A stretch of DNA of 64,000 nucleotides from Acidimicrobiales bacterium (GTDB lineage Bacteria > Actinomycetota > Acidimicrobiia > Acidimicrobiales > Bog-793). Positions 1 through 64,000 of this stretch are shown here, one piece after another (positions within the stretch are counted from its first letter, which is position 1; every line of letters starts with the position of its first letter). Where the stretch lies: positions 65,661 through 129,660 of the forward strand of contig DATLTN010000024.1 of assembly GCA_035533595.1 (NCBI GenBank), read 5' to 3'. The notes beneath the pieces are model-generated. The model did not search any database and was not told the origin of the DNA. It worked only from the letters and a program-made list of their open reading frames with translations. The position numbers and the translations under genes were made by a program.

Positions 1-1
1 C

Positions 2-748
2 ACCACCAGCTACGAGCCGGTCGGGGGCGACTTCCACCTCACCGGGGCGAAGACCTTCGTCTCCGGCGCCGACCTCGCCGACGCCTTCCTCGTCGCGGCG
101 CGCGCCGCCGAGGACGCGGCGCGGGTCTCGTTCTTCCTCGTCCCCGCGGGGGCGGGCACCAAGGTCGAGCAGAGCTGGGACGCGCTCGGCATGCGCGCCA
201 CGGGGAGCAACGACCTCCACCTCGACGTCACCGTCGGCCGCGAGGCGCTCGTCGGCGGTGTCGAGGGGCTCGGGCTGCTCATCGCCCGTCTCATGCCGCA
301 GTGGCTCGTGGCCAGCTATGCCGCGGTCTACGTCGGGGTCGCCCGCGCCTGTCTCGACGCCTGCGTGGCGCACGTCAACGAGCGGGGGCTCTCCCGGCTG
401 CCGGCGATCCGGGCGCGCCTCGGGCGCGCCGACGCCGCGGTCGCCGCCGCCGGCCTCGTCGTCGAGGAGGCGGCCCGCCACGTCGACGAGGCACCCGGTG
501 CGCGCGAGACGAACCGCGCCGTCTACCGGGCGAAGCTGCTCGCCGGCGACACCGCCAACGAGGTCGCCTCGTCGATGCTCGAGGCGGCGGGGGCCTCGGC
601 GACGCGCCGCGGCCACCCCCTCGAGCGCCTCTACCGCGACGCCCGCTGCGGCGCGCTGCAGCCGGCGACCTCCGACGTCTGCGCCGACTGGCTCGGCCTC
701 GTCGCCCTCGGGCTCGACCCAGACGACGCGGAGACGCCGCGGTGGTGA
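2..748 (+). CDS. acyl-CoA dehydrogenase, C-terminal part (5' end outside window)
   Basis: The reading frame is open from the window edge, so the start is missing; about 248 residues are visible. The segment begins in the middle beta domain (TGAKTFVSGA, then FFLVPAG and MRATGSNDL), typical of flavin-dependent acyl-CoA dehydrogenases, and continues into the helical C-terminal domain (residues YAAVYVGVARACLDA, then an Arg-rich helix and LERLYRDARCGALQPATSD). The RDARCG..QPATSD segment matches the end of the C-terminal bundle near the flavin and catalytic base. The expected reaction is alpha,beta-dehydrogenation of an acyl-CoA in the cytoplasm. It overlaps the type III polyketide synthase start, so the two are translationally coupled; a role in supplying or tailoring acyl chains for that synthase is inference. 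Confidence 0.85.
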   Translation, partial: TTSYEPVGGDFHLTGAKTFVSGADLADAFLVAARAAEDAARVSFFLVPAGAGTKVEQSWDALGMRATGSNDLHLDVTVGREALVGGVEGLGLLIARLMPQWLVASYAAVYVGVARACLDACVAHVNERGLSRLPAIRARLGRADAAVAAAGLVVEEAARHVDEAPGARETNRAVYRAKLLAGDTANEVASSMLEAAGASATRRGHPLERLYRDARCGALQPATSDVCADWLGLVALGLDPDDAETPRW

Positions 749-1797
749 GCGACGCCCCCCTCCTCACCTCGTCGGGCTTCGCCTTCCCGCCGGCGGTGCG
801 CCAGGACGACCTCTGGGAGGGCTTCTTCTCAGAGCGCTTCGGCGCGAGCCGCCGCGCCCGTCACGCCTTCTCCGCATCGGGGATCGAGTACCGCCACGCC
901 GTCGCCAACCCCCTCCTCGAGGACCTCTCCTCCTGGTCGACGGGCGCCCGCATGACCCGCTACGCGGCCGAGGCGATGCCGCTCGGCAAGGAGGCGCTCG
1001 CCCGCGCCTTCGAGGGCTCGGGGACCGACGCCACCGAGATCGGCCTCCTCGTCGTCGCCTCCTGCACCGGCTACACGACGCCGGGGGTGGACGCGCTGCT
1101 GGCGCGCGACCTCGGGATGGCACCCGAGCTGAAGCGCCTCTTCGTCGGACACGTCGGCTGCCACGCCGCCCTCCCGGCCCTCGACGCGGCGCGCGCCTAC
1201 GTCCGGACCGAGGAGCGCGCCGCCGCCGTGCTCTGCCTCGAGCTCCCGAGCCTGCACCTGCAGGACGTCACCGCCGCGCCCGAGCAGGCGGTCGTGCACG
1301 CCCTGTTCTCCGACGCCGCCGCGGCGCTCGTCCTCGAGCCGGCGCGCGCCGGCCGCCGCGGCCTCGCCGTCCTCGACGTTGTGGCGATGAGCGACACCGC
1401 GACCGCCAGCTATATGGGCTGGGAGATCGGTGACCAGGGCTTCACGATGGCGCTCTCCCCGCAGGTCCCCGACGTCCTCGCCAGCCATATCGCCCCCCTC
1501 GTCGAGCGCCTCCTCGCCCGCAACGCGCTCGCCCTCGGCGACGTCAGCGGTTGGGCGATCCACCCGGGCGGCCCGCGCATCGTCGACATCGCCGGTGAGC
1601 GGCTCGGCCTCGGCCGAGAGGCGCTCGCACCCTCGCGGACGGTGCTCCGCGAGCACGGCAACTGCTCGTCGCCGACCGTGCTCGTCGTCCTCGACGAGCT
1701 CGTCAGATCCACCGCGCCCGCCGCCGGGAGCAACCTCGTGCTGCTCGCCTTCGGGCCGGGCCTCACCCTCTACGGGGCGCTCCTGCAGGTGCACTGA
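742..1797 (+). CDS. type III polyketide synthase (chalcone synthase-like)
   Basis: A 351-residue protein, the normal length for the family. The thiolase-fold catalytic triad is complete: Cys140 in GHVGCHAALPAL, His274 in WAIHPGGPRIVD and Asn307 in EHGNCSSPTV. Such enzymes load an acyl-CoA on the cysteine, extend it with malonyl-CoA and cyclise the product to a pyrone, resorcinol or phloroglucinol without a carrier protein. The product cannot be told from sequence alone. Two adjacent GTG codons (742 and 745) can serve as start; both overlap the stop of the upstream acyl-CoA dehydrogenase, so the pair is probably one operon. The gene ends convergent with priA, 34 bp away. No methyltransferase or oxidoreductase follows; any further cluster genes would lie before the window. 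Confidence 0.9.
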   Translation: MVSDAPLLTSSGFAFPPAVRQDDLWEGFFSERFGASRRARHAFSASGIEYRHAVANPLLEDLSSWSTGARMTRYAAEAMPLGKEALARAFEGSGTDATEIGLLVVASCTGYTTPGVDALLARDLGMAPELKRLFVGHVGCHAALPALDAARAYVRTEERAAAVLCLELPSLHLQDVTAAPEQAVVHALFSDAAAALVLEPARAGRRGLAVLDVVAMSDTATASYMGWEIGDQGFTMALSPQVPDVLASHIAPLVERLLARNALALGDVSGWAIHPGGPRIVDIAGERLGLGREALAPSRTVLREHGNCSSPTVLVVLDELVRSTAPAAGSNLVLLAFGPGLTLYGALLQVH

Positions 1798-1831
1798 GCG
1801 GGGCGCCAAGGCGGAGCGGCGCGGCCGCTCG

Positions 1832-3658
1832 CTACACCGAGATCGGGTCGACCTCGACGCGCAGCCCGGCCTCGAGGGGGACGACGGCGCGCAGCGCGTC
1901 GGCGAGGTGCGCGGGGTCCGGGCCGCGCACGAGCAGCGTCGCCGGCTCGCGCTCGGAGACCTCGAGGCCCGCCGCGACGAGCTCGGCCGCGAGGGCCGGC
2001 GCCCGCTCGCCGGAGAGCAGAGCCAGGGCGCCGAAAGGGGGGAGGGCGAGCTGGCGGCGGCGGGCGAGCTCGGCCTCGGCGAGGGCCCCCGGCGTGCCGT
2101 TCACCGCGGCGGCGAGCACCTCGTCCTCGGGGAGACGGGTCTGCACGACGACTCTCCGCCCCGGCGCCCCCGTCGCGCTCCTCGGGCCGACGAGCCGCCC
2201 GGCGAGGACGAGGAGCGCCATCGCCTGCTCGGCGGCGCGGTAGCGCGCCGCAAGCAGCTCCTGGTCGAAGTCGAGGAAGACGACGAGGGCGGCGCGGCGC
2301 ACGCGGTGCAGCACCGCCTCGGTGCCGACCAGCACCGGGGCCTCGGGGAGGGGGGACCTCGGCCCGGAGACCTCGCCGACGGGAAGGCGCACGAGCGCCG
2401 CGAGCTCCTCGGCGGCGCGCGCCGCGCCGACGCGCAGCAGCCGCATGCGGCGGGCGCCGCACTCGGCGCAGACGACGGGGCGGCTCGCGCCGCAGCGCGG
2501 GCAGGAGAGCTCGGCGGCGGTGCCGGGGTCGGGCAGGCGGCGCTGCGCGAGCGCGGCGCCGCAGTGCTCGCACCTGGCGAGCTCGCCGCAGGTGGCACAG
2601 GAGAGCAGCCGCGCCCGGCCGGTGCGGTTCAGCACCGCGACGACGGGGCGCCCGGGGTCGGTCTCGAGCGCGCGGCGGACGGTTCCCGAGAGCGCTCCTG
2701 AGAACAGTCCGGCGCGCGGGTCGTCGCCGCGGCGGTCGACGACCTCGACGCGCGGCCACTCGGCCCGCTCCTCGTGCGGCGGGAGGGTGAGCGGCGGCGA
2801 GCCGGAGAGGAGGGTGGCCGTCGGCGCCGGCGTGACGAGCAGGCAGGGGACCTCTGCGCGCCGCGCCCGCTCCACGGCGAGCACCGTCGCGTCCCAGGTC
2901 GGGGCGCGCTCCTCGCGGTAGGCCTCGGCGTGGGCGTCGAGGACGACGATCGCCGCGAGGCGCGGCGCGGGGGCGAAGACCGCGGCGCGGCTGCCGAGCA
3001 CGACGCGCCCGCCGCCGGCCGCGAGGGCGAAGTCCTCGGGGTGCGCGGCGACCCGGTGGCCGGCGCGCTCGAGGTGCCCGCGCAGCACCGCGACGTCGGC
3101 GAGCGACGGGCAGAGCACGAGGACCTCCGGGCCGACGCGCGCGATCACCTCCTCGACCACGGCGAGGCGCGAGCCCGAGGGCGGGAGGCGGAGCACCGCG
3201 CTCGGGCGCTCGAGGGCGCTCTCGACGAGCTCGCGCAGCGCGTCGCCGATCGGCCCGCGCCGGAGCGCCGCGGCGGGGGGCGGCGGGGGCGCCGCGGCGG
3301 CGACCTGGCGGAGTGGGCTGCCGGCGAGGAGGAAGGGGCGGAGGCGGCCCGCGTAGCGCCAGGCGCCGTAACGGGCGAGGCCGACGAGCTCGGGCGCCGG
3401 GCCGATCGAGAGCACGCGCTCGAGCGGGCGCAGCCCCTCGGTCGGGCGGCGGCCGAGGGCCTCGACCACCCAGCCCCGCACGCGGCGGCCGCCGAGCGGG
3501 ACGCGCACCAGGGTGCCGGCGGCGGGGGTCGGCCCCGGGACGGTGTAGTCGAAGGTGCGGTCGATGCCGCTCACGTCGGGCAGCACCGAGACGGCGGGGC
3601 CCTCGTCGGGGCCGCCGGTTGCGGACGCGTCGGGCGAGGGGGCGGTGGGGCCGCTCAT
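1832..3658 (-). CDS. priA: PriA-like primosomal protein N', helicase motifs lost
   Basis: A 608-residue protein with the PriA plan: N-terminal 3'-DNA-binding domain (about residues 20-110), a helicase-like core, and a zinc-binding module with paired cysteines between Cys354 and Cys400 (CATC..CEHC ... CPRC ... CAEC). The Walker A motif is absent (PPSGSRLAV where GxGKT is expected) and the DEAH box is replaced by VLDAHAEAYREER. It should therefore bind forked DNA and load the replisome after restart rather than unwind DNA. Actinobacterial PriA proteins are known to be degenerate in this way, so this is a lineage trait, not decay. The start ATG overlaps the coaBC stop by 4 bp, so it is the last gene of the mihF-gmk-rpoZ-coaBC-priA run. 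Confidence 0.9.
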   Translation of the reverse strand: MSGPTAPSPDASATGGPDEGPAVSVLPDVSGIDRTFDYTVPGPTPAAGTLVRVPLGGRRVRGWVVEALGRRPTEGLRPLERVLSIGPAPELVGLARYGAWRYAGRLRPFLLAGSPLRQVAAAAPPPPPAAALRRGPIGDALRELVESALERPSAVLRLPPSGSRLAVVEEVIARVGPEVLVLCPSLADVAVLRGHLERAGHRVAAHPEDFALAAGGGRVVLGSRAAVFAPAPRLAAIVVLDAHAEAYREERAPTWDATVLAVERARRAEVPCLLVTPAPTATLLSGSPPLTLPPHEERAEWPRVEVVDRRGDDPRAGLFSGALSGTVRRALETDPGRPVVAVLNRTGRARLLSCATCGELARCEHCGAALAQRRLPDPGTAAELSCPRCGASRPVVCAECGARRMRLLRVGAARAAEELAALVRLPVGEVSGPRSPLPEAPVLVGTEAVLHRVRRAALVVFLDFDQELLAARYRAAEQAMALLVLAGRLVGPRSATGAPGRRVVVQTRLPEDEVLAAAVNGTPGALAEAELARRRQLALPPFGALALLSGERAPALAAELVAAGLEVSEREPATLLVRGPDPAHLADALRAVVPLEAGLRVEVDPISV

Positions 3659-4881
3659 CCCCGCCCGGCGAGGCGGGTGCGGCGCTCGAGCGCGGCGGCA
3701 AGCACCGCCTCGGCGACCGCGAGCTTGGGCGCGAGGGGGACGGCGCGGGCGCCCTCCGCGGAGAGGATCGTGACCTCGTTGTCGTCGGCCGCGAAGCCGG
3801 CGTCGCGACGCGAGACGTCGTTCACCACCAGCAGGTCGACGCCCTTCGCGGCGAGCTTGCGGGCGCCGTTGCCGAGCGGGTCGTCGGTCTCCGCGGCGAA
3901 GCCGACGACGACCTGGCCGACGGGCCGCCGCTCGACGAGCTCGGAGAGGACGTCGGGAGTCGGCTCGAGGACGAGCTCGGGGAGGCCGTCGGCGCGCTTC
4001 AGCTTCGTCTCCGCCGGCGCCTTCGGGCGGAAGTCGGCGACGGCGGCCGCCATCACGACGATGTCCGCGTCGGCCGCGGCGGCGAGCATCGCGGCGCGCA
4101 GCTCCTCCGCGCTCTCGACGGCGACGACCTCCACCCCGGGCGGGGCGGCCCGCTCGACGGTGGTGACGAGCACGACGGCCGCGCCCCCGCGGCGCGCCGC
4201 CTCGGCGAGGGCGTAGCCCTGCTTGCCCGAGGAGCGGTTGGAGAGGTAGCGCACGGGGTCGATCGCCTCGCGGGTCCCGCCGGCGCTGACGACGACCTTC
4301 AGGCCGTGGAACGGGCCGCCGCCGAGCGCCGCCGCGGCGGAGGCGAGGATGACCTCGGGCGGCGCGAGGCGTCCCTCGCCGACGTCACCGCCGGCGAGGC
4401 GGCCCTGCTCCGGCTCGACCACCGACACCCCCCGCCGGCGCAGCGTCGCGAGGTTCTCCTGGACGGCAGGGTGGCGCCACATCTCGGTGTGCATCGCCGG
4501 CGCGACGACGACCGGGGCCGTCGTCGCGAGCAGCGTCGCGCCGAGCAGGTCCGAGGAGATCCCCGCCGCGTAGGCGCCGATCAGGCGGGCCGTCGCCGGC
4601 GCGACGAGGACGAGGTCGGCCGACTGGCCGAGGCGGGTGTGCGGGATCGGCTCCGCACCGCCGAGGAGCGCGGTGCTCGCCGGCTCGGAGGCGAGGGCGT
4701 CGAAGGTCGCCGTACCGATGAAGCGCGTCGCGGCCTTAGTGAGCACCGGGGCGACGTGCGCGCCAGCATCGACGAGGCGGCGGCAGAGCTCGACTGCCTT
4801 GTAGGCGGCGATGCCGCCGGTGACGCCGAGGACGACGAAGCGCCCCCGGAAACAGGCGAGGTCGTCGTCGGTCGCGCCCAC
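3655..4881 (-). CDS. coaBC: bifunctional phosphopantothenoylcysteine decarboxylase / phosphopantothenate-cysteine ligase
   Basis: 408 residues, cytoplasmic, two steps of coenzyme A synthesis from pantothenate. The N-terminal CoaC flavoprotein domain (about 1-190) shows GVTGGIAAYK, the active-site histidine in IPHTRLGQSADL and PAMHTEMW, the actinobacterial version of the PxMNxxMW motif. The C-terminal CoaB domain (about 195-400) shows VVVSAGGTREAIDPVRYLSN and SSGKQGYALAEAA. The substrate flap reads AGGDVGEGR; Escherichia coli has a catalytic cysteine (ACGD) at the second position, here glycine. It follows rpoZ by 20 bp and overlaps priA by 4 bp, as in most actinobacteria. The identity is certain; the consequence of the flap change is not. 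Confidence 0.96.
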   Translation of the reverse strand: MGATDDDLACFRGRFVVLGVTGGIAAYKAVELCRRLVDAGAHVAPVLTKAATRFIGTATFDALASEPASTALLGGAEPIPHTRLGQSADLVLVAPATARLIGAYAAGISSDLLGATLLATTAPVVVAPAMHTEMWRHPAVQENLATLRRRGVSVVEPEQGRLAGGDVGEGRLAPPEVILASAAAALGGGPFHGLKVVVSAGGTREAIDPVRYLSNRSSGKQGYALAEAARRGGAAVVLVTTVERAAPPGVEVVAVESAEELRAAMLAAAADADIVVMAAAVADFRPKAPAETKLKRADGLPELVLEPTPDVLSELVERRPVGQVVVGFAAETDDPLGNGARKLAAKGVDLLVVNDVSRRDAGFAADDNEVTILSAEGARAVPLAPKLAVAEAVLAAALERRTRLAGRG

Positions 4882-4901
4882 GGTCGACCCCGCGCCGTCT
4901 G

Positions 4902-5225
4902 CTACTCGGTCTCGCCCGCGTCCTCTGCGAGGGCGGCGAGCGCGGCGGCGTCCTCTTCGGAGAGCTCCTCGGCCTCGGGGACCGGGTCGCCGGCGCGCAC
5001 CTTGCTCGCCGCGATCTCCTCGAAGGCGATCGAGAGCGGCTTGCGGGCGACCGAGGTGACCTGCGGCGGGACGATCGCGCCGAGGCCCTCGCCGAGCTGG
5101 TTGAAGTAGGAGTTGATCTGCCGGGCGCGCTTGGAGGACAGGGTGACGAGGGTGAACTTCGAGTCGACCTTGTCGAGGAGGTCCTCGATCGGCGGGTCGA
5201 TCATCGTGCTGCGGGGCTCGGCCAT
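4902..5225 (-). CDS. rpoZ: RNA polymerase omega subunit
   Basis: 107 residues. The N-terminal part (MIDPPIEDLLDKVDSKFTLV..SSKRARQIN) carries the conserved omega core that clamps the C-terminal end of the beta-prime subunit and assists RNA polymerase assembly. The C-terminal third is acidic (PEAEELSEEDAAALAALAED) and probably flexible. It sits between gmk and coaBC, the usual position. A 75-bp gap separates it from the gmk stop, enough for its own promoter, but I see no clear box. Confidence 0.95.
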   Translation of the reverse strand: MAEPRSTMIDPPIEDLLDKVDSKFTLVTLSSKRARQINSYFNQLGEGLGAIVPPQVTSVARKPLSIAFEEIAASKVRAGDPVPEAEELSEEDAAALAALAEDAGETE

Positions 5226-5300
5226 CAGGCTCCTTCGTCGGTCTGCATCCTCACGCGTCGGCTGGCGGCCGCGCCGGGCGTTTCACCTGCCCGGGTGGGG

Positions 5301-5846
5301 TCAGGGCGCGAAGCACCTGCGTGAAGCAGCAATTATAGCCTCGATCTCGGCGACGGCCCGCCCGAGGTCGTCGTTCACCACGACCGCGTCGGCGATCGGC
5401 GAGGCGGCGGCGATCTCCTCGTCACCGAGCACGAGACGCTTTTGCACGTGCGCCTCGTCGTCGCCGCGCTCGCGCAGCCGCGCCTCCTGCTCGGCCCGCG
5501 AGGGGGCGACGAGCAGGATGCAGACGACCTGTTCGCAGCGCTCGAGGACCTGCTTGGCCCCCTGCACCTCGATCTCGAGGACGACGTCGCGCCCGGGAGG
5601 GGGATCGGGGAGGGGGGTCCCGTAGTACTCGTCAAGGACCGTCGCCCACTCGAGGAAGCCGCCGGCCGCGACGCGTGCCCGGAAGGCCGCCTTGTCGACA
5701 TAGGTGTAGGCGTCCGGACTCTCCCCCGGGCGGGGTGCCCGGGTCGTCCAGGAGCGCGACAACCACAAGCGCGGGTCACGCTCGATGAGTTGCCTGATGA
5801 CCGTGCCCTTGCCGACCCCACCGGGGCCGCAGACGACAAGGTTCAG
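5301..5846 (-). CDS. gmk: guanylate kinase, probable CTG start
   Basis: 181 residues; phosphorylates GMP to GDP with ATP. The P-loop reads CGPGGVGKGT, followed by SRSWTTRAPRPGE and the GMP-binding stretch DAYTYVDKAAFRARVAAGGFLEWA; a lid region and an Arg-rich segment complete the fold. The sequence begins LNLVVCGPGG and no ATG, GTG or TTG codon lies in this frame close upstream. The CTG at 5846 overlaps the mihF stop as CTGA, the same geometry as the ATGA/GTGA couplings seen throughout the window, so I chose it. An upstream start inside mihF would add an unrelated Arg/Pro-rich tail. Confidence 0.88.
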   Translation of the reverse strand: MNLVVCGPGGVGKGTVIRQLIERDPRLWLSRSWTTRAPRPGESPDAYTYVDKAAFRARVAAGGFLEWATVLDEYYGTPLPDPPPGRDVVLEIEVQGAKQVLERCEQVVCILLVAPSRAEQEARLRERGDDEAHVQKRLVLGDEEIAAASPIADAVVVNDDLGRAVAEIEAIIAASRRCFAP

Positions 5847-6163
5847 GGCCGCTCGATGGCCTCGAGCAGGGAGTCGCGCTGCTTCGCGCCGAGTCCCTGC
5901 AGGCGGCGGGTCTCCGAGATGCCGACCTGCTCCATGAGGCGACGGGCCTTCACTTTGCCCGTACCGGGGAGCGACTCGAGCACCGCCAGGACCTTCATCT
6001 TCCCGACGATCTCGTCCTTGTCGGCTTTGCCGAGGAGATCCTTCAGCGTGGTGCGCCCCGTCTTCAGGTGATCCTTCAGCTCGGCGCGCGCTTTTCTCGC
6101 CTGAGCAGCCTTCGCCAGCGCGGCGGTCCGCTGCTCCGGTGTGAGGGTAGGAGGTTGAGGCAT
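5843..6163 (-). CDS. mihF: actinobacterial integration host factor (mIHF)
   Basis: 106 residues, a small basic nucleoid protein of the type first described in mycobacteria. The N-terminal helix (LTPEQRTAALAKAAQARKARAELK) is followed by a helix-two-turn-helix DNA-binding part (LPGTGKVKARRLMEQVGISETRRLQGLG). It bends DNA and supports integration and chromosome organisation. A longer frame to 6262 exists, but family members begin at MPQPPTLTPEQ and a -10-like box (6172-6177) lies just ahead of this ATG. It overlaps gmk by 4 bp. It is essential in mycobacteria; this statement is family knowledge. Confidence 0.93.
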   Translation of the reverse strand: MPQPPTLTPEQRTAALAKAAQARKARAELKDHLKTGRTTLKDLLGKADKDEIVGKMKVLAVLESLPGTGKVKARRLMEQVGISETRRLQGLGAKQRDSLLEAIERP

Positions 6164-6171
6164 GGACCGGT

Positions 6172-6177
6172 ACCATA
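6172..6177 (-). promoter_or_regulatory. -10 box of mihF
   Basis: On the minus strand the box reads TATGGT, eight bases before the mihF ATG, fitting a leaderless or nearly leaderless transcript. No clear Shine-Dalgarno sequence lies between box and ATG, which supports that reading. Confidence 0.45.
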
Positions 6178-6243
6178 GCGCCTCGGTGCCTCCCGCACCA
6201 CGATTGAGCAGGGAGGGGCGTTGAGCGCCACGGAGGCGGACCG

Positions 6244-8355
<2,112 letters not shown>

Positions 8356-8376
8356 GGGCCGGCGCGCAACCAATAG

Positions 8377-8391
8377 GGCGGGCGCCCCGCC
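8377..8391. terminator. hairpin between convergent genes
   Basis: GGCGGG and CCCGCC form a six-pair stem with a three-base loop in the 47-bp gap between the convergent ATPase and permease genes. An outer GCCGGC pair (8359-8364 and 8389-8394) may extend or compete with it. There is no T-run, so it is a candidate bidirectional terminator only. Confidence 0.4.
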
Positions 8392-8402
8392 GGCGGCGCG
8401 GC

Positions 8403-9356
8403 TCAGCGACGCTGCAGGCGGACCTCGAGGGCGTCGCGGAGGGCGTCGCCGACGAAGTTGAAGGCGATCACCACGAGGACGAAGGCGATCGCCGTCGGGT
8501 AGATCTCCCACCAGTAGCCGAGGGTCGCGAAGCTCACCGCGTTGGAGAGCATCGAGCCCCAGTCGGTCTGCGGCGCGGGGACGCCGAGGCCGAGGAAGCC
8601 GAGCGCGCCGAGGAGGAGGATCGCGTCGGCGACCTGGAAGGTGGCGTTCACGACGATCGTGCCGATCGCGTTCGGGATGATGTGGCGCAGCACGATGCGC
8701 CGGCCGTTGCCGCCCATCACCCGCACCGCCTGCACGTACTCACGGGTGCGGAGCACGAGGGTCTCGCCGCGCACGAGGCGCGCCGGTTGCAGCCAGGAGG
8801 TCATCCCGATCACGAGGATGAGCAGCTCCACCGAGGGCGTGAAGATCACCGCCAGCACGATCAAGAGGAAGATCAGCGGGATCGAGAGCAGGACGTCGAC
8901 GATGCGCATCATCAGCGAGTCGACCCAGCCGCCGAAGTAGCCGGAGATCGCGCCCCAAAGGACGCCGACGACGACCGCGATCGCGGCTGCCGCGAAGCCG
9001 ACGATGAGCGAGGTCTGCCCGCCGAACATGATGCGGCCGAGGATGTCGAAGCCCGCCGAGTCGGTGCCGAGCGGGTTGGTCGCCGACGGTGGCGAGTTCT
9101 GCGTCGAGTTCAGCAGGATTTCCTGGGAGTTGGTCTGGTTGGTGTGGTAGAAGACCGGCCCGAGGAAGCAGAAGAGCACCATCGAGACGATGATCACCGC
9201 GCCGATGACGGCGAGCTTGTTCTCGATGAAGACGCGGGCGATCTGGCGGGTGAGACCGCCGCTCGAGCGCCCCTCGCCCCCCTCGGGGAGGGCGTCGGGG
9301 CCTTCCTCGCCGACGGGCGCGAGCGGCGTCTCGCCGAGGCCGCCGGGAAGGCTCAT
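8403..9356 (-). CDS. dipeptide/oligopeptide ABC transporter permease (DppC/OppC type)
   Basis: 317 residues, inner-membrane permease of the BPD transport family. A cytoplasmic N-terminal tail of about 40 residues is followed by the first membrane helix (AVIGAVIIVSMVLFCFLGPVF), a periplasmic loop ending in NPLGTDSAGFDILGRIMFG (the OppC N-terminal signature), and a five-helix core. The EAA-type coupling loop is QAVRVMGGNGRRIVLRHIIPNA, which contacts the ATPase. It follows the other permease by 18 bp with a strong GGGAGGGG ribosome site. It forms the pore with the upstream-encoded permease. Confidence 0.93.
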   Translation of the reverse strand: MSLPGGLGETPLAPVGEEGPDALPEGGEGRSSGGLTRQIARVFIENKLAVIGAVIIVSMVLFCFLGPVFYHTNQTNSQEILLNSTQNSPPSATNPLGTDSAGFDILGRIMFGGQTSLIVGFAAAAIAVVVGVLWGAISGYFGGWVDSLMMRIVDVLLSIPLIFLLIVLAVIFTPSVELLILVIGMTSWLQPARLVRGETLVLRTREYVQAVRVMGGNGRRIVLRHIIPNAIGTIVVNATFQVADAILLLGALGFLGLGVPAPQTDWGSMLSNAVSFATLGYWWEIYPTAIAFVLVVIAFNFVGDALRDALEVRLQRR

Positions 9357-9374
9357 CGCCCCCCCTCCCCGTCA

Positions 9375-10373
<999 letters not shown>

Positions 10374-10381
10374 AACGCCGG

Positions 10382-10420
10382 GTCCCCCACCCCCGGCGCG
10401 GGGCGTCGGGGGTGGGGGAC
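10382..10420 (-). promoter_or_regulatory. strong intercistronic hairpin between binding protein and permeases
   Basis: A perfect 14-pair inverted repeat (GTCCCCCACCCCCG and its complement) with an 11-base loop lies in the 87-bp gap after the binding-protein stop and just before the permease start. Such stems either stabilise the 3' end of the upstream message or attenuate read-through, giving more binding protein than permease. There is no T-run after the stem. Structure is seen directly; the role is inferred. Confidence 0.6.
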
Positions 10421-10460
10421 GAGCGGCGTGGGCGCCGGAGCGCCCTCGGTCAGCTGCTGA

Positions 10461-12389
10461 TCAGCTGGAGAGCGTCCAGGTCTCCGGCGTGAGGTTGAGC
10501 AGCGGATTGATCGGCGTGGCGTTGTGGACCTTGCTCGAGATCTCGTAGAGGTCGTAGGCCTGGTTCGGCTGCCACACGAAGGGGAGGTTCTTGGTGATGT
10601 AGTTCTCCCAGTTGGTGAGGTTGGCCGAGGTGAAGTCCGTCGCCTTGATCAGCGCGTCGTTCGCCGGCACGTCGTAGTTCCCGACGTTCGAGCCGGCGCC
10701 GGTCTGGAAGATCTCCTCACCGGTCGGGTAGTAGTCCGGCGCGTAGAGCCAGCCACCCTCCCAGTTCTCGAGCTCCCAGGTGCACGAGGCGGCCCCCGCC
10801 TTGCAGGGGATCGCGTTGCCGATCACGGTGTTGAAGGTGCCGGTGCTGAGGCTCACCTTGATGCCGGCCGACTCCCACGAGGAGACCTCGGCGTTCGCCT
10901 CCTCCTGCGCGATCGGGCCCTGGTTCACGTACTGCTCGGTGAAGGAGAGCTTGGTTCCGACCGGGACGCCGCACTTCGCGGCGACGCTGCAGGTCGAGAC
11001 GCCGCCGGGGACGACCTTCCAGCCGTGGTCCTTCAGCAGCTTCACCGCCTTGCTCGAGGAGAAGGGGTAGGGGTTGCTCTTCTCGTAGCTCGAGGCGAAG
11101 GGGTTCTTCGGGAGGACCGGCACCGGGCCGTAGGTCGGCACGGCGTAGCCCTTGAAGAACTTGTCGATGAACAGCGGCTGGTCGACCAGCATCTGGAAGG
11201 CCTGGCGGAAGTAGAGCTGGCTGAAGATCTTGCCCGCCTGCCCGCCGTCACCGGAGGAGTTGAAGTTGTAGGGGAAGTAGTTGATGCCCCAGACGTAGAC
11301 GGGGTTCATCTGGAAACCCTTCAGCGAGGGCGGGTTGCCCGCCGGCTTGGTCGGGTTCTTCGTCGCCTTGGTCACGTCCTCGGGGGGCAGGTAGCCGTAC
11401 TGCAGCTTGCCGCCGAGCAGGGCGGAGTACTCAGACGACGTGGAGGTGAAGGGCAGCTCGTTGAACTGGCTGATCTTCGCCTTGATCGGCCCGTCGTACT
11501 TCGCGTTGGGCTTGAACGAGGCGGCACCGGTCGAGCTGAACGCGGTGAGGTGCCACGGGCCGTCGACGACCTGCCAGAGCGGGTTCGTCGCGTAGGTGGC
11601 GAGCGAGTTGTTCGCCGCGCTCGGGTTGGCCGGGTCGTAGCCGGACTGGCTCGACAGGAAGGTGTAGACCGCGTCACAGGCCTTCGCGGCGGCGTTGGTC
11701 GGCGCGCCCTTGGCGTCGACGACGAGCGCCGCGTACGTCGAGGTGGCGCAGGCCGCGGAGCCGGCCTTGGCGCTCGTCGAGGTGACGTCCCAGGCGAGCG
11801 GCATCGGCGTGATCTGGCTCAGCTCGTTGTAGGTGAACCAGTAGGGGTTCACCGAGCCGGTGAGGTTGACCACCAGCTTGTACTTCGACGGCGTCGTGAT
11901 CGAGGCGATGTCGTCGGGGATGGTCCCCGGCGCGTACGCCGCCCAGTGCGACTTGTCCGTCTTCAGCATGTTGAAGAAGAACAGCGCGTCCTGCGCGTCG
12001 ACGGCCTCACCGTTGGACCATTTGTAGTTGGTCTTCATGTTGATGGTGACCGTCTTGTTCCCGTTGGAGTACTTCGGCGCGCTCGCGAGCGACAGCGAGG
12101 AGTTGAGCGTCGGCTGCGAGCCGGTGCCGAAGAAGTAGAGCGGGCGGAACATCATGTACTGGAACTGGCTGATGTTCGCGACGCTGAAGTAGTTGATCGG
12201 CATGAACGGGAAGATGAAGTTCGGCGTCCCCTGGGGCTGTTCGGCCCAGTTGACGACGCCCCCCGAGCTCGCTGCCGGCTTCTGCGCCGCCCCCGCTCCA
12301 CACGCGGTGAGCATCAACGCGACACAACCGGTCGCGAGGATCGTCACCCCGGATGAGATGAGCGTGCGGCGCCTCTTGGCACCCACCAT
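10461..12389 (-). CDS. peptide ABC transporter substrate-binding lipoprotein (SBP family 5)
   Basis: 642 residues. The N-terminus has a basic start (KRRR), a hydrophobic core and the lipobox LTAC, so the mature protein is anchored by a lipid-modified cysteine outside the membrane. The body shows family 5 features: NWAEQPQGTPNFIFPF near the start, YKWSNGEAVDAQDALFFFNML (the ..G.P.TA.DV.F segment) and LYFRQAFQMLVDQ with a following FFKGYAVPTYGPV. It captures peptides or related compounds for the two permeases downstream. The ribosome site AAGGAGGAG is very strong. The protein is rich in Ser, Thr and Asn and uses more AAG/AAC codons than its neighbours, as exported proteins often do. Confidence 0.92.
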   Translation of the reverse strand: MVGAKRRRTLISSGVTILATGCVALMLTACGAGAAQKPAASSGGVVNWAEQPQGTPNFIFPFMPINYFSVANISQFQYMMFRPLYFFGTGSQPTLNSSLSLASAPKYSNGNKTVTINMKTNYKWSNGEAVDAQDALFFFNMLKTDKSHWAAYAPGTIPDDIASITTPSKYKLVVNLTGSVNPYWFTYNELSQITPMPLAWDVTSTSAKAGSAACATSTYAALVVDAKGAPTNAAAKACDAVYTFLSSQSGYDPANPSAANNSLATYATNPLWQVVDGPWHLTAFSSTGAASFKPNAKYDGPIKAKISQFNELPFTSTSSEYSALLGGKLQYGYLPPEDVTKATKNPTKPAGNPPSLKGFQMNPVYVWGINYFPYNFNSSGDGGQAGKIFSQLYFRQAFQMLVDQPLFIDKFFKGYAVPTYGPVPVLPKNPFASSYEKSNPYPFSSSKAVKLLKDHGWKVVPGGVSTCSVAAKCGVPVGTKLSFTEQYVNQGPIAQEEANAEVSSWESAGIKVSLSTGTFNTVIGNAIPCKAGAASCTWELENWEGGWLYAPDYYPTGEEIFQTGAGSNVGNYDVPANDALIKATDFTSANLTNWENYITKNLPFVWQPNQAYDLYEISSKVHNATPINPLLNLTPETWTLSS

Positions 12390-12407
12390 TGCTCCTCCTT
12401 GACATAG

Positions 12408-12428
12408 GTCCGCGACGTTCGCGCGGAC
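12408..12428. promoter_or_regulatory. inverted repeat in the binding-protein leader
   Basis: GTCCGCG and CGCGGAC form a seven-pair palindrome with a seven-base spacer, ending about 19 bases before the binding-protein ATG on the minus strand. It could be an operator or a leader hairpin. The rest of the 192-bp gap (12390-12581) shows only the pyrF terminator candidate. Confidence 0.4.
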
Positions 12429-12555
12429 GTTTCAGGGCCCCCGCAACCGGACCCCCACCCTGCCGCTGCGGCCGGTCGGTTGGGTCACGGAACCCCCAGG
12501 CGTGCACTGCTGGGTGGGGATTGTATCTGCGAGCAAGCTGGGCATCGCTGCAACG

Positions 12556-12570
12556 CCCCAGCTAGTGGGG
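12556..12570 (-). terminator. hairpin after pyrF
   Basis: CCCCA and TGGGG pair around a five-base loop 11 bases past the pyrF stop. The stem is short and lacks a T-run. Its place at the end of the pyr operon makes a weak terminator likely. Confidence 0.35.
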
Positions 12571-12581
12571 TCGGGGGTGCC

Positions 12582-13316
12582 TCACCATGTCGCGGCGGTC
12601 GCGAGATGTTCATGGAGCGTCAACGCGGCCGCCACCGGGTCCGGCGCGTGCGTGACCGCCCGCCCGATGACGAGGAGGTCGGCGCCGGCCGCGAGCGCCT
12701 CGGCGGGGGTGGCGGTGCGGGCCTGGTCGTCGAGGGCGGCGCCGGGCGGGCGGGTGCCGGGGACGACGGTGAGGAGGCCGGGCGCCGCGGCGCGCACGGC
12801 GGGGAGGTCGGGCGCGCCGCAGACGAGGCCGCGCAGGCCGGCCGCGGCGGCGAGGGCGGCGCGCGCCGTGAGCAGCTCGGGGGAGGCGGCGGCCTCGCTC
12901 GTGAGGACGGTGACGCCGAGGCCGACCGGCGCCGGCAGGCCGGCGCGCGCGGCACCCGCCGCGAGGCCGGCCGCGGCCGCCGCGCACATCGGCGCCCCCC
13001 CGGCGGTGTGGACGGTGGCGTAGGCGACGCCGAGGGAACCGAGGACCGCGGCGGCGCGCTCGACGGTCGTCGGGATGTCGTGCAGCTTCAGGTCGACAAA
13101 GACCGAGAGGCCGAGCTCGCGCAAAGCCTCGACGGCGGCGGGGCCGGCCGCGCTGTAGAGCTCGAGGCCGACCTTCGCGACGCCGAGGTAGGGGGCGAGC
13201 GCGGCGGCGAGCTCGACGGCGCGCTCGAGGGACTCGACGTCGAGGGCGAGGGCGAGGCGCTCGCGGTGCGGGAAGGCCGGCGGCGGTGGCTTCGCGGCCG
13301 TGGGTTCAGTCGCCAT
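12582..13316 (-). CDS. pyrF: orotidine 5'-phosphate decarboxylase
   Basis: 244 residues; the last step to UMP. The substrate-binding start LALALDVESLERAVELA, the catalytic motif FVDLKLHDIPTTVERAA with its Lys and Asp pair, and the phosphate-binding end LLVIGRAVTHAPDP are all present. The spacing of motifs and the 240-residue length fit the shorter bacterial OMP decarboxylase group rather than the 280-residue mycobacterial type. It overlaps pyrD by 11 bp and closes the pyrimidine operon. In many actinobacteria mihF follows directly; here the peptide transporter intervenes. Confidence 0.93.
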   Translation of the reverse strand: MATEPTAAKPPPPAFPHRERLALALDVESLERAVELAAALAPYLGVAKVGLELYSAAGPAAVEALRELGLSVFVDLKLHDIPTTVERAAAVLGSLGVAYATVHTAGGAPMCAAAAAGLAAGAARAGLPAPVGLGVTVLTSEAAASPELLTARAALAAAAGLRGLVCGAPDLPAVRAAAPGLLTVVPGTRPPGAALDDQARTATPAEALAAGADLLVIGRAVTHAPDPVAAALTLHEHLATAATW

Positions 13317-14213
13317 GGGCCGCTCCGATCAGCTCGTCGATGCTCTCCACCCCAGCGCGGTCGAGGAGCCCCTCGAGCTCGGCGAGGACCCGCGCTGCGG
13401 CGCGCGGCTCGGCGAGGGTCGCGGTGCCCACCTGCACCGCGTTCGCCCCGGCGAGCAGGAACTTCAGCGCGTCGGCGCCGCTCGAGACGCCCCCCACCCC
13501 GATGATCGCCGCCTCCGGGAGGGCGGCGCGCGTGTCATAGACGGCGCGCAGCGCGACCGGGCGGAGTGGCGGCCCGGAGAGGCCGCCCCCGCCCGCCCCG
13601 AGCACGGGGCGGCGGCGCTCGAGGTCGAGGTCGAGGCCGATCAGGGTGTTGGTGAGCGTCACCGCCTCCGCCCCGGCGGAGAGGGCGGCGGCGGCGATCT
13701 CGGTGATGTCGGTGACGTTCGGGGAGAGCTTCGCCCAGCGGGGACGGCGACAGCCCGCGGTGGCGGCCACCACCTCCGCCGTCGCCGAGGGCGAGTGGGC
13801 GAACATCCTCAGCCGGTCCTCGACGTTCGGGCAGGAGACGTTGACCTCGACCGCGACCACGCAGGCCGGCGCCGCGGCGAGGGCCCCGGCGGCCTCGGCG
13901 TAGTCCTCGACGCGTCGCCCCCAGATGCTCGCGACGACCGCCGCGCCGCTCGCCTCGAGGGAGGGCAGCTCCTCCTCCAGCCAGGCGGCGACCCCCGGGC
14001 CCTGCAGCCCGACGCTGTTCAGCATCCCCCCCGGCACCGGCGCGACGCGGGGGGAGGGGTTGCCGTCCCAGGGATAGGGGGCGAGGGACTTCACCACGTG
14101 CGCGCCGAGGGCCGAGAGGTCGAGGTAGTCGCCGAGCTCGGCGCCGTGGCCGGCGGTGCCGGCGGCGGTCATCACCGCGTTCTTCAACAGCAGCGAGCCG
14201 ACCTTGGTCGCCC

Positions 14214-14217
<4 letters not shown>
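13306..14217 (-). CDS. pyrD: dihydroorotate dehydrogenase, class 1 (catalytic Cys)
   Basis: 303 residues, soluble TIM-barrel FMN enzyme oxidising dihydroorotate to orotate. Motifs: [14 protein letters not shown] near the N-terminus, NSVGLQGPG, the catalytic loop [31 protein letters not shown] and the FMN phosphate site [26 protein letters not shown]. The cysteine in SCPN and lack of a membrane helix place it in class 1; sequence style favours 1B. Class 1B enzymes need the Fe-S/FAD subunit PyrK, normally encoded next door, but carB abuts directly (4-bp overlap), so no pyrK is present here. Confidence 0.92.
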
Positions 14218-17593
<3,376 letters not shown>

Positions 17594-17594
<1 letters not shown>

Positions 17595-18706
17595 CAGCGG
17601 GCCCCCGCCTTCGCGTCGTGCCGCTCCATGAGGGCGACGAAGCTCTCGAAGAGGTAGTGCGCGTCGTGCGGCCCGGGGCCCGCCTCGGGGTGGTACTGCA
17701 CCGAGAAGGCCTCTGCGCCGGGGACGGCGATCCCCTCGATCACCCCGTCGTTGAGGCTCACGTGCGTGACCTCCGCGCCCTCGATCGAGCCCTCGGTCAC
17801 CGCGTAGCCGTGGTTCTGGGAGGTGACCTCCACCTGCCCGCTGGAGAGGCGCCGCACCGGGTGGTTGGCGCCGTGGTGGCCGAAGGGGAGCTTGAAGGTC
17901 TCGGCCCCGAGGGCCGACGCGAGCAGCTGGTGGCCGAGGCAGATCCCGAAGATGGGGACCTCGCCGAGGAGCTTCTTGAGCTCGTCCGTGAGGTGGCCGA
18001 GCGCGGCGGGGTCGCCGGGGCCGTTGGAGAGGAAGACCCCGTCGGGGCAGCGGGCGAGCACCTCGGCCGCGGGCGTCGTCGCCGGCACCACTTCGACGGT
18101 CGCGAGCGCGCCGAGGTGCTGCAGGATCGTCGACTTGATGCCGTAGTCGTAGGCGACGACCGAGAAGCGCCCCCCGCCCGAGCGGTAGGCGCGCTCGGTG
18201 GTGACCTCGGCGACGAGGTCCCGCCCCGCCGTCCCCGGCTCGCGCTGCGCGAGCGCGAGCAGCTCGGCCTCGGGGAGGATGCCGAAGGCGCCGGGCATCG
18301 ACCCCGCCTCGCGGACGTGGCGGGTGAGGCGCCGGGTGTCGACCCCGGTGAGGCCGCCGACGCCCGCCGCGCTGAGCAGCTGCTCGAGGCCCCCCTCGCT
18401 CCGCCAGCTGCTCGGGGTCTCCACGAGGTCGCGGACGATCACGCCCCTGCAGAAGGGGCGGCGCGACTCCGTGTCGAGGTGCGTCACCCCGTAGCTCCCG
18501 ATGTGCGGGTAGGTGAAGCAGAGCACCTGCCCGGCGTAGGAGGGGTCGGTGATGATCTCCTGGTAGCCCGACATCGAGGTGTTGAAGACGACCTCGCCGG
18601 AGAAGGCGTTGGCGCCGCCGTCGGCGAGCGCGCCGATCGCCTCCCCCTCGAAGGTCGTGCCGTCGGCGAGGACGAGCAGCCCCTCGGGGCGGTCGAGGCG
18701 GCTCAT
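17594..18706 (-). CDS. carA: carbamoyl-phosphate synthase small (glutaminase) subunit
   Basis: 370 residues. The N-terminal CPSase_sm domain ([24 protein letters not shown]) is followed by a class I glutamine amidotransferase domain with the nucleophile elbow [15 protein letters not shown] and the histidine-glutamate partner [11 protein letters not shown]. It supplies ammonia from glutamine to CarB through the tunnel. The start overlaps the pyrC stop by 4 bp. Confidence 0.97.
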
Positions 18707-20037
18707 CGGGTCGCCGCCCCGGCGAGGACGACCACCTCGCCCCCCAAGAGCTGGTGGCGCACGCGCCCGGTGAGCTCGCGCCCGCCGAAGGGGGTGTTGC
18801 GGCTGCGCGAGGCGCTCTGCTCGGGGACGACCGTCCAGCGCTGTGCGGGGTCGAAGACGACGACGTGCGCCGGGCTGCCGGGGGTGAGCGGCCCGCCGAA
18901 GCCGGCGTCGCGCAGGCGGGCGATCTCGGCCGGCTGCCAGCTGAGAAGGGCGAAGAGGTCGGCGAGGGTGAGCGCCTCCTCGCCCGCTTCGGCGACGAGG
19001 ACGCTGTGCGCGACCGCGAGCGCCGTCTCGAGGCCCGTCATCCCCGGCGGCGCGAGGTCGAAGGGCTCCTCCTTGCGCTCGGCGGGATGGGGGGCGTGGT
19101 CGGTCGCGATCGCGTCGATCACCCCCGAGCGCAGCCCTGCCCGCACCGCCTCGGTGTCGGGGGCGGTGCGCAGCGGAGGGTTGACCTTGAAGCGGGCGTC
19201 GTAGCTCGAGACCAGCTCGTCGGTGAGGGTGAGGTGGTGCGGGGTCGCCTCGGCCGTGACCGGGAGGCCCTCGGACTTGGCGGCGGCGACGAGCGCGACC
19301 GAGCCGGCCGTCGAGAGGTGGAGGAAGTGCATCGGCGCGCCCGTCACCCGCACGAGGGCGAGGTCGCGGGCGAGCATCTGCTCCTCGGCGAGCGCGGGTT
19401 GACCGGGGATCCCGAGGCGCGCCGAGACGGCGCCCTCGTGCATGTGCCCCCCGGCCGCGAGCGAGGAGTCCTCGCAGTGCTCGGCGAGCACGACCCCGAG
19501 GTCGCTCGCGTACTCGAGGGCGCGGCGCATGAGGCCGTTGTCCTGGACGCCGCTCCCGTCGTCGGTGAAGAGCACCACCCCGAGCGCGGCCATCTCGCCG
19601 ATCGCCGCCAGGCGCTCGCCGCGGCGCCCCTCGGTGATCGCCCCCGCGACCGCGACGTGGCAGAGCGCCTCCTTGGCGAGGCCGCGCACGTCGCGCACGA
19701 TCGCCGCGCAGTCGATCGTCGGCTCGGTGTTCGGCATCGCGACGACCGCCGCGTAGCCGCCGAGGGCCGCCGCCCGGCTCCCGCTCTCGACCGTCTCGGC
19801 ACGCTCGCCCCCCGGCTCGCGGAGGTGGGTGTGCAGGTCCACGAGGCCGGGTGCGACGACCGCGCCACCGCAGTCGACCTCGACGGTGCCGCCCGGCAGC
19901 TCGAGGCGCTCCCCGACCGCGGCGATCGCTCCGTCGACGACGAGGAGGTCGGCGCGCCGCTCCCCGTGCTCGTCGACGACCCGCCCGCCGCGCAGCGCGA
20001 CCGCCGCGCCGCCCGGGAGTCCCGGTGCCTCAGCCAC
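18703..20037 (-). CDS. pyrC: dihydroorotase (type I)
   Basis: 444 residues, zinc amidohydrolase closing carbamoyl aspartate to dihydroorotate. Motifs: [12 protein letters not shown] (metal-binding histidines), [36 protein letters not shown] and [12 protein letters not shown] with the catalytic aspartate. The domain order, a small beta domain then the barrel, fits the long type I enzymes that often pair with aspartate transcarbamoylase. It overlaps pyrB by 8 bp. Confidence 0.96.
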
Positions 20038-21019
20038 GCAGTGCCCCTTCCTCGATCGTGATCCCGGGGACGTCGATCGCCTGGTCGCCGGGGACCTCGG
20101 CGAGCAGCGAGAAGAGCACCGCCATGCGCACGGCGACGCCGTTGCGCACCTGGGCGGTGATGAGCGAGTTCGGGGCGTCGGCGACCTCGGGGTCGATCTC
20201 GATGCCGCGGTTCATCGGGCCGGGGTGCATCACGACCGCCCCCTCGGAGAGGCGCGCCGCCCGCTCGACGGTGAGGCCGAAGCGGTCGTGGTACTCGGCG
20301 AGGGAGGGCAGGAGCTCGCCCTCCATCCGCTCGCTCTGCAGCCGCAGCAGGTAGCAGACGTCGAGCTCACCGAGCAGACCGTCGAGGTCCGTCGTCACCT
20401 CGACCGGCCAGCCCTCGAGCGAGGGGGGCAGCAGGGTGCGCGGCGCGACGAGCACCACCCTGGCGCCGAGGGCGGTCATCGCCGCGACGTTCGAGCGGCA
20501 GACGCGCGAGTGGCGGGCGTCGCCGACGATCGCGACCCGCAGCCCGGCGAGGTCCGCGTCACTGGCGAGGCCGAGGGCGTGGCGGATCGTGTAGCAGTCG
20601 AGGAGGGCCTGCGTGGGGTGCTCGTGCTGGCCGTCGCCGGCGTTCACCACCGCCGCCTCGACCCAGTTGGCGACGAGGGCGGGGGCGCCCGAGGAGGAAT
20701 GGCGGACGACCATCGCGTCGACGCCCATCGCGTCGAGGGTCTCGACGGTGTCGCGCAGCGACTCGCCCTTCTGCAGCGACGAGCCCTGGGCGCTGAAGCT
20801 CATCGTCGAGGCCGAGAGGCGCCGCGCCGCGGTCTCAAAGGACAGGCGGGTGCGCGTCGAGGCCTCGAAGAACAGGGTCGCGACGGTCTTGCCGCGCAGC
20901 GCCGGGACCATCGGGATCGGGCGGGAGGAGACCTCGGTGAAGGCCTCGGCGTCGTGCAGGATGCGGAGGATCCCCTCGCGTCCGAGGTCGCCGATCTCGA
21001 GCAGGTTGGTCGACCCCAT
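20030..21019 (-). CDS. pyrB: aspartate carbamoyltransferase catalytic subunit
   Basis: 329 residues. The carbamoyl-phosphate motif FFEASTRTRLSFE is intact, with QGSSLQKGESLRDT contributing the neighbouring-subunit loop, HPGPMNRGIEID near the C-terminus and HPTQALLD in the centre. It joins carbamoyl phosphate and aspartate. No pyrI regulatory subunit lies nearby. The ATG overlaps the pyrR stop as TGATG, so translation of pyrB should follow pyrR and share its control. Confidence 0.96.
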   Translation of the reverse strand: MGSTNLLEIGDLGREGILRILHDAEAFTEVSSRPIPMVPALRGKTVATLFFEASTRTRLSFETAARRLSASTMSFSAQGSSLQKGESLRDTVETLDAMGVDAMVVRHSSSGAPALVANWVEAAVVNAGDGQHEHPTQALLDCYTIRHALGLASDADLAGLRVAIVGDARHSRVCRSNVAAMTALGARVVLVAPRTLLPPSLEGWPVEVTTDLDGLLGELDVCYLLRLQSERMEGELLPSLAEYHDRFGLTVERAARLSEGAVVMHPGPMNRGIEIDPEVADAPNSLITAQVRNGVAVRMAVLFSLLAEVPGDQAIDVPGITIEEGALRG

Positions 21020-21588
21020 CACTCGCCCTCCACCATCTCGCCGATCGCCACGCCCGCCTCGGAGACGTCCACGACCTCGTCCATGCGGGTCGGGAGGTTC
21101 TTCCCGACGTAGTCCGGGCGGATCGGGAGCTCCCGGTGCCCGCGGTCGACCATCACCGCCAGCTGGGTGGCCCGCGCCCGCCCGTGGTCGCGCAGCGCGT
21201 CGAGGGCAGCGCGCACCGTGCGCCCGGTGAAGAGCACGTCGTCGACGAGGACCACCACCTTGTCGGTGAGGTCGCCGCCGATGTCGGTCGCCTCGGCGTG
21301 CACCGGGCGCAGACCGATGTCGTCGCGGTAGAAGGCGACGTCGAGGGTGCCGAGGGGGACGGTCGTCTCGCCGATCTCGGAGAGCTGGGCGACGAGCTTC
21401 TCCGCGAGGGGGACACCACCGGTCTGCAGTCCGATGACGACGAGGTCCTCGGTACCGTGGTTGCGCTCGAGGATCTCGTGCGCGATGCGGACGAGGGCGC
21501 GGCGCACGTCGTCGGGTCCCATCACGAGGGAACGCGCCGCGAAGACCTTCCCGGTTGGGCGCGCCAACCGTCGCTCGCGCTCTGCCAC
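21019..21588 (-). CDS. pyrR: PyrR, pyrimidine operon RNA-binding regulator / uracil phosphoribosyltransferase
   Basis: 189 residues from the chosen GTG (a GTG six bases earlier, at 21594, is the alternative). The PRPP loop VVVLVDDVLFTGRTVRAAL is the PRTase signature, and the YRDDIGLRP segment and MVDRGHRELPIRPDYVGKNLPT match PyrR specifically rather than Upp. I prefer 21588 because GAGGAG then sits seven bases upstream. With UMP or UTP bound, PyrR binds a conserved hairpin in pyr leaders and lowers expression; such a hairpin lies at 21606-21625. It is the first gene of the operon. Confidence 0.94.
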   Translation of the reverse strand: MAERERRLARPTGKVFAARSLVMGPDDVRRALVRIAHEILERNHGTEDLVVIGLQTGGVPLAEKLVAQLSEIGETTVPLGTLDVAFYRDDIGLRPVHAEATDIGGDLTDKVVVLVDDVLFTGRTVRAALDALRDHGRARATQLAVMVDRGHRELPIRPDYVGKNLPTRMDEVVDVSEAGVAIGEMVEGE

Positions 21589-21605
21589 GTCCACTCCTCG
21601 TCCGT

Positions 21606-21625
21606 ACGGGCCTCACGGGACCCGT
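21606..21625 (-). promoter_or_regulatory. PyrR-binding hairpin in the pyr leader
   Basis: On the minus strand the 20 bases form a five-pair stem (ACGGG/CCCGU) enclosing UCCCGUGAGG. This agrees with the PyrR consensus UCCNGNGAGG reported for Bacillus leaders. The hairpin ends 7 bases before the GAGGAG ribosome site of pyrR and no terminator follows, which suggests translational repression as described in mycobacteria rather than attenuation. Match to consensus is direct; mechanism is inferred. Confidence 0.75.
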
Positions 21626-21640
21626 TTCACGTCCGCCCCA

Positions 21641-21646
21641 ATGGTA
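21641..21646 (-). promoter_or_regulatory. -10 box of the pyr operon
   Basis: TACCAT on the minus strand fits TANNNT. A start seven bases later would give a leader of about 45 bases that contains the whole PyrR hairpin and the ribosome site. A -35 box is not obvious. Confidence 0.45.
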
Positions 21647-21687
21647 ACGGAGCAGCCGTCGGCGCGCGTCCTCCCGGGGAGGCGCCG

Positions 21688-22782
21688 CTACCGCAGCTCG
21701 AGCTCGTCCGCGGCGTAGGTGACGCCGAGCGGCGCGAGCAGCACCGAGCGGCGGCCCTCCTCGACCTCACCGGCGACGAGGGCCCGCAGGCCGAGGGCGG
21801 TCGCCTGAGCACAGGTCGCCGCGCCTTCGCCGGCGGCGACGAACAGCGCGTAGCCCGCGCCCATGTTGAGGGTGCCGTAGGCCTCGCGGTCGTCGAGGCC
21901 GGCGGCGCCGGCGAGGAAGGTGAGCACTTCGGGCACCTCGGGCAGCTCGTCGACGCGGTAGCGGAGCTCGCGGTCGGCGCGCATCAGCTTGCGCAGGCCG
22001 TGGCCGGTGATGTTGCTCGCGTAGTGAAGGCGCCCCTCGCTGCGCAGCAGCGCCTCGACGAGCGGTGCATAGATGACGCTCTCGTCGAGGACGGCCTCGC
22101 CGAAAAGGCGCCCCGAGGGGAGGGGCGCGAGCAGGCCGCCGTCGAGCCGCTCCGCGACGCTGCGCACCAGCGACGCCCCGTTCTGGTGGAGCCCCGAGGA
22201 AGCGACGAGGACGATCTCGTCCCCGACCTCGAGGCGCGGCGCGGCGAGCGGCTCGGCGCCGGGGGGGACGATGCCGATCGCGGCGGCGGCGAGGTCGATC
22301 GCCTGCGGGCTGACGATCCCGGAGAGGGTCGGCGACTCGCCCCCACCCCAGCTCGCCCCGGCCGCGGCGCAGCCGCGCGCGAAGCCCTCGACGAGCGAGC
22401 GGTGTCGGCTGCCGCCGTAGAAATCGGCGGCGCCGGTCGCGAAGTAGGCGTTCACGACGACCGGCAGCGCGCCGACGCAGCAGCAGTCGTTGACCGCCGC
22501 GGCCACGGTGTCGAAGCCGATCGCCGAGTAGTGGTCGGCGCCGGTCGCCTCCTCCAGCGCCGCGGCGATGAGCGACTTCGTCCCGAGGCACTCGAGGACG
22601 AAGCCGAGGCGCAGCGAGCCGACCTCGACGAGCGCCGCGGGCTCCCCGAAGAAGCCCGCGTCGAGGCGGGCGCCGCGCGCCGCGCCGAGCTCGGCCGTCG
22701 CGCGCGCCGCGGTGAGCGCGAAGCGCTTGGCCGCGTCGAGGGTCTCGTAGTCGACCCCCGAGGCGGCGTAGGCCTCGCTCAC
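21688..22782 (-). CDS. purM: PurM-like AIR synthase (phosphoribosylformylglycinamidine cyclo-ligase), divergent form
   Basis: 364 residues. PurM landmarks are present: AASGVDYETLDAAKRFA at the start, VLECLGTKSLIA, ADHYSAIGFDTVAAAVNDCCCVGA, a GGGESPTLSGIV loop in place of GGETAEMPG, SSGLHQNGASLVR, and LNMGAGYALFVAAG. The usual ITGGG motif reads ITGHGLRKLMRA, a form I associate with the purM branch seen outside Proteobacteria and typical actinobacteria. It makes aminoimidazole ribotide in purine synthesis. It overlaps nusB by 4 bp and lies 99 bp before pyrR. Identity as the purine enzyme is probable, not proved. Confidence 0.78.
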   Translation of the reverse strand: MSEAYAASGVDYETLDAAKRFALTAARATAELGAARGARLDAGFFGEPAALVEVGSLRLGFVLECLGTKSLIAAALEEATGADHYSAIGFDTVAAAVNDCCCVGALPVVVNAYFATGAADFYGGSRHRSLVEGFARGCAAAGASWGGGESPTLSGIVSPQAIDLAAAAIGIVPPGAEPLAAPRLEVGDEIVLVASSGLHQNGASLVRSVAERLDGGLLAPLPSGRLFGEAVLDESVIYAPLVEALLRSEGRLHYASNITGHGLRKLMRADRELRYRVDELPEVPEVLTFLAGAAGLDDREAYGTLNMGAGYALFVAAGEGAATCAQATALGLRALVAGEVEEGRRSVLLAPLGVTYAADELELR

Positions 22783-23222
22783 GAGGCGGCCTTGGTGGGG
22801 CGGACCTCGCTGGCGACGGCCGACAGCACCCCGTTCACGAAGCGGCTCGACTCCTCGGTCGAGTACTGCTTGGCGAGCTCCACGGCCTCGTCGATGACGA
22901 CCGCCACGGGCACCTCCGCCTGGTCGAGGAGCTCGTAGATCGAGAGGCGCAGCAGCTGGCGGTCGACGGCGGGGAGGCGGTCGAGGCCCCAGTCGCGCGC
23001 GAAGCGCGAGATGAGCCCGTCGATCTCGGGGAGGCGACCGGAGACCCCGCTAACGAGCGCCGCGGCGAAGTGCTCGGGGGCGACGGGGAGCTCCTTCAGG
23101 AGCTCGGCAGGGGTGATGGCCTTCGCCTCCGCCTCGTAGAGCAGCCCGAGGGCCCGCTCGCGAGAGCGCCGCCGCGCGCCGACAGCCGCAGGGGGAGGAT
23201 CAGGCGCGGGTGAGGTACTCAC
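22779..23222 (-). CDS. nusB: transcription antitermination factor NusB
   Basis: 147 residues from the GTG at 23222; a longer frame to 23252 would overlap efp by 53 bp. The all-helical NusB fold is visible: RRRSRERALGLLYEAE (the Arg-rich boxA-binding helix), LPAVDRQLLRLSIYELL, and VIDEAVELAKQYSTEESSRFVNGVL. It forms a dimer with NusE (S10) on boxA RNA during rRNA transcription. The order pepQ-efp-nusB is a standard actinobacterial arrangement. Confidence 0.93.
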   Translation of the reverse strand: MSTSPAPDPPPAAVGARRRSRERALGLLYEAEAKAITPAELLKELPVAPEHFAAALVSGVSGRLPEIDGLISRFARDWGLDRLPAVDRQLLRLSIYELLDQAEVPVAVVIDEAVELAKQYSTEESSRFVNGVLSAVASEVRPTKAAS

Positions 23223-23760
23223 CGGACCGGGTGTCCACCTTGATCCGGTCACCGGGGTTGACGAAGAGCGGGACCTGCACGACGAGGCCGGTCTCGGTGG
23301 TCGCCGGCTTGCGGGCGCCCGAGACGCGGTCGCCCTGGATGCCCGGCTCGGTCTCGGTGATCGCGAGCTCGACCGCGGCGGGCATGTCGACGTCGACGAT
23401 CTCGTCGTTGTAGAGCTCGAGCACCGCGCTGTCGCCCTCCTTCAGGTAGGAGGCGGCGCTGCCGAGCGAGCTCCCCGAGACGTTCATCTGCTCGTAGGAG
23501 ACGTTGTCCATGAAGACGTAGGCGTCGACGTCCTTGTAGAGGTACTGCATCTCGCGCTTGTCGATCATCGCCTGCTCGACCTTCTCGTCGGCGCGGAAGG
23601 TGCGCTCGACGACGGCCTTGGTGCGCACGTTGCGGAGCTTGGTGCGGACGAACGCGCCGCCCTTGCCGGGCTTCACGTGCTGGAACTCGACGACCTGGAA
23701 GAGCCCGTCGGAGAGGTCGAGCGCCATGCCGTTCTTCAGGTCATTCGTGGAGAGCGCCAT
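23200..23760 (-). CDS. efp: translation elongation factor P
   Basis: 186 residues with three beta-barrel domains. The domain I loop carries the tip lysine at residue 33 ([13 protein letters not shown]), with no arginine substitution. Domains II and III show [19 protein letters not shown] and the C-terminal signature [23 protein letters not shown]. It relieves ribosome stalling at proline runs; the window's proteome is rich in proline-containing stretches. The ATG directly abuts the pepQ stop (TAAATG). Confidence 0.97.
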   Translation of the reverse strand: [186 protein letters not shown]

Positions 23761-24873
23761 TTACAGGAGATGGTCCTTGGTCGACTTGGTGAGCACGCGG
23801 GCGCCGTCATCGGTGATGACGAGACTGTCCTCGATCCTGACGCCGCCCTTGCCCGCGAGGTACGCGCCGGGCTCGACGGTGACCACCGAGCCGGCGGCGA
23901 GGATATCAGCAGCCCCCTGCGCCACCGCCGGGGCCTCGTGGATCTCGAGGCCCACCCCGTGGCCGGTCGAGTGCAGGAAGGCGGCCCCGTAGCCGGCCTC
24001 GGTGAGCGAGCTGCGGCAGGCCTCGTCGATGGCCGCGCTCGGCACCCCGGGACCCAGCGCGCGCACGCCGGCGCGCTGGGAGGTGAGGACGGCGTCGAGG
24101 AGGTCGACGAGCTCGCTGTCGGGCCTGCCGACGACGAAGGTGCGCGTCATGTCGGAGCGGTAGCCGTCGAAGGTGGCGCCGAAGTCGACGACCACGAGCT
24201 CCCGCTCGACGACCCTGCGGTCCGAGGGGCGGTGGTGCGGCATCGCCGAGTTCGGGCCGGCGGCGACGATCGTCTCGAAGGCCGGCCCCTGCGCGCCGCG
24301 GCGGCGCATCTCGAACTCGAGCTCGGCGGCGAACTCGGACTCGGTCGGCTCCTCGGCGAGGCGCTCCTTCACGTGCGCGAGCGCGGCGTCGGCGATGTCG
24401 CAGGCCGCCTCGATGCGCGCCAGCTCGCCCTCGTCCTTCACCAGCCGGAGCTGCTCGACGAGGCCGCTCGTCGGCACGAGCTCGGCGCTCAGGCGCTCGG
24501 CGAGGCGCCGCTGCTGCGCCCAGGAGAGCGAGGCGGCCTCGAGGCCGAGGCGCGGCGCGTCGGCGGCGAAGCGCTCGAGCGCGTCGAGCTGCACCTCGGG
24601 GCGGCCGATCGTGATCTCGGCCTCGACGCCCGCCGCGGCGAGCTGCTCGGCCGACTGCTCCTGGTAGCGGCCGTCGGTGGTGAGCAGTGCGCCCTTCGCG
24701 GTGACGAGGAGCATCGCCGACGAGCCGCTGAAGCCGGTGAGGTAGCGGACGTTCTCGAGCTTGGTGACGAGCAGGGCGTCACAGCCCGAGCCGGCGAGGA
24801 GGGGGCGCAGCCTCCCGAGGCGGCTGGCGACCGCGGCGTCGGGCATCTCGGCGAGGTTCAGCGCGGGGGTCAC
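23761..24873 (-). CDS. pepQ: Xaa-Pro dipeptidase / aminopeptidase (M24B)
   Basis: 370 residues. An N-terminal creatinase-like domain (about 1-125) with YLTGFSGSSAMLLVT and LLTTDGRYQEQSAEQL precedes the pita-bread metal domain with VVDFGATFDGYRSDMTRTF (two metal aspartates), STGHGVGLEIHEAP (His) and VVTVEPGAYLAGKGGVRIEDSLV (Glu residues). It cuts bonds next to proline in short peptides in the cytoplasm. A TAGATT box six bases before the GTG start suggests that this gene begins a transcription unit that includes efp and nusB. Confidence 0.93.
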   Translation of the reverse strand: MTPALNLAEMPDAAVASRLGRLRPLLAGSGCDALLVTKLENVRYLTGFSGSSAMLLVTAKGALLTTDGRYQEQSAEQLAAAGVEAEITIGRPEVQLDALERFAADAPRLGLEAASLSWAQQRRLAERLSAELVPTSGLVEQLRLVKDEGELARIEAACDIADAALAHVKERLAEEPTESEFAAELEFEMRRRGAQGPAFETIVAAGPNSAMPHHRPSDRRVVERELVVVDFGATFDGYRSDMTRTFVVGRPDSELVDLLDAVLTSQRAGVRALGPGVPSAAIDEACRSSLTEAGYGAAFLHSTGHGVGLEIHEAPAVAQGAADILAAGSVVTVEPGAYLAGKGGVRIEDSLVITDDGARVLTKSTKDHLL

Positions 24874-24879
24874 CCTCCG

Positions 24880-24885
24880 AATCTA
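24880..24885 (-). promoter_or_regulatory. -10 box of pepQ, leaderless type
   Basis: TAGATT on the minus strand lies exactly six bases before the pepQ GTG. The six bases are CGGAGG, which could double as a very close ribosome site, but spacing favours leaderless initiation at the GTG. Confidence 0.5.
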
Positions 24886-24921
24886 CGGCCTCGCGTCGCG
24901 ACGATGACCGTCGCGCGCCGC

Positions 24922-25374
24922 TCAGCGCGCCGCGAGCAGGGCGGCCGCGGCCTCGACGGCGAGGAGGTAGCCGAGGCCCCCGAAGCCGGCGATCGAGCCG
25001 TCGACCACCGGCGCCAGCACCGAATGGCGGCGCCAGGGCTCGCGGGCGTCGGGGTTGGAGAGGTGGAGCTCGACGACGGGCCCCTCGAAGGCGGCGAGGG
25101 CGTCGTGCAGCGACCAGCCGTAGTGGGTGAGCGCGCCGGCGTTGATGACGATCGCCGCCACCCGGCCGCGCGCGCCGTGCACCGCGTCGACGAGTGCCCC
25201 CTCTGACTCGGCCTGCAGGTGCTCGAAGGTGAGCCCCGCCGCGAGGGCGGTGGCCTCGGCGCTCGCCGCGTGCTCGGCGAGGGTGGTCTTGCCGTAGATG
25301 TGCGGCTGGCGCTCGCCGAGGAGCGCCAGGTTGGGCCCCGAGAGGAGGAGCAGGATCCCGCTGGTGCCGCTCAC
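24922..25374 (-). CDS. aroQ: 3-dehydroquinate dehydratase, type II
   Basis: 150 residues, dodecameric type II fold. Motifs: LLLSGPNLALLGERQPHIYG (active-site tyrosine region), EGALVDAVHGARG, VINAGALTHYGWSLHDAL, VELHLSNPDAREPWR and a final GFGGLGYLLAVEAA. The usual ..SHRS.. histidine-bearing segment reads RRHSVLAP, which keeps a nearby basic pair. It removes water from dehydroquinate in the shikimate pathway, next to its partner aroB. GTG start overlaps the aroB stop as GTGA. Confidence 0.93.
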   Translation of the reverse strand: MSGTSGILLLLSGPNLALLGERQPHIYGKTTLAEHAASAEATALAAGLTFEHLQAESEGALVDAVHGARGRVAAIVINAGALTHYGWSLHDALAAFEGPVVELHLSNPDAREPWRRHSVLAPVVDGSIAGFGGLGYLLAVEAAAALLAAR

Positions 25375-26900
25375 GCCGAGGCCTCGGCCAGGGTCGCGGC
25401 GACGGCCTCCGCGGGGACGTCGCGGACGACCTCCACCCCCTTGTCCCCGTCGAGGACGAAGGTGAGTCCGGCCGTTGCCTTTTTGTCCCGTCCCATGAGG
25501 ACGAGCAGCTCGTCGTGGTCGACGCCGTGCGGCAGCTCGTCGGAGAGGCCGTAGGCGTGCACCACCTCGAGGTGGCGGTCGACGCGGCGGTCGTCGATGC
25601 GGCCGAGGCGACGCGCGAGGCGCGCCGCGAAGACGAGGCCGATCGCGACCGCCTCGCCGTGGCGGAGGTCGATGCCGTCCCGGCCCGGGCCGTCGGCGAA
25701 GCCCGCCGCCTCGAGGGCGTGCGCAAGCGTGTGGCCGTAGTTGAGGAGCATGCGGCGGTCGCCCTCGCGCTCGTCGGCCGCGACGACCTCGGCCTTCAGC
25801 TCGACACAGGCCCGCACCTGCTCGGCGAGGGGCAGCTCGTCGAGGTCGTCGACGCCGAGGAAGGCGTACTTCGCCATCTCCCCCGAGCCCGAGCGCCGCT
25901 CCCGCTCGGGGAGGGTGTCGAGGGTGGCCGTGTCGCAGAGGACCGCGTGCGGCTGCCAGAAGGCGCCGACGAGGTTCTTCCCCTCGGGGAGGTTGACGCC
26001 CGTCTTGCCGCCGATCGCCGCGTCCACCTGGCCGAGAAGGGTGGTCGAGAGGTGCACCACCGCGACGCCGCGGTGGTAGCAGGAGGCGGCGAAGCCGGCG
26101 ACGTCGGTGACCACGCCGCCGCCGACGCCGACGACCACGTCGCTGCGGGTGAGGCCGAAGCGCGAGAAGCCGCGGCACAGCTCCTCGACCGTCGAAAGGG
26201 ACTTCGCCCCCTCCCCGTCGCCGATCTCGAAGCGCGCCGACTCGATGCCCGGCTCGGCGGCGACGGGGATCCCGCCCTGGGTGACGATCGCCGCCCGCCG
26301 CGCGCCGGCGGGGAGGTGGCGGGCGAGCCGGCGGCGGACGCCGGGTCCGATGACGACCTCGTAGGCGCGCTCCCCTAGGGGCACCTGCACGCTGCGGGCG
26401 AGTCCGTCGATGATCGCGCTGACGATCGCCGCGGGGCTCGCATGGTCGACGTCGACGGTGAGCGTGGCGATCGCCGCGTAGGCCGCACGGCGCGCGCCGT
26501 CGAGTGCGGGGAGGACCTCGGACGCCGGGCCCGGGAGCGGCCGGGGCGGGTCCTTCTCGACGCGCCCCACCAGCACCGCGACCTCGGCGCGCAGGTAGAC
26601 GACCTCTCCGGCCGACACGAGGCGCGCCGCGCTCGCGGGGTCCTCGATCACGCTCGCGGCCACCGCGATCACCGCCGGCGGCCCGGCGAGCTGGTCGCTC
26701 AAGACCTCGCGTTCGGCGCGGTGCAGCGCCGCGAGGCCCTCGTCGCGCAGGCGCTCGGGCGCGCTGCGCCCCGCGGCGGTGAGCGCCTCGTCGCTGTCGA
26801 GGAAGGGGCGGCCGATCGCCTCGGCGAGGGCGCGCCCGACCGTCGTCTTGCCGCTCCCCATCGTCCCGACGAGGAGGAGGTGCTCGCCGCGGGCGCTCAC
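25371..26900 (-). CDS. aroB: fused shikimate-kinase-like domain / 3-dehydroquinate synthase
   Basis: 509 residues. Residues 1-170 are a shikimate-kinase fold: P-loop GTMGSGKTT (12-20) and DSD (35-37) are intact, but the shikimate-binding GGG is AAS (81-83) and the FRxxE arginine segment reads ALHRAERE. From about residue 175 comes a complete dehydroquinate synthase: GVGGGVVTDVAGFAASCYHRG, QVDAAIGGKTGVNLPEGKN, GSGEMAKYAFLG, NYGHTLAHALE and RHGEAVAIGL. So dehydroquinate synthesis is certain, while kinase activity on shikimate is doubtful; an intact AroK is encoded at 30355. It lies between the Nfu gene and aroQ. Confidence 0.92.
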   Translation of the reverse strand: MSARGEHLLLVGTMGSGKTTVGRALAEAIGRPFLDSDEALTAAGRSAPERLRDEGLAALHRAEREVLSDQLAGPPAVIAVAASVIEDPASAARLVSAGEVVYLRAEVAVLVGRVEKDPPRPLPGPASEVLPALDGARRAAYAAIATLTVDVDHASPAAIVSAIIDGLARSVQVPLGERAYEVVIGPGVRRRLARHLPAGARRAAIVTQGGIPVAAEPGIESARFEIGDGEGAKSLSTVEELCRGFSRFGLTRSDVVVGVGGGVVTDVAGFAASCYHRGVAVVHLSTTLLGQVDAAIGGKTGVNLPEGKNLVGAFWQPHAVLCDTATLDTLPERERRSGSGEMAKYAFLGVDDLDELPLAEQVRACVELKAEVVAADEREGDRRMLLNYGHTLAHALEAAGFADGPGRDGIDLRHGEAVAIGLVFAARLARRLGRIDDRRVDRHLEVVHAYGLSDELPHGVDHDELLVLMGRDKKATAGLTFVLDGDKGVEVVRDVPAEAVAATLAEASA

Positions 26901-26940
26901 CGGGGCGCCCCGGCGCGGGCCGGGCTCATCTTCGACCGGG

Positions 26941-27585
26941 CTACTTCTTGGCGCTGGCGAAGTAGGGGTTCTCGCCCGACTCGTGCTGGGTGACGTCGAC
27001 GATCTCGACGATCTCGGGGACGGCCTCTTTGATCGCCACCGAGATCCCCTGGGTGAGGGTGACCTCCGCCATCCCGCAGCCCTGGCAGCCGCCGGAGAGG
27101 CGGAGGTAGGCGACGCCGTCGTCGACGGCGACGAGGTCGGCGCGGCCGCCGTGCGAGGCGATCTGCGGGTTGATCTCCTGCTCGAGCACCTCGAGCACGG
27201 CCAGCTCGAGCGGGCTCGAGAGGTCGCTCGTCGGCACCTCGAGGTGCTCGTGGTCGTGGTGCTGCGCCTCGGGCGGCGTGTTCGGGTTGAGCATCGCCAG
27301 CCCGCCGTCGTTCACGTCGAGGGTCGCGCCGCGCACCTGCGCAATGCTCGCCGCGGCGACCACCACCGTGAGGTCGTCGTGGGGGTGGACGGCGTCGCGC
27401 GGGCCAGCGTCGGTGGCCTTCTCGAACCACATGTCGTAGGTGTACGCGCCGTCTGCGGCACCGCTCACCTCGAGGAAGAGCGCGAGGTGCTCCGGCTCGG
27501 GCTCGCCGGCGCGCGCCTCGGAGATAAGGGCGCGGGCGGCATCGGTGACCTGCAGCACCGGCTCGATGACGTCGTCGGCAGCCAT
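26941..27585 (-). CDS. NfuA-like Fe-S cluster carrier
   Basis: 214 residues. The N-terminal half resembles a degenerate A-type (IscA/HesB) domain without its cysteines (AARALISEARAGEP, then DAVHPHDDLTVVV and ATLDVND). The C-terminal half is a Nfu domain, with VLEQEINPQIASHGGRADLVAVDDG, the cluster ligands in GGCQGCGMAE and TQGISVAIKEAVPEI. It likely carries a 4Fe-4S cluster to target enzymes; the radical SAM protein encoded nearby and divergently is one possible client, by inference. A 40-bp gap separates it from aroB. A TAGCAT box sits six bases before the ATG. Confidence 0.88.
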   Translation of the reverse strand: MAADDVIEPVLQVTDAARALISEARAGEPEPEHLALFLEVSGAADGAYTYDMWFEKATDAGPRDAVHPHDDLTVVVAAASIAQVRGATLDVNDGGLAMLNPNTPPEAQHHDHEHLEVPTSDLSSPLELAVLEVLEQEINPQIASHGGRADLVAVDDGVAYLRLSGGCQGCGMAEVTLTQGISVAIKEAVPEIVEIVDVTQHESGENPYFASAKK

Positions 27586-27591
27586 GCGCCC

Positions 27592-27597
27592 ATGCTA
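27592..27597 (-). promoter_or_regulatory. -10 box of the Nfu gene, leaderless type
   Basis: TAGCAT on the minus strand, exactly six bases (GGGCGC) before the ATG and no ribosome site. It fits initiation at the A of ATG. Confidence 0.55.
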
Positions 27598-27659
27598 CGG
27601 CCTGGCGCGAAGGACCCCCCACCGGGCGGAGCAGTGGCACGGAACCGGCATGATGTGGC

Positions 27660-28922
27660 GTGGCCCGCGTCCTGCTCATCCTGCCGACGAGCACCTACCG
27701 GGCGCCCGAGTTCCTCGCCGCCGCGGCCCGCCTCGGGGTGGAGGTCGTCACCGCCAGCGAGGAGGCACAGGCGCTCGCCGCGATCATGGGTGACCACTTC
27801 CTCCGTCTGCCCGTCGACGACCCGCTCGCCGCCGCGGGGGTGATCGAGGACTTCGGTCGACGCGTCCCGCTCGACGCGGTGCTCGCCGTCGACGACCGCG
27901 GCGCGCTCGCCGGGGCGCTCGGCGCGGCGCGCCTCGGCCTTCGCCACAACCCCCTCGACGCGGTGCGCGCCACCACCGACAAGTCCCTCCTGCGCGCCAA
28001 GCTCGCCGCCGCCGGCGTCAACCAGCCCGCGTCGCTGCCGCTGCCGGGGGGAGCCGCACGCCCCGAGGCGCTCCGCCGCGCCGGACACGAGCTCGGCTAT
28101 CCGATGGTCCTGAAGCCCCTCTCGCTGGCGGCGAGCCGCGGCGTGATCCGTGCGGACGACGCCGGCGAGGCACAGGCGGCGGTCGCCCGCATCGAGCGGA
28201 TCCTCGAGGAGTGCGGCCTTTCCGGCGAGGCGCTGCTCGCCGAGGCCTACGTCCCGGGCCGCGAGGTGGCACTCGAGGGCCTGCTCGCCGGGGGTGCCCT
28301 CGAGACGCTCTGCCTCTTCGACAAGCCGGACCCCCTCGAGGGGCCCTTCTTCGAGGAGACCATCTACGTGACGCCCTCGCGCCTCGCCGCCGACGAGCAG
28401 GCGCGCGTCTCTGTTCTCGTGGCCGCCGGTTGCCGGGCGCTCGGCCTCACCGAGGGGCCCGTGCACGCCGAGGTCCGCCTCCCCGAGGTCGGGGGCGCCC
28501 TCTCCCCCACGCTCATCGAGGTCGCGGCGCGCACCATCGGCGGCCGCTGCGCGAAGGCGCTGCGCTTCGCGACCGGCGAGCGCCTCGAGGAGCTCGTGCT
28601 CGCGAACGCCCTCGGCGGGGGATGCCCCGCCGACCTCGCCGGGGCGGCGGGGGTGATGATGCTCCCGATCGCCTCCTCGGGGCGCCTCGTCGAGGTGCAC
28701 GGCCGGCGCGACGCGCTCCTCGTCGAGGGGATCGTCGGCCTCGAGATCGCGATCCCCCGCGGCGGGCGCGTCGTCGCCCTCCCCGAAGGAGACCGCTACC
28801 TCGGCTTCCTCTTCGCCGCCGGTGCCGACCCCGCGCACGTCGAGGCGTCGCTGCGCGCCGCGCACGCCCTCCTCGACGTCGAGATCGCCGCCGAGGAGGC
28901 CTTCGCGGCTCCGCGGCGATGA
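27660..28922 (+). CDS. ATP-grasp ligase of unknown substrate
   Basis: 420 residues. The arrangement is that of biotin-carboxylase/PurK-like ATP-grasp enzymes: a Rossmann-like N-terminus (VLLILPTSTYRAPEFLAAAARLG), an ATP-binding part with TDKSLLRAKLAAAGV and YPMVLKPLSLAASRGVIRADD, and catalytic metal-binding acids in PVHAEVRLP...LIEVAARTIGG, then a C-terminal region (RHGEAL-like FATGERLEELVLANALGG). Such enzymes join a carboxylate to an amine or thiol through an acyl phosphate. It is the first gene of a three-gene unit, overlapping the radical SAM gene by 4 bp, so both probably act on one molecule. A CATGAT box lies five bases before the GTG. The substrate is unknown. Confidence 0.85.
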   Translation: MARVLLILPTSTYRAPEFLAAAARLGVEVVTASEEAQALAAIMGDHFLRLPVDDPLAAAGVIEDFGRRVPLDAVLAVDDRGALAGALGAARLGLRHNPLDAVRATTDKSLLRAKLAAAGVNQPASLPLPGGAARPEALRRAGHELGYPMVLKPLSLAASRGVIRADDAGEAQAAVARIERILEECGLSGEALLAEAYVPGREVALEGLLAGGALETLCLFDKPDPLEGPFFEETIYVTPSRLAADEQARVSVLVAAGCRALGLTEGPVHAEVRLPEVGGALSPTLIEVAARTIGGRCAKALRFATGERLEELVLANALGGGCPADLAGAAGVMMLPIASSGRLVEVHGRRDALLVEGIVGLEIAIPRGGRVVALPEGDRYLGFLFAAGADPAHVEASLRAAHALLDVEIAAEEAFAAPRR

Positions 28923-30358
28923 CCACCGCCCTCGTCGTCTCGACCTACGAGCTCGGCGCCCGCCCTCTCGGGATCACCACCGTCGCCGGCGCGCTGCGCG
29001 CCGCCGGCCACACCGTGCTCACCTGCGACCTCTCCGTCGAGGAGTGGCCCGAGGAGGCGCTCGCCCGGGCCGACTGCCTCTGCTGCTCGGTGCCGATGCA
29101 CACCGCGCTCCGCCTCGGCGCGGAGGCGGCGCGCCGCGCCCGCGCCGAGCGCCCGGCGCTGCCCGTCTACTTCTTCGGCCTCTACGCGAAGGTCGCCGAG
29201 GCGGCCGGCCTCCTCGAGCCAGGTGACGCGGCGGTCGAGGCCGACGAGGCGGCCGCGCTCGTCGGGCTGTGCGACGCGCTCGCCGGCGCGACCGTGCGCG
29301 CGCCGGCACCGCCCGCCCCGGCCGACCACCGCGGCCTCCCGCCACTCGCGCGCTACGCCCGCTTCGTGACCGGCGACGAGGAGCGCCTCGTCGCAACGGT
29401 GGCGTCGACGACGGGCTGCAACCACCACTGCCGTCACTGCCCCGTGCCCCTCGTCCACCGCGGCCGCTCGCAGCCGCTCGCGCTCGCGCCGCTCGTCGAG
29501 GAGGTCGGCCTGCTCGTCGACGAGGGCGCCCGCCACGTCCACTTCGCCGACCCCGACTTCCTCAACCGCCCCCGCCACGCGGCCCGCGTGGTCGGCGCGA
29601 TCCACGCCGAGCACCCCGCGCTGACCTTCGACGCGACGGTGAAGGTCTCGCACATCCTGCGCTTCGGGGGACTGCTCGGCGAGCTGGCGGCGGCGGGGCT
29701 CGTCACCGTCACCTCCGCCTTCGAGTCGACGAGCGACCGCGTCCTCGAGCGCCTCGACAAGGGCCACTGCGCCGCCGACCTGCACCGCTGTGTGGAGCTC
29801 CTCCGGCAAGTCGGCATCGAGCCGCGGCCCTCGCTCTTGCCCTTCACGCCCTGGACGGAGCGGCGTGACCTCACCGAGCTGCTCGACTTCGTGGCGAGCC
29901 ACGACCTCGTCGACAACGTCGATCCGGTGCAGTACTCGATCCGCCTGCTCCTTCCGCCGGGCTCGCTTTTGCTCGGCCGCGACGACGCGACCCTCGATGC
30001 CGCGCTCGAGGGGGCGGCGCCGGGGGCGATCGGGATCGCCTGGCACGCGGCGGACCCCCTCCTCGACGAGCTCGCCGGGGCGATCGCGGCGCGCGTCGAG
30101 CTCGCCGCCACCGCAGGCGAGGCACAGGCCGCGACCTACGGCGCCGTCCGCGCCCTCGTCTACGGCGCCCTCTCCGAGGAGGACCCCGGCCTCCCGCCGC
30201 TCGAGGTCCCCGCCGGCCCCCCCGTCGAGCGCCGCGGCCGCCTCGACGAGTCCTGGTTCTGCTGCGCCGAGCCGACGCTCGAGCAGCTCTCCCGGCTGCA
30301 CGCCGCCGAGCCGATCTTCCTCGGCCTCGGGATCCCGACCGGCCACCCCGCGGGGTGA
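28919..30358 (+). CDS. CCAEP-tail radical SAM protein
   Basis: 479 residues. The N-terminal ~150 residues look like a Rossmann B12-binding-type fold (TTVAGALRAAGHTVLTCDLS) but lack the DxHxxG cobalamin ligand. The radical SAM cluster motif is CNHHCRHC (Cys167, Cys171, Cys174), followed by VHFADPDFLNRPRHA and a TIM-barrel core ending LLPFTPW. The tail carries SWFCCAEP (Cys448, Cys449), the mark of a family annotated as CUAEP/CCAEP-tail radical SAM (seleno)protein, in which some members have selenocysteine; here both are TGC cysteine codons. I recall the family as uncharacterised. ATGA and TGATG overlaps tie it to the ATP-grasp ligase and to aroK. Confidence 0.85.
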   Translation: MTTALVVSTYELGARPLGITTVAGALRAAGHTVLTCDLSVEEWPEEALARADCLCCSVPMHTALRLGAEAARRARAERPALPVYFFGLYAKVAEAAGLLEPGDAAVEADEAAALVGLCDALAGATVRAPAPPAPADHRGLPPLARYARFVTGDEERLVATVASTTGCNHHCRHCPVPLVHRGRSQPLALAPLVEEVGLLVDEGARHVHFADPDFLNRPRHAARVVGAIHAEHPALTFDATVKVSHILRFGGLLGELAAAGLVTVTSAFESTSDRVLERLDKGHCAADLHRCVELLRQVGIEPRPSLLPFTPWTERRDLTELLDFVASHDLVDNVDPVQYSIRLLLPPGSLLLGRDDATLDAALEGAAPGAIGIAWHAADPLLDELAGAIAARVELAATAGEAQAATYGAVRALVYGALSEEDPGLPPLEVPAGPPVERRGRLDESWFCCAEPTLEQLSRLHAAEPIFLGLGIPTGHPAG

Positions 30359-30915
30359 TGGGCGCCCTCCGCGGGGACCTGCCGGTCGCGCTCTGCGGCT
30401 TCATGGGCGTCGGCAAGACCTCGATCGGCCGGCGGGTCGCCGCCGCGCTCGGGCGCGCCTTCGTCGACTCCGACGCGCTGATCGTCGCCGAGATCGGGAT
30501 GAGCATCGCCGACTTCTTCGCAGCCGAGGGCGAGGCGCGCTTCCGCCAGATCGAGGCGGAGACGATCGCGAGCGCGCTCGGTCGGCGGCCTCCGGTCGTG
30601 CTCGCCCTCGGCGGTGGGGCGCTCGGCGACGAGGGGACGCGGGCGCTCCTCCTCGAGGAGGCCCTCCTCGTCCACCTCGACCAGCCCTTCTCCGAGCTGC
30701 GGTCGGCGCTGCCGGCGCTGCGCCGTGGCCGTCCGCTCCTCGCCGAGGCGACCGAGGAGGAGGTGCGGGCGCTGTTCGAGGCCCGCCGCAGCCTCTACGC
30801 GGTGGCACCGGTGCAGGTGACGCTCCGGCGGCGGGGGGTGGTGGTGGCGGCCGAGCAGGTCCTCGCCGCGATCGGCGCCACGAGGCCCACCCCGACGGAC
30901 CCTGCGCCCCGCTGA
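30355..30915 (+). CDS. aroK: shikimate kinase, stand-alone and intact
   Basis: 186 residues. All kinase landmarks are present: P-loop GFMGVGKTS, the DSD shikimate contact, EARFRQIEAE with the arginine-glutamate pair, the LALGGGAL glycine triplet (86-88), the lid RGRPLLA and the terminal RRSLYAVAPVQV. It phosphorylates shikimate at O3 with ATP. GTG 30355 (GTGA overlap) or ATG 30358 can start it; either way it is coupled to the radical SAM gene. Its presence beside that operon and apart from aroB-aroQ suggests either replacement of the degenerate fused kinase or a link between the operon and aromatic precursors. Confidence 0.93.
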   Translation: MMGALRGDLPVALCGFMGVGKTSIGRRVAAALGRAFVDSDALIVAEIGMSIADFFAAEGEARFRQIEAETIASALGRRPPVVLALGGGALGDEGTRALLLEEALLVHLDQPFSELRSALPALRRGRPLLAEATEEEVRALFEARRSLYAVAPVQVTLRRRGVVVAAEQVLAAIGATRPTPTDPAPR

Positions 30916-30995
30916 CCCGCCGGACACTGCCCGCCGGCCGCGAGTCCCCCCCCGTTCACCTGCCCCTGCCTCCCCGCGCCGCTCGCCGCTCCCGG

Positions 30996-31001
30996 TAGCC
31001 T
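30996..31001 (+). promoter_or_regulatory. -10 box of the Cys-rich protein gene, leaderless type
   Basis: TAGCCT, six bases (CTCGGC) before the GTG at 31008, with no ribosome site. The gap 30916-31007 otherwise shows only low-complexity C-rich sequence. Confidence 0.55.
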
Positions 31002-31007
31002 CTCGGC

Positions 31008-31769
31008 GTGGCGTCCACCCCGCGTCCGTCCGGGGACCCCGACGCGCACGAGTGGGTCTCCTTCGAGGATCCCGACGAGGAGCGCACCTGGCTCCTCGAC
31101 GTCACCTTCCTCGCCTCCAACTGGCGCTGCCTGTACGGCTGCGGCTGCCAGGGGGTGCTCTCCGAGCGGGCTCCCGAGCGCGCCGAGGGCTGCTGCAGCT
31201 ACGGCGCGCACTTCTCGGGGCCGGAGGACATCGCCCGCGTCGAGGCAGCCGCCGCCGAGCTCGACGAGACGGAGTGGCAGTTCGCGGCGCGCGGCCGCGC
31301 CCAGGGAGTCGTCGCCCGGCGCGGCGCGCACGGCACGACGCGCCTCGTCGACGGCTCCTGCATCTTCTTGAACCGCCCCGGCTTCCCGGCCGGCCCCGGC
31401 TGTGCCCTCCACCAGGCGGCGCTCAAGCGGCGCCGCTCACCAATGCGGCTGAAGCCCGACGTCTGCTGGCAGCTGCCGCTGCGCCGCGAGGACCTCGAGA
31501 CGACCGGCGGCCACATCACCTCGGTGGTCGCCGGCTGGGACCGCCGCCACTGGGGCGAGGCGGGACAGGACTTCGCGTGGTGGTGCACCGACGCACCCGA
31601 GGCCTTCAGCGGCGCGCGCCCGGTCTACCTCGAGATGCGCGAGGAACTCACCGAGCTCGTCGGCGCCGCCGTCTACCGGCGCCTCGTCGCGCACCTCGCG
31701 TCGCGGCCGAAGGGCGCGGCGCTCGCGCACCCGACGGTGCGCCGCGCGACGCGCGCCCGCGAGCGCTGA
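31008..31769 (+). CDS. conserved Cys-rich protein, possible metal or Fe-S binding
   Basis: 253 residues, function unknown. The first half contains a dense cysteine group (NWRCLYGCGCQGV, then GCCSYGAHF), then GSCIFLNRPGF, GPGCALHQAAL and DVCWQLPLRRED. The order of a CxxxCxC group, a CC pair and a later G.GCALH.A segment resembles YkgJ/DUF3109-type metal-binding proteins, which have a similar "C..., CC..., C.IF, C..H" layout; this comparison is by eye. The C-terminal part is Trp/His-rich (GWDRRHWGEAGQDFAWWCTDAPEAF) and the end is Arg-rich. No signal peptide. It is probably monocistronic with a leaderless promoter. Confidence 0.7.
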   Translation: MASTPRPSGDPDAHEWVSFEDPDEERTWLLDVTFLASNWRCLYGCGCQGVLSERAPERAEGCCSYGAHFSGPEDIARVEAAAAELDETEWQFAARGRAQGVVARRGAHGTTRLVDGSCIFLNRPGFPAGPGCALHQAALKRRRSPMRLKPDVCWQLPLRREDLETTGGHITSVVAGWDRRHWGEAGQDFAWWCTDAPEAFSGARPVYLEMREELTELVGAAVYRRLVAHLASRPKGAALAHPTVRRATRARER

Positions 31770-31776
31770 AGGGCCC

Positions 31777-31965
31777 TCAGCCCTCCTCCTCGCTCGCCGC
31801 GCCGAGGCCCGTAAGCTCGTCCTCCTCCGGCGCCTCGTACATGCACCAGCTCGCGTGGTCGTCCTCGGGATCGGCGCCGCACTCCGGGCACGGTTCGACG
31901 ACGACCTCGACGGCCCGCTTCATGCTGCGCGCCTCCTCGAAGCGCCGGTGGCGTCCCTTTTTCAT
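31777..31965 (-). CDS. small acidic zinc-ribbon-like protein
   Basis: 62 residues (48 if the second ATG at MKRAVEVV is used). A single CPECG motif is followed by a lone cysteine at SWCMYEA and a run of acidic residues. The CxxC plus distal Cys/His pattern suggests a one-zinc knuckle. It faces the Cys-rich gene upstream with 7 bp between stops. Codon bias follows its neighbours, which supports a real gene. Function unknown. Confidence 0.6.
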   Translation of the reverse strand: MKKGRHRRFEEARSMKRAVEVVVEPCPECGADPEDDHASWCMYEAPEEDELTGLGAASEEEG

Positions 31966-32085
31966 CGCTCCCCGAACTCCCGAAGAAATGAAGCCGCAAC
32001 CGAGGCCTGCTCACTGGATCTCGAGCCACCGCCCCAGCCTGCGGAGTGGCAGACAGCCTAACGCCGCTTCCCGAGCGGGGAACAG

Positions 32086-32100
32086 GCGGGCTCCGCCCGC
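32086..32100 (-). terminator. hairpin after RNase D gene
   Basis: GCGGGC and GCCCGC form a six-pair stem with a TCC loop touching the rnd stop codon; a second small stem (TTCCC/GGGAA, 32068-32082) lies beyond it on the minus strand. The 134-bp gap up to the small zinc-ribbon gene holds nothing else I can identify. Confidence 0.4.
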
Positions 32101-33296
32101 TAGCCCGTCGCCGGCTCCTTCGCCACGGGGCGCCGCGTGCGCTCCTCGAGGACGAGCGAGGTCCCCTCGAAGGCGACCGCCAGCTCGCCGGCGACGAGGC
32201 GGCGAAGCGGCTCGCCGACGAGCTCGTGGCGCCAGGAGTCGAGCAGCCGCCCCGACGGCGGGCTCTTCAGGTAGGCGACGACGTCGGCGCGGGTCGCGAG
32301 GATCGCGGGGTCGATCTCGAGCTGGCGGGCGCGCTCTTGCACCCACGCCGCGGCGAGGGCGGCAGCGGGGCGGGCGGCCGTCTCGCCCTCCGAGAGCGGG
32401 GGCAGGTGGAGGCGGTCGGGGGAGAGTGCCGCGCCCGCCTCGACCGCCCGCAGCAAGGCTTCGGCGGCACCGCCCCCGAGGTGGCGGGAGTCGATGGTGC
32501 GCACCTGCTCGAGGTCGCGGCGGCCCTTCGGGGGTCGCTGCGCGATCGAGACGAGGGCGAGGTCCGGCAGCACCGAGCGCACCGGGACGTCGAGCTCCTG
32601 GGCGCGGCGCTCGCGCCAGGCCGCCACCTCCTGGGCGACGCCCCGCGACTTGCCGCGCAGCTGGCGGGCCTGGCGGAGCTTCCACCAGACCTCCTCGGGG
32701 ACGACCTCGCCGCGGCCGCGCGAGAGCGCGAGCTCGCACTCGGCCTCCGCCCAGGCGCGCCGCCCGCGTCGCTCGAGCTGGCCGCTCAGCACCTCGTACA
32801 GCTCGAGCAGGTAGGCGACGTCGTTCGCCGCGTAGCGCAGCTGCTCGGCGGCCAGGGGGCGGCGCGTCCAGTCGGTGAGCTGGTCGCCCTTCTCGAGGTG
32901 CACCGAGAGGAGGCGCTCGGTGAGGCTGCCCAGCGAGGGCGCCGACATGCCGACGAAGCCGGCGGTCAGCTGGGTGTCGAACATCTTCCCCGGCAGCGTC
33001 CCGCAGGCGCGCCGCAGCACCTCGAGGTCCTGGTCACAGGCGTGCACCACGGCGAGGCCGGGACCGTCGAGGACCTTCGCGAAGTCGGCGACGTCGATCG
33101 CCAGCGGGTCGACGAGCGCGATCCGCCCGGGCCAGCAGACCTGCAGCAGGGCGAGCCGGGGGTAGTAGGTGCGCTCGCGGTGGAACTCGGTGTCGAAGCC
33201 GTAGAGCTCCTCGGAGGCGAGCTCCTCGACGAGCTCGGCGAAGGCGGCGTCGGTGTTCACCAGGCGGGCGACCTCGGGGTCGATGCGGGCGCCCAT
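32100..33296 (-). CDS. rnd: ribonuclease D (DEDD exonuclease with HRDC domains)
   Basis: 398 residues. The exonuclease domain (about 1-195) shows ExoI YGFDTEFHRERTYYPRLALLQ, ExoII VVHACDQDLEVL and ExoIII YAANDVAYLLELY, the DEDDy set. Helical HRDC-like domains follow (VVPEEVWWKLRQARQLRGK.. and the DLEQVRTIDSRHLG part). It trims 3' ends of stable RNAs such as tRNA precursors. It comes one base after the flavin reductase stop, within a minus-strand run headed by tyrS. Confidence 0.93.
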   Translation of the reverse strand: MGARIDPEVARLVNTDAAFAELVEELASEELYGFDTEFHRERTYYPRLALLQVCWPGRIALVDPLAIDVADFAKVLDGPGLAVVHACDQDLEVLRRACGTLPGKMFDTQLTAGFVGMSAPSLGSLTERLLSVHLEKGDQLTDWTRRPLAAEQLRYAANDVAYLLELYEVLSGQLERRGRRAWAEAECELALSRGRGEVVPEEVWWKLRQARQLRGKSRGVAQEVAAWRERRAQELDVPVRSVLPDLALVSIAQRPPKGRRDLEQVRTIDSRHLGGGAAEALLRAVEAGAALSPDRLHLPPLSEGETAARPAAALAAAWVQERARQLEIDPAILATRADVVAYLKSPPSGRLLDSWRHELVGEPLRRLVAGELAVAFEGTSLVLEERTRRPVAKEPATG

Positions 33297-33297
33297 C

Positions 33298-33843
33298 TCA
33301 GCCGCCGTAGCTCATCCGGGTGTCCTCCATCCGCAGCGGCTCGACGAGCGCCTTCTCGTCGGAGACGAGGGCGTCGACGACCTCACCGACGAACAGGAGG
33401 TGCGAGCCGAGGTCGTGCTCGGCGGTGACGCGGCAGTCGAGGAAGGCACCGGCGAGGGCGGGCACGGGGAGGCCGGTCACCGGCGCGTCGGTGTACGGGG
33501 TGCCGGCGAGGGTGCGTGCCGCAGGGTCGTGGGCGGCGGGCTTCACGAAGTGGCGGACCGCGTCGCGCTCGCCACGGGCGAGGACGGCGAGGCCGAAGGC
33601 GCCGCCGCCGCGGATGAGCGCCGCGGTCGCCGCCTCCCGTTCGACCGCGACGCCGAGGAGTTTCGGGTCGGTGGCGAGCTGGCTGACGAGGCTCACCGCC
33701 ATCAGGTTGCGCTCCTCGCCGGCCCGGCTCGAGAGCAGGTAGAGGCCGCTCGGCAGGCTCCACAACAGGCGCCGTCGCTGCTGGTCGTAGGCAACCGGGT
33801 CGGCGCCCTCGGGGAAGGGTCCGACCAGCTCGGCGTGGGGCAC
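33298..33843 (-). CDS. flavin reductase-like FMN-binding domain protein
   Basis: 181 residues from the GTG at 33843. The split-barrel flavin reductase pattern is visible: LWSLPSGLYLLSSRAGEERNLMAVSLVSQLATDPKLLGVAVE (the N-terminal FMN-binding stretch), a central GAFGLAVLARGERDAVRHF and the terminal LLFVGEVVDALV. It probably reduces free flavin for a monooxygenase or acts as an FMN oxidoreductase; the partner is not apparent. There is no clear ribosome site, and the gap to the lipoprotein stop is 10 bp. Confidence 0.8.
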   Translation of the reverse strand: MPHAELVGPFPEGADPVAYDQQRRRLLWSLPSGLYLLSSRAGEERNLMAVSLVSQLATDPKLLGVAVEREAATAALIRGGGAFGLAVLARGERDAVRHFVKPAAHDPAARTLAGTPYTDAPVTGLPVPALAGAFLDCRVTAEHDLGSHLLFVGEVVDALVSDEKALVEPLRMEDTRMSYGG

Positions 33844-33853
33844 GAGCGGGACG

Positions 33854-34297
33854 CTAATGGACTCCGAAGCCCGCGAGCCGTCGTTCGGCCTGGTGGTAGG
33901 TGGCGGTCGCGCTCGCGAGCTCACGCTGGTAGCGCCGGAAGGTCGCCGAGGAGAAGGCGCTCGAGGCGTAGCAGTCGCGTGCCGCCCGGTCGAAGCCGCC
34001 GAGCGCGGTGTTGAGCTCGTCGGTGAGGCGTTTGTCGGGGGTCGGGAGCGTGTCGTAGAGGACTGCCGCGTCGGCGGCGAAGGCCTCGCAGGCGGTGCGC
34101 AGCGGGAGCAGCCGGCGGAGGCGGAGGCCGTTCGCGAGATCGCCCAGGTCCGAGACGAGCTGCTGGTCGTTCGCGTCCCAGGGGGCGCTGGTCGCCCACT
34201 CGCGGACGCGCTGGGTGGCATCGCCCGAGTAGTTGGAGCAGCCGGCGAGGAGGAGCGCGCCGACGAGGAGGAGCAGGACGGGGCGGCCACGCCTCAC
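33854..34297 (-). CDS. small helical lipoprotein
   Basis: 147 residues. The N-terminus (VRRGRP, hydrophobic core LLLLVGALLLAGC) is a clean lipoprotein signal with lipobox LAGC, so the mature protein is about 128 residues and membrane-anchored. The rest is predicted mostly helical, with leucine/alanine-rich amphipathic segments and two cysteines (TACEAF, ARDCYASS) that could form a disulphide. No family recognised. The GTG start overlaps the tyrS stop as GTGA. Confidence 0.75.
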   Translation of the reverse strand: MRRGRPVLLLLVGALLLAGCSNYSGDATQRVREWATSAPWDANDQQLVSDLGDLANGLRLRRLLPLRTACEAFAADAAVLYDTLPTPDKRLTDELNTALGGFDRAARDCYASSAFSSATFRRYQRELASATATYHQAERRLAGFGVH

Positions 34298-35577
34298 GTG
34301 AAGCGGACGAGGTGGAGCTCGCGCCGGCCGCGGCGGAGCACCAGGTAGCGGCCGGCGATCAGGTCCTCCGCCGCCACCTGCTGCTCGGGCTCGCGGACGC
34401 GGCGGTTGTTGAGGTAGGCGCCTCCCTGGGCGACGGTGGTGCGCGCCTGTGCCTTGGAGGCGACGAGGCCGCTTTGCACGAGGGCGTCGACCACCGGCCA
34501 ACCGGCGTCGAGGATGCTGCGCGCCACCTCGGAGGAGGGAGCGTCGGCGAGCGCCATGAGGAGCGTCTCCTCGTCGAGGGCGGCGAGGTCCTCGGAGTAG
34601 AGGGCCTCCGAGGCGGCGACGGCGCGGTGCAGCTCGGCGGGGCCGTGCACGAGGAGGACGACCTCCTCGGCGAGGCGCCGCTGGGCGGCGCGCGCGCCCG
34701 GCCTTTCCCGGCTCTCCACGTCGAGGGCGAGGATCTCCTCGTGCTCCAAGAAGGTGAAGTAGCGGAGGTGGGTGCCGACCATCTCGTCCTCGGTGCGGAG
34801 GAAGAACTGGTAGAGCGCGTAGGGGCTCGTGCGGCGGGGGGAGAGGAAGACCGCCCCCGACTCCGACTTCCCGAACTTGGTACCGTCGGCCTTCAGGACG
34901 AGCGGGCAGGTGAGGGCGTAGGCCTTGGCGTTGCGGCTGCGCCGGATGAGGTCGATGCCCATCGTGATGTTCCCCCACTGGTCGCTCGCCCCCATCTGCA
35001 GGCGGCAGTCGTGCTCGTCGAAGAGACGGAGGAAGTCCGTCGCCTGCAGCAGCATGTAGCTGAACTCGGTGAACGAGATGCTCTCCTCGGGGTTCTCGAG
35101 GCGGTTGCGCACCATCTCCTTGGCGACCATCTGATTGACGGTGAAGTGCTTGCCGACGTCGCGCAGGAACTCGACGAGCGGGTAGTCATAGAGCCAGTCC
35201 GCGTTGTCCTCGAGCACGGCACGCGTCGGCCCGGCGGCCTCGGAGAAGTCGAGGAAACGCTCGAGCTCGGTGCGGATGCCGACGAGGTTGGCCTCGATCT
35301 CCTCACGGGTGCGGAGCTGACGCTCCTCGGACTTGCCCCCGGGATCGCCGATCATCCCCGTCGCCCCGCCGGCGAGCACGATCGGCCGGTTGCCGGCGAG
35401 CTGCAGGCGGCGGAGGTTGCAGAGCTGCAGGAGGTTGCCGATGTGCAGGCTGTCCGCCGTAGGGTCGAAGCCGATGTAGGCGGTGACCCCGCCCTTGTCG
35501 AGAAGCGGGAGCAGCTCGGGGTCGCTCACCTGCTGGACGAGGCCCCGGAAGGCGAGGTCTTCGGAGAGGCGCGGCAC
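34294..35577 (-). CDS. tyrS: tyrosyl-tRNA synthetase
   Basis: 427 residues, class I synthetase. HIGH motif is HIGN (45-48), the tyrosine pocket is YIGFDPTADSL, and KMSKS reads KFGKS in LKADGTKFGKSESG. The TyrRS body MGASDQWGNITMGIDLIRR and the C-terminal S4-like RNA-binding domain (VVDALVQSGLVASKAQARTTVAQGGAYLNNRRV) are both intact. I chose the GTG at 35577 over a longer frame because family members start at this point. A CACGCT box lies six bases before that GTG, possibly a weak leaderless promoter. Confidence 0.96.
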   Translation of the reverse strand: MPRLSEDLAFRGLVQQVSDPELLPLLDKGGVTAYIGFDPTADSLHIGNLLQLCNLRRLQLAGNRPIVLAGGATGMIGDPGGKSEERQLRTREEIEANLVGIRTELERFLDFSEAAGPTRAVLEDNADWLYDYPLVEFLRDVGKHFTVNQMVAKEMVRNRLENPEESISFTEFSYMLLQATDFLRLFDEHDCRLQMGASDQWGNITMGIDLIRRSRNAKAYALTCPLVLKADGTKFGKSESGAVFLSPRRTSPYALYQFFLRTEDEMVGTHLRYFTFLEHEEILALDVESRERPGARAAQRRLAEEVVLLVHGPAELHRAVAASEALYSEDLAALDEETLLMALADAPSSEVARSILDAGWPVVDALVQSGLVASKAQARTTVAQGGAYLNNRRVREPEQQVAAEDLIAGRYLVLRRGRRELHLVRFT

Positions 35578-35675
35578 CTTTTCAGCGTGCCACAACGCGC
35601 CGCGGCCCTCGGGCGGTGGCAAATGGACGGCGCGCGGCGGCTGTGCCAGCCTCGCGGCGGACAAGGAGGAGCCTG

Positions 35676-36404
35676 ATGGAGACGACGAACTGGCAGGAGC
35701 TCTCGCTCCGACTGACCTCGGCGCTGCACCTCGCGACGTCACCGGTCGCGATCACGCTCTCCGCGGCCGCGCCCGCGGGCGTGGCCCCCTTCGGCGCTCC
35801 GATGAGCGAGGCGGCGCCCGACGGCCGCCGCGGGCGGGTGCCCGCCGGCTGCGTCTTCTGGGTGCACGGCGCGACCGAGACCTTCACGACCGCCCCCGAG
35901 GACCACGGGAACTGCTCCGTCGGACGGGTGACGCACGGCCTCGCCACCCTGGCCGAGGTCGCCGGCAACGACGACGTCGCCGCGCTGCTCGCGTCGGGTT
36001 GGGTGAGCGAGGAGGCCGTCGGTGGCATCCCGACGGTGAGCGAGCGGCCCGGCGCGGTCACCTACGGCCCGCTCGCCGAGACCCCCGAGAGCGTCGACCC
36101 GAGCGTCGTCCTCCTGCGGGTGAACGGCCGGCAGATGATGGTGCTCTCCGACGCCCTCCCGTGGCTGTCGATCGAGGGCAAGCCGCAGTGCCACATCGTC
36201 GCCCTCGCCGCCGAGCGCGGCCACCCCGCGGCGAGCGTCGGCTGCGCGCTGAGCCGGGCGCGCACGGGGATGACCCCCGACGAGATGACCGTCGCCCTCC
36301 CCGCCGGCCAGCTCGCCGAGAGCGTGCGCGCCATCGAGGCGACCGCCGAGGTGGACACGGTCGTCGCCCGCTACGCCGCGCAGGACGCCCGCCGCTTCGC
36401 GTAG
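35676..36404 (+). CDS. DUF169 family protein
   Basis: 242 residues. The DUF169 pattern is visible: an N-terminal helix (NWQELSLRLTSALHLATSPVAITL), a central Cys/Gly-rich region (AGCVFWVHGATETFTTAPEDHGNCSVGRVTHG), a segment YGPLAETPESVDPSVVLLRVNGRQMMVL, and a conserved ASVGCALSRARTGMTPDEMTVALP. Members occur in archaea and bacteria and are uncharacterised; some sit near C1 or acetyl-CoA genes. AAGGAGG lies nine bases before the ATG. Divergent from tyrS across 98 bp. Confidence 0.82.
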   Translation: METTNWQELSLRLTSALHLATSPVAITLSAAAPAGVAPFGAPMSEAAPDGRRGRVPAGCVFWVHGATETFTTAPEDHGNCSVGRVTHGLATLAEVAGNDDVAALLASGWVSEEAVGGIPTVSERPGAVTYGPLAETPESVDPSVVLLRVNGRQMMVLSDALPWLSIEGKPQCHIVALAAERGHPAASVGCALSRARTGMTPDEMTVALPAGQLAESVRAIEATAEVDTVVARYAAQDARRFA

Positions 36405-36416
36405 CGGCGCGCCGCC

Positions 36417-37219
36417 TCACCAGCGGATGTGGACGGCCTCCTCGAAGTGCTCGACCACCGCGGCGTCGCCGGTGAGGACGAGCCCCTCGCGCCCGCCCCG
36501 CGCCCAGCCCCACCGGTAGAGGTCGGCGGCCGCGCCGGCGAGCGCGGCGTCGCCGGGGGCGTCGGCGATCACCTCCTCGCCGACGGCGCCGGCCCCTTCG
36601 GTCGTCGTCCCCGTCGCGCCGATCGCGAGCGAGAAGGCGTGGCCTGTGTCGGTGGTGCGCACCACGAGGTGCTCCCCCGCCGCTGAGGAGAGGCGACGGC
36701 CGAGCCGCGGCACGAAGCCGCCGAGCAGCTCGTCGAGGCCGTCGGCGCTGAAGAGCGGGGCGAGCGCGCCGCCGCTCCCGGCGGCGAGCTCGGCGTCGAG
36801 CGCGTGCACCGCCGTCTCGTGCGCCTGGCGCCGCGCCCAAAAGGCGCTCGCGCTCGGCGCGGGGAGGAAGGCGAAGCAGCGGAGGTCCTCCGGCGCCTCC
36901 TCGAGCGCGACGAGCAGGGCGGCGAGACCCTCGTCGAACCAGTCGAGGAGCGCCGCGTCGGGCGGCCAGCCGCCGTGGAAGGACTCGAGGTCCTCGCTCT
37001 CGGGCAGGTGCTCGGTGATCGCCTCGGCGACGTGGCGGTCGCCCAGCGGTGCACCCCCGAGGTGTGCCGGAGGAGCGCACGCACGTCCCAGCCCGGACAG
37101 CTCGGCACCGGCGCGTCGAGGCCTGCGCTCCCCGCCGCCGCCGACAGCCGCCGGCCCGCGCCGCGCAGCGCCGCACGGAGCTCCCCCTCGCCGAGGGGGA
37201 GCTGCTGCGGTCGGCTCAA
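36417..37219 (-). pseudogene. mycothiol-dependent maleylpyruvate isomerase-like protein, frameshifted
   Basis: Two overlapping frames together make one recognisable protein. From TTG 37219 the first frame reads the family start (LDAPVPSCPGWDVRALLRHTSGVHRW). It then loses sense, while the neighbouring frame continues from GDRHVAEAITEHLPESED through FWARRQAHETAVHALDAEL to the C-terminal domain ending FEEAVHIRW at 36417. The switch is at a GGG run (plus-strand CCC, 37042-37044) and is repaired by one added G. The protein would be about 267 residues with the DinB-like metal domain (HETAVHALD) and MDMPI C-terminal domain. Either a mutation or a base-calling error. TTGA overlap couples it to menD. 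Confidence 0.75.
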
Positions 37220-38967
37220 CCGAGGCGCTCGTCGAGGGCGGCGGCGATCGCCGCCGCCAGCCGCCCGTGCAGCGCGACGTTCGCCGGACGCCCGGTGCGC
37301 AGCCGGATCACGCTGAGGCGCTTCGCGGAGAGGGCCTCGTCGAGGCGGCCGAGCAGCGCCTGCTCGTCGGCGGCCTCGAGGACCGCGAGGCCGAAGGCGG
37401 CGGCGATCTCGCCGATGTCCGCCGCCTGGGGGGTGCCGAAGAGCCGCTCGTAGCGGGCCTGCTCGACGGTGCCGGGGTAGTCGAGGAAGTCGAAGATGCC
37501 GCCCCCGCCGTTGTCGACGACGACGAGCACCGCGGGGGGGCGCTCCTCGAGGCCCCCCCAGACGAGCGCCGAGACGTCATGCAGGAAGGCGAGGTCGCCG
37601 GTGAGGCCGACGACCGGCCCCTCGCCGGCGGCGGTCGCGGCGGCCGCCGCCCCGAGCACGGTCGAGACGACGCCGTCGATGCCGTTCGCGCCGCGGTTCG
37701 CGAGCACGCGGGGAGCACCGGATCGGGCGGCGGCGAACCACTCGACGTCGCGCACCGGCATCGAGGAGGAGCAGACGAGGGTCGCGCCCGCGGGCAGGCC
37801 GGCGAACAGGGCGCGGGCGATGCCCGGCTCCGTCGGCCCCGGCTCGGCGCCGAGCGTGCTCGCGATCACCTCCTCGACGATCGCGTCGGCCATCTCCCAG
37901 CGCTCGCGCCATCCCCAGCCGAGGTCGCCCCCGGGGCCGAGGTGCATCGCCGCCGCGCCGAGGAGCGAGGTCGGATCCGAGCGCAGCACCGCGCCGGCGC
38001 GCCGCTCGGGGTCCTCGAAGCTGCCGAAGGGGTCGAGGAGGAGCTCGGGGACCCCCTCCTCGCCGAGGGCCGCGCACCAGCCGCCGAGGGCCTTGGAGGC
38101 GTGCGGCGCGCCGACGCGCACGACGACCTCGGGGCGGAGCGCCCGGCGCGCCACCGTCGAGCGCACGATGCCGTCGGCGTGGCTGATGAGGCCGGGGCGG
38201 GGCTCACGGGCGAGCGCCCGCGGCTCGGCGAGCACCGGCCAGCCGAGCGCGTCGGCGAAGGCGAGGAGCTCCTCGGGCGCGGCGCCGGCGGCGCCGCCGC
38301 CGGCGAGCAGCACACCCGAGCGTCCCTGCACCGCCTCGAGCAGTGTCTCGAGGGCGGCGGCGCTCACTCCGGGACCTGCGGCGACGCGGTGCCAGGGGGC
38401 ACCCCCCGCCGCGCCCGCCGGCAGGTCGTCGGGCTCGCCCGCGAGCGGCTCGCGAAAGGGGAGGTTGGCGTGCACCGGGCCGGGGCCGGCGACCGAGGCG
38501 CTCGCCTCGGCGACGAGGCGGGCGCCGAGCGAGCGCCAGCTCGTGCGGGAGGACTCGTCGGGTGGCGCCGCGGCGAGGGCGAAGCGCACCGCGGCGCCGT
38601 AGAGGCCGACCTGCTCGAGGGTCTGCGGCGCGCCGATCTGGTGGAGCTCGGGGGGGCGGTCGGCGGTGAGGACGATGAGCGGGACGCGGGCAAGGTCCGC
38701 CTCGAGGACCGCCGCGTGCACCTCCGCCGAGGCGGTCCCGCTCGTGGTGAGCATCACCGCGGGGCGGCCGCTGTAGAGGGCGGTGCCGATCGCGAAGAAC
38801 GCCGCCGAGCGCTCGTCGAGACGGACGTGCAGCGTGAGGTCGTCGCGCGCCGCGAGCGCGAGCGCGAGCGGCCCCGAGCGGGAGCCCGGCGACACGACGG
38901 CGTGGCGCACGCCCCCGCGGACCAGCTCGTCGACGAGCGTCGCCGCGAAGGTCGCCTGTAGCGTCAC
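37216..38967 (-). CDS. menD: 2-succinyl-5-enolpyruvyl-6-hydroxy-3-cyclohexene-1-carboxylate synthase
   Basis: 583 residues from the GTG at 38967; a longer frame to 39018 would run into menH. A thiamin diphosphate enzyme of menaquinone synthesis, joining isochorismate and 2-oxoglutarate. N-terminal domain: AVVSPGSRSGPLALALA, HVRLDERSAAFFAIG and TTSGTASAEVHAAVLEA. The ThDP-binding part is VGLTGDLAFLHDVSAL and VVDNGGGGIFDFL near the C-terminus. It starts 5 bp from the divergent menH-like gene. Confidence 0.93.
   Translation of the reverse strand: MTLQATFAATLVDELVRGGVRHAVVSPGSRSGPLALALAARDDLTLHVRLDERSAAFFAIGTALYSGRPAVMLTTSGTASAEVHAAVLEADLARVPLIVLTADRPPELHQIGAPQTLEQVGLYGAAVRFALAAAPPDESSRTSWRSLGARLVAEASASVAGPGPVHANLPFREPLAGEPDDLPAGAAGGAPWHRVAAGPGVSAAALETLLEAVQGRSGVLLAGGGAAGAAPEELLAFADALGWPVLAEPRALAREPRPGLISHADGIVRSTVARRALRPEVVVRVGAPHASKALGGWCAALGEEGVPELLLDPFGSFEDPERRAGAVLRSDPTSLLGAAAMHLGPGGDLGWGWRERWEMADAIVEEVIASTLGAEPGPTEPGIARALFAGLPAGATLVCSSSMPVRDVEWFAAARSGAPRVLANRGANGIDGVVSTVLGAAAAATAAGEGPVVGLTGDLAFLHDVSALVWGGLEERPPAVLVVVDNGGGGIFDFLDYPGTVEQARYERLFGTPQAADIGEIAAAFGLAVLEAADEQALLGRLDEALSAKRLSVIRLRTGRPANVALHGRLAAAIAAALDERLG
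38959..38964 (+). promoter_or_regulatory. -10-like box before menH
   Basis: TAGCGT, eight bases before the ATG at 38973. It overlaps the first codons of menD on the other strand, so both genes must use promoters or regulatory DNA lying inside each other. Confidence 0.35.
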
Positions 38968-38972
38968 CGGCG

Positions 38973-39749
38973 ATGCCCCCCGAACACCTGCACCACGAGC
39001 GCCGCGGCAGCGGGCCACGCCTCGTGCTCGTGCACGGCTTCACCCAGACGGGGGCCTCGATGCGCAAGCTCGCCTCGCGCCTCGACGACGCCTTCGAGGT
39101 AGTGACGGTCGACCTCCCCTTCCATGGGGCCGCCCCCCTCCCCGTCTCCTCGCTCGAGGAGGCCGCCGAGCTGCTCGGCGCGACGACGGGACGCGCCGCC
39201 TATCTCGGCTACTCGCTCGGCGGCCGCCTCTGCCTCACCCTCGCCCTCGCACACCCCGAGCTCGTCGAGGCGCTCGTCGTCGTCGGTGCGACCGCCGGCC
39301 TGAAGAGCGAGGAGGAGCGGCGCGAGCGGCGTGCCGCCGACGAGGTGCTGGCGCGGCGCCTCGAAGGTGACGGCGGGATCGGCGAAAGCGAGCGCCTCGA
39401 GGTCTTCCTCGCCGACTGGCTGGCCGGCCCCCTCTTCGCCCACCTCGACGCAGAGCAGGCCGACCTCGCGGCGCGCCGCGCGAACAGCGCCGCGGGGCTC
39501 GCCTCGGCGCTGCGCTTCCTCGGGACGGGGAGCCAGCAGCCAAGCCATGACCGCCTCGGCGAGCTCACGATGCCGGTGCTGCTCCTCGCCGGGGCGCGCG
39601 ACGAGAAGTTCTCCGCGATCGCGGACGAGATGCGCGCCGCGATCGGCGACAACGCGACGCGGCGGCTGATCGAGGACGCCGGCCACGCCGCGCCCTTCGA
39701 GCGCCCCGACGAGGTCGCCGCCGAGGTGCGCCGCTTCCTCGCCCCCTGA
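38973..39749 (+). CDS. menH: alpha/beta hydrolase, MenH-like (SHCHC synthase)
   Basis: 258 residues. Nucleophile elbow GYSLGGRLCLTLALAHP, oxyanion region LVHGFTQTGASM, acid GARDEKF and catalytic histidine EDAGHAAPFERPD complete the triad. In MenH the reaction is loss of pyruvate from the MenD product. Assignment rests on the location between menD and menA and on the PFHG segment; the alpha/beta hydrolase family is broad, so another ester or thioester substrate is possible. Confidence 0.78.
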   Translation: MPPEHLHHERRGSGPRLVLVHGFTQTGASMRKLASRLDDAFEVVTVDLPFHGAAPLPVSSLEEAAELLGATTGRAAYLGYSLGGRLCLTLALAHPELVEALVVVGATAGLKSEEERRERRAADEVLARRLEGDGGIGESERLEVFLADWLAGPLFAHLDAEQADLAARRANSAAGLASALRFLGTGSQQPSHDRLGELTMPVLLLAGARDEKFSAIADEMRAAIGDNATRRLIEDAGHAAPFERPDEVAAEVRRFLAP

Positions 39750-39777
39750 GCCGGCGAGGGGCGCGTTCACCGCAGCC

Positions 39778-40644
39778 TCACAGCGCGATCCCGATCGCGA
39801 GCAGCGCCGAGAAGAGGAGCTCGAGACGCCCGGTCTCGCCGAGCGCGGGGATGAGCGCCCTCCCCGTCGCGCCGGAGCGGACGGCGCGGGTCGGCGCCAC
39901 CGCGGTGAGGACCGCGGCGAGCGCGATCAGCGATGCCGGGCGGCGGGGGGCGATCGTCGCGAGCAGGGCGAACGAGCAGGCGATGAGCGCCAGGTAGAGG
40001 GCACGCGTCGCCGGCGCCCCGATGCGCACCGCGAGGGTGCGCTTCCCGACGTCGGCGTCGGTCGGGATGTCGCGCAGGTTGTTGACGACGAGGATCGCGA
40101 CCGTGAGCAGCCCGACGGGCAGCGAGGCGAGGAAGGCGAGCGCGTAGAGGTGGCCGCTCGCCGCGTAGGTGCTCCCCACCACGCCCACGAGGCCGAAGAA
40201 GACGAAGACGAAGAGCTCGCCGAGGCCTGCGTAGCCGTAGGGGTGGGAGCCCCCGGTGTAGAACCAGCCCGCGGCGATGCAGGCCGCGCCGACGAGGACG
40301 AGCCACGGCGAACGCGAGAGTGCGACGGCGAGGCCGCAGAGCGCCCCGAAGCCGAAAGTCGCGAAGGCGGCGCGCTTCACCGCGGCGGGCGTCGCCCGGC
40401 CGGAGGCGACGAGGCGGGCCGGGCCGGAGCGCACCGCGTCGGTGCCGCGCACGCCGTCGGAGTAGTCGTTCGCGTAGTTGGTGCCGACCTGCACCGACAG
40501 CGAGACGAGGAGCGTGAGCAGGGCGCGCCACCAGCTCACCGGGCCGGCGGCGGCCGCCACCCCGACGCCGACGGCGACCGGGGAGATCGAGGCGGGGAGA
40601 GTGCGCGGACGCGCCGCGGCGACCCACTCCGCCGCCGAGGCCAT
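39778..40644 (-). CDS. menA: 1,4-dihydroxy-2-naphthoate polyprenyltransferase
   Basis: 288 residues, UbiA-family integral membrane enzyme with about eight helices. The first aspartate-rich motif is GTNYANDYSDGVRGTD; the second is LRDIPTDADVGKRTLAVR. The N-terminus WVAAARPRTLPASISPVAVG is typical of MenA. It attaches the isoprenoid tail to DHNA in the membrane. It overlaps menB by one base (TGATG), so menB and menA form a minus-strand unit. Confidence 0.95.
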   Translation of the reverse strand: MASAAEWVAAARPRTLPASISPVAVGVGVAAAAGPVSWWRALLTLLVSLSVQVGTNYANDYSDGVRGTDAVRSGPARLVASGRATPAAVKRAAFATFGFGALCGLAVALSRSPWLVLVGAACIAAGWFYTGGSHPYGYAGLGELFVFVFFGLVGVVGSTYAASGHLYALAFLASLPVGLLTVAILVVNNLRDIPTDADVGKRTLAVRIGAPATRALYLALIACSFALLATIAPRRPASLIALAAVLTAVAPTRAVRSGATGRALIPALGETGRLELLFSALLAIGIAL

Positions 40645-41495
40645 CAGGGGCGGCGCGGGAAGCGGGAGAAGTCGGGGCGGCGCTTCTCGAGGTAGGCGTC
40701 GCGCCCCTCGCGCGCTTCCTCGGTCATGTAGAAGAGCATCGTCGCGTCCCCGGCGAGCTGCTGGACGCCGGCGAGGCCGTCGTCGGCGGCGTTGAAGCCC
40801 GCCTTCAGCATGCGCAGCGCGATCGGCGAGAGCGCGAGCATCTCGCGGCACCAGCGCACGGTCTCGACCTCGAGCTCGGCGAGGGGGACGACGACGTTCA
40901 CGAGGCCCATCTCGTAGGCCCGCTGGGCGTCGTACTGACGGCAGAGGAACCAGATCTCCTTGGCCCGCTTGGCGCCGATCGTCTTCGCGAGCAGCCCGGC
41001 TCCGAAGCCGGCGTCGAAGCTGCCGACGCGCGGGCCGGTCTGGCCGAAGCGGGCGTTGTCGGCGGCGATGGTGAGGTCACAGACGAGGTGCAGCACGTGG
41101 CCGCCACCGATCGCGTAGCCGGCGACCATCGCCACCACGGGCTTGGGGAGGCGGCGGATCTGGATCTGCAGGTCCAAGACGTTGAGTCGCCCGATCCCGG
41201 CCGAGCCGACGTCGTCGTCGCCCAGGTAGCCGTCCTCGCCCCGGATGCGCTGGTCACCGCCGGAGCAGAAGGCGTCCGGCCCCTCACCGGTGAGGACCAC
41301 CACCCCGACCTTCGGGTCGTCGCGCGCCCGGTCGAAGGCCGCCGCCAGCTCGAACAGTGTCTGCGGGCGGAAGGCGTTGCGCACCTCGGGGCGGCAGATG
41401 GTGATCTTCGCGATCCCCTCACCGAACTCGTAGGAGATGTCGTTGTAGTCGCCGGCCGCCTTCCAGGAGATCGGCTCGAACTCTTCGCTCGCCAT
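40644..41495 (-). CDS. menB: 1,4-dihydroxy-2-naphthoyl-CoA synthase
   Basis: 283 residues, crotonase fold. MenB-specific features are [61 protein letters not shown] and the terminal [19 protein letters not shown]. It ring-closes o-succinylbenzoyl-CoA. It is divergent from menE with only 21 bp between the start codons. Confidence 0.97.
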
Positions 41496-41504
41496 GGCGG
41501 CCGT

Positions 41505-41511
41505 TACGCTA
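41505..41511. promoter_or_regulatory. shared -10 element between menB and menE
   Basis: TACGCTA reads TACGCT on plus (exactly six bases before the menE GTG) and TAGCGT on minus (ten bases before the menB ATG). One small element could thus set both directions, with the menE transcript leaderless. Confidence 0.5.
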
Positions 41512-41516
41512 CCCCC

Positions 41517-42656
41517 GTGCGTCGGCTCGTCGCCCTCGACCTGCCGGCGGGTGCGGCCTTTGTGGACGCGCTGCGCGGCGCCCACGACGAGGGTGACGCC
41601 GTCTTCCCGATCGACCGGCGGTTGGCCGCGCCGGCGCGCGCCCGCCTGCTGCGCGCGATGGCCCCTGCGGCGCTCGTCGACGAGGAGGGGAGCCACCCCC
41701 TCGAGGGCGGCCTCCCGGTCGAGGAGGGCGACGCGCTCGTCGTCGCGACCTCGGGGACGACCGGTGAGCCGAAGGGGGTCGTCCTCACCCACGACGCGGT
41801 GCAGGCCTCGGCGCGGGCGACCTCGGCACGCCTTCGTGTCGACCCCGCGCACGACCGCTGGCTCGCCTGCCTGCCGCTCGCGCACGTCGGCGGCCTCTCG
41901 GTGATCACGCGCGCGCTCGCCACGGGCACCGCGCTCGAGGTGCACGACGGCTTCTCGCCCGAGCGGGTGCTCGACGCCTGCCGGCGCGGCGCGACCCTCG
42001 TCTCCCTCGTCCCGACGGCTCTCGGCCGTCTCGGCCGGGCGGCCGAGGGCTTCCGCTCGGTCGTCCTCGGCGGCTCCGCGCCGCCGGCGGCGCTGCCGCC
42101 GAACGCGCACGTCACCTACGGCCTCACCGAGACCGGCAGCGGCCTCGTCTACGACGGCCTTCCCCTCGACGGGGTCGAGGTCGCGATCGGCGCCGAGGGG
42201 GAGATCGCGCTCCGCGGCCCGATGCTGCTGCGCGCCTACCGCGACGGCGCGGACCCCCGCGACCACGACGGCTGGCTGCACACCCGCGACGCCGGAGGCC
42301 TCACCGCCGACGGCCGCCTCGAGGTGTACGGCCGCCTCGACGAGTGCGTGAACTCGGGCGGCGAGAAGATCTGGCCGCAGGCCGTCGAGGCGGTGCTCGC
42401 CCGTCACCCCGCCCTGCGGGAGGTCGCGGTGGCGGGCCTCCCCGACGCCGAGTGGGGGGAGCGCCTCGTCGCGCTCGCGGTCCTCTCCCCCGGCGCCAGC
42501 GTGCGCCTCGGCGAACTCCGCGACCTCGTGCGCGAGGAGCTCGGGCCGACGCAGGCCCCGAAGGAGCTCTTCCTCGTCGAGGCCCTGCCACGCACGGCGA
42601 TCGGCAAGATCGCCCGCGGCGAGCTCGCCAAGCTCGCCGCCGCGGCGGCGCGGTGA
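41517..42656 (+). CDS. menE: o-succinylbenzoate-CoA ligase, short form
   Basis: 379 residues, shorter than typical 450-500-residue MenE because the N-terminal region before the ATP motif is compressed; short actinobacterial MenE are known to me. AMP-binding signatures: [45 protein letters not shown], and the C-terminal [20 protein letters not shown] and [16 protein letters not shown] with the catalytic lysine. It activates o-succinylbenzoate for MenB. GTGA overlap couples it to the next gene. Confidence 0.93.
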
Positions 42657-44647
42657 ACCGCCTCGCGAAGGAGACGAGCCCCTACCTCCGCCAGCACGCC
42701 GACAACCCCGTCGACTGGTACCCCTGGGGCGAGGAGGCCCTGGAGCTCGCCGCCGCGACCGACCGCCCGCTGTTCGTCTCGATCGGCTACTCGGCCTGTC
42801 ACTGGTGTCACGTGATGGCGCACGAGTCCTTCGAGGACGAACGGGTGGCGCAGTTGCTGAACGCCCACTTCGTCCCGGTGAAGATCGACCGGGAGGAGCG
42901 CCCCGACCTCGACGCGATCTACATGGAGGCGGTGCAGGCGCAGAACGGCAACGGCGGCTGGCCGATGAGCGTCTTCTGCACCCCCGACGGCCGACCCTTC
43001 TACGCCGGCACCTACTTCCCGAGCCGCCCGCACCCCAACCTCCCCGCCTTCACCCAGGTCCTCGGCGCGATCCACGAGGCGTGGGGAGCGCGCCGGGGCG
43101 AGCTCCTGGAGCACGCCGAGGCGCTCACCGCCTCGATCACCGAGCGCCTCGAGCCACCCCGCAGCGGCGACCAGCGGCCGGCCGCGGCGGTGCTCGTCGA
43201 GGCTGCCGTGGCGCGCTTTTCCGACCTCCACGACCCGGAGTGGGGCGGCATCGGGCGCGCCCCCAAGTTCCCGCAGGCGCCGACGCTCGAGCTGCTGCTG
43301 CGCGTCTCGCGGCGTCCCGGAGCCTCGGCCGCGCGGGCGGCGGCGATGCTCGAGCGCAGCCTCGCGGCGATGGCGGAGGGTGGCCTCTACGACCACCTCG
43401 GCGGGGGCTTCCACCGCTACTCGGTCGACCGGGAGTGGCTCGTCCCGCACTTCGAGAAGATGCTCTACGACCAGGCCGCCCTCGCCCGCCTCTACCTGCA
43501 CGCCCACCTCGCGACCGGGGAGGAGCGGTGGCGCCAGGTCGCCACCGAAACCCTCGACTACGTCCTCGGCGGGCTCGCCGGCGCCGACGGGGGCTTCTCC
43601 TCCGCCGAGGACGCCGACTCCGAGGGCGAGGAGGGGCGCTTCTACCTGTGGAGCGCGGGCGAGCTCGACCAGCTCTTGGGTGCGGCCGCTCCCGAGGTGC
43701 GCCGCCACTACGGCGCCGACGGGGCAGCCAACTTCGAGGGGCGCTACATCCTCCACCGTCCCCGCGGCAGCGGCATCGCCCGCGACGAGGCCATCGAAGC
43801 GGGGCGCCGGGCCCTCCTCGCGGCGCGCGCCGAGCGGGTGCGCCCCTCCCTCGACGACAAGGCCCTCACGGAGTGGAACGCGATGACCCTCGCCGCCCTC
43901 GCCGAGGCGGGAGCGGCGCTCGGCCGCAGCGACTACCTGCGGGCCGCCGAGGCCACGGCCGACTTCCTCCTCGCCCGCCTCCGCCGTGACGACGGGCGGT
44001 GGCTGCGCAGCTACACCGCCGGCCGGGCCGCGCACCTCGCCGTCGCCGCCGACTACGCGTGGCTCGTCGAGGCCTTCGTCCGCCTCGCCGAGGCCACCGG
44101 CGCCGCCCGCTGGCTCGCGGAGGCGGGGCGCGTCGCCGACGACCTCATCGAACTCTTCGGCGCCCCCGACGGCGGGCTCTTCCAAAGCGGTGCGGACGCC
44201 CCGGCGCTCATCGTCCGCCCCCGCGACAGCTACGACGGCGTCACCCCCGCGGCGACCTCGGTGGCCGCGCTCGCGCTGCTGCGCCTCGGCACCCTCACCG
44301 GCGAGGAGCGCTACCTCGCGCGCGCCGCCGAGATCGTCGACAGCGCCGGTGCCGCGATGACGAGCGCCCCGATGGCCTTCCCCCACCTCCTCGGCGCCCT
44401 GCTCGGCCTCGAGGAGGGCCTCGTCGAGATCGTCGCGCCCGGCCGCGAGGACCTCGCCGCCCTCTGCCAGTCCCGCTACCTGCCGGGAGCGGTCCTCGCC
44501 TGGGGGGAGCGGACCGCCTCGCCGCTGTTCGCCGACCGCCCCGATGGCCTCGCCTACGTCTGCGTCGACCACGCCTGCCTCGCCCCCGTCGGCGACGGCG
44601 CGGCGCTCCTCTCCGAGCTCGAGCGGATCGGGGCGCTCGCCCCGTGA
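42653..44647 (+). CDS. DUF255 thioredoxin-domain protein (YyaL/SPATA20 type)
   Basis: 664 residues. The N-terminal thioredoxin-fold domain has the family hallmark [44 protein letters not shown] with a CxxC, and [15 protein letters not shown] long alpha/alpha toroid follows ([62 protein letters not shown]). Similar to human SPATA20; the true activity is unknown, perhaps sugar epimerase-like or redox. It is coupled to menE and to the gene after it, so a plus-strand unit menE-DUF255-unknown. Confidence 0.92.
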
Positions 44648-45342
44648 CGCGGGCGCGGCGCTCGACCCGCCTCCCGCGGAGGCTGGCGGCCGGCATGCGA
44701 CGCGTCGCGCACGCCGGCGGCGAGCTCGACCTGCTGCTGCTCGCCCGCGGGCCGCGCGAGTGGGTGGGGGTGGACCTCGCCTCCGGCGCCTACATCCGCT
44801 TCGCCCACCCCGGCGCGGAGGCCCCCGCGGGCGTGCGCCCCGGCCGCAGCGCGCTGCGGCTCTCCCTCGGCGCGCCCGAGCCGCCCGACCCGGCGCGCCC
44901 CGAGGCGGTCACCTCCGACGGCGAGTTCGTGGTGCTGCCCCCGCCGCGGCGCCGCCCGACGCGACGCCTCCTCGACGCCCTCACCCAGACCGAGCGCCGC
45001 GGCGCGACCCTCCTCGGCAGCCACGGCCCCTCGATCGCCTACGTCGACCTCGACCCCGACGAGAGCTCCCTCGTCCTCGTGCGCGCCGGCAAGGCCCTCG
45101 AGGTGCTCGCCGACGAGCAGGGAGAGGCGCTCGCCTCGGTGACCTTCGGCGGCACGACCCAGCAGCTCCCGGTACTCGACCCGCCGCTGCGGCGGGCGGC
45201 GGCGACCGCCTGGCCGCGACCGCTGTCGGGCGCGGCCCTGGCGACCGCGCTCGGCCACCGACCCGGCTACCTGCTGATCGGCCTCGACGCCGTCGAGGGG
45301 GGCCACGTGAAGAAGGTCGTGCTCGCCGTCCTCGAGCGCTGA
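44644..45342 (+). CDS. uncharacterised protein coupled to the DUF255 gene
   Basis: 232 residues, no family recognised. It opens with an Arg-rich segment, then alternates short beta strands ([37 protein letters not shown]) with Pro/Arg-rich loops; a [20 protein letters not shown] stretch and a C-terminal [25 protein letters not shown] end the protein. No signal peptide or membrane helix. GTGA overlap with the upstream gene. Codon use like the neighbours. Perhaps an accessory of the DUF255 protein or a lineage-specific regulator; this is a guess. Confidence 0.7.
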
Positions 45343-45358
45343 AGCGCCCGCCCGGGTG

Positions 45359-46045
45359 CTACTTCGGCAGGTTGTTCGCCGCGAGGTCCTCGGCCATCGC
45401 CCAGCCGAAGGCGACGAGGCTGTCGCGGCGGGAGAGGTCGAGGCCCTCGAAGAGCGCAGCCACCTCGGCCGGCTGGGAGACCGGCTTCTTCGGCGCGAAG
45501 TCGAGGCCCCCGGAGACCTCACCGGCACCGGCGAGGATGAAGGTGCGGTCGTCGAGCTGGCCGTCGGCGCCGAAGCGCTTCGCGAGGCGACGTCCCCAGG
45601 CCCGCTCCTCACCCGTCGACTTGTGGTCCGGGAGGGGCACCACGTCGGTGAGGCCCTTGTAGGCGCGGTAGGCGGAAGGGTCGAAGAGCCGCGTGCCGAC
45701 GAGCACGTCCTCGTCGGGGAAGGCGAGCAGCGCGCGCCGGTAGAGGTCGCGCATCACGGCCTTCAGCGCCGGCTCCCCGGCCGTCGTGCGGCTGAAGGAG
45801 GCGACCCCGATCAGCAGCGACGGCGTGCCGCCGATGCGCTCGAGGGTCGAGAAGGCGAAGCCGCGCAGCTTGTTGTCCTCGCGGGCGGCGGTGACGAGCA
45901 CCCATTCCTCCCGCTGCTTGGACAGAAAGCCCACGTCATAGCCGGACGGACCGTCAATACAGAGGTCCGCCATCTCCACGAGCTCGCCGTCGGCGAGTGC
46001 CGTGGTGTCCTTAGTCGCGACGTCGATCACAGTCCGGCCCCTCAT
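45359..46045 (-). CDS. uncharacterised protein, possible GNAT-like fold
   Basis: 228 residues from ATG 46045; a second ATG at 46138 would add an unconserved-looking Gly/Arg-rich tail. The centre reads EEWVLVTAAREDNKLRGFAFSTLERIGGTPSLLIGVASF followed by AVMRDLYRRALLAFPDEDVLVGTRLFDPSAYRAYKGL, a strand-strand-helix pattern suggesting an acetyltransferase-like fold, without a clear acetyl-CoA loop. The C-terminus is helical (EVAALFEGLDLSRRDSLVAFG). It follows dnaE on the same strand. Not recognised. Confidence 0.65.
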   Translation of the reverse strand: MRGRTVIDVATKDTTALADGELVEMADLCIDGPSGYDVGFLSKQREEWVLVTAAREDNKLRGFAFSTLERIGGTPSLLIGVASFSRTTAGEPALKAVMRDLYRRALLAFPDEDVLVGTRLFDPSAYRAYKGLTDVVPLPDHKSTGEERAWGRRLAKRFGADGQLDDRTFILAGAGEVSGGLDFAPKKPVSQPAEVAALFEGLDLSRRDSLVAFGWAMAEDLAANNLPK

Positions 46046-46183
46046 CTTCTTCGCGCGTCCGGCAGCCTTGACGCCACCTGACGTCGACCTGCCCGGCTGG
46101 AGAAGCGTCTCGGTGCCGGATCGGCCGCCTGGGAACATTCTACGGGACAGATGAATGGCCCCGCCAAGCGGAACCTTTCCGGC

Positions 46184-49100
46184 TCAGGCGCCGAGCGCCT
46201 GCGGCCCGAAGAGCTCCTTCAGCGCGCCGACGAATCCGCCCCCCGGATCGACGTTGAACTGGGGGGGCAGGCGCAGCACCTTGTCGCCGAGGCGCAGGTG
46301 GATGGGCACGGGGCCGGGGTGCTCGACGACGAGCTCGCGTAGCGCCGTGACGAGTGTCTCGGTGAGCGCGAGCACCGGGACGGCGACCTCGATCGGCAGG
46401 TTGGCGTCGTCGAGGGCGAACTCGGGGCGGGTGATCTCGCGCGCGATCAGCTTCGGGACGTCGTCGCGGACGTCGGGGCGGCCGCGCACGCAGACGATCG
46501 CGTCGCTCTCGAGGCGCATCCCGTACTCCTGCATCGTGCGGGGGAAGCAGAAGACCTCGATCGAGGACTCGAGGTCCTCGAGCGTGAAGGTCGCCATCAG
46601 CTCGCCGGCCTTGGTGTAGCGACGGGAGAGGTTGGTGACGACGCCGCCGAGGGTGAGGAAGTCGCTCTGGAAGGGACCCGCGCCACCTGAGGAGGCCTGG
46701 TCGACGAGCTCGGCGATCGAGAGGTCCGAGAGCCGCCGGAGCGCCGCCTCGTAGCCGGCGAGCGGGTGGTCCGAGACGTAGAGGCCGAGCATCTCCTTCT
46801 CGAAGGCGAGGCGCTCGCTCTTGGAGAACTCGAGGTCGGGGATCTCGCGGCGCGCCTCGCCGAAGCCGCTCGAGCCCGTCGGGGCCTCCTCGACGAGCAG
46901 GCTGAACAGCGTCGAGATGCCGAGCTCTTCCTCGCGCCGCAGCATGAGGACGTGGTCGATGATCTCCTCGAAGACGAGGCCGAGGCCCTTGCGGGGATGG
47001 TCGAGGGAGTCGAAGGCGCCCGCCTTGATGAGGGACTCGACCGAGCGCTTGTTGAGCACCGAGGGGTCGACCCGGCAGCAGAAGTCGTGGTAGTCGGCGA
47101 AGGGGCCGTTCTTCTCCCGCTCCTGCTCGATGAGGGCGACGAGCCCCTCCCCGACGTTGCGCACCGCCGAGAGGCCGAAGATGATCGCCCCCTCGCCGTC
47201 CTCGGCCGCGTGGCGGGGGGTGAAGTTGCTGAGTGAGGCGTTCACGTCCGGGACGTGCACCTCGATGCCGAGCGCCCGGCACTCCGCGAGGTAGACGGCG
47301 CTCTTGTCCTTGTCGTCTTTCACCGAGGAGAGCAGCGCGGCGAGGTACTCGACGGGGTGGTTCGCCTTCAGCCAGGCGGTCTGGTAGGCGACGAGGCCGT
47401 AGCCGTAGGAGTGGGACTTGTTGAAGGCGTAGTCGGCGAAGGGCTCGATGACGTCGAAGAGCTCGGTGCCGAGGCGCTCCCCGTAGCCCTCCTGGACGCA
47501 GCCGGCGACGAACTTCTCACGCTCGGCCTGCATGATCGACCGGGACTTCTTCCCGGCGGCGCGGCGGAGCGAATCCGCGTCCTCCAGGCTGTAGCCGGCG
47601 AACTTCTGCGCGACGCGCATCACCGACTCCTGGTAGATCATCAGGCCGTAGGTGTCGCGCAGGATCGGCTCGAGGTCCTCGTGGGCGTAGGAGACCGGCT
47701 GGCGGCCGTTCTTGCGGTCGGCGTAGTCGCGGTGCATGTTCGCCGCCATCGGCCCCGGCCGGTAGAGGGCGACGAGCGCGGCGACGTCGTGGAAGCTCGT
47801 CGGCGCGAGCGAGCGCATCAGCGAGCGCATCGGCCCGCCCTCCAGCTGGAAGACGCCGATCGAGTCCCCCTTGCAGAGGAGCTCGAAGGTCTTCTCGTCG
47901 TCGAGCGCGACGCCGTCGATGTCGGGGCGCTCACCGGTCGCCCCCTCGATGAGGTCGAGGGCCGTCTCGATCACCGAGAGGTTGCGCAGGCCGAGGAAGT
48001 CCATCTTCAACAGCCCGAGCTCTTCGACGCCGTGCATCTCGTACTGGGTGACGATCGGCGCGTCCGAAGGGTCGGCGCCGGGCTCGGGCTTGCGCTGGAT
48101 GGGCAGGTACTCGGTGAGCGGCTCGTTGGTGATCACCACCGCGGCGGCGTGGATGCCGTCCTGGCGGCGCAGCCCCTCGAGGCCGCGGGCGACGTCGATC
48201 ACCTTCTGCGCGTCGGGGTCGGCCTCGTAGATCTCGCGCAGGTTCTGCGCCGCGACATAGCCGTCCTCGAAGCCCTCGCTCCGGTCGAGGCAGGCCCACA
48301 GGGGCGTGTCCCGCCCCATCACGAGCGGGGGCATCGCCTTCGCGATGCGGTCGCCGAGCGCGTAGGGGAAGCCGAGGACGCGCGCCGCGTCGCGCACCGC
48401 GGCGCGCGCCTTGATCGTCGAGAAGGTGACGATCTGCGCGACGTGATCCCAGCCGTAGCGCTCCGAGGCGTAACGGATCATCTCCGAGCGGTAGCGCTCG
48501 TCGAAGTCCATGTCGATGTCCGGCATCTGCTTGCGGCCGGGGTTGAGGAAGCGCTCGAAGAGCAGGTCGTAGGCGATCGGGTCGATGTCCACGATCCGCA
48601 GGCAGTAGGCGACGCAGCAGCCCGCCGCCGAGCCTCTCCCCGGACCGACGCGGATCCCGTGCTCGCGGGCGTGGCGGATGAGGTCCCAGACGACGAGGAA
48701 GTAGGCGGGGAAGCCCATCGAGGAGATCACCCCGAGCTCGTACTCGAGCCGCTCGGAGACCTGCGGTGGGAGCGGGTCCCCGTAGCGCTGGCGCGCCCCC
48801 TCGGCGACGAGGTGGCGGAGGTAGTTCGCCGCCGAGGTCTCGTAATCGGCTGCCCGGAACTCCTCCGGCACCTCGAACTCGGGGAGCTTCGGGTTGCCGA
48901 GCTCGATCTCCACCTTGGCGCGCTCGGCGATCCACAGCGTGTTGTCACAGGCCTCGGGGACCTCGCCGAAGAGCTCGCGCATCTCGGCTGCGGTCTTCAG
49001 GTAGTGCTCGTTGCCGTGGAACTTGAAGCGCTTCGGGTCGTCCATCATCGCCCCGGTCTGCACGCAGAGAAGGGCGTCGTGGGCGACGGCGTCGACGCGC

Positions 49101-49792
49101 CGGCAGTAGTGGCTGTCGTTGGTCGCGACGACCGGCGCCTTGATCGCCTTCGCGATCTCGAGGAGGCCGGGGTTGGTGCGGCGCTGCTCGTCGAGGCCGT
49201 GGTCCTGCAGCTCGATGAAGAGGCTGTCGCGCCCGAAGATGTCCTGCAGGCGGGCGGCGAGGCGCTTGGCCTCGTCGAACTGCTCGTTCAGCAGTGCCTG
49301 CAGCACGACGCCACCGAGGCAGCCGGTCGTCGCGATCAGCCCCTCGTGGTGGCGCTCGAGCAGCTCCCAGTCCGTGCGCGGCTTGTAGAAGTAGCCCTCG
49401 AGGTAGGCCATCGAGGAGAGCTTCATGAGGTTCGCGTAGCCAGCCCCCGACTCCGCGAGCAGGGTCAGGTGGTAGTAGAGCTTCTCGCCCCGCTCCCCCG
49501 CGTCGCCACCGGTGTCGTCGACGCGGCCCCGGCGGACCGGTCGGTCGGTGCGCGAGTTGGCGGCCATGTAGGCCTCGGTGCCGATGATCGGGGTGATGTC
49601 GTGCTCGCGGCACTCGCGGTAGAAGTCGAGGACCCCGTACATGTTGCCGTGGTCGGTGATCGCGATCGCGGGCTGGCCGTCGGCGGCCGCGGTCGCGACC
49701 ACCTCGCTGACGCGGGCGGCACCGTCGAGCATCGAGTACTCGGTGTGCTGATGCAGGTGGGCGAAGGACCTGCCCGCCCCGGACGACGCCAT
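46184..49792 (-). CDS. dnaE: DNA polymerase III alpha subunit (DnaE1 type)
   Basis: 1202 residues. Domains in order: PHP (FAHLHQHTEYSMLDGAA, ITDHGNMYG), palm with catalytic Asp427 and Asp429 (PDIDMDFDERYR), the PGRGSAAGC finger motif and DRKNGRQPVSYAHEDLEPIL, then tandem helix-hairpin-helix (EYLAALLSSV..) and OB fold (GGVVTNLSRRYTKAGELMATFTLEDL), and a short C-terminal domain. The PHP histidines are largely kept, consistent with a proofreading PHP as in mycobacterial DnaE1. I chose ATG 49792, with GGAGG upstream, instead of a frame to 49819. It is the chromosomal replicase. The leader holds DnaA-type boxes (49810-49843). Confidence 0.97.
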   Translation of the reverse strand: MASSGAGRSFAHLHQHTEYSMLDGAARVSEVVATAAADGQPAIAITDHGNMYGVLDFYRECREHDITPIIGTEAYMAANSRTDRPVRRGRVDDTGGDAGERGEKLYYHLTLLAESGAGYANLMKLSSMAYLEGYFYKPRTDWELLERHHEGLIATTGCLGGVVLQALLNEQFDEAKRLAARLQDIFGRDSLFIELQDHGLDEQRRTNPGLLEIAKAIKAPVVATNDSHYCRRVDAVAHDALLCVQTGAMMDDPKRFKFHGNEHYLKTAAEMRELFGEVPEACDNTLWIAERAKVEIELGNPKLPEFEVPEEFRAADYETSAANYLRHLVAEGARQRYGDPLPPQVSERLEYELGVISSMGFPAYFLVVWDLIRHAREHGIRVGPGRGSAAGCCVAYCLRIVDIDPIAYDLLFERFLNPGRKQMPDIDMDFDERYRSEMIRYASERYGWDHVAQIVTFSTIKARAAVRDAARVLGFPYALGDRIAKAMPPLVMGRDTPLWACLDRSEGFEDGYVAAQNLREIYEADPDAQKVIDVARGLEGLRRQDGIHAAAVVITNEPLTEYLPIQRKPEPGADPSDAPIVTQYEMHGVEELGLLKMDFLGLRNLSVIETALDLIEGATGERPDIDGVALDDEKTFELLCKGDSIGVFQLEGGPMRSLMRSLAPTSFHDVAALVALYRPGPMAANMHRDYADRKNGRQPVSYAHEDLEPILRDTYGLMIYQESVMRVAQKFAGYSLEDADSLRRAAGKKSRSIMQAEREKFVAGCVQEGYGERLGTELFDVIEPFADYAFNKSHSYGYGLVAYQTAWLKANHPVEYLAALLSSVKDDKDKSAVYLAECRALGIEVHVPDVNASLSNFTPRHAAEDGEGAIIFGLSAVRNVGEGLVALIEQEREKNGPFADYHDFCCRVDPSVLNKRSVESLIKAGAFDSLDHPRKGLGLVFEEIIDHVLMLRREEELGISTLFSLLVEEAPTGSSGFGEARREIPDLEFSKSERLAFEKEMLGLYVSDHPLAGYEAALRRLSDLSIAELVDQASSGGAGPFQSDFLTLGGVVTNLSRRYTKAGELMATFTLEDLESSIEVFCFPRTMQEYGMRLESDAIVCVRGRPDVRDDVPKLIAREITRPEFALDDANLPIEVAVPVLALTETLVTALRELVVEHPGPVPIHLRLGDKVLRLPPQFNVDPGGGFVGALKELFGPQALGA

Positions 49793-49809
49793 CGGCGTGC
49801 CTCCACAGC

Positions 49810-49843
49810 TCGTCCACACCCCTCATCCACGGGCTGTGGACGA
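49810..49843. promoter_or_regulatory. inverted DnaA-type boxes and alternative hairpins in the dnaE leader
   Basis: TCGTCCACA occurs at 49810-49818 and, inverted, at 49835-49843; TCATCCACG (49823-49831) is a weaker third copy. The actinobacterial DnaA box is YYVTCCACA, TTGTCCACA at best, so two copies fit fully. In RNA the pair makes a nine-pair stem; alternatively TCCACAGC pairs with GCTGTGGA, which includes part of the dnaE ribosome site. Gap 49793-49915 shows nothing else. Confidence 0.55.
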
Positions 49844-49915
49844 ACTACAGGGCTGTCATTTCGGACTCACCGACAATAGCGCGGAGCCCTCCCGCGCGCT
49901 CCGGTGCCCGGGGGC

Positions 49916-51082
49916 TCAGAGGTGCAGGAAACGCGTGATGTTTCCCTCGACCATGAGCTGGCGCTCGGCGTCGGGGACCCCTTCGAAGTTCACGGCGAGC
50001 ACCTCCATTGAGAACGGCCAGTCCGACTCCTGGTGCGGGAAGTCCGAGCCCCAGACGAGCTGGGTGACCCCGATCGCGTCGCGCTGCAGCACGCCGATGC
50101 GGTCCTGCTGGAAGCCCCACAGGAAGTGCCGGCGGATGTACTCCGACGGGGTCCCCGCCCGCAGCGGCCTCCACCCGAGGAACTCCTCGGCCCAGCCCCG
50201 ATGGCGGGAGAAGCGCTGCTCGGCGACTTCGAGGAAGAGCGGGATCCAGCCGATCTGGGTCTCGGCGAAGAGGAACTCGAGCTCGGGGAAGCGGTCGAAG
50301 ACCCCCGAGAGGACGAGCTGCAGCGCGTTCACGCCACCGGGGCGGGCCATCTTCGTCGTCTGCTCGGCGAATTGCGCCGTGCCGCGGATGCGCGACAGCA
50401 CGCCGGGCTTCGCGTCGGGGTACTCGAGGAGCGAGGTCACCCCGGCGGTGCTGATCTCGACGTGGGCGGTGAGCGCCATCCCGAGCTCGAGCGAAGAGCG
50501 CCAGAAGGCGTCGTCGGAGGGCTTCGGGACACCGCTCCCGTTCGGGAAGCGGCTGAGGAGCACCGCCCGCAGCCCCGCCTCCTTGCAGTAGGCGAGCTCG
50601 GCGAGCGCGTCGTCGATCCCGCTCTGGGGGATCACGCCGACGCCGAAGAGGCGATCGGGTGCGGTCGCGCAGTACTCCTCGGCGAGGAAGCTGTTGTAGG
50701 CGCGGACGACGGCGAGGTAGGCGTCGTCGTCGCGGATGTTTCGCCACAGCCCCGGCCCGGAGACCCCCGGGAAGAGGACCTCGGCGTCGACGCCGTCCTT
50801 GTCCTGCTCACCGAGGCGCTGCGTGGCGGGGCCGGTGCCGGCGGTCGTCTCGTAGCTCTGCCCGAAGGGCGTCCAGGTCGTGCGCCCCTTGCCCCCGTAG
50901 AGGTCCTGCGGCGTCTCGCGCAGCGCCGCCCCCTCGACGACCCAGGCGTCGCCGCCGTCGGGGAGACGGATGACGCGCGGCGCGCGCGCCCGGTGCTCGG
51001 CGGGCACGCGCTCGATCCACCACTTCGAGTCGAGCTCGAGGTGCGTGTCCCCGGAGACCACCTTCTGGCCGGTACCGCCCAC
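49916..51082 (-). CDS. amidohydrolase family 2 (metal-dependent TIM-barrel)
   Basis: 388 residues. Beginning KVVSGDTHLELDSKWWIERVP keeps the DxHxE-type metal site seen in the decarboxylase/hydrolase group PF04909; later GMALTAHVEIS (His), FPELEFLFAETQIGWIPLFLE (Glu) and LVWGSDFPHQESDWP (Asp) supply the rest. It most resembles the actinobacterial amidohydrolases often near acyl-CoA or steroid degradation genes. Likely hydrolase or decarboxylase of an aromatic or cyclic acid; the substrate is unknown. It stands alone between dnaE and bpa. Confidence 0.85.
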   Translation of the reverse strand: MGGTGQKVVSGDTHLELDSKWWIERVPAEHRARAPRVIRLPDGGDAWVVEGAALRETPQDLYGGKGRTTWTPFGQSYETTAGTGPATQRLGEQDKDGVDAEVLFPGVSGPGLWRNIRDDDAYLAVVRAYNSFLAEEYCATAPDRLFGVGVIPQSGIDDALAELAYCKEAGLRAVLLSRFPNGSGVPKPSDDAFWRSSLELGMALTAHVEISTAGVTSLLEYPDAKPGVLSRIRGTAQFAEQTTKMARPGGVNALQLVLSGVFDRFPELEFLFAETQIGWIPLFLEVAEQRFSRHRGWAEEFLGWRPLRAGTPSEYIRRHFLWGFQQDRIGVLQRDAIGVTQLVWGSDFPHQESDWPFSMEVLAVNFEGVPDAERQLMVEGNITRFLHL

Positions 51083-51159
51083 AGCTTCCCCTCCCGCGCC
51101 GCGCGCCTCGTTCGTCTCGGAGTCCTCACCCCCGCCACGGGTCGCCGCGGCGGGCGCTG

Positions 51160-51687
51160 CTACAGGTACTGGCCGCCCGGCGGGGAGCCGCCCGCCTCAC
51201 GCGCGCCGGCCGGCAGGCTGCGGCGGCGCATGTCCTCGAGCTGTGCCTGGGCCGCCATCTGCTGTGCGAAGAGCGTCGCCTGGATGCCGTGGAAGAGCCC
51301 CTCGAGCCAGCCCACGAGCTGCGCCTGTGCGACGCGCAGCTCGGCGTCGCTCGGCTCCTCGCTGTCGAAGGAGAGAGTCATCCGATCGAGCTCCGCGGCG
51401 AGGTCCGGGGAGAGCGTGTCGGCGAGCTCGCGGACCGAGCTCTCGTAGATCTCGCGGAGGCGGATGCGTGCCGCCGAGTCGAGCTCGACGCCGCGCACCT
51501 CCTCGAGGAGCTGCTTGATCATCGAGCCGATGCGCATCACCTTCGCCGGGCGCTGGACGGCCTCGGCGGACATCGCCTCGGTCTCGCCGCCCGGGGTGGC
51601 CTCGCCGGGCGCGCCGCCGGGAGGCCCCGGGATCACCAGGTACTGCGCGCCGTCATCACCCTCGCGGAGGGGCCCCTGATCGCTCAT
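51160..51687 (-). CDS. bpa: bacterial proteasome activator Bpa
   Basis: 175 residues. A disordered N-terminus (GPPGGAPGEATPGGE) is followed by the four-helix core of the ring-shaped activator (VMRIGSMIKQLLEEVRGVELD, ARIRLREIYESSVRELADTL, AQAQLVGWLEGLFHGIQATLFAQQ) and a C-terminal tail ending GQYL, which docks in the alpha-ring pockets of the 20S proteasome and opens the gate without ATP. The terminal tyrosine-leucine is essential in the mycobacterial homologue. No proteasome subunit lies in the window. Confidence 0.95.
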   Translation of the reverse strand: MSDQGPLREGDDGAQYLVIPGPPGGAPGEATPGGETEAMSAEAVQRPAKVMRIGSMIKQLLEEVRGVELDSAARIRLREIYESSVRELADTLSPDLAAELDRMTLSFDSEEPSDAELRVAQAQLVGWLEGLFHGIQATLFAQQMAAQAQLEDMRRRSLPAGAREAGGSPPGGQYL

Positions 51688-51736
51688 CTTCCGATTCTCT
51701 CTGTCGCGAGCACGGGCGTCGAATCGCCCGCAGCGG

Positions 51737-52123
51737 TCACGCCCGGGTGACCCGCCGGAGCTCGTCGAGGGAGAGTTGGGTGGTCACCTCGCCGGCGCAG
51801 CGCTCGCAGCGGCTCGTGTGCCGCCACGAGCGGAGCAGCTTGGTCCCGCTCTCGTCGAGGAAGATCACGAAGGCGTCCGAGCTCGGGTGCACCACCAGGC
51901 GGTCGTACGGCCGCCATTCCGTGGCCACCGCGCTCGGGAGCGCCGAGTTCTTCAGCACCCTGCAGAAGCGCCGGTCCTCGAGGTCGAAGAGCCACGTGCT
52001 GTGACAGGACTCGAGCGCCAGGAAACGGCTGTCGGGCAGCTCGCCGCTCTCGGCGCGGAGGTCGTCTTGGGGGAACGGCAAGAACTCCACGCCGCGATCT
52101 TGTCGGCTGCGGGCGTCGGCCAT
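51737..52123 (-). CDS. uncharacterised protein with a Cys pair
   Basis: 128 residues, not recognised. Strands predominate (RFLALESCHSTWLFDLEDRRFCRVL, DRLVVHPSSDAFVIFLDESGTKLLRSW), and CERCAGEV near the C-terminus plus Cys in ALESC and RRFC could bind a metal. The length and composition suggest a small beta-sandwich or PilZ-like domain, without firm evidence. It lies between bpa and msrB on the same strand. A real gene by codon position bias. Confidence 0.6.
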   Translation of the reverse strand: MADARSRQDRGVEFLPFPQDDLRAESGELPDSRFLALESCHSTWLFDLEDRRFCRVLKNSALPSAVATEWRPYDRLVVHPSSDAFVIFLDESGTKLLRSWRHTSRCERCAGEVTTQLSLDELRRVTRA

Positions 52124-52189
52124 GCCGCGGCAGTATTGCAGTGCCGTGACGATGTGCCGCGGGGCCTCAAGGTCCCCGCCGCGCGGGCC

Positions 52190-52602
<413 letters not shown>

Positions 52603-52606
<4 letters not shown>

Positions 52607-52953
52607 CGCACCCCTCCCGCTCCTTCTCCGACCAGCTCCTCGAGGAGCCGGCTCTCCATCCCCAACAACGCGTAGGCGGCGACGCATTCCCCCGACAGGG
52701 CGGCGCCGTCGGCGGCGTGCAGCAGGGCTGCCGCGCAGTCGAGGGCGGCGGCGCGCTCGAGCACCAGCACCTCGGGGCCGCCCTCTGCCAGCAGCCGGTC
52801 GAGCGGCGCCGGCGGGGCGTCGCTGAGGAGCTTTCGCAGCGCGTCGCGCAGGCGCGCCGTCTCGCGGTGGCCGAAGACGACCTCGGGCGCGAAGCGCAGC
52901 CGCGCCGCGGGTGCCCCCCCGCCCTCGTCCTCGGGCGCTCGTGGGGAGTCCAT
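52603..52953 (-). CDS. small uncharacterised protein in the SCO1664/DUF3090 cluster
   Basis: 116 residues, mostly helical and alanine/leucine rich (FGHRETARLRDALRKLLSDAPPAPLDRLLA, VLVLERAAALDCAAALLHAADGAAL, VAAYALLGMESRLLEELVG). No family recognised. Position between SCO1664-type kinase-like gene and msrB, with ATGA coupling to msrB, suggests a functional tie to this cluster. It may be lineage-specific. Confidence 0.6.
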
Positions 52954-52994
52954 CGGCCGAGGGTCGCGGGCCGCGCTCCCGTGGCGCCTACCGC

Positions 52995-53747
52995 TCACAG
53001 GAGCGGCCAGGGATAGGCGCGTCGGTGGGTCGGGGCGGGGAAGGCCGGCCAGCGGAGCACCGCCTCGGCGCGTTCCACGAGCGCGGCGAGCTCCTCTTCG
53101 TCGAGGAGGCCCTCGAGCGCCGGGGGCAGCGCGTCGCGCAGCTGCCGGCAGGCACCGAGGATCTCCTCGGGGACCTCCTCGCCGGCGAAGTCCCACATCA
53201 CGGTGCGCAGCTTCGGCTCGACGTGGAACGAGAGGCCGTTGTCGATCCCCCACAGCGCACCGTCGGCATCGACGAGCACGTGGCCGCCCTTGCGGTCGGC
53301 GTTGTTGAGCAGCAGGTCCAAGCCGGCGAGCCGGCGCAGCGGCTCCTCGTGGCCGCCTTCGTCGTGAAGGGCGAAGTAGTGACGCTCGGGGTCGGCGTCG
53401 ATGAAGCGCTGCAGCGAGCCGAGGCCGAAGGGCGCGTCCCTCCTGCCGACGGTTTCGGGGATCATCCCGATGCCGAGCCCCTCGGCGAGCGCGTAGGCGG
53501 CCACCTCACGGCGGAACAGGCCGTCGGGGAAGTCCCACAGCGGCCGCTCACCCCCGAGCGGCTTGTAGATCGCGCCCCCGGTGACCTCACCGAGGGTCAG
53601 CTCGACGAGGAAGGTGGCGTTGGAGCTGTAGGGCATGCGGCCGAGGACCTCGACCTCGCCGAGGGCGAGCAGCTCGAGCCATCCCTCCCCAGCCAGGCCG
53701 GGCGCGCTCAGAGCAGCGGCGCGTGGTGGCCGTTCGTCCTCGGGCAC
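52995..53747 (-). CDS. SCO1664 family kinase-like protein
   Basis: 250 residues. The fold resembles a PI3/PI4-type kinase: ATFLVELTLGEVTGGAIYKPLGGERPLWDFPDG (nucleotide loop with Lys), REVAAYALAEGLGIGMIPETV, and LLLNNADRKGGHVLVDADGALWGIDNGLSFH, which gives the catalytic N/D and metal Asp. Homologues stand beside DUF3090 and a histidine phosphatase in nearly all actinobacteria; the substrate is unknown. The GTG start overlaps DUF3090 by 40 bp. Confidence 0.9.
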   Translation of the reverse strand: MPEDERPPRAAALSAPGLAGEGWLELLALGEVEVLGRMPYSSNATFLVELTLGEVTGGAIYKPLGGERPLWDFPDGLFRREVAAYALAEGLGIGMIPETVGRRDAPFGLGSLQRFIDADPERHYFALHDEGGHEEPLRRLAGLDLLLNNADRKGGHVLVDADGALWGIDNGLSFHVEPKLRTVMWDFAGEEVPEEILGACRQLRDALPPALEGLLDEEELAALVERAEAVLRWPAFPAPTHRRAYPWPLL

Positions 53748-54211
53748 GAGTGACCTCTCGGATCGAGCGGATAGCCGCAGAGCGGACAGGGGGGGCGCCC
53801 CGACTCGACGAGGCGGGCGCCGCGGATGGCGAGCGCACCGGCCTGCTCGCGCGTCATCGAGACGCGCAGCTCGTCGCCCTCCTCGTCGTCGGGGACGCGC
53901 GCCTGGATGACGAGGACGATCCGGTCGGCGTCCTCGTCGTAGGCGATCGCCAGCGCGCCCGCGCGGAAGTGCTCCTCGGCGAACTCCTCGAGCTCGAGGC
54001 CCTCCTCCGAGGGGAGCTCGCCCGGGCGCGGCGCCTCCTCGAGGAGCTTGCCGACGTGCACGGCGAGCGCCGCGATCTGCTGCTTCTCGGCCCTCACCGT
54101 GACGAGCAGGCGGTCCTCGCGGGCCTGCAGGAAAAAGGCGCGCTGGCCGGGCTCACCGACGGTGCCGACGGTGACACGCTCGGGTGAGGCGAGCTCGTAG
54201 ATCTCGCTCAA
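53708..54211 (-). CDS. DUF3090 family protein
   Basis: 167 residues. The start IYELASPERVTVGTVGEPGQRAFFLQAREDRLL is the family hallmark, followed by KQQIAALAVHVGKLL and a strand-rich middle; the C-terminus is a zinc ribbon (CPLCG ... SCPRTNGH). Always found with SCO1664 and the histidine phosphatase genes; function unknown. It overlaps the phosphatase by 4 bp. Confidence 0.92.
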   Translation of the reverse strand: MSEIYELASPERVTVGTVGEPGQRAFFLQAREDRLLVTVRAEKQQIAALAVHVGKLLEEAPRPGELPSEEGLELEEFAEEHFRAGALAIAYDEDADRIVLVIQARVPDDEEGDELRVSMTREQAGALAIRGARLVESGRPPCPLCGYPLDPRGHSCPRTNGHHAPLL

Positions 54212-54897
54212 TTCGCCGCCCGCCGTCGCCTGGCGGCCGCGGCGGGGGCGGGGCCGATGCCGAGGTTCGCGAGCTCGCCCGTCGAGTTGACGGCCAGCAC
54301 CGTCGGCGGCCCGCTCCCGTAGGAGACGACGCTCACCGAGCAGGGGGAGATCACGGTCCGCTGCATGAGGTCGAGTGGTTGGCCGAGCGCGTCGGCGACG
54401 GCGACCTTGATCGGGTCGGCGTGGCTCACCGCGACGACGACCTCTCCGCGGTGGGCGGCGGCGAGGCGTTCGACGGTCGTCGACATCCGCGAGGCGAGCT
54501 CAGCGAAGGACTCACCGTTCGGGAAGCGGAAGCCCGAGGGGTGGCGCTGCACGGTCTGCCACTCCGGCAGCTTGACGAGGTCGGCGAGCAGGCCGCCCGT
54601 CCACTCGCCGAAGTCGCACTCGAGCAGGCCGCGGTCGATGCGGGTGGCGATGCCGAGCGAGCGCGAGATCGCTCCCGCCGTCTCGCGCGCGCGCTCGAGC
54701 GGCGACGAATAGAGGGCCTTCACCGATCCGAGCGCCACGAGCCGCTCGGCGGTGCGCGCCGCCTCCTCGAGGCCCCGCTCGGAGAGGTGCAGCCCCTTTG
54801 CCCTGCCGGGTAGGACCTTGCCCGTCGTCGGCGTGGTGCCGTGACGGACGAAGCAGATCACGGTCCGCGGCTCGGCGCGGTGGCGACGCGGCGGCAT
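54208..54897 (-). CDS. histidine phosphatase / phosphoglycerate mutase-like (MSMEG_4193 family)
   Basis: 229 residues. Catalytic RHG in ICFVRHGTTPTTGK, LYSSPLERARETA, ECDFGEWTGG and VVAVSHADPIK supply the His-Arg-Glu-His site of the family. The C-terminal tail is basic and alanine-rich. It leads the unit phosphatase-DUF3090-SCO1664-116 aa-msrB. A TACGGT box lies six bases before the ATG. Substrate unknown. Confidence 0.92.
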   Translation of the reverse strand: MPPRRHRAEPRTVICFVRHGTTPTTGKVLPGRAKGLHLSERGLEEAARTAERLVALGSVKALYSSPLERARETAGAISRSLGIATRIDRGLLECDFGEWTGGLLADLVKLPEWQTVQRHPSGFRFPNGESFAELASRMSTTVERLAAAHRGEVVVAVSHADPIKVAVADALGQPLDLMQRTVISPCSVSVVSYGSGPPTVLAVNSTGELANLGIGPAPAAAARRRRAAN

Positions 54898-54903
54898 GGC
54901 GCA

Positions 54904-54913
54904 ACCGTAGCGT
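54904..54913. promoter_or_regulatory. overlapping divergent -10 boxes
   Basis: TACGGT on minus (54904-54909), six bases before the phosphatase ATG, overlaps TAGCGT on plus (54908-54913), nine bases before the uracil-DNA glycosylase GTG. The start codons are only 25 bp apart. Confidence 0.5.
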
Positions 54914-54922
54914 CGTGCCCCA

Positions 54923-55654
54923 GTGCCCCCCTTTCCCGCGCCCCGCCCGCCCGACGACGATGCCTTCGCCTCCCTCGGTGCGGAGGTGACCGGCTGCCGT
55001 GCCTGCCAGCGCCTCGTCGCTTGGCGCGAGCAGGCGGCCACCGACCGGCGCGGCGGTCACCTCGGCGAGAGCTACTGGGCGCGCCCGCTGCCCGGCTTCG
55101 GCGACCGGCGGGCACGGATCGTGCTCGTCGGCCTCGCCCCCGCGGCGCACGGCGGCAACCGGACCGGGCGGATGTTCACCGGCGACCGCTCGGGGGACTT
55201 CCTCTTCGCCGCCCTGCATCGCGCCGGCCTCGCCAACCAGCCGACGAGCACCGCACTCGACGACGGTCTGGCGCTCACCGGTGTGTACGTCACTGCGCCG
55301 GTGCGCTGCGCGCCGCCGGACAACCGCCCGACCATCGAGGAGCGCGACCGCTGCGCCCCCTTCCTCGCCCGCGAGGTCACGCTCCTCACGCGGGCGCGCC
55401 TGTTCCTCGCGCTCGGCGCCTACGGCTACGAGGCGCTCTGGCGCCTCCCCGGCCTCGCCGCCGGGCGCCGCCCGAAGTTCGGCCACGGCGTGGAGGCGGA
55501 GCTCACCCCCTCGCCGGAAGGCGAGCCGCGGACGCTGCTCTGCTCGTACCACCCGAGCCAGCGCAACGTCTTCACCGGGCTGCTCACCCCCGAGATGTTC
55601 GACGGCGTGCTCGCCCGTGCCTGCGGGCTCGTGGGGCTCGCTGGGCCGGCGTAG
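54923..55654 (+). CDS. udgB: uracil-DNA glycosylase, family 5 (UdgB)
   Basis: 243 residues. Family 5 motif A is LVGLAPAAHGGNRTGRMFTGDRSG, which has no Asp/Asn in the usual water-activating place, and motif B is YHPSQRNVFTG. Cysteines in GCRACQ and later RCAPP and RCAPF form the 4Fe-4S cluster. It removes uracil and deaminated bases from DNA; a GC-rich genome benefits from strong repair of cytosine deamination. Divergent from the histidine phosphatase gene. Confidence 0.93.
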   Translation: MPPFPAPRPPDDDAFASLGAEVTGCRACQRLVAWREQAATDRRGGHLGESYWARPLPGFGDRRARIVLVGLAPAAHGGNRTGRMFTGDRSGDFLFAALHRAGLANQPTSTALDDGLALTGVYVTAPVRCAPPDNRPTIEERDRCAPFLAREVTLLTRARLFLALGAYGYEALWRLPGLAAGRRPKFGHGVEAELTPSPEGEPRTLLCSYHPSQRNVFTGLLTPEMFDGVLARACGLVGLAGPA

Positions 55655-55677
55655 CCGCCGCGACCCCGGCCTCTCGG

Positions 55678-55713
55678 TCCCTCCGACGGCGCCGGACCGT
55701 GCCGGCGGAGGGA
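55678..55713. terminator. hairpin between convergent udgB and frhB
   Basis: TCCCTCCG and CGGAGGGA pair over 8 bases around a 20-base loop that can also fold (GCCGG segments). It lies between two convergent stops, 24 bp past udgB. Confidence 0.5.
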
Positions 55714-55728
55714 AGGGTTGCTGCGGCG

Positions 55729-56859
55729 CTAGCCGGCGTCGCGCGGCGGGACGAGGCCCGGGGCGACCCCGGCCTCCTCTGGCCAGCGGCGGCGCGAGGC
55801 CCGCGAGAGGCGGTCGAGGAGGCTGAGCACGGCCGGGTCATCCTCGATCGGGCGCGTCTCGATCACCCCGGCGGCGACGAGCCCGTCCATCACCTCCCGG
55901 CCGCGCGCCGTGCGCACCACGGTGAGGGTGTAGTCCGCGAAGGCACCGATGCCGCCCGTCGAGATGTCGGCGTGCTCGGCGGCGAAGTCCGGGCACTGCA
56001 GGCAGCCCTCGCGGGTGAAGGCGTGCGCCTCCTTGAGCGGCACCTCGTGGTAGCCGCCGCCCTCGGTCCACAGCTGGAAGACGCCTTTGATGTTCATCTT
56101 CTTGATCGAGGCGCGCGCGATCCCGTAGTTCGCCTCGAAGAGCCCCTCGAAGATCGAGTCGTCGAAGGTCTTCGAGCACATGAGGCCGATGGTGAGCGTG
56201 AAGCGGCGGGCGACCTTGCCGGCGCGGCGGGCCGACATCACCGCCGGCGCCGAGGCCTGACAGCTCATCCCGACGAGGGCGAGGCGCTCGGCGCCGCCCC
56301 CCACCGCCTCCGCGTAGCCGAGCGGGTTCGCCGAGTAGGTGTAGCGCGAGCCCGCCGAGGCGAGCACCTCCTCGCGGGTGCGGGCGACGCCGGGCACGGC
56401 CTTCCAGCTCTTGCCGTCGCCCTCCAGGTAGTTCACGAGGGCGGCGTCGATGACGTCGTTCTCGAGCGCCCAGATGAGCATCGCCGAGACGAGGCCGCCG
56501 TCCTGGCCGTTCTCGACGAGCGCCGGGTCGGCCGCGCGCGCGAGCAGCACCTCCTCGGCGACGCCGTGGATCTCGGTGGCCTCGCGCGGCCGCCCGAAGA
56601 GGAAGTTGTCGATCTCGGGCTCCCAGTCGCGAAAGCGCGGGCAAGCGCGGGTGCAGAGCGTGCAGCCCCGCTCGCCGTGGGTGCAGTTGTCGGTGCCACC
56701 GTCCGCCTCGACGTGGAAGGGCTTGTAGCGGCCGTTCTCGTCGTCGTAGCCGAGGACGTCGTAAGGGCAGACGACCACGCAGGCCGCACAACCTGTGCAC
56801 AGCCCGGAGGTCACGACCTCCCGGTAGAGCTCAAACCAATGCGGCTTCTCCGGCGGCAA
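55729..56859 (-). CDS. coenzyme F420 hydrogenase/dehydrogenase beta-subunit-like protein
   Basis: 376 residues. Two 4Fe-4S sites lie in the N-terminal 90 residues (CTGCAACVVVCP and CTLCTRACP). The FrhB domains follow (GQDGGLVSAMLIWALENDVIDAA, ASAGSRYTYSANP, GLMCSKTFDDSIFEGLFE, CLQCPDFAAEHADISTGGIGA). FrhB proteins bind FAD and exchange electrons with F420. No hydrogenase subunits lie nearby, so it is a stand-alone F420 or ferredoxin oxidoreductase. It lies 24 bp after bcp on the same strand. Confidence 0.87.
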   Translation of the reverse strand: MPPEKPHWFELYREVVTSGLCTGCAACVVVCPYDVLGYDDENGRYKPFHVEADGGTDNCTHGERGCTLCTRACPRFRDWEPEIDNFLFGRPREATEIHGVAEEVLLARAADPALVENGQDGGLVSAMLIWALENDVIDAALVNYLEGDGKSWKAVPGVARTREEVLASAGSRYTYSANPLGYAEAVGGGAERLALVGMSCQASAPAVMSARRAGKVARRFTLTIGLMCSKTFDDSIFEGLFEANYGIARASIKKMNIKGVFQLWTEGGGYHEVPLKEAHAFTREGCLQCPDFAAEHADISTGGIGAFADYTLTVVRTARGREVMDGLVAAGVIETRPIEDDPAVLSLLDRLSRASRRRWPEEAGVAPGLVPPRDAG

Positions 56860-56883
56860 GGCCGACCCTGTCCCCGGAGCCGA

Positions 56884-57351
56884 CTAGGCGCCGAGGGTCG
56901 CGAGGACCTTCGGCGCGTGGCCGTCGGCCTTCACGTTGTACCAAGCGGCCTCGATCGTGCCGTCGGCGCCGACGACGAAGGTCGAGCGGATCGTCCCCAT
57001 CGTCGTCTTGCCGTAGGAGACCTTCTCGCCGAAGGCCCCGTAGGCCTCCATCACCGAGCGGTCGGGGTCCGAGAGGAGGTGGAAGTTGAGGCCGTACTTC
57101 GCGCGGAACTTCTGATGCGAGGTGGCACCGTCCTTGGAGATGCCGAGGACCTCGGCGCCGACACCGGAGAAGTCGGGGAGCAGATCGTTGAACTGGCAGG
57201 CCTCTTTGGTGCAGCCGGGGGTGTCGTCGGCGGGATAGAAGTAGAGGACGACCCGCTTGCCGGCGAAGTCCGAGAGGGAGACGGTCGCGCCGTCCTCGTC
57301 GGGGAGGCTGAACCCTGGAGCGCTGTCACCAACCTCGAGATGCACCGTCAT
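56884..57351 (-). CDS. bcp: thioredoxin-dependent peroxiredoxin, Bcp/PrxQ type
   Basis: 155 residues. Peroxidatic Cys47 and resolving Cys52 stand in DDTPGCTKEACQF, the PrxQ spacing. RSTFVVGADGTIEAAWYNVKADGHA closes the fold. It reduces peroxides with thioredoxin. GAGGAGG lies upstream of the ATG. Confidence 0.96.
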   Translation of the reverse strand: MTVHLEVGDSAPGFSLPDEDGATVSLSDFAGKRVVLYFYPADDTPGCTKEACQFNDLLPDFSGVGAEVLGISKDGATSHQKFRAKYGLNFHLLSDPDRSVMEAYGAFGEKVSYGKTTMGTIRSTFVVGADGTIEAAWYNVKADGHAPKVLATLGA

Positions 57352-57378
57352 CGCGACCTCCTCTCGTGCCCGCTGAGC

Positions 57379-57384
57379 AGGATA
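57379..57384 (-). promoter_or_regulatory. -10 box of bcp
   Basis: TATCCT on the minus strand, giving a leader of about 20 bases with the GAGGAGG ribosome site. The rest of the 120-bp divergent gap to the helicase gene (57352-57471) shows a CAGACT box 8 bases before the helicase GTG and nothing else clear. Confidence 0.45.
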
Positions 57385-57471
57385 CACAGCGGCGTCGCGG
57401 GGGCCACCGGCCGCCGGCGCGGCGAAGGGGGCGGAACGGCGACGGCGCTGGGGGTGGCAGACTCCTCGACC

Positions 57472-58650
57472 GTGGCTTCTGACTTCGGCTCGCTCGGCGT
57501 CGACCCGACGCTGGTCGAGGCGCTCGCCAAGGACGGCATCGCCGCCCCCTTCCCCATCCAGGCGCTGACGATCGCCGACGCGCTCGCCGGGCGCGACGTG
57601 TGCGGCAAGGCGAAGACCGGGAGCGGCAAGACGCTCGCCTTCGGCCTGCCGATGCTGATGCGCACGCCGCGCGCAGACGCCCGCCAGCCCGCTTCGCTCG
57701 TCCTCGTGCCCACCCGCGAGCTCGCCCTGCAGGTCACCGAGGTGCTCGCCCCGCTCGGCGCCGCGGTCGACCGCCGGGTCGGCGCCGTCTACGGGGGCGC
57801 CGACCTCGACCGCCAGGTCGGCCAGCTCGCGAAGGGTCTCGACGTCGTCGTCGCCACCCCCGGCCGACTGATCGACCTCTCCGACCGTGGGGCGGTGCGC
57901 CTCGACGCGATCGGCACGCTCGTCGTCGACGAGGCCGACCGCATGGCCGACATGGGCTTCCTCCCCCAGGTCGAGTGGCTGCTGCGCAAGATGACCGGCC
58001 GCAGCCAGACCCTGTTGTTCTCGGCGACCCTCGACTCGGCCGTCGACCAGCTGGTCCGCCGCTACCTCTCCGATCCCGTCTTCCACGAGGTCGCCTCCGA
58101 GCAGGTGACCGTCGAGGAGATGGAGCACTTCTTCTTCAAGGTGCACGAGCTCGACAAGGTCGACGTCGTGGCGGCGATCGTGCGCGGCGCCGAGAAGGTC
58201 ATCATCTTCCTGCGCACCAAGCGCGGCGTCGACCGGCTGACGACGCGGCTCCTCGCCGCGGGGGTGAAGGTCGCCGCGATCCACGGTGACCTGCGCCAGG
58301 GGGCGCGCGAGGCGGCCCTCGCGGACTTCACCTCCGGCAAGCTGCACGGCCTCGTCGCCACCGACGTCGCGGCGCGTGGCCTCGACATCGACGGCATCGA
58401 CGTGGTCGTGCACTACGACATCCCCGAGGACCAGAAGGCCTACCTCCACCGCTCGGGACGCACCGCCCGCGCCGGCGGCCGGGGCGCGGTCGTCACGCTG
58501 CTGTTGTGGAACGAGGAGATGCTCGTGCAGCGGCTGCAGCGACGCGTCGGCCTCAGCGAGCCGATCGTCGAGATCTTCTCGAACGACCCGCGCCTCGCCC
58601 AGCTCGGCGAGCCCTCGGGCGAGAGCGCCCTCGGCGCCGGCGCCAGCTAA
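57472..58650 (+). CDS. DEAD-box RNA helicase
   Basis: 392 residues, core only with almost no C-terminal extension. Q motif GIAAPFPIQALTI, motif I AKTGSGKT, Ia PTRELALQV, Ib TPGRLIDL, II VVDEADRM, III SATLD, IV VIIFLRTKRG, V ATDVAARGLDID and VI HRSGRTARAG are all present. It unwinds or remodels RNA, likely ribosome assembly or decay, in a cold-shock or general role. GTG start without a ribosome site. Confidence 0.95.
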   Translation: MASDFGSLGVDPTLVEALAKDGIAAPFPIQALTIADALAGRDVCGKAKTGSGKTLAFGLPMLMRTPRADARQPASLVLVPTRELALQVTEVLAPLGAAVDRRVGAVYGGADLDRQVGQLAKGLDVVVATPGRLIDLSDRGAVRLDAIGTLVVDEADRMADMGFLPQVEWLLRKMTGRSQTLLFSATLDSAVDQLVRRYLSDPVFHEVASEQVTVEEMEHFFFKVHELDKVDVVAAIVRGAEKVIIFLRTKRGVDRLTTRLLAAGVKVAAIHGDLRQGAREAALADFTSGKLHGLVATDVAARGLDIDGIDVVVHYDIPEDQKAYLHRSGRTARAGGRGAVVTLLLWNEEMLVQRLQRRVGLSEPIVEIFSNDPRLAQLGEPSGESALGAGAS

Positions 58651-58653
58651 CCG

Positions 58654-59361
58654 ATGGCGGCGCCCTTCGTCCGCCAGCTCCTCTCCGGAAGGGACTTCGC
58701 CACCGGCGACCGCGTCGCCGCCGCGATGCGCAACTACATCTACGTCGTCGGCGACGCCGACAGCCGCCGCGCCCTGCTCGTCGACCCCGCGTACGAGCCG
58801 CTCGAGCTCCTTGCCGCGTTGCGCGCCGAGGAGCTCACCCTCGACGGGGTGGTGCTCACGCACTACCACGCCGACCACGCGGGCGGCACCATCGGCGAGA
58901 CGGCGATCAACGGCACCGCCGCGCTCCTCGAAGTGGTCGACGTGCCCGTCCACATCCAGCGCGCGGAGCGCCCGTGGGTGGAGCGCGGCGCCGGCCTCGG
59001 CGGCGAGAGCCTCGTCGACCACGACAGCGGCGACGAGCTCGCCGTCGGGGACGTGACCTTCCACCTCCTGCACACCCCCGGCCACACCCCCGGCAGCCAG
59101 TGCCTGCTCGTCGGGGACGACCTCGTCACCGGGGACACCCTTTTCCTCCGCGGCTGCGGCCGCACCGATCTGCCGGGCGGCGACCCCGAGGCGCTCTACG
59201 AGAGCCTGCTCGCTCGCCTCGCGCCGCTCGGCGACGAGACCGTGGTCCTCTGCGGCCACGCCTACGTCGACGCCCCCTCCGCGACCCTCGGCGAGCTCCG
59301 TCGTAGCAATCCCGTCCTCTTCCCGACCGAGAAGGAGCGCTGGCTCGCCCGCTTCTCGTGA
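58654..59361 (+). CDS. metallo-beta-lactamase fold hydrolase (glyoxalase II / persulfide dioxygenase-like)
   Basis: 235 residues. The metal motif is LTHYHADHAGG, later HTPGHTPGSQCLL (His), GDTLFLRGCGRTDLPGGDP (Asp) and VLCGHAYVD (His). The GDTLF..GCGRTD stretch is shared with glyoxalase II and ETHE1-type persulfide dioxygenases; the latter often carry it in actinobacteria. It is 3 bp from the helicase stop, so likely same transcript. Thiol substrate, exact identity unknown. Confidence 0.88.
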   Translation: MAAPFVRQLLSGRDFATGDRVAAAMRNYIYVVGDADSRRALLVDPAYEPLELLAALRAEELTLDGVVLTHYHADHAGGTIGETAINGTAALLEVVDVPVHIQRAERPWVERGAGLGGESLVDHDSGDELAVGDVTFHLLHTPGHTPGSQCLLVGDDLVTGDTLFLRGCGRTDLPGGDPEALYESLLARLAPLGDETVVLCGHAYVDAPSATLGELRRSNPVLFPTEKERWLARFS

Positions 59362-59386
59362 CGCGGACCAGCCGAAAAGGAGACCG

Positions 59387-59797
59387 ATGGACACCGACAC
59401 CGCCCTCGACTTCGTCGCCACCCACCACCACGCCGTGCTCGCCACCCGTCGACGCGACGGCGGCACCCAGCTGTCGCCGATCACCGTGGCCCTGAACGAG
59501 CAGCGGCACGTGGTCATCTCCACCCGCGAGACGGCGGTGAAGACGGCCAACCTGCGGCGCGAGCCGCGCGCCACGCTCTGCGTCCTGCAGGACGCCTTCT
59601 TCGGCGGGTTCGTCCAGCTCGAGGGGGAGGCGACCGTGCACTCCCTCCCCGAGGCGATGCCGGGCCTCGTCGCCTACTACCGTGCCGCCGCCGGCGAGCA
59701 CCCCGACTGGGCCGAGTACGAGGAGTCGATGGCCCACGAGCGGCGGGTGCTCATCGAGATCGTCGTCGACCGCGTGGGCCCGAACGTCTCCGGTTGA
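59387..59797 (+). CDS. PPOX-class F420-dependent enzyme
   Basis: 136 residues, split-barrel flavin/deazaflavin-binding fold. DFVATHHHAVLATRRRDGGTQLSPITVALNEQRHVVISTRETAVKTANLRREPRATLCVLQD is the family's nucleotide-binding half. Such proteins (Rv1155-like) use F420 in reduction of varied small molecules. AAAAGGAG precedes the ATG at good spacing. With the FrhB-like gene this implies the host makes F420. Confidence 0.87.
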   Translation: MDTDTALDFVATHHHAVLATRRRDGGTQLSPITVALNEQRHVVISTRETAVKTANLRREPRATLCVLQDAFFGGFVQLEGEATVHSLPEAMPGLVAYYRAAAGEHPDWAEYEESMAHERRVLIEIVVDRVGPNVSG

Positions 59798-59828
59798 GCC
59801 GCGCCGCCGCGGCCGCGCCGCCGCCCCG

Positions 59829-59834
59829 TAACCT
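59829..59834 (+). promoter_or_regulatory. -10 box of the PAP2 gene, leaderless type
   Basis: TAACCT, six bases (CAGGTA) before the ATG at 59841; no ribosome site. Confidence 0.55.
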
Positions 59835-59840
59835 CAGGTA

Positions 59841-60512
59841 ATGCGGCATGCGGACCGACCCGGCCCGACCTCGCTCCTGCTCGGCCTGGAGCTCGCCTTC
59901 GGGGTGGCGCTCCTCGGCGCGGCGACCGTCGCGGGGCTCGTCTTCGTGCACCGTCCGGGGCTGAACCGCCTCGACGCCTTCGCCTACAACGCGCTCCCCC
60001 CCGACCAGGGCTCGCACGTGCTCCACGACATCGCCCTGCTCGGCTCGCTCGAGGCGCTGGTGATCGGGATCGGCATCGCGATCGCCACCTCGATTTGGCG
60101 GGACCTCGCCCGCACCGCCGCCTGCGCGGTCGGACCGCTCGTCGCGGTGCTGATCACCGAGCAGGTGGCCAAGCCCTTCGTCGGCCGCCCCGCCTACCTC
60201 GGCGGCTACTCCTACCCGTCGGGGACGGTGACCGCGGCCGCTGCGCTCGCCACCGTCTTCGTGCTCGCCTCGCCGAGGCTCTTCCGGCCGCTCGCCGTCG
60301 TGCTCGGCCTCGGCGCCATTGCCGCTGTCTCGGCGGCGGTGATCGCGATGCGCTGGCACTTCGCGACCGACACCTTCGGGGGCGCGTGCGTCGGCACCGG
60401 CTCGGTCTTCACCCTCGACGCGCTGTTCCACCTCCCCGGCAACCTCCGGACCCAGCTCCGCGAGAGCCGCGCCCGCTCGGCGAGCGAGGGGCACTTCCTG
60501 CAGCGGGTCTGA
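59841..60512 (+). CDS. PAP2 superfamily membrane phosphatase
   Basis: 223 residues with five or six hydrophobic helices. Phosphatase motifs are KPFVGRP (KxxxxxxRP-like), YPSGTVTAAAALA (PSGH site with T instead of H) and MRWHFATDTFGG (SRxxxxxHxxxD-like). The second motif's histidine is replaced by threonine, as in some members. It probably hydrolyses a lipid phosphate such as phosphatidate or undecaprenyl diphosphate at the outer face of the membrane. Confidence 0.85.
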   Translation: MRHADRPGPTSLLLGLELAFGVALLGAATVAGLVFVHRPGLNRLDAFAYNALPPDQGSHVLHDIALLGSLEALVIGIGIAIATSIWRDLARTAACAVGPLVAVLITEQVAKPFVGRPAYLGGYSYPSGTVTAAAALATVFVLASPRLFRPLAVVLGLGAIAAVSAAVIAMRWHFATDTFGGACVGTGSVFTLDALFHLPGNLRTQLRESRARSASEGHFLQRV

Positions 60513-60522
60513 GCTGAGGACG

Positions 60523-60555
60523 ACCTCCGCCCCGGCCTTGGACCGGCGCGGAGGT
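60523..60555. terminator. hairpin between convergent genes
   Basis: ACCTCCGC and GCGGAGGT pair over 8 bases; inside, CCGG segments form a second short stem. It lies 11 bp past the PAP2 stop and before the stop of the convergent gene, so it can serve both directions. Confidence 0.55.
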
Positions 60556-60578
60556 GTCAGAGGGGCGTCGCCCGCGAC

Positions 60579-61625
60579 TCAGACGTGGTGGAACTCAGGC
60601 TTGAAGAGGTCCTCCACCTGCGGCCGCTCCTTGATGAAGCCCTGCTCGTGGGACATCTGGATCATGAACTCGAGCATCGGCCGGTTGTTCTCCATCCCGT
60701 AGGGGTAGGGGTCCTCGCCGACGATCGAGCGGGTCATCGCGAGGTACTCGGGGCCGAAGATCATCGCCGAGGGGACGTTCCCGACGAGGTCCCGCGCCGC
60801 CACGGTCTTCGCGTCGATGAGGCCGCGGTAGAGGTTGAAGGCGACCCACGGGTACTTCTCGTAGATGTCGCCGCGGATCGCGAAGAAGTGGTTGGCGGGG
60901 ATGAAGCCGTGCGCCTCGAAGAAGCGCTTGCCCTCCGCGATGCGGTCCGGGAAGAGCGGCTTCACCTTGGAGGCGTCCCCGGTGGCCGGCGGGCGCATCG
61001 TCGCCCGGTCGACGAAGTTCCAGTTCATCGCGCCCGTCGTGTACTTGCCCTCCGAGACGCCGAGGCCGCCGCGCCCGCCCGGGCCGAGGTCGATCTCGTG
61101 GTCGAGGAGCATCTGGCGGAGCGTCTTCTCCTTGGGCACGCGGTGGAACTTGATCCCCTCCTGGGGGACGAACTCGGTCGCGCCGCCGTGCGAGAGCTCC
61201 TCGGTGCGCTCCATGTACCACTCGAGGTCGAACTGGGAGACGCCGAAGTCATGCTCGAGGATGCCGCGCGTCCACAGCGCCGAGGTCTGCTGGTACTCGC
61301 CGACCCCGATGCGCTTGCCGGCGAGGCCGGTCGGACCGGTGATCCCCGAGTCGACGTGGTAGTGGACGTTCGAGTGCATGAACATCCGGCTCGGGAAGGC
61401 GGGGATGGCGACCATGTCCGCGCCCTGGTCGTGGGCGATCAGGAAGGAGGAGATCGACATCTCGAAGAACTCGAACTGGTCGAAGCTCAACTGCCGCCAG
61501 AAGTGCTCGGAGGGGTGTGAGTGGGTGGGCACGATGTCGATGCCCTCCGCCTCGACCTCGGCGTTCAGGAGCGGCTCGACCCGTTCATTGACCCCGCCGA
61601 CATAGGACAGCTGAAGTTTGGACAA
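60579..61625 (-). CDS. periplasmic-binding-protein-like protein related to 4,5-dihydroxyphthalate decarboxylase
   Basis: 348 residues from the TTG at 61625, with AAGGAGGGG just upstream. The fold is that of ABC binding proteins (NMT1/ThiY/SsuA-like): NERVEPLLNAEVEAEGIDIVP, FEFFEMSISSFLIAHDQG, GKRIGVGEYQQTSALWTRGIL and AIRGDIYEKYPWVAFNLYRGLI. It has no signal peptide and no permease or ATPase beside it. The EGIDI...FDxFEMSISS pattern is also that of Pht5, 4,5-dihydroxyphthalate decarboxylase. A cytoplasmic aromatic-acid decarboxylase or sensor is as likely as a transport role. Confidence 0.75.
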   Translation of the reverse strand: MSKLQLSYVGGVNERVEPLLNAEVEAEGIDIVPTHSHPSEHFWRQLSFDQFEFFEMSISSFLIAHDQGADMVAIPAFPSRMFMHSNVHYHVDSGITGPTGLAGKRIGVGEYQQTSALWTRGILEHDFGVSQFDLEWYMERTEELSHGGATEFVPQEGIKFHRVPKEKTLRQMLLDHEIDLGPGGRGGLGVSEGKYTTGAMNWNFVDRATMRPPATGDASKVKPLFPDRIAEGKRFFEAHGFIPANHFFAIRGDIYEKYPWVAFNLYRGLIDAKTVAARDLVGNVPSAMIFGPEYLAMTRSIVGEDPYPYGMENNRPMLEFMIQMSHEQGFIKERPQVEDLFKPEFHHV

Positions 61626-61772
61626 CTTCCCCTCCTTGGACGACCTGGGGGATCCAAAGAGGCGGACGCAGCTCCCCCGAGATGCGAAACGGCACGATGC
61701 CGGCGCGTCCGACAAGCTCATCGTAGTTCCGGCCCCCGTCGCGGGCCTCTTTGAAAGATCGGTGCAGGAACC

Positions 61773-62705
61773 TTGAGCGAGCTCGACGACGCGCCGGCGG
61801 GGGCCATCGGCCCGCCCCGCACGCGCCTCGCCGTCGTCCTCCTCGTGCTCGTCACCGCCGCCTGGGGGTCGACCTTCCTCCTCGTGAAGGACGTGATCGG
61901 CGAGATGCCGGCGATGCGCTTCCTCGCGCTGCGCTTCGTCCTCGCCGCGCTCGCCCTCGTCGTGCTGCGGCCGCGCGCGCTTTTCGCCCTCCCCCTGCCG
62001 CTCCTCGGTCGGGGGATGCTCCTCGGCGGCTTCCTCGCCGGTGGCTACGTCTTCCAGACCCTCGGCCTCGAGCACACCTCGGCCGCGGTCTCCGGCTTCG
62101 TCACCGGCCTCGCCGTCGTCTTCACCCCCCTCCTCGCCTGGCCGCTGCTCGGTCACCGCTGCGCGCCGAGCACCCTCGTCGCAGTGGCGGTCGCGACGAG
62201 CGGCCTCGCGGTGTTGTCCCTCCGGGGCGCACAGCTCGGCGTCGGCGAGCTGCTCACGGTGCTCGGCGCTCTCTGCTACGCGCTGCAGATCGTCGGACTC
62301 GGCGCCTGGGCCCGCGCCGGCGAGCTCTACCGCCTCACGGTGCTGCAGCTCCTCACCGTCGCGGTGATCTGCACCGCCGCCGCGCTCCCCGGGGGGCTCG
62401 CGCTGCCGAGCGGCGCGCTCTCCTGGTTCGGGGTCGTCGCCACCGCACTGTTGGCGACGGCGATCGCCTTCGTCGTGCAGAGCTGGGCGCAGTCCTTCAT
62501 CTCACCGACGCGCGCGGCGATCATCTTCACCCTCGAGCCCGCCTTCGCCGGCCTCGTCGCCTACCTCGGCGGGGAGACCTTCGGCTGGCCGGTGCTCGTC
62601 GGCGGGGTGCTCGTCGTGACGGCGATGTTCCTCGCCGAGCTCGGCCCCGAGGTCGAGGCGCTCCCCGGTGGGGACGCCCGGGAGCGCCCCGCGGAGTGCC
62701 GGTAA
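61773..62705 (+). CDS. EamA/DMT-family transporter
   Basis: 310 residues with ten hydrophobic helices in two five-helix repeats. The first repeat holds AAWGSTFLLVKDVIGEMPAMRFLALRFVLAALAL and the second ALCYALQIVGLGAWAR...SFISPTRAAIIFTLEPAFAGLVAYLGGE, the EamA pattern. The TTG start follows GCAGGAA. It exports a small metabolite, perhaps an amino acid or purine; the 147-bp divergent gap (61626-61772) shows no clear boxes. Confidence 0.9.
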   Translation: MSELDDAPAGAIGPPRTRLAVVLLVLVTAAWGSTFLLVKDVIGEMPAMRFLALRFVLAALALVVLRPRALFALPLPLLGRGMLLGGFLAGGYVFQTLGLEHTSAAVSGFVTGLAVVFTPLLAWPLLGHRCAPSTLVAVAVATSGLAVLSLRGAQLGVGELLTVLGALCYALQIVGLGAWARAGELYRLTVLQLLTVAVICTAAALPGGLALPSGALSWFGVVATALLATAIAFVVQSWAQSFISPTRAAIIFTLEPAFAGLVAYLGGETFGWPVLVGGVLVVTAMFLAELGPEVEALPGGDARERPAECR

Positions 62706-62708
62706 CCT
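62703..62708 (+). promoter_or_regulatory. -10-like box before the GAF/SpoIIE gene
   Basis: TAACCT, nine bases before the GTG at 62718, inside the last codons of the EamA gene. Confidence 0.35.
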
Positions 62709-62717
62709 GGTCTTCCT

Positions 62718-64000
62718 GTGACGGAGCGGCTTCCGCTGTACCTGGACCCGCGATTGACGGAGGAGATACGCGCCCGTCTCACGCCTGGGGAGTCGCTCGA
62801 CGACTTCGTCCGGTCCGCGCTGCGGACACGCCTCGACAAGCCGGAGGGGGGCCACCGCGACGACCCCGAGTACCTGCGCGGGCTGCAGGCGATCACCGCC
62901 GCGCTGGCGAACGCGCGCGACCTCGAGGAGGTCTGCGACGTCATCCTCCGCGAGACCGGCGGCGCCGGGGAGCCCGCGATCTGGCGCCTCGAGAACGGCC
63001 GTCTGCTGCTCGTCGGTGGGAGCGAGCTCTCCCGGCAGTTCCCGGAGATCCCCCTCGACGACCGCTACCCGGCGCGGGCCAACCTCGCCTCGGGTGAGGC
63101 GCTGTTCGTCGAGGACCGCGACGAGCTGCTCGCCCGCTGGCCGATCCTCGAGTCGGCGCCGACGCACGCCTTCGCCGGCCTCCCGCTCGTCGTCGAGGGC
63201 CGCCGCCACGGGCTGATGGCGATCGGTTACACCGAGGACCACCCCTTCAGCCAGGGAGAGCGGAACTACCTGCGCTCGGTCGCCGAGCAGGCGGCGGTCG
63301 CGATCGAGCGTGCCGAGCTCCGCCAGGTGAGCGCTGAGGCCCAGACCCGCCGCGAGGTGATCGCCGAAGCGACCTTCGAGATGTCGGCGCCGCACAGCTC
63401 GGCCGAGGCCCTGCTGCAGCGCCTCGCCGACCTCGCGGTGCCGCGCTTCGCGGACTGGTCGATGGTCTACGTCCGACGCGGGGAGCGCTTCGAGCGCGTC
63501 GCCTCGGCGCGCAGCGCGGTGATCGGCGACGAGGCGGAGGCCTACTCCCGGGAGCGGCCGCTGCGCGAGATGCTCCTCGCCGCCGGCGCGCACGAGAACG
63601 AGGCATGGATCCTCACCACCGAACCGGGGGACGCGACACCCGGCGCGAGCGCGCTCCTCGAGCACCTCGGCCTCTCCTCGCTCATCTGCGTGCCCGTCAG
63701 CGCGAACGAGCACGCGAACGCGCTGATGCTCTTCGGCAGCGGCGCCGAGCGCGCCGTCTACCGCAACGCCGACCTCAGCCTCGCGAGCAGCCTCGCGGCG
63801 CGCGCCACGATCGCCCTCGACCACCACCGCACCGAGCAGGAACGCCGGGCCTTCGCGGAGACGATCACCCGCGCGATCCTCCCCGGCAGCTTCCCCGCCC
63901 TCCCGGGGCTCAGCTTCGGCGCCTGTTTCGAGCCCTCCGGCGAGGGCTCGGTGGGCGGTGACTGGTACGACGTCTTCGAACTGCGGGGGGGCGGCTACGC
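62718..64000 (+). CDS. GAF-domain PP2C-type phosphatase (RsbU/SpoIIE), C-terminus outside window
   Basis: The visible 427 residues run off the window without a stop. Residues 1-40 (LPLYLDPRLTEEIRARLTPGESLDDFVRSALRTRL) look like a ribbon-helix-helix DNA-binding or dimerisation module, unusual on such a protein. Two GAF domains follow (about 50-205 and 220-375: CDVILRETGGAGEPAIWRLE.., AEALLQRLADLAVPRFADWSMVYVRRG..). The SpoIIE phosphatase begins at residue 376 (FAETITRAILPGSFPALPGLSFGACFEPSGEG, GGDWYDVFEL with the metal Asp). It should dephosphorylate an anti-sigma antagonist in response to a signal sensed by the GAF domains. Confidence 0.88.
   Translation, partial: MTERLPLYLDPRLTEEIRARLTPGESLDDFVRSALRTRLDKPEGGHRDDPEYLRGLQAITAALANARDLEEVCDVILRETGGAGEPAIWRLENGRLLLVGGSELSRQFPEIPLDDRYPARANLASGEALFVEDRDELLARWPILESAPTHAFAGLPLVVEGRRHGLMAIGYTEDHPFSQGERNYLRSVAEQAAVAIERAELRQVSAEAQTRREVIAEATFEMSAPHSSAEALLQRLADLAVPRFADWSMVYVRRGERFERVASARSAVIGDEAEAYSRERPLREMLLAAGAHENEAWILTTEPGDATPGASALLEHLGLSSLICVPVSANEHANALMLFGSGAERAVYRNADLSLASSLAARATIALDHHRTEQERRAFAETITRAILPGSFPALPGLSFGACFEPSGEGSVGGDWYDVFELRGGGY

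Follow-up and report, generated by a model that had tools for sequence, protein, structure and literature searches.

The 64,000-nucleotide window from an Acidimicrobiales bacterium contains a three-part unit that we identify with high confidence as a tailed Nfu iron-sulfur (Fe-S) carrier, an ATP-grasp amide ligase, and an ArsL-type radical SAM (rSAM) protein whose relatives include selenoproteins. An earlier note on this DNA had grouped three overlapping genes (27660-30915) into one unit. All three were confirmed: the first encodes an ATP-grasp ligase, the second a CCAEP-tail rSAM protein, and the third an intact shikimate kinase. The pairing of the first two stood (51/51 genomes), but the kinase, aroK, was judged to be a replacement enzyme and not a member. 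The actual third partner, nfuA (26941-27585), and the kinship to ArsL were absent from that note. The features discussed below are as follows.

25371-26900, minus strand: AroK-AroB fusion with a degenerate kinase domain (Arg-58 position changed to His, GGG to VAA)
26941-27585, minus strand: NfuA-like Fe-S carrier, divergent neighbor of the ligase (PF01106; recurrent neighbor)
26944-26958, minus strand: Lys-ending C-terminal residues ASAKK of the NfuA-like carrier, a module-specific extension (sequence; tail comparison)
27660-28922, plus strand: ATP-grasp amide/peptide ligase of the L-amino-acid ligase type, ATP-grasp_4 plus LAL_C2 (GTG start; Pfam PF13535 and PF18603; alignment A2)
28919-30358, plus strand: CCAEP-tail rSAM protein with a B12-binding-like N-terminal domain (NF040546, 2e-125; AF2 model)
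29417-29440, plus strand: CNHHCRHC, the CxxxCxxC site of the [4Fe-4S]/SAM cluster (sequence; Cys invariant in alignments A1 and A4)
30260-30265, plus strand: codons for the vicinal Cys pair of the CCAEP tail, which is Cys-Sec in many relatives (sequence; Sec/Cys pattern; aligns with CC in the RCCLKC tail of ArsL)
30355 (GTG) or 30358 (ATG) to 30915, plus strand: standalone shikimate kinase aroK, judged outside the system (PF01202, 1e-34; active-site residues intact)

Partnership of the ligase and the radical SAM protein

The ligase and rSAM genes overlap by ATGA, and the rSAM and aroK genes by GTGATG. The ligase has the ATP-grasp and LAL_C2 domains of the L-amino acid ligases, and its nearest solved structure is the L-amino acid ligase BL00235 (3vot; 2e-68 with profile A2). 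Strong matches to it were found in all 51 rSAM-positive genomes of the order sample (198 genomes) versus 5 of the 147 rSAM-negative ones (Fisher p 5e-42), and in the phylum sample in 21 of 22 rSAM genomes (Fisher p 9e-26); both p values are indicative only, as relatedness makes the genomes non-independent. In two of the five rSAM-negative genomes (G147 and G160), an rSAM gene runs off the contig end, and the single exception in the phylum sample (G218) has its rSAM gene at a contig end. A ligase match lies within the retrieved stretch in 39 of 49 order loci (window counted), and wherever an rSAM gene sits on a long contig with no ligase adjacent, the ligase is elsewhere in the genome (16/16). 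The two are obligate partners. A neighborhood check of the CCAEP family proposed in the earlier note asked after two companions: the ATP-grasp partner recurs across genomes, and aroK shows no recurrence beside the module in other groups.

The 80 named loci, nearly all from metagenome bins, belong to Actinomycetota, Chloroflexota, Nitrospirota, Acidobacteriota, Elusimicrobiota, and Ignavibacteriota. On an Ignavibacteriales contig the gene order is sufS, sufU, sufT, rSAM, nfu, dehydrogenase, ligase, and a SUF operon context is also seen in G160; in Chloroflexota, lipB, lipA, and pyruvate dehydrogenase genes come after the rSAM gene. DUF169 (PF02596) genes are frequent module neighbors in several phyla (L094, L112, L141, L154, L159, and L240). 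Downstream of the module in the window, a gene at 31008-31769 (plus strand) encodes a Cys-rich 253-amino-acid protein with no Pfam or NCBIfam match; in 17 of the 49 order loci, homologs (motifs CCSYGAH, IFLNRPGF, and KPDVCWQLPLR) follow the module.

Kinship and tail of the radical SAM protein

CNHHCRHC occupies residues 167-174 of the rSAM protein and SWFCCAEP residues 445-452 of 479, both as first read from the sequence; together they provide the CxxxCxxC site and W-F-C-[CU]-A-E-P tail of family NF040546. The match to that family is 2e-125 and 419 bits, below its naming cut-off of 500 bits, which 30 of the 198 order genomes exceed. The next family, ArsL (NF040542, cut-off 450), gives 211 bits, and the tail is CCAEP instead of RCCLKC. 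In the tree the protein falls inside NF040546, with SH-aLRT 100 for the split from four RCCLKC proteins. From scores and tree, it is best classed as a close relative inside the NF040546 clade and not as a cut-off-passing member. The family match, the recurrent ligase, and a CCAEP tail that is almost invariant across the rSAM alignments argue that the find is not due to chance.

Profile comparison places the family as the sister of ArsL, the rSAM protein of arsinothricin synthesis. An Alicyclobacillus RCCLKC (ArsL) protein scored 364 bits against the CUAEP model, with the next family at only 78, and the CUAEP and RCCLKC families align through the core, with a vicinal Cys-Cys near the C-terminal end common to both. 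ArsL reportedly makes hydroxyarsinothricin from arsenite, and transfer of a 3-amino-3-carboxypropyl group from SAM has been proposed (PMC8552651). Arsenic genes do not recur among the neighbors of the named loci; thus, ArsL's acceptor was not simply carried over. An ATP-grasp gene is close to the RCCLKC rSAM gene in six of seven clusters read (L253-L255 and L340-L342; Alicyclobacillus, Priestia, Pantoea, and Klebsiella plasmid clusters), which suggests that these ars clusters may yield a ligated arsinothricin-type product. A direct sister relationship between the ars-cluster ATP-grasp proteins and the window ligase is not supported (approximately 25% identity, not nearest by profile).

Selenocysteine in the tail of some family members, mentioned in the earlier note, is well supported by sequence: of the 49 order loci, 9 have an in-frame TGA precisely at the CUAEP position, as do 15 of the 80 named loci, and AEPTxxQ follows it in frame. 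At least four changes between Cys and Sec at the second tail position are forced on the rSAM tree, as would suit a pair that binds a metal(loid) or is redox-active. By the curated cut-off, SelB is present in eight of the nine Sec-form order genomes and absent from the window genome, consistent with the Cys tail of the latter. Looser SelB matches were mostly other elongation factors and were therefore discarded as a marker, being uninformative by themselves. In Thermomicrobium roseum (L251, 8932-10380), the annotated CUAEP rSAM protein ends at WFC and the DNA continues TGA GCG GAG CCG; this record appears to be truncated at a selenocysteine codon.

The AF2 model of the rSAM protein (pLDDT 93.2) has AprD4 and MgmA as its nearest folds. 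A cobalamin histidine had been reported missing from the N-terminal domain, and indeed no DxHxxG motif is found there, yet the motif is absent family-wide. This absence would be compatible with cobalamin binding in the family; the B12-binding domain match is below the gathering score, and the fold resembles AprD4 as well as two cobalamin enzymes, MgmA and OxsB.

An Nfu extension gained and lost with the module

The Nfu protein is the only NifU-domain protein found in the genome (PF01106, 74 bits, with CxxC) and scores 94.7 bits on NfuA TIGR03341, whose cut-off is 269. Clustering of neighbors placed an Nfu-type carrier near the module in 47 of the 80 named loci, including phyla without shared synteny. 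Of the 17 loci in which ligase and rSAM genes lie apart, 14 have Nfu adjoining the ligase; for the remaining three, Nfu is beside the rSAM gene of the genome concerned. Nfu was rejected as a module-exclusive gene (165 of 198 genomes have one), and it is the tailed form alone that tracks the module.

The tailed form carries a short C-terminal extension with Lys or Arg within the last two positions, mostly NP[YF][YF]xx[AS]KK; the window protein ends NPYFASAKK. All 126 complete Nfu frames of module loci (some genomes being represented twice) have this extension, as against none of 29 frames from module-less genomes of the order. In an Nfu tree built without the tail, the trait requires six parsimony changes, of which at least two are forced by well-supported branches; for example, the module-less, tail-less G157 stands beside G097, which has both module and tail. 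For two seeming exceptions, family f40 and G052, a further Nfu that is tailed and ends in KR lies close to the ligase. A tailed Nfu was looked for and not found in G160 (ligase and partial rSAM), which stands as an exception to the rule, and near the ligase in G178. Within the phylum sample, only ligase-positive genomes gave matches that extend to the end of the tailed Nfu model, bar a short fragment in G288. The tail persists while the Nfu type differs, with the Nfu_N type in Ignavibacteriales and the A-type in L219.

Because the tail follows the module across Nfu types, it most likely serves the ligase or the rSAM protein, either as a docking peptide or as a substrate. The residue pairs seen (KK, KR, SK, QK, GK, and KQ) leave no single residue strictly conserved, and docking is favored for this reason. 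The tail offers a sequence-level handle that predicts a physical interaction.

Proposed working and known systems

We propose that the rSAM protein cleaves SAM in the manner suggested for ArsL and passes the 3-amino-3-carboxypropyl group on to a thiophilic acceptor atom (S, Se, As, or the like), which the vicinal Cys-Cys or Cys-Sec pair of the tail would hold. The ATP-grasp enzyme would then couple the amino acid so formed with another amino acid or an amine, and Nfu, docked via its basic tail, may supply or repair the Fe-S cluster or hand over the acceptor. This chain of transfer, amide ligation, and docking with Fe-S handover is tentative as a whole, although it is the likeliest of the readings considered here. 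Should the reaction prove ArsL-like, the formation of carbon-heteroatom bonds from SAM would reach far beyond arsinothricin.

It is conceivable, if somewhat unlikely, that ligase and rSAM protein form a small-molecule pathway in which the part of Nfu is limited to repairing the cluster of the rSAM protein, as NfuA repairs that of lipoyl synthase, and that the neighborhood reflects shared regulation with a tail that has no role in the pathway. The SUF operon contexts in Ignavibacteriales and G160 and the lipB-lipA context in Chloroflexota point in that direction; the tail rule is left unexplained, and the closer link of Nfu to the ligase than to the rSAM protein is not what a pure repair role predicts.

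Alternatively, the Nfu tail could itself be the substrate, with the ATP-grasp enzyme ligating an amino acid to a Lys side chain or the chain end and the rSAM protein modifying the attached group or using Nfu as a carrier. RimK and LysX ligate onto their own protein partners, the tail appears and vanishes with the module, and Nfu remains with the ligase where the rSAM gene is elsewhere. However, a tail without a strictly conserved residue is more like a docking peptide, and the nearest solved structure of the ligase is a free-amino-acid ligase; we consider this reading rather unlikely. That the Fe-S carrier is a protein substrate or scaffold for both ligase and rSAM protein, its basic tail being modified or serving as an assembly site, we likewise judge unlikely.

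A low-molecular-weight thiol replacing mycothiol is a very doubtful product. A homocysteine-like compound can be imagined, and the ligase is similar to an L-amino acid dipeptide ligase, but MshC-like genes, all below the curated cut-off, are present equally in genomes with and without the module and so show no pattern of replacement.

The main idea of the earlier note, that ligase, rSAM protein, and aroK form a product pathway from aromatic precursors, draws on the overlap of the genes in the window and is highly improbable, as aroK takes the place of a degenerate kinase domain and is not a recurrent companion of the module outside this group. Only two shikimate kinase domains are present in the genome, the standalone aroK and that of the AroK-AroB fusion, in which the FR-motif Arg is replaced by His and GGG by VAA; the standalone copy keeps both original motifs. 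The AroB part of the fusion (25371-26900) matches its own family over most of its length. The relatives G033 and G083 have the standalone form only. Only in the window and two sister genomes is the module followed, on its own strand, by a standalone aroK of this type, which argues against the suggested tie to aromatic precursors; the nearby aroC/aroKB genes are part of a housekeeping neighborhood that does not accompany the module into other phyla. Since the fused kinase has lost shikimate-binding residues and the standalone copy is intact, aroK is read as a housekeeping replacement and a bystander to the system, in line with the note's other suggestion of a substitute for a broken kinase.

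Our literature search found no mention of CUAEP or CCAEP and nothing joining arsinothricin or NfuA with ATP-grasp; a 2026 selenoproteome review names neither ArsL nor ATP-grasp. The rSAM family and the ligase and Nfu folds were already known; the three-part union and the Nfu tail rule were not found in the literature searched. With a system in at least six phyla, a previously unassigned (seleno)protein family becomes testable, and cultured hosts exist in Aciditerrimonas ferrireducens (L157, full module) and Thermomicrobium roseum (Sec-coding rSAM).

Among known systems, the NF040546 CUAEP/CCAEP-tail (seleno)proteins match the window rSAM protein over the full length and share its CCAEP tail; the family name assigns no function. 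ArsL (NF040542) is the sister by a wide margin, sharing core motifs, the C-terminal Cys-Cys, and in many clusters an ATP-grasp gene, but has RCCLKC at the very end and an ars gene context, with no Nfu or Sec seen. AprD4 (6fd2) is the best overall fold match (Z 24.9), with a B12-like N-terminal domain in both; it is a diol dehydratase with 17% identity, and the CC tail region is outside the aligned range. BL00235 and BacD, the nearest solved structures to the ligase, share ATP-grasp_4 and LAL_C2, and the window ligase differs in its obligate pairing with rSAM and Nfu. The LysW/LysX system likewise pairs an ATP-grasp enzyme with a small Cys-motif carrier that has a conserved C-terminal tail; the LysW tail is strictly conserved and ends in Glu, whereas the Nfu tail is basic and variable, and ligation to it is hypothetical. 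NfuA-type Fe-S carriers share the NifU domain with CxxC, and relatives have an A-type-like or Nfu_N N-terminal domain; the window-type Nfu is set apart by its Lys/Arg-ending C-terminal extension, found only with the module.
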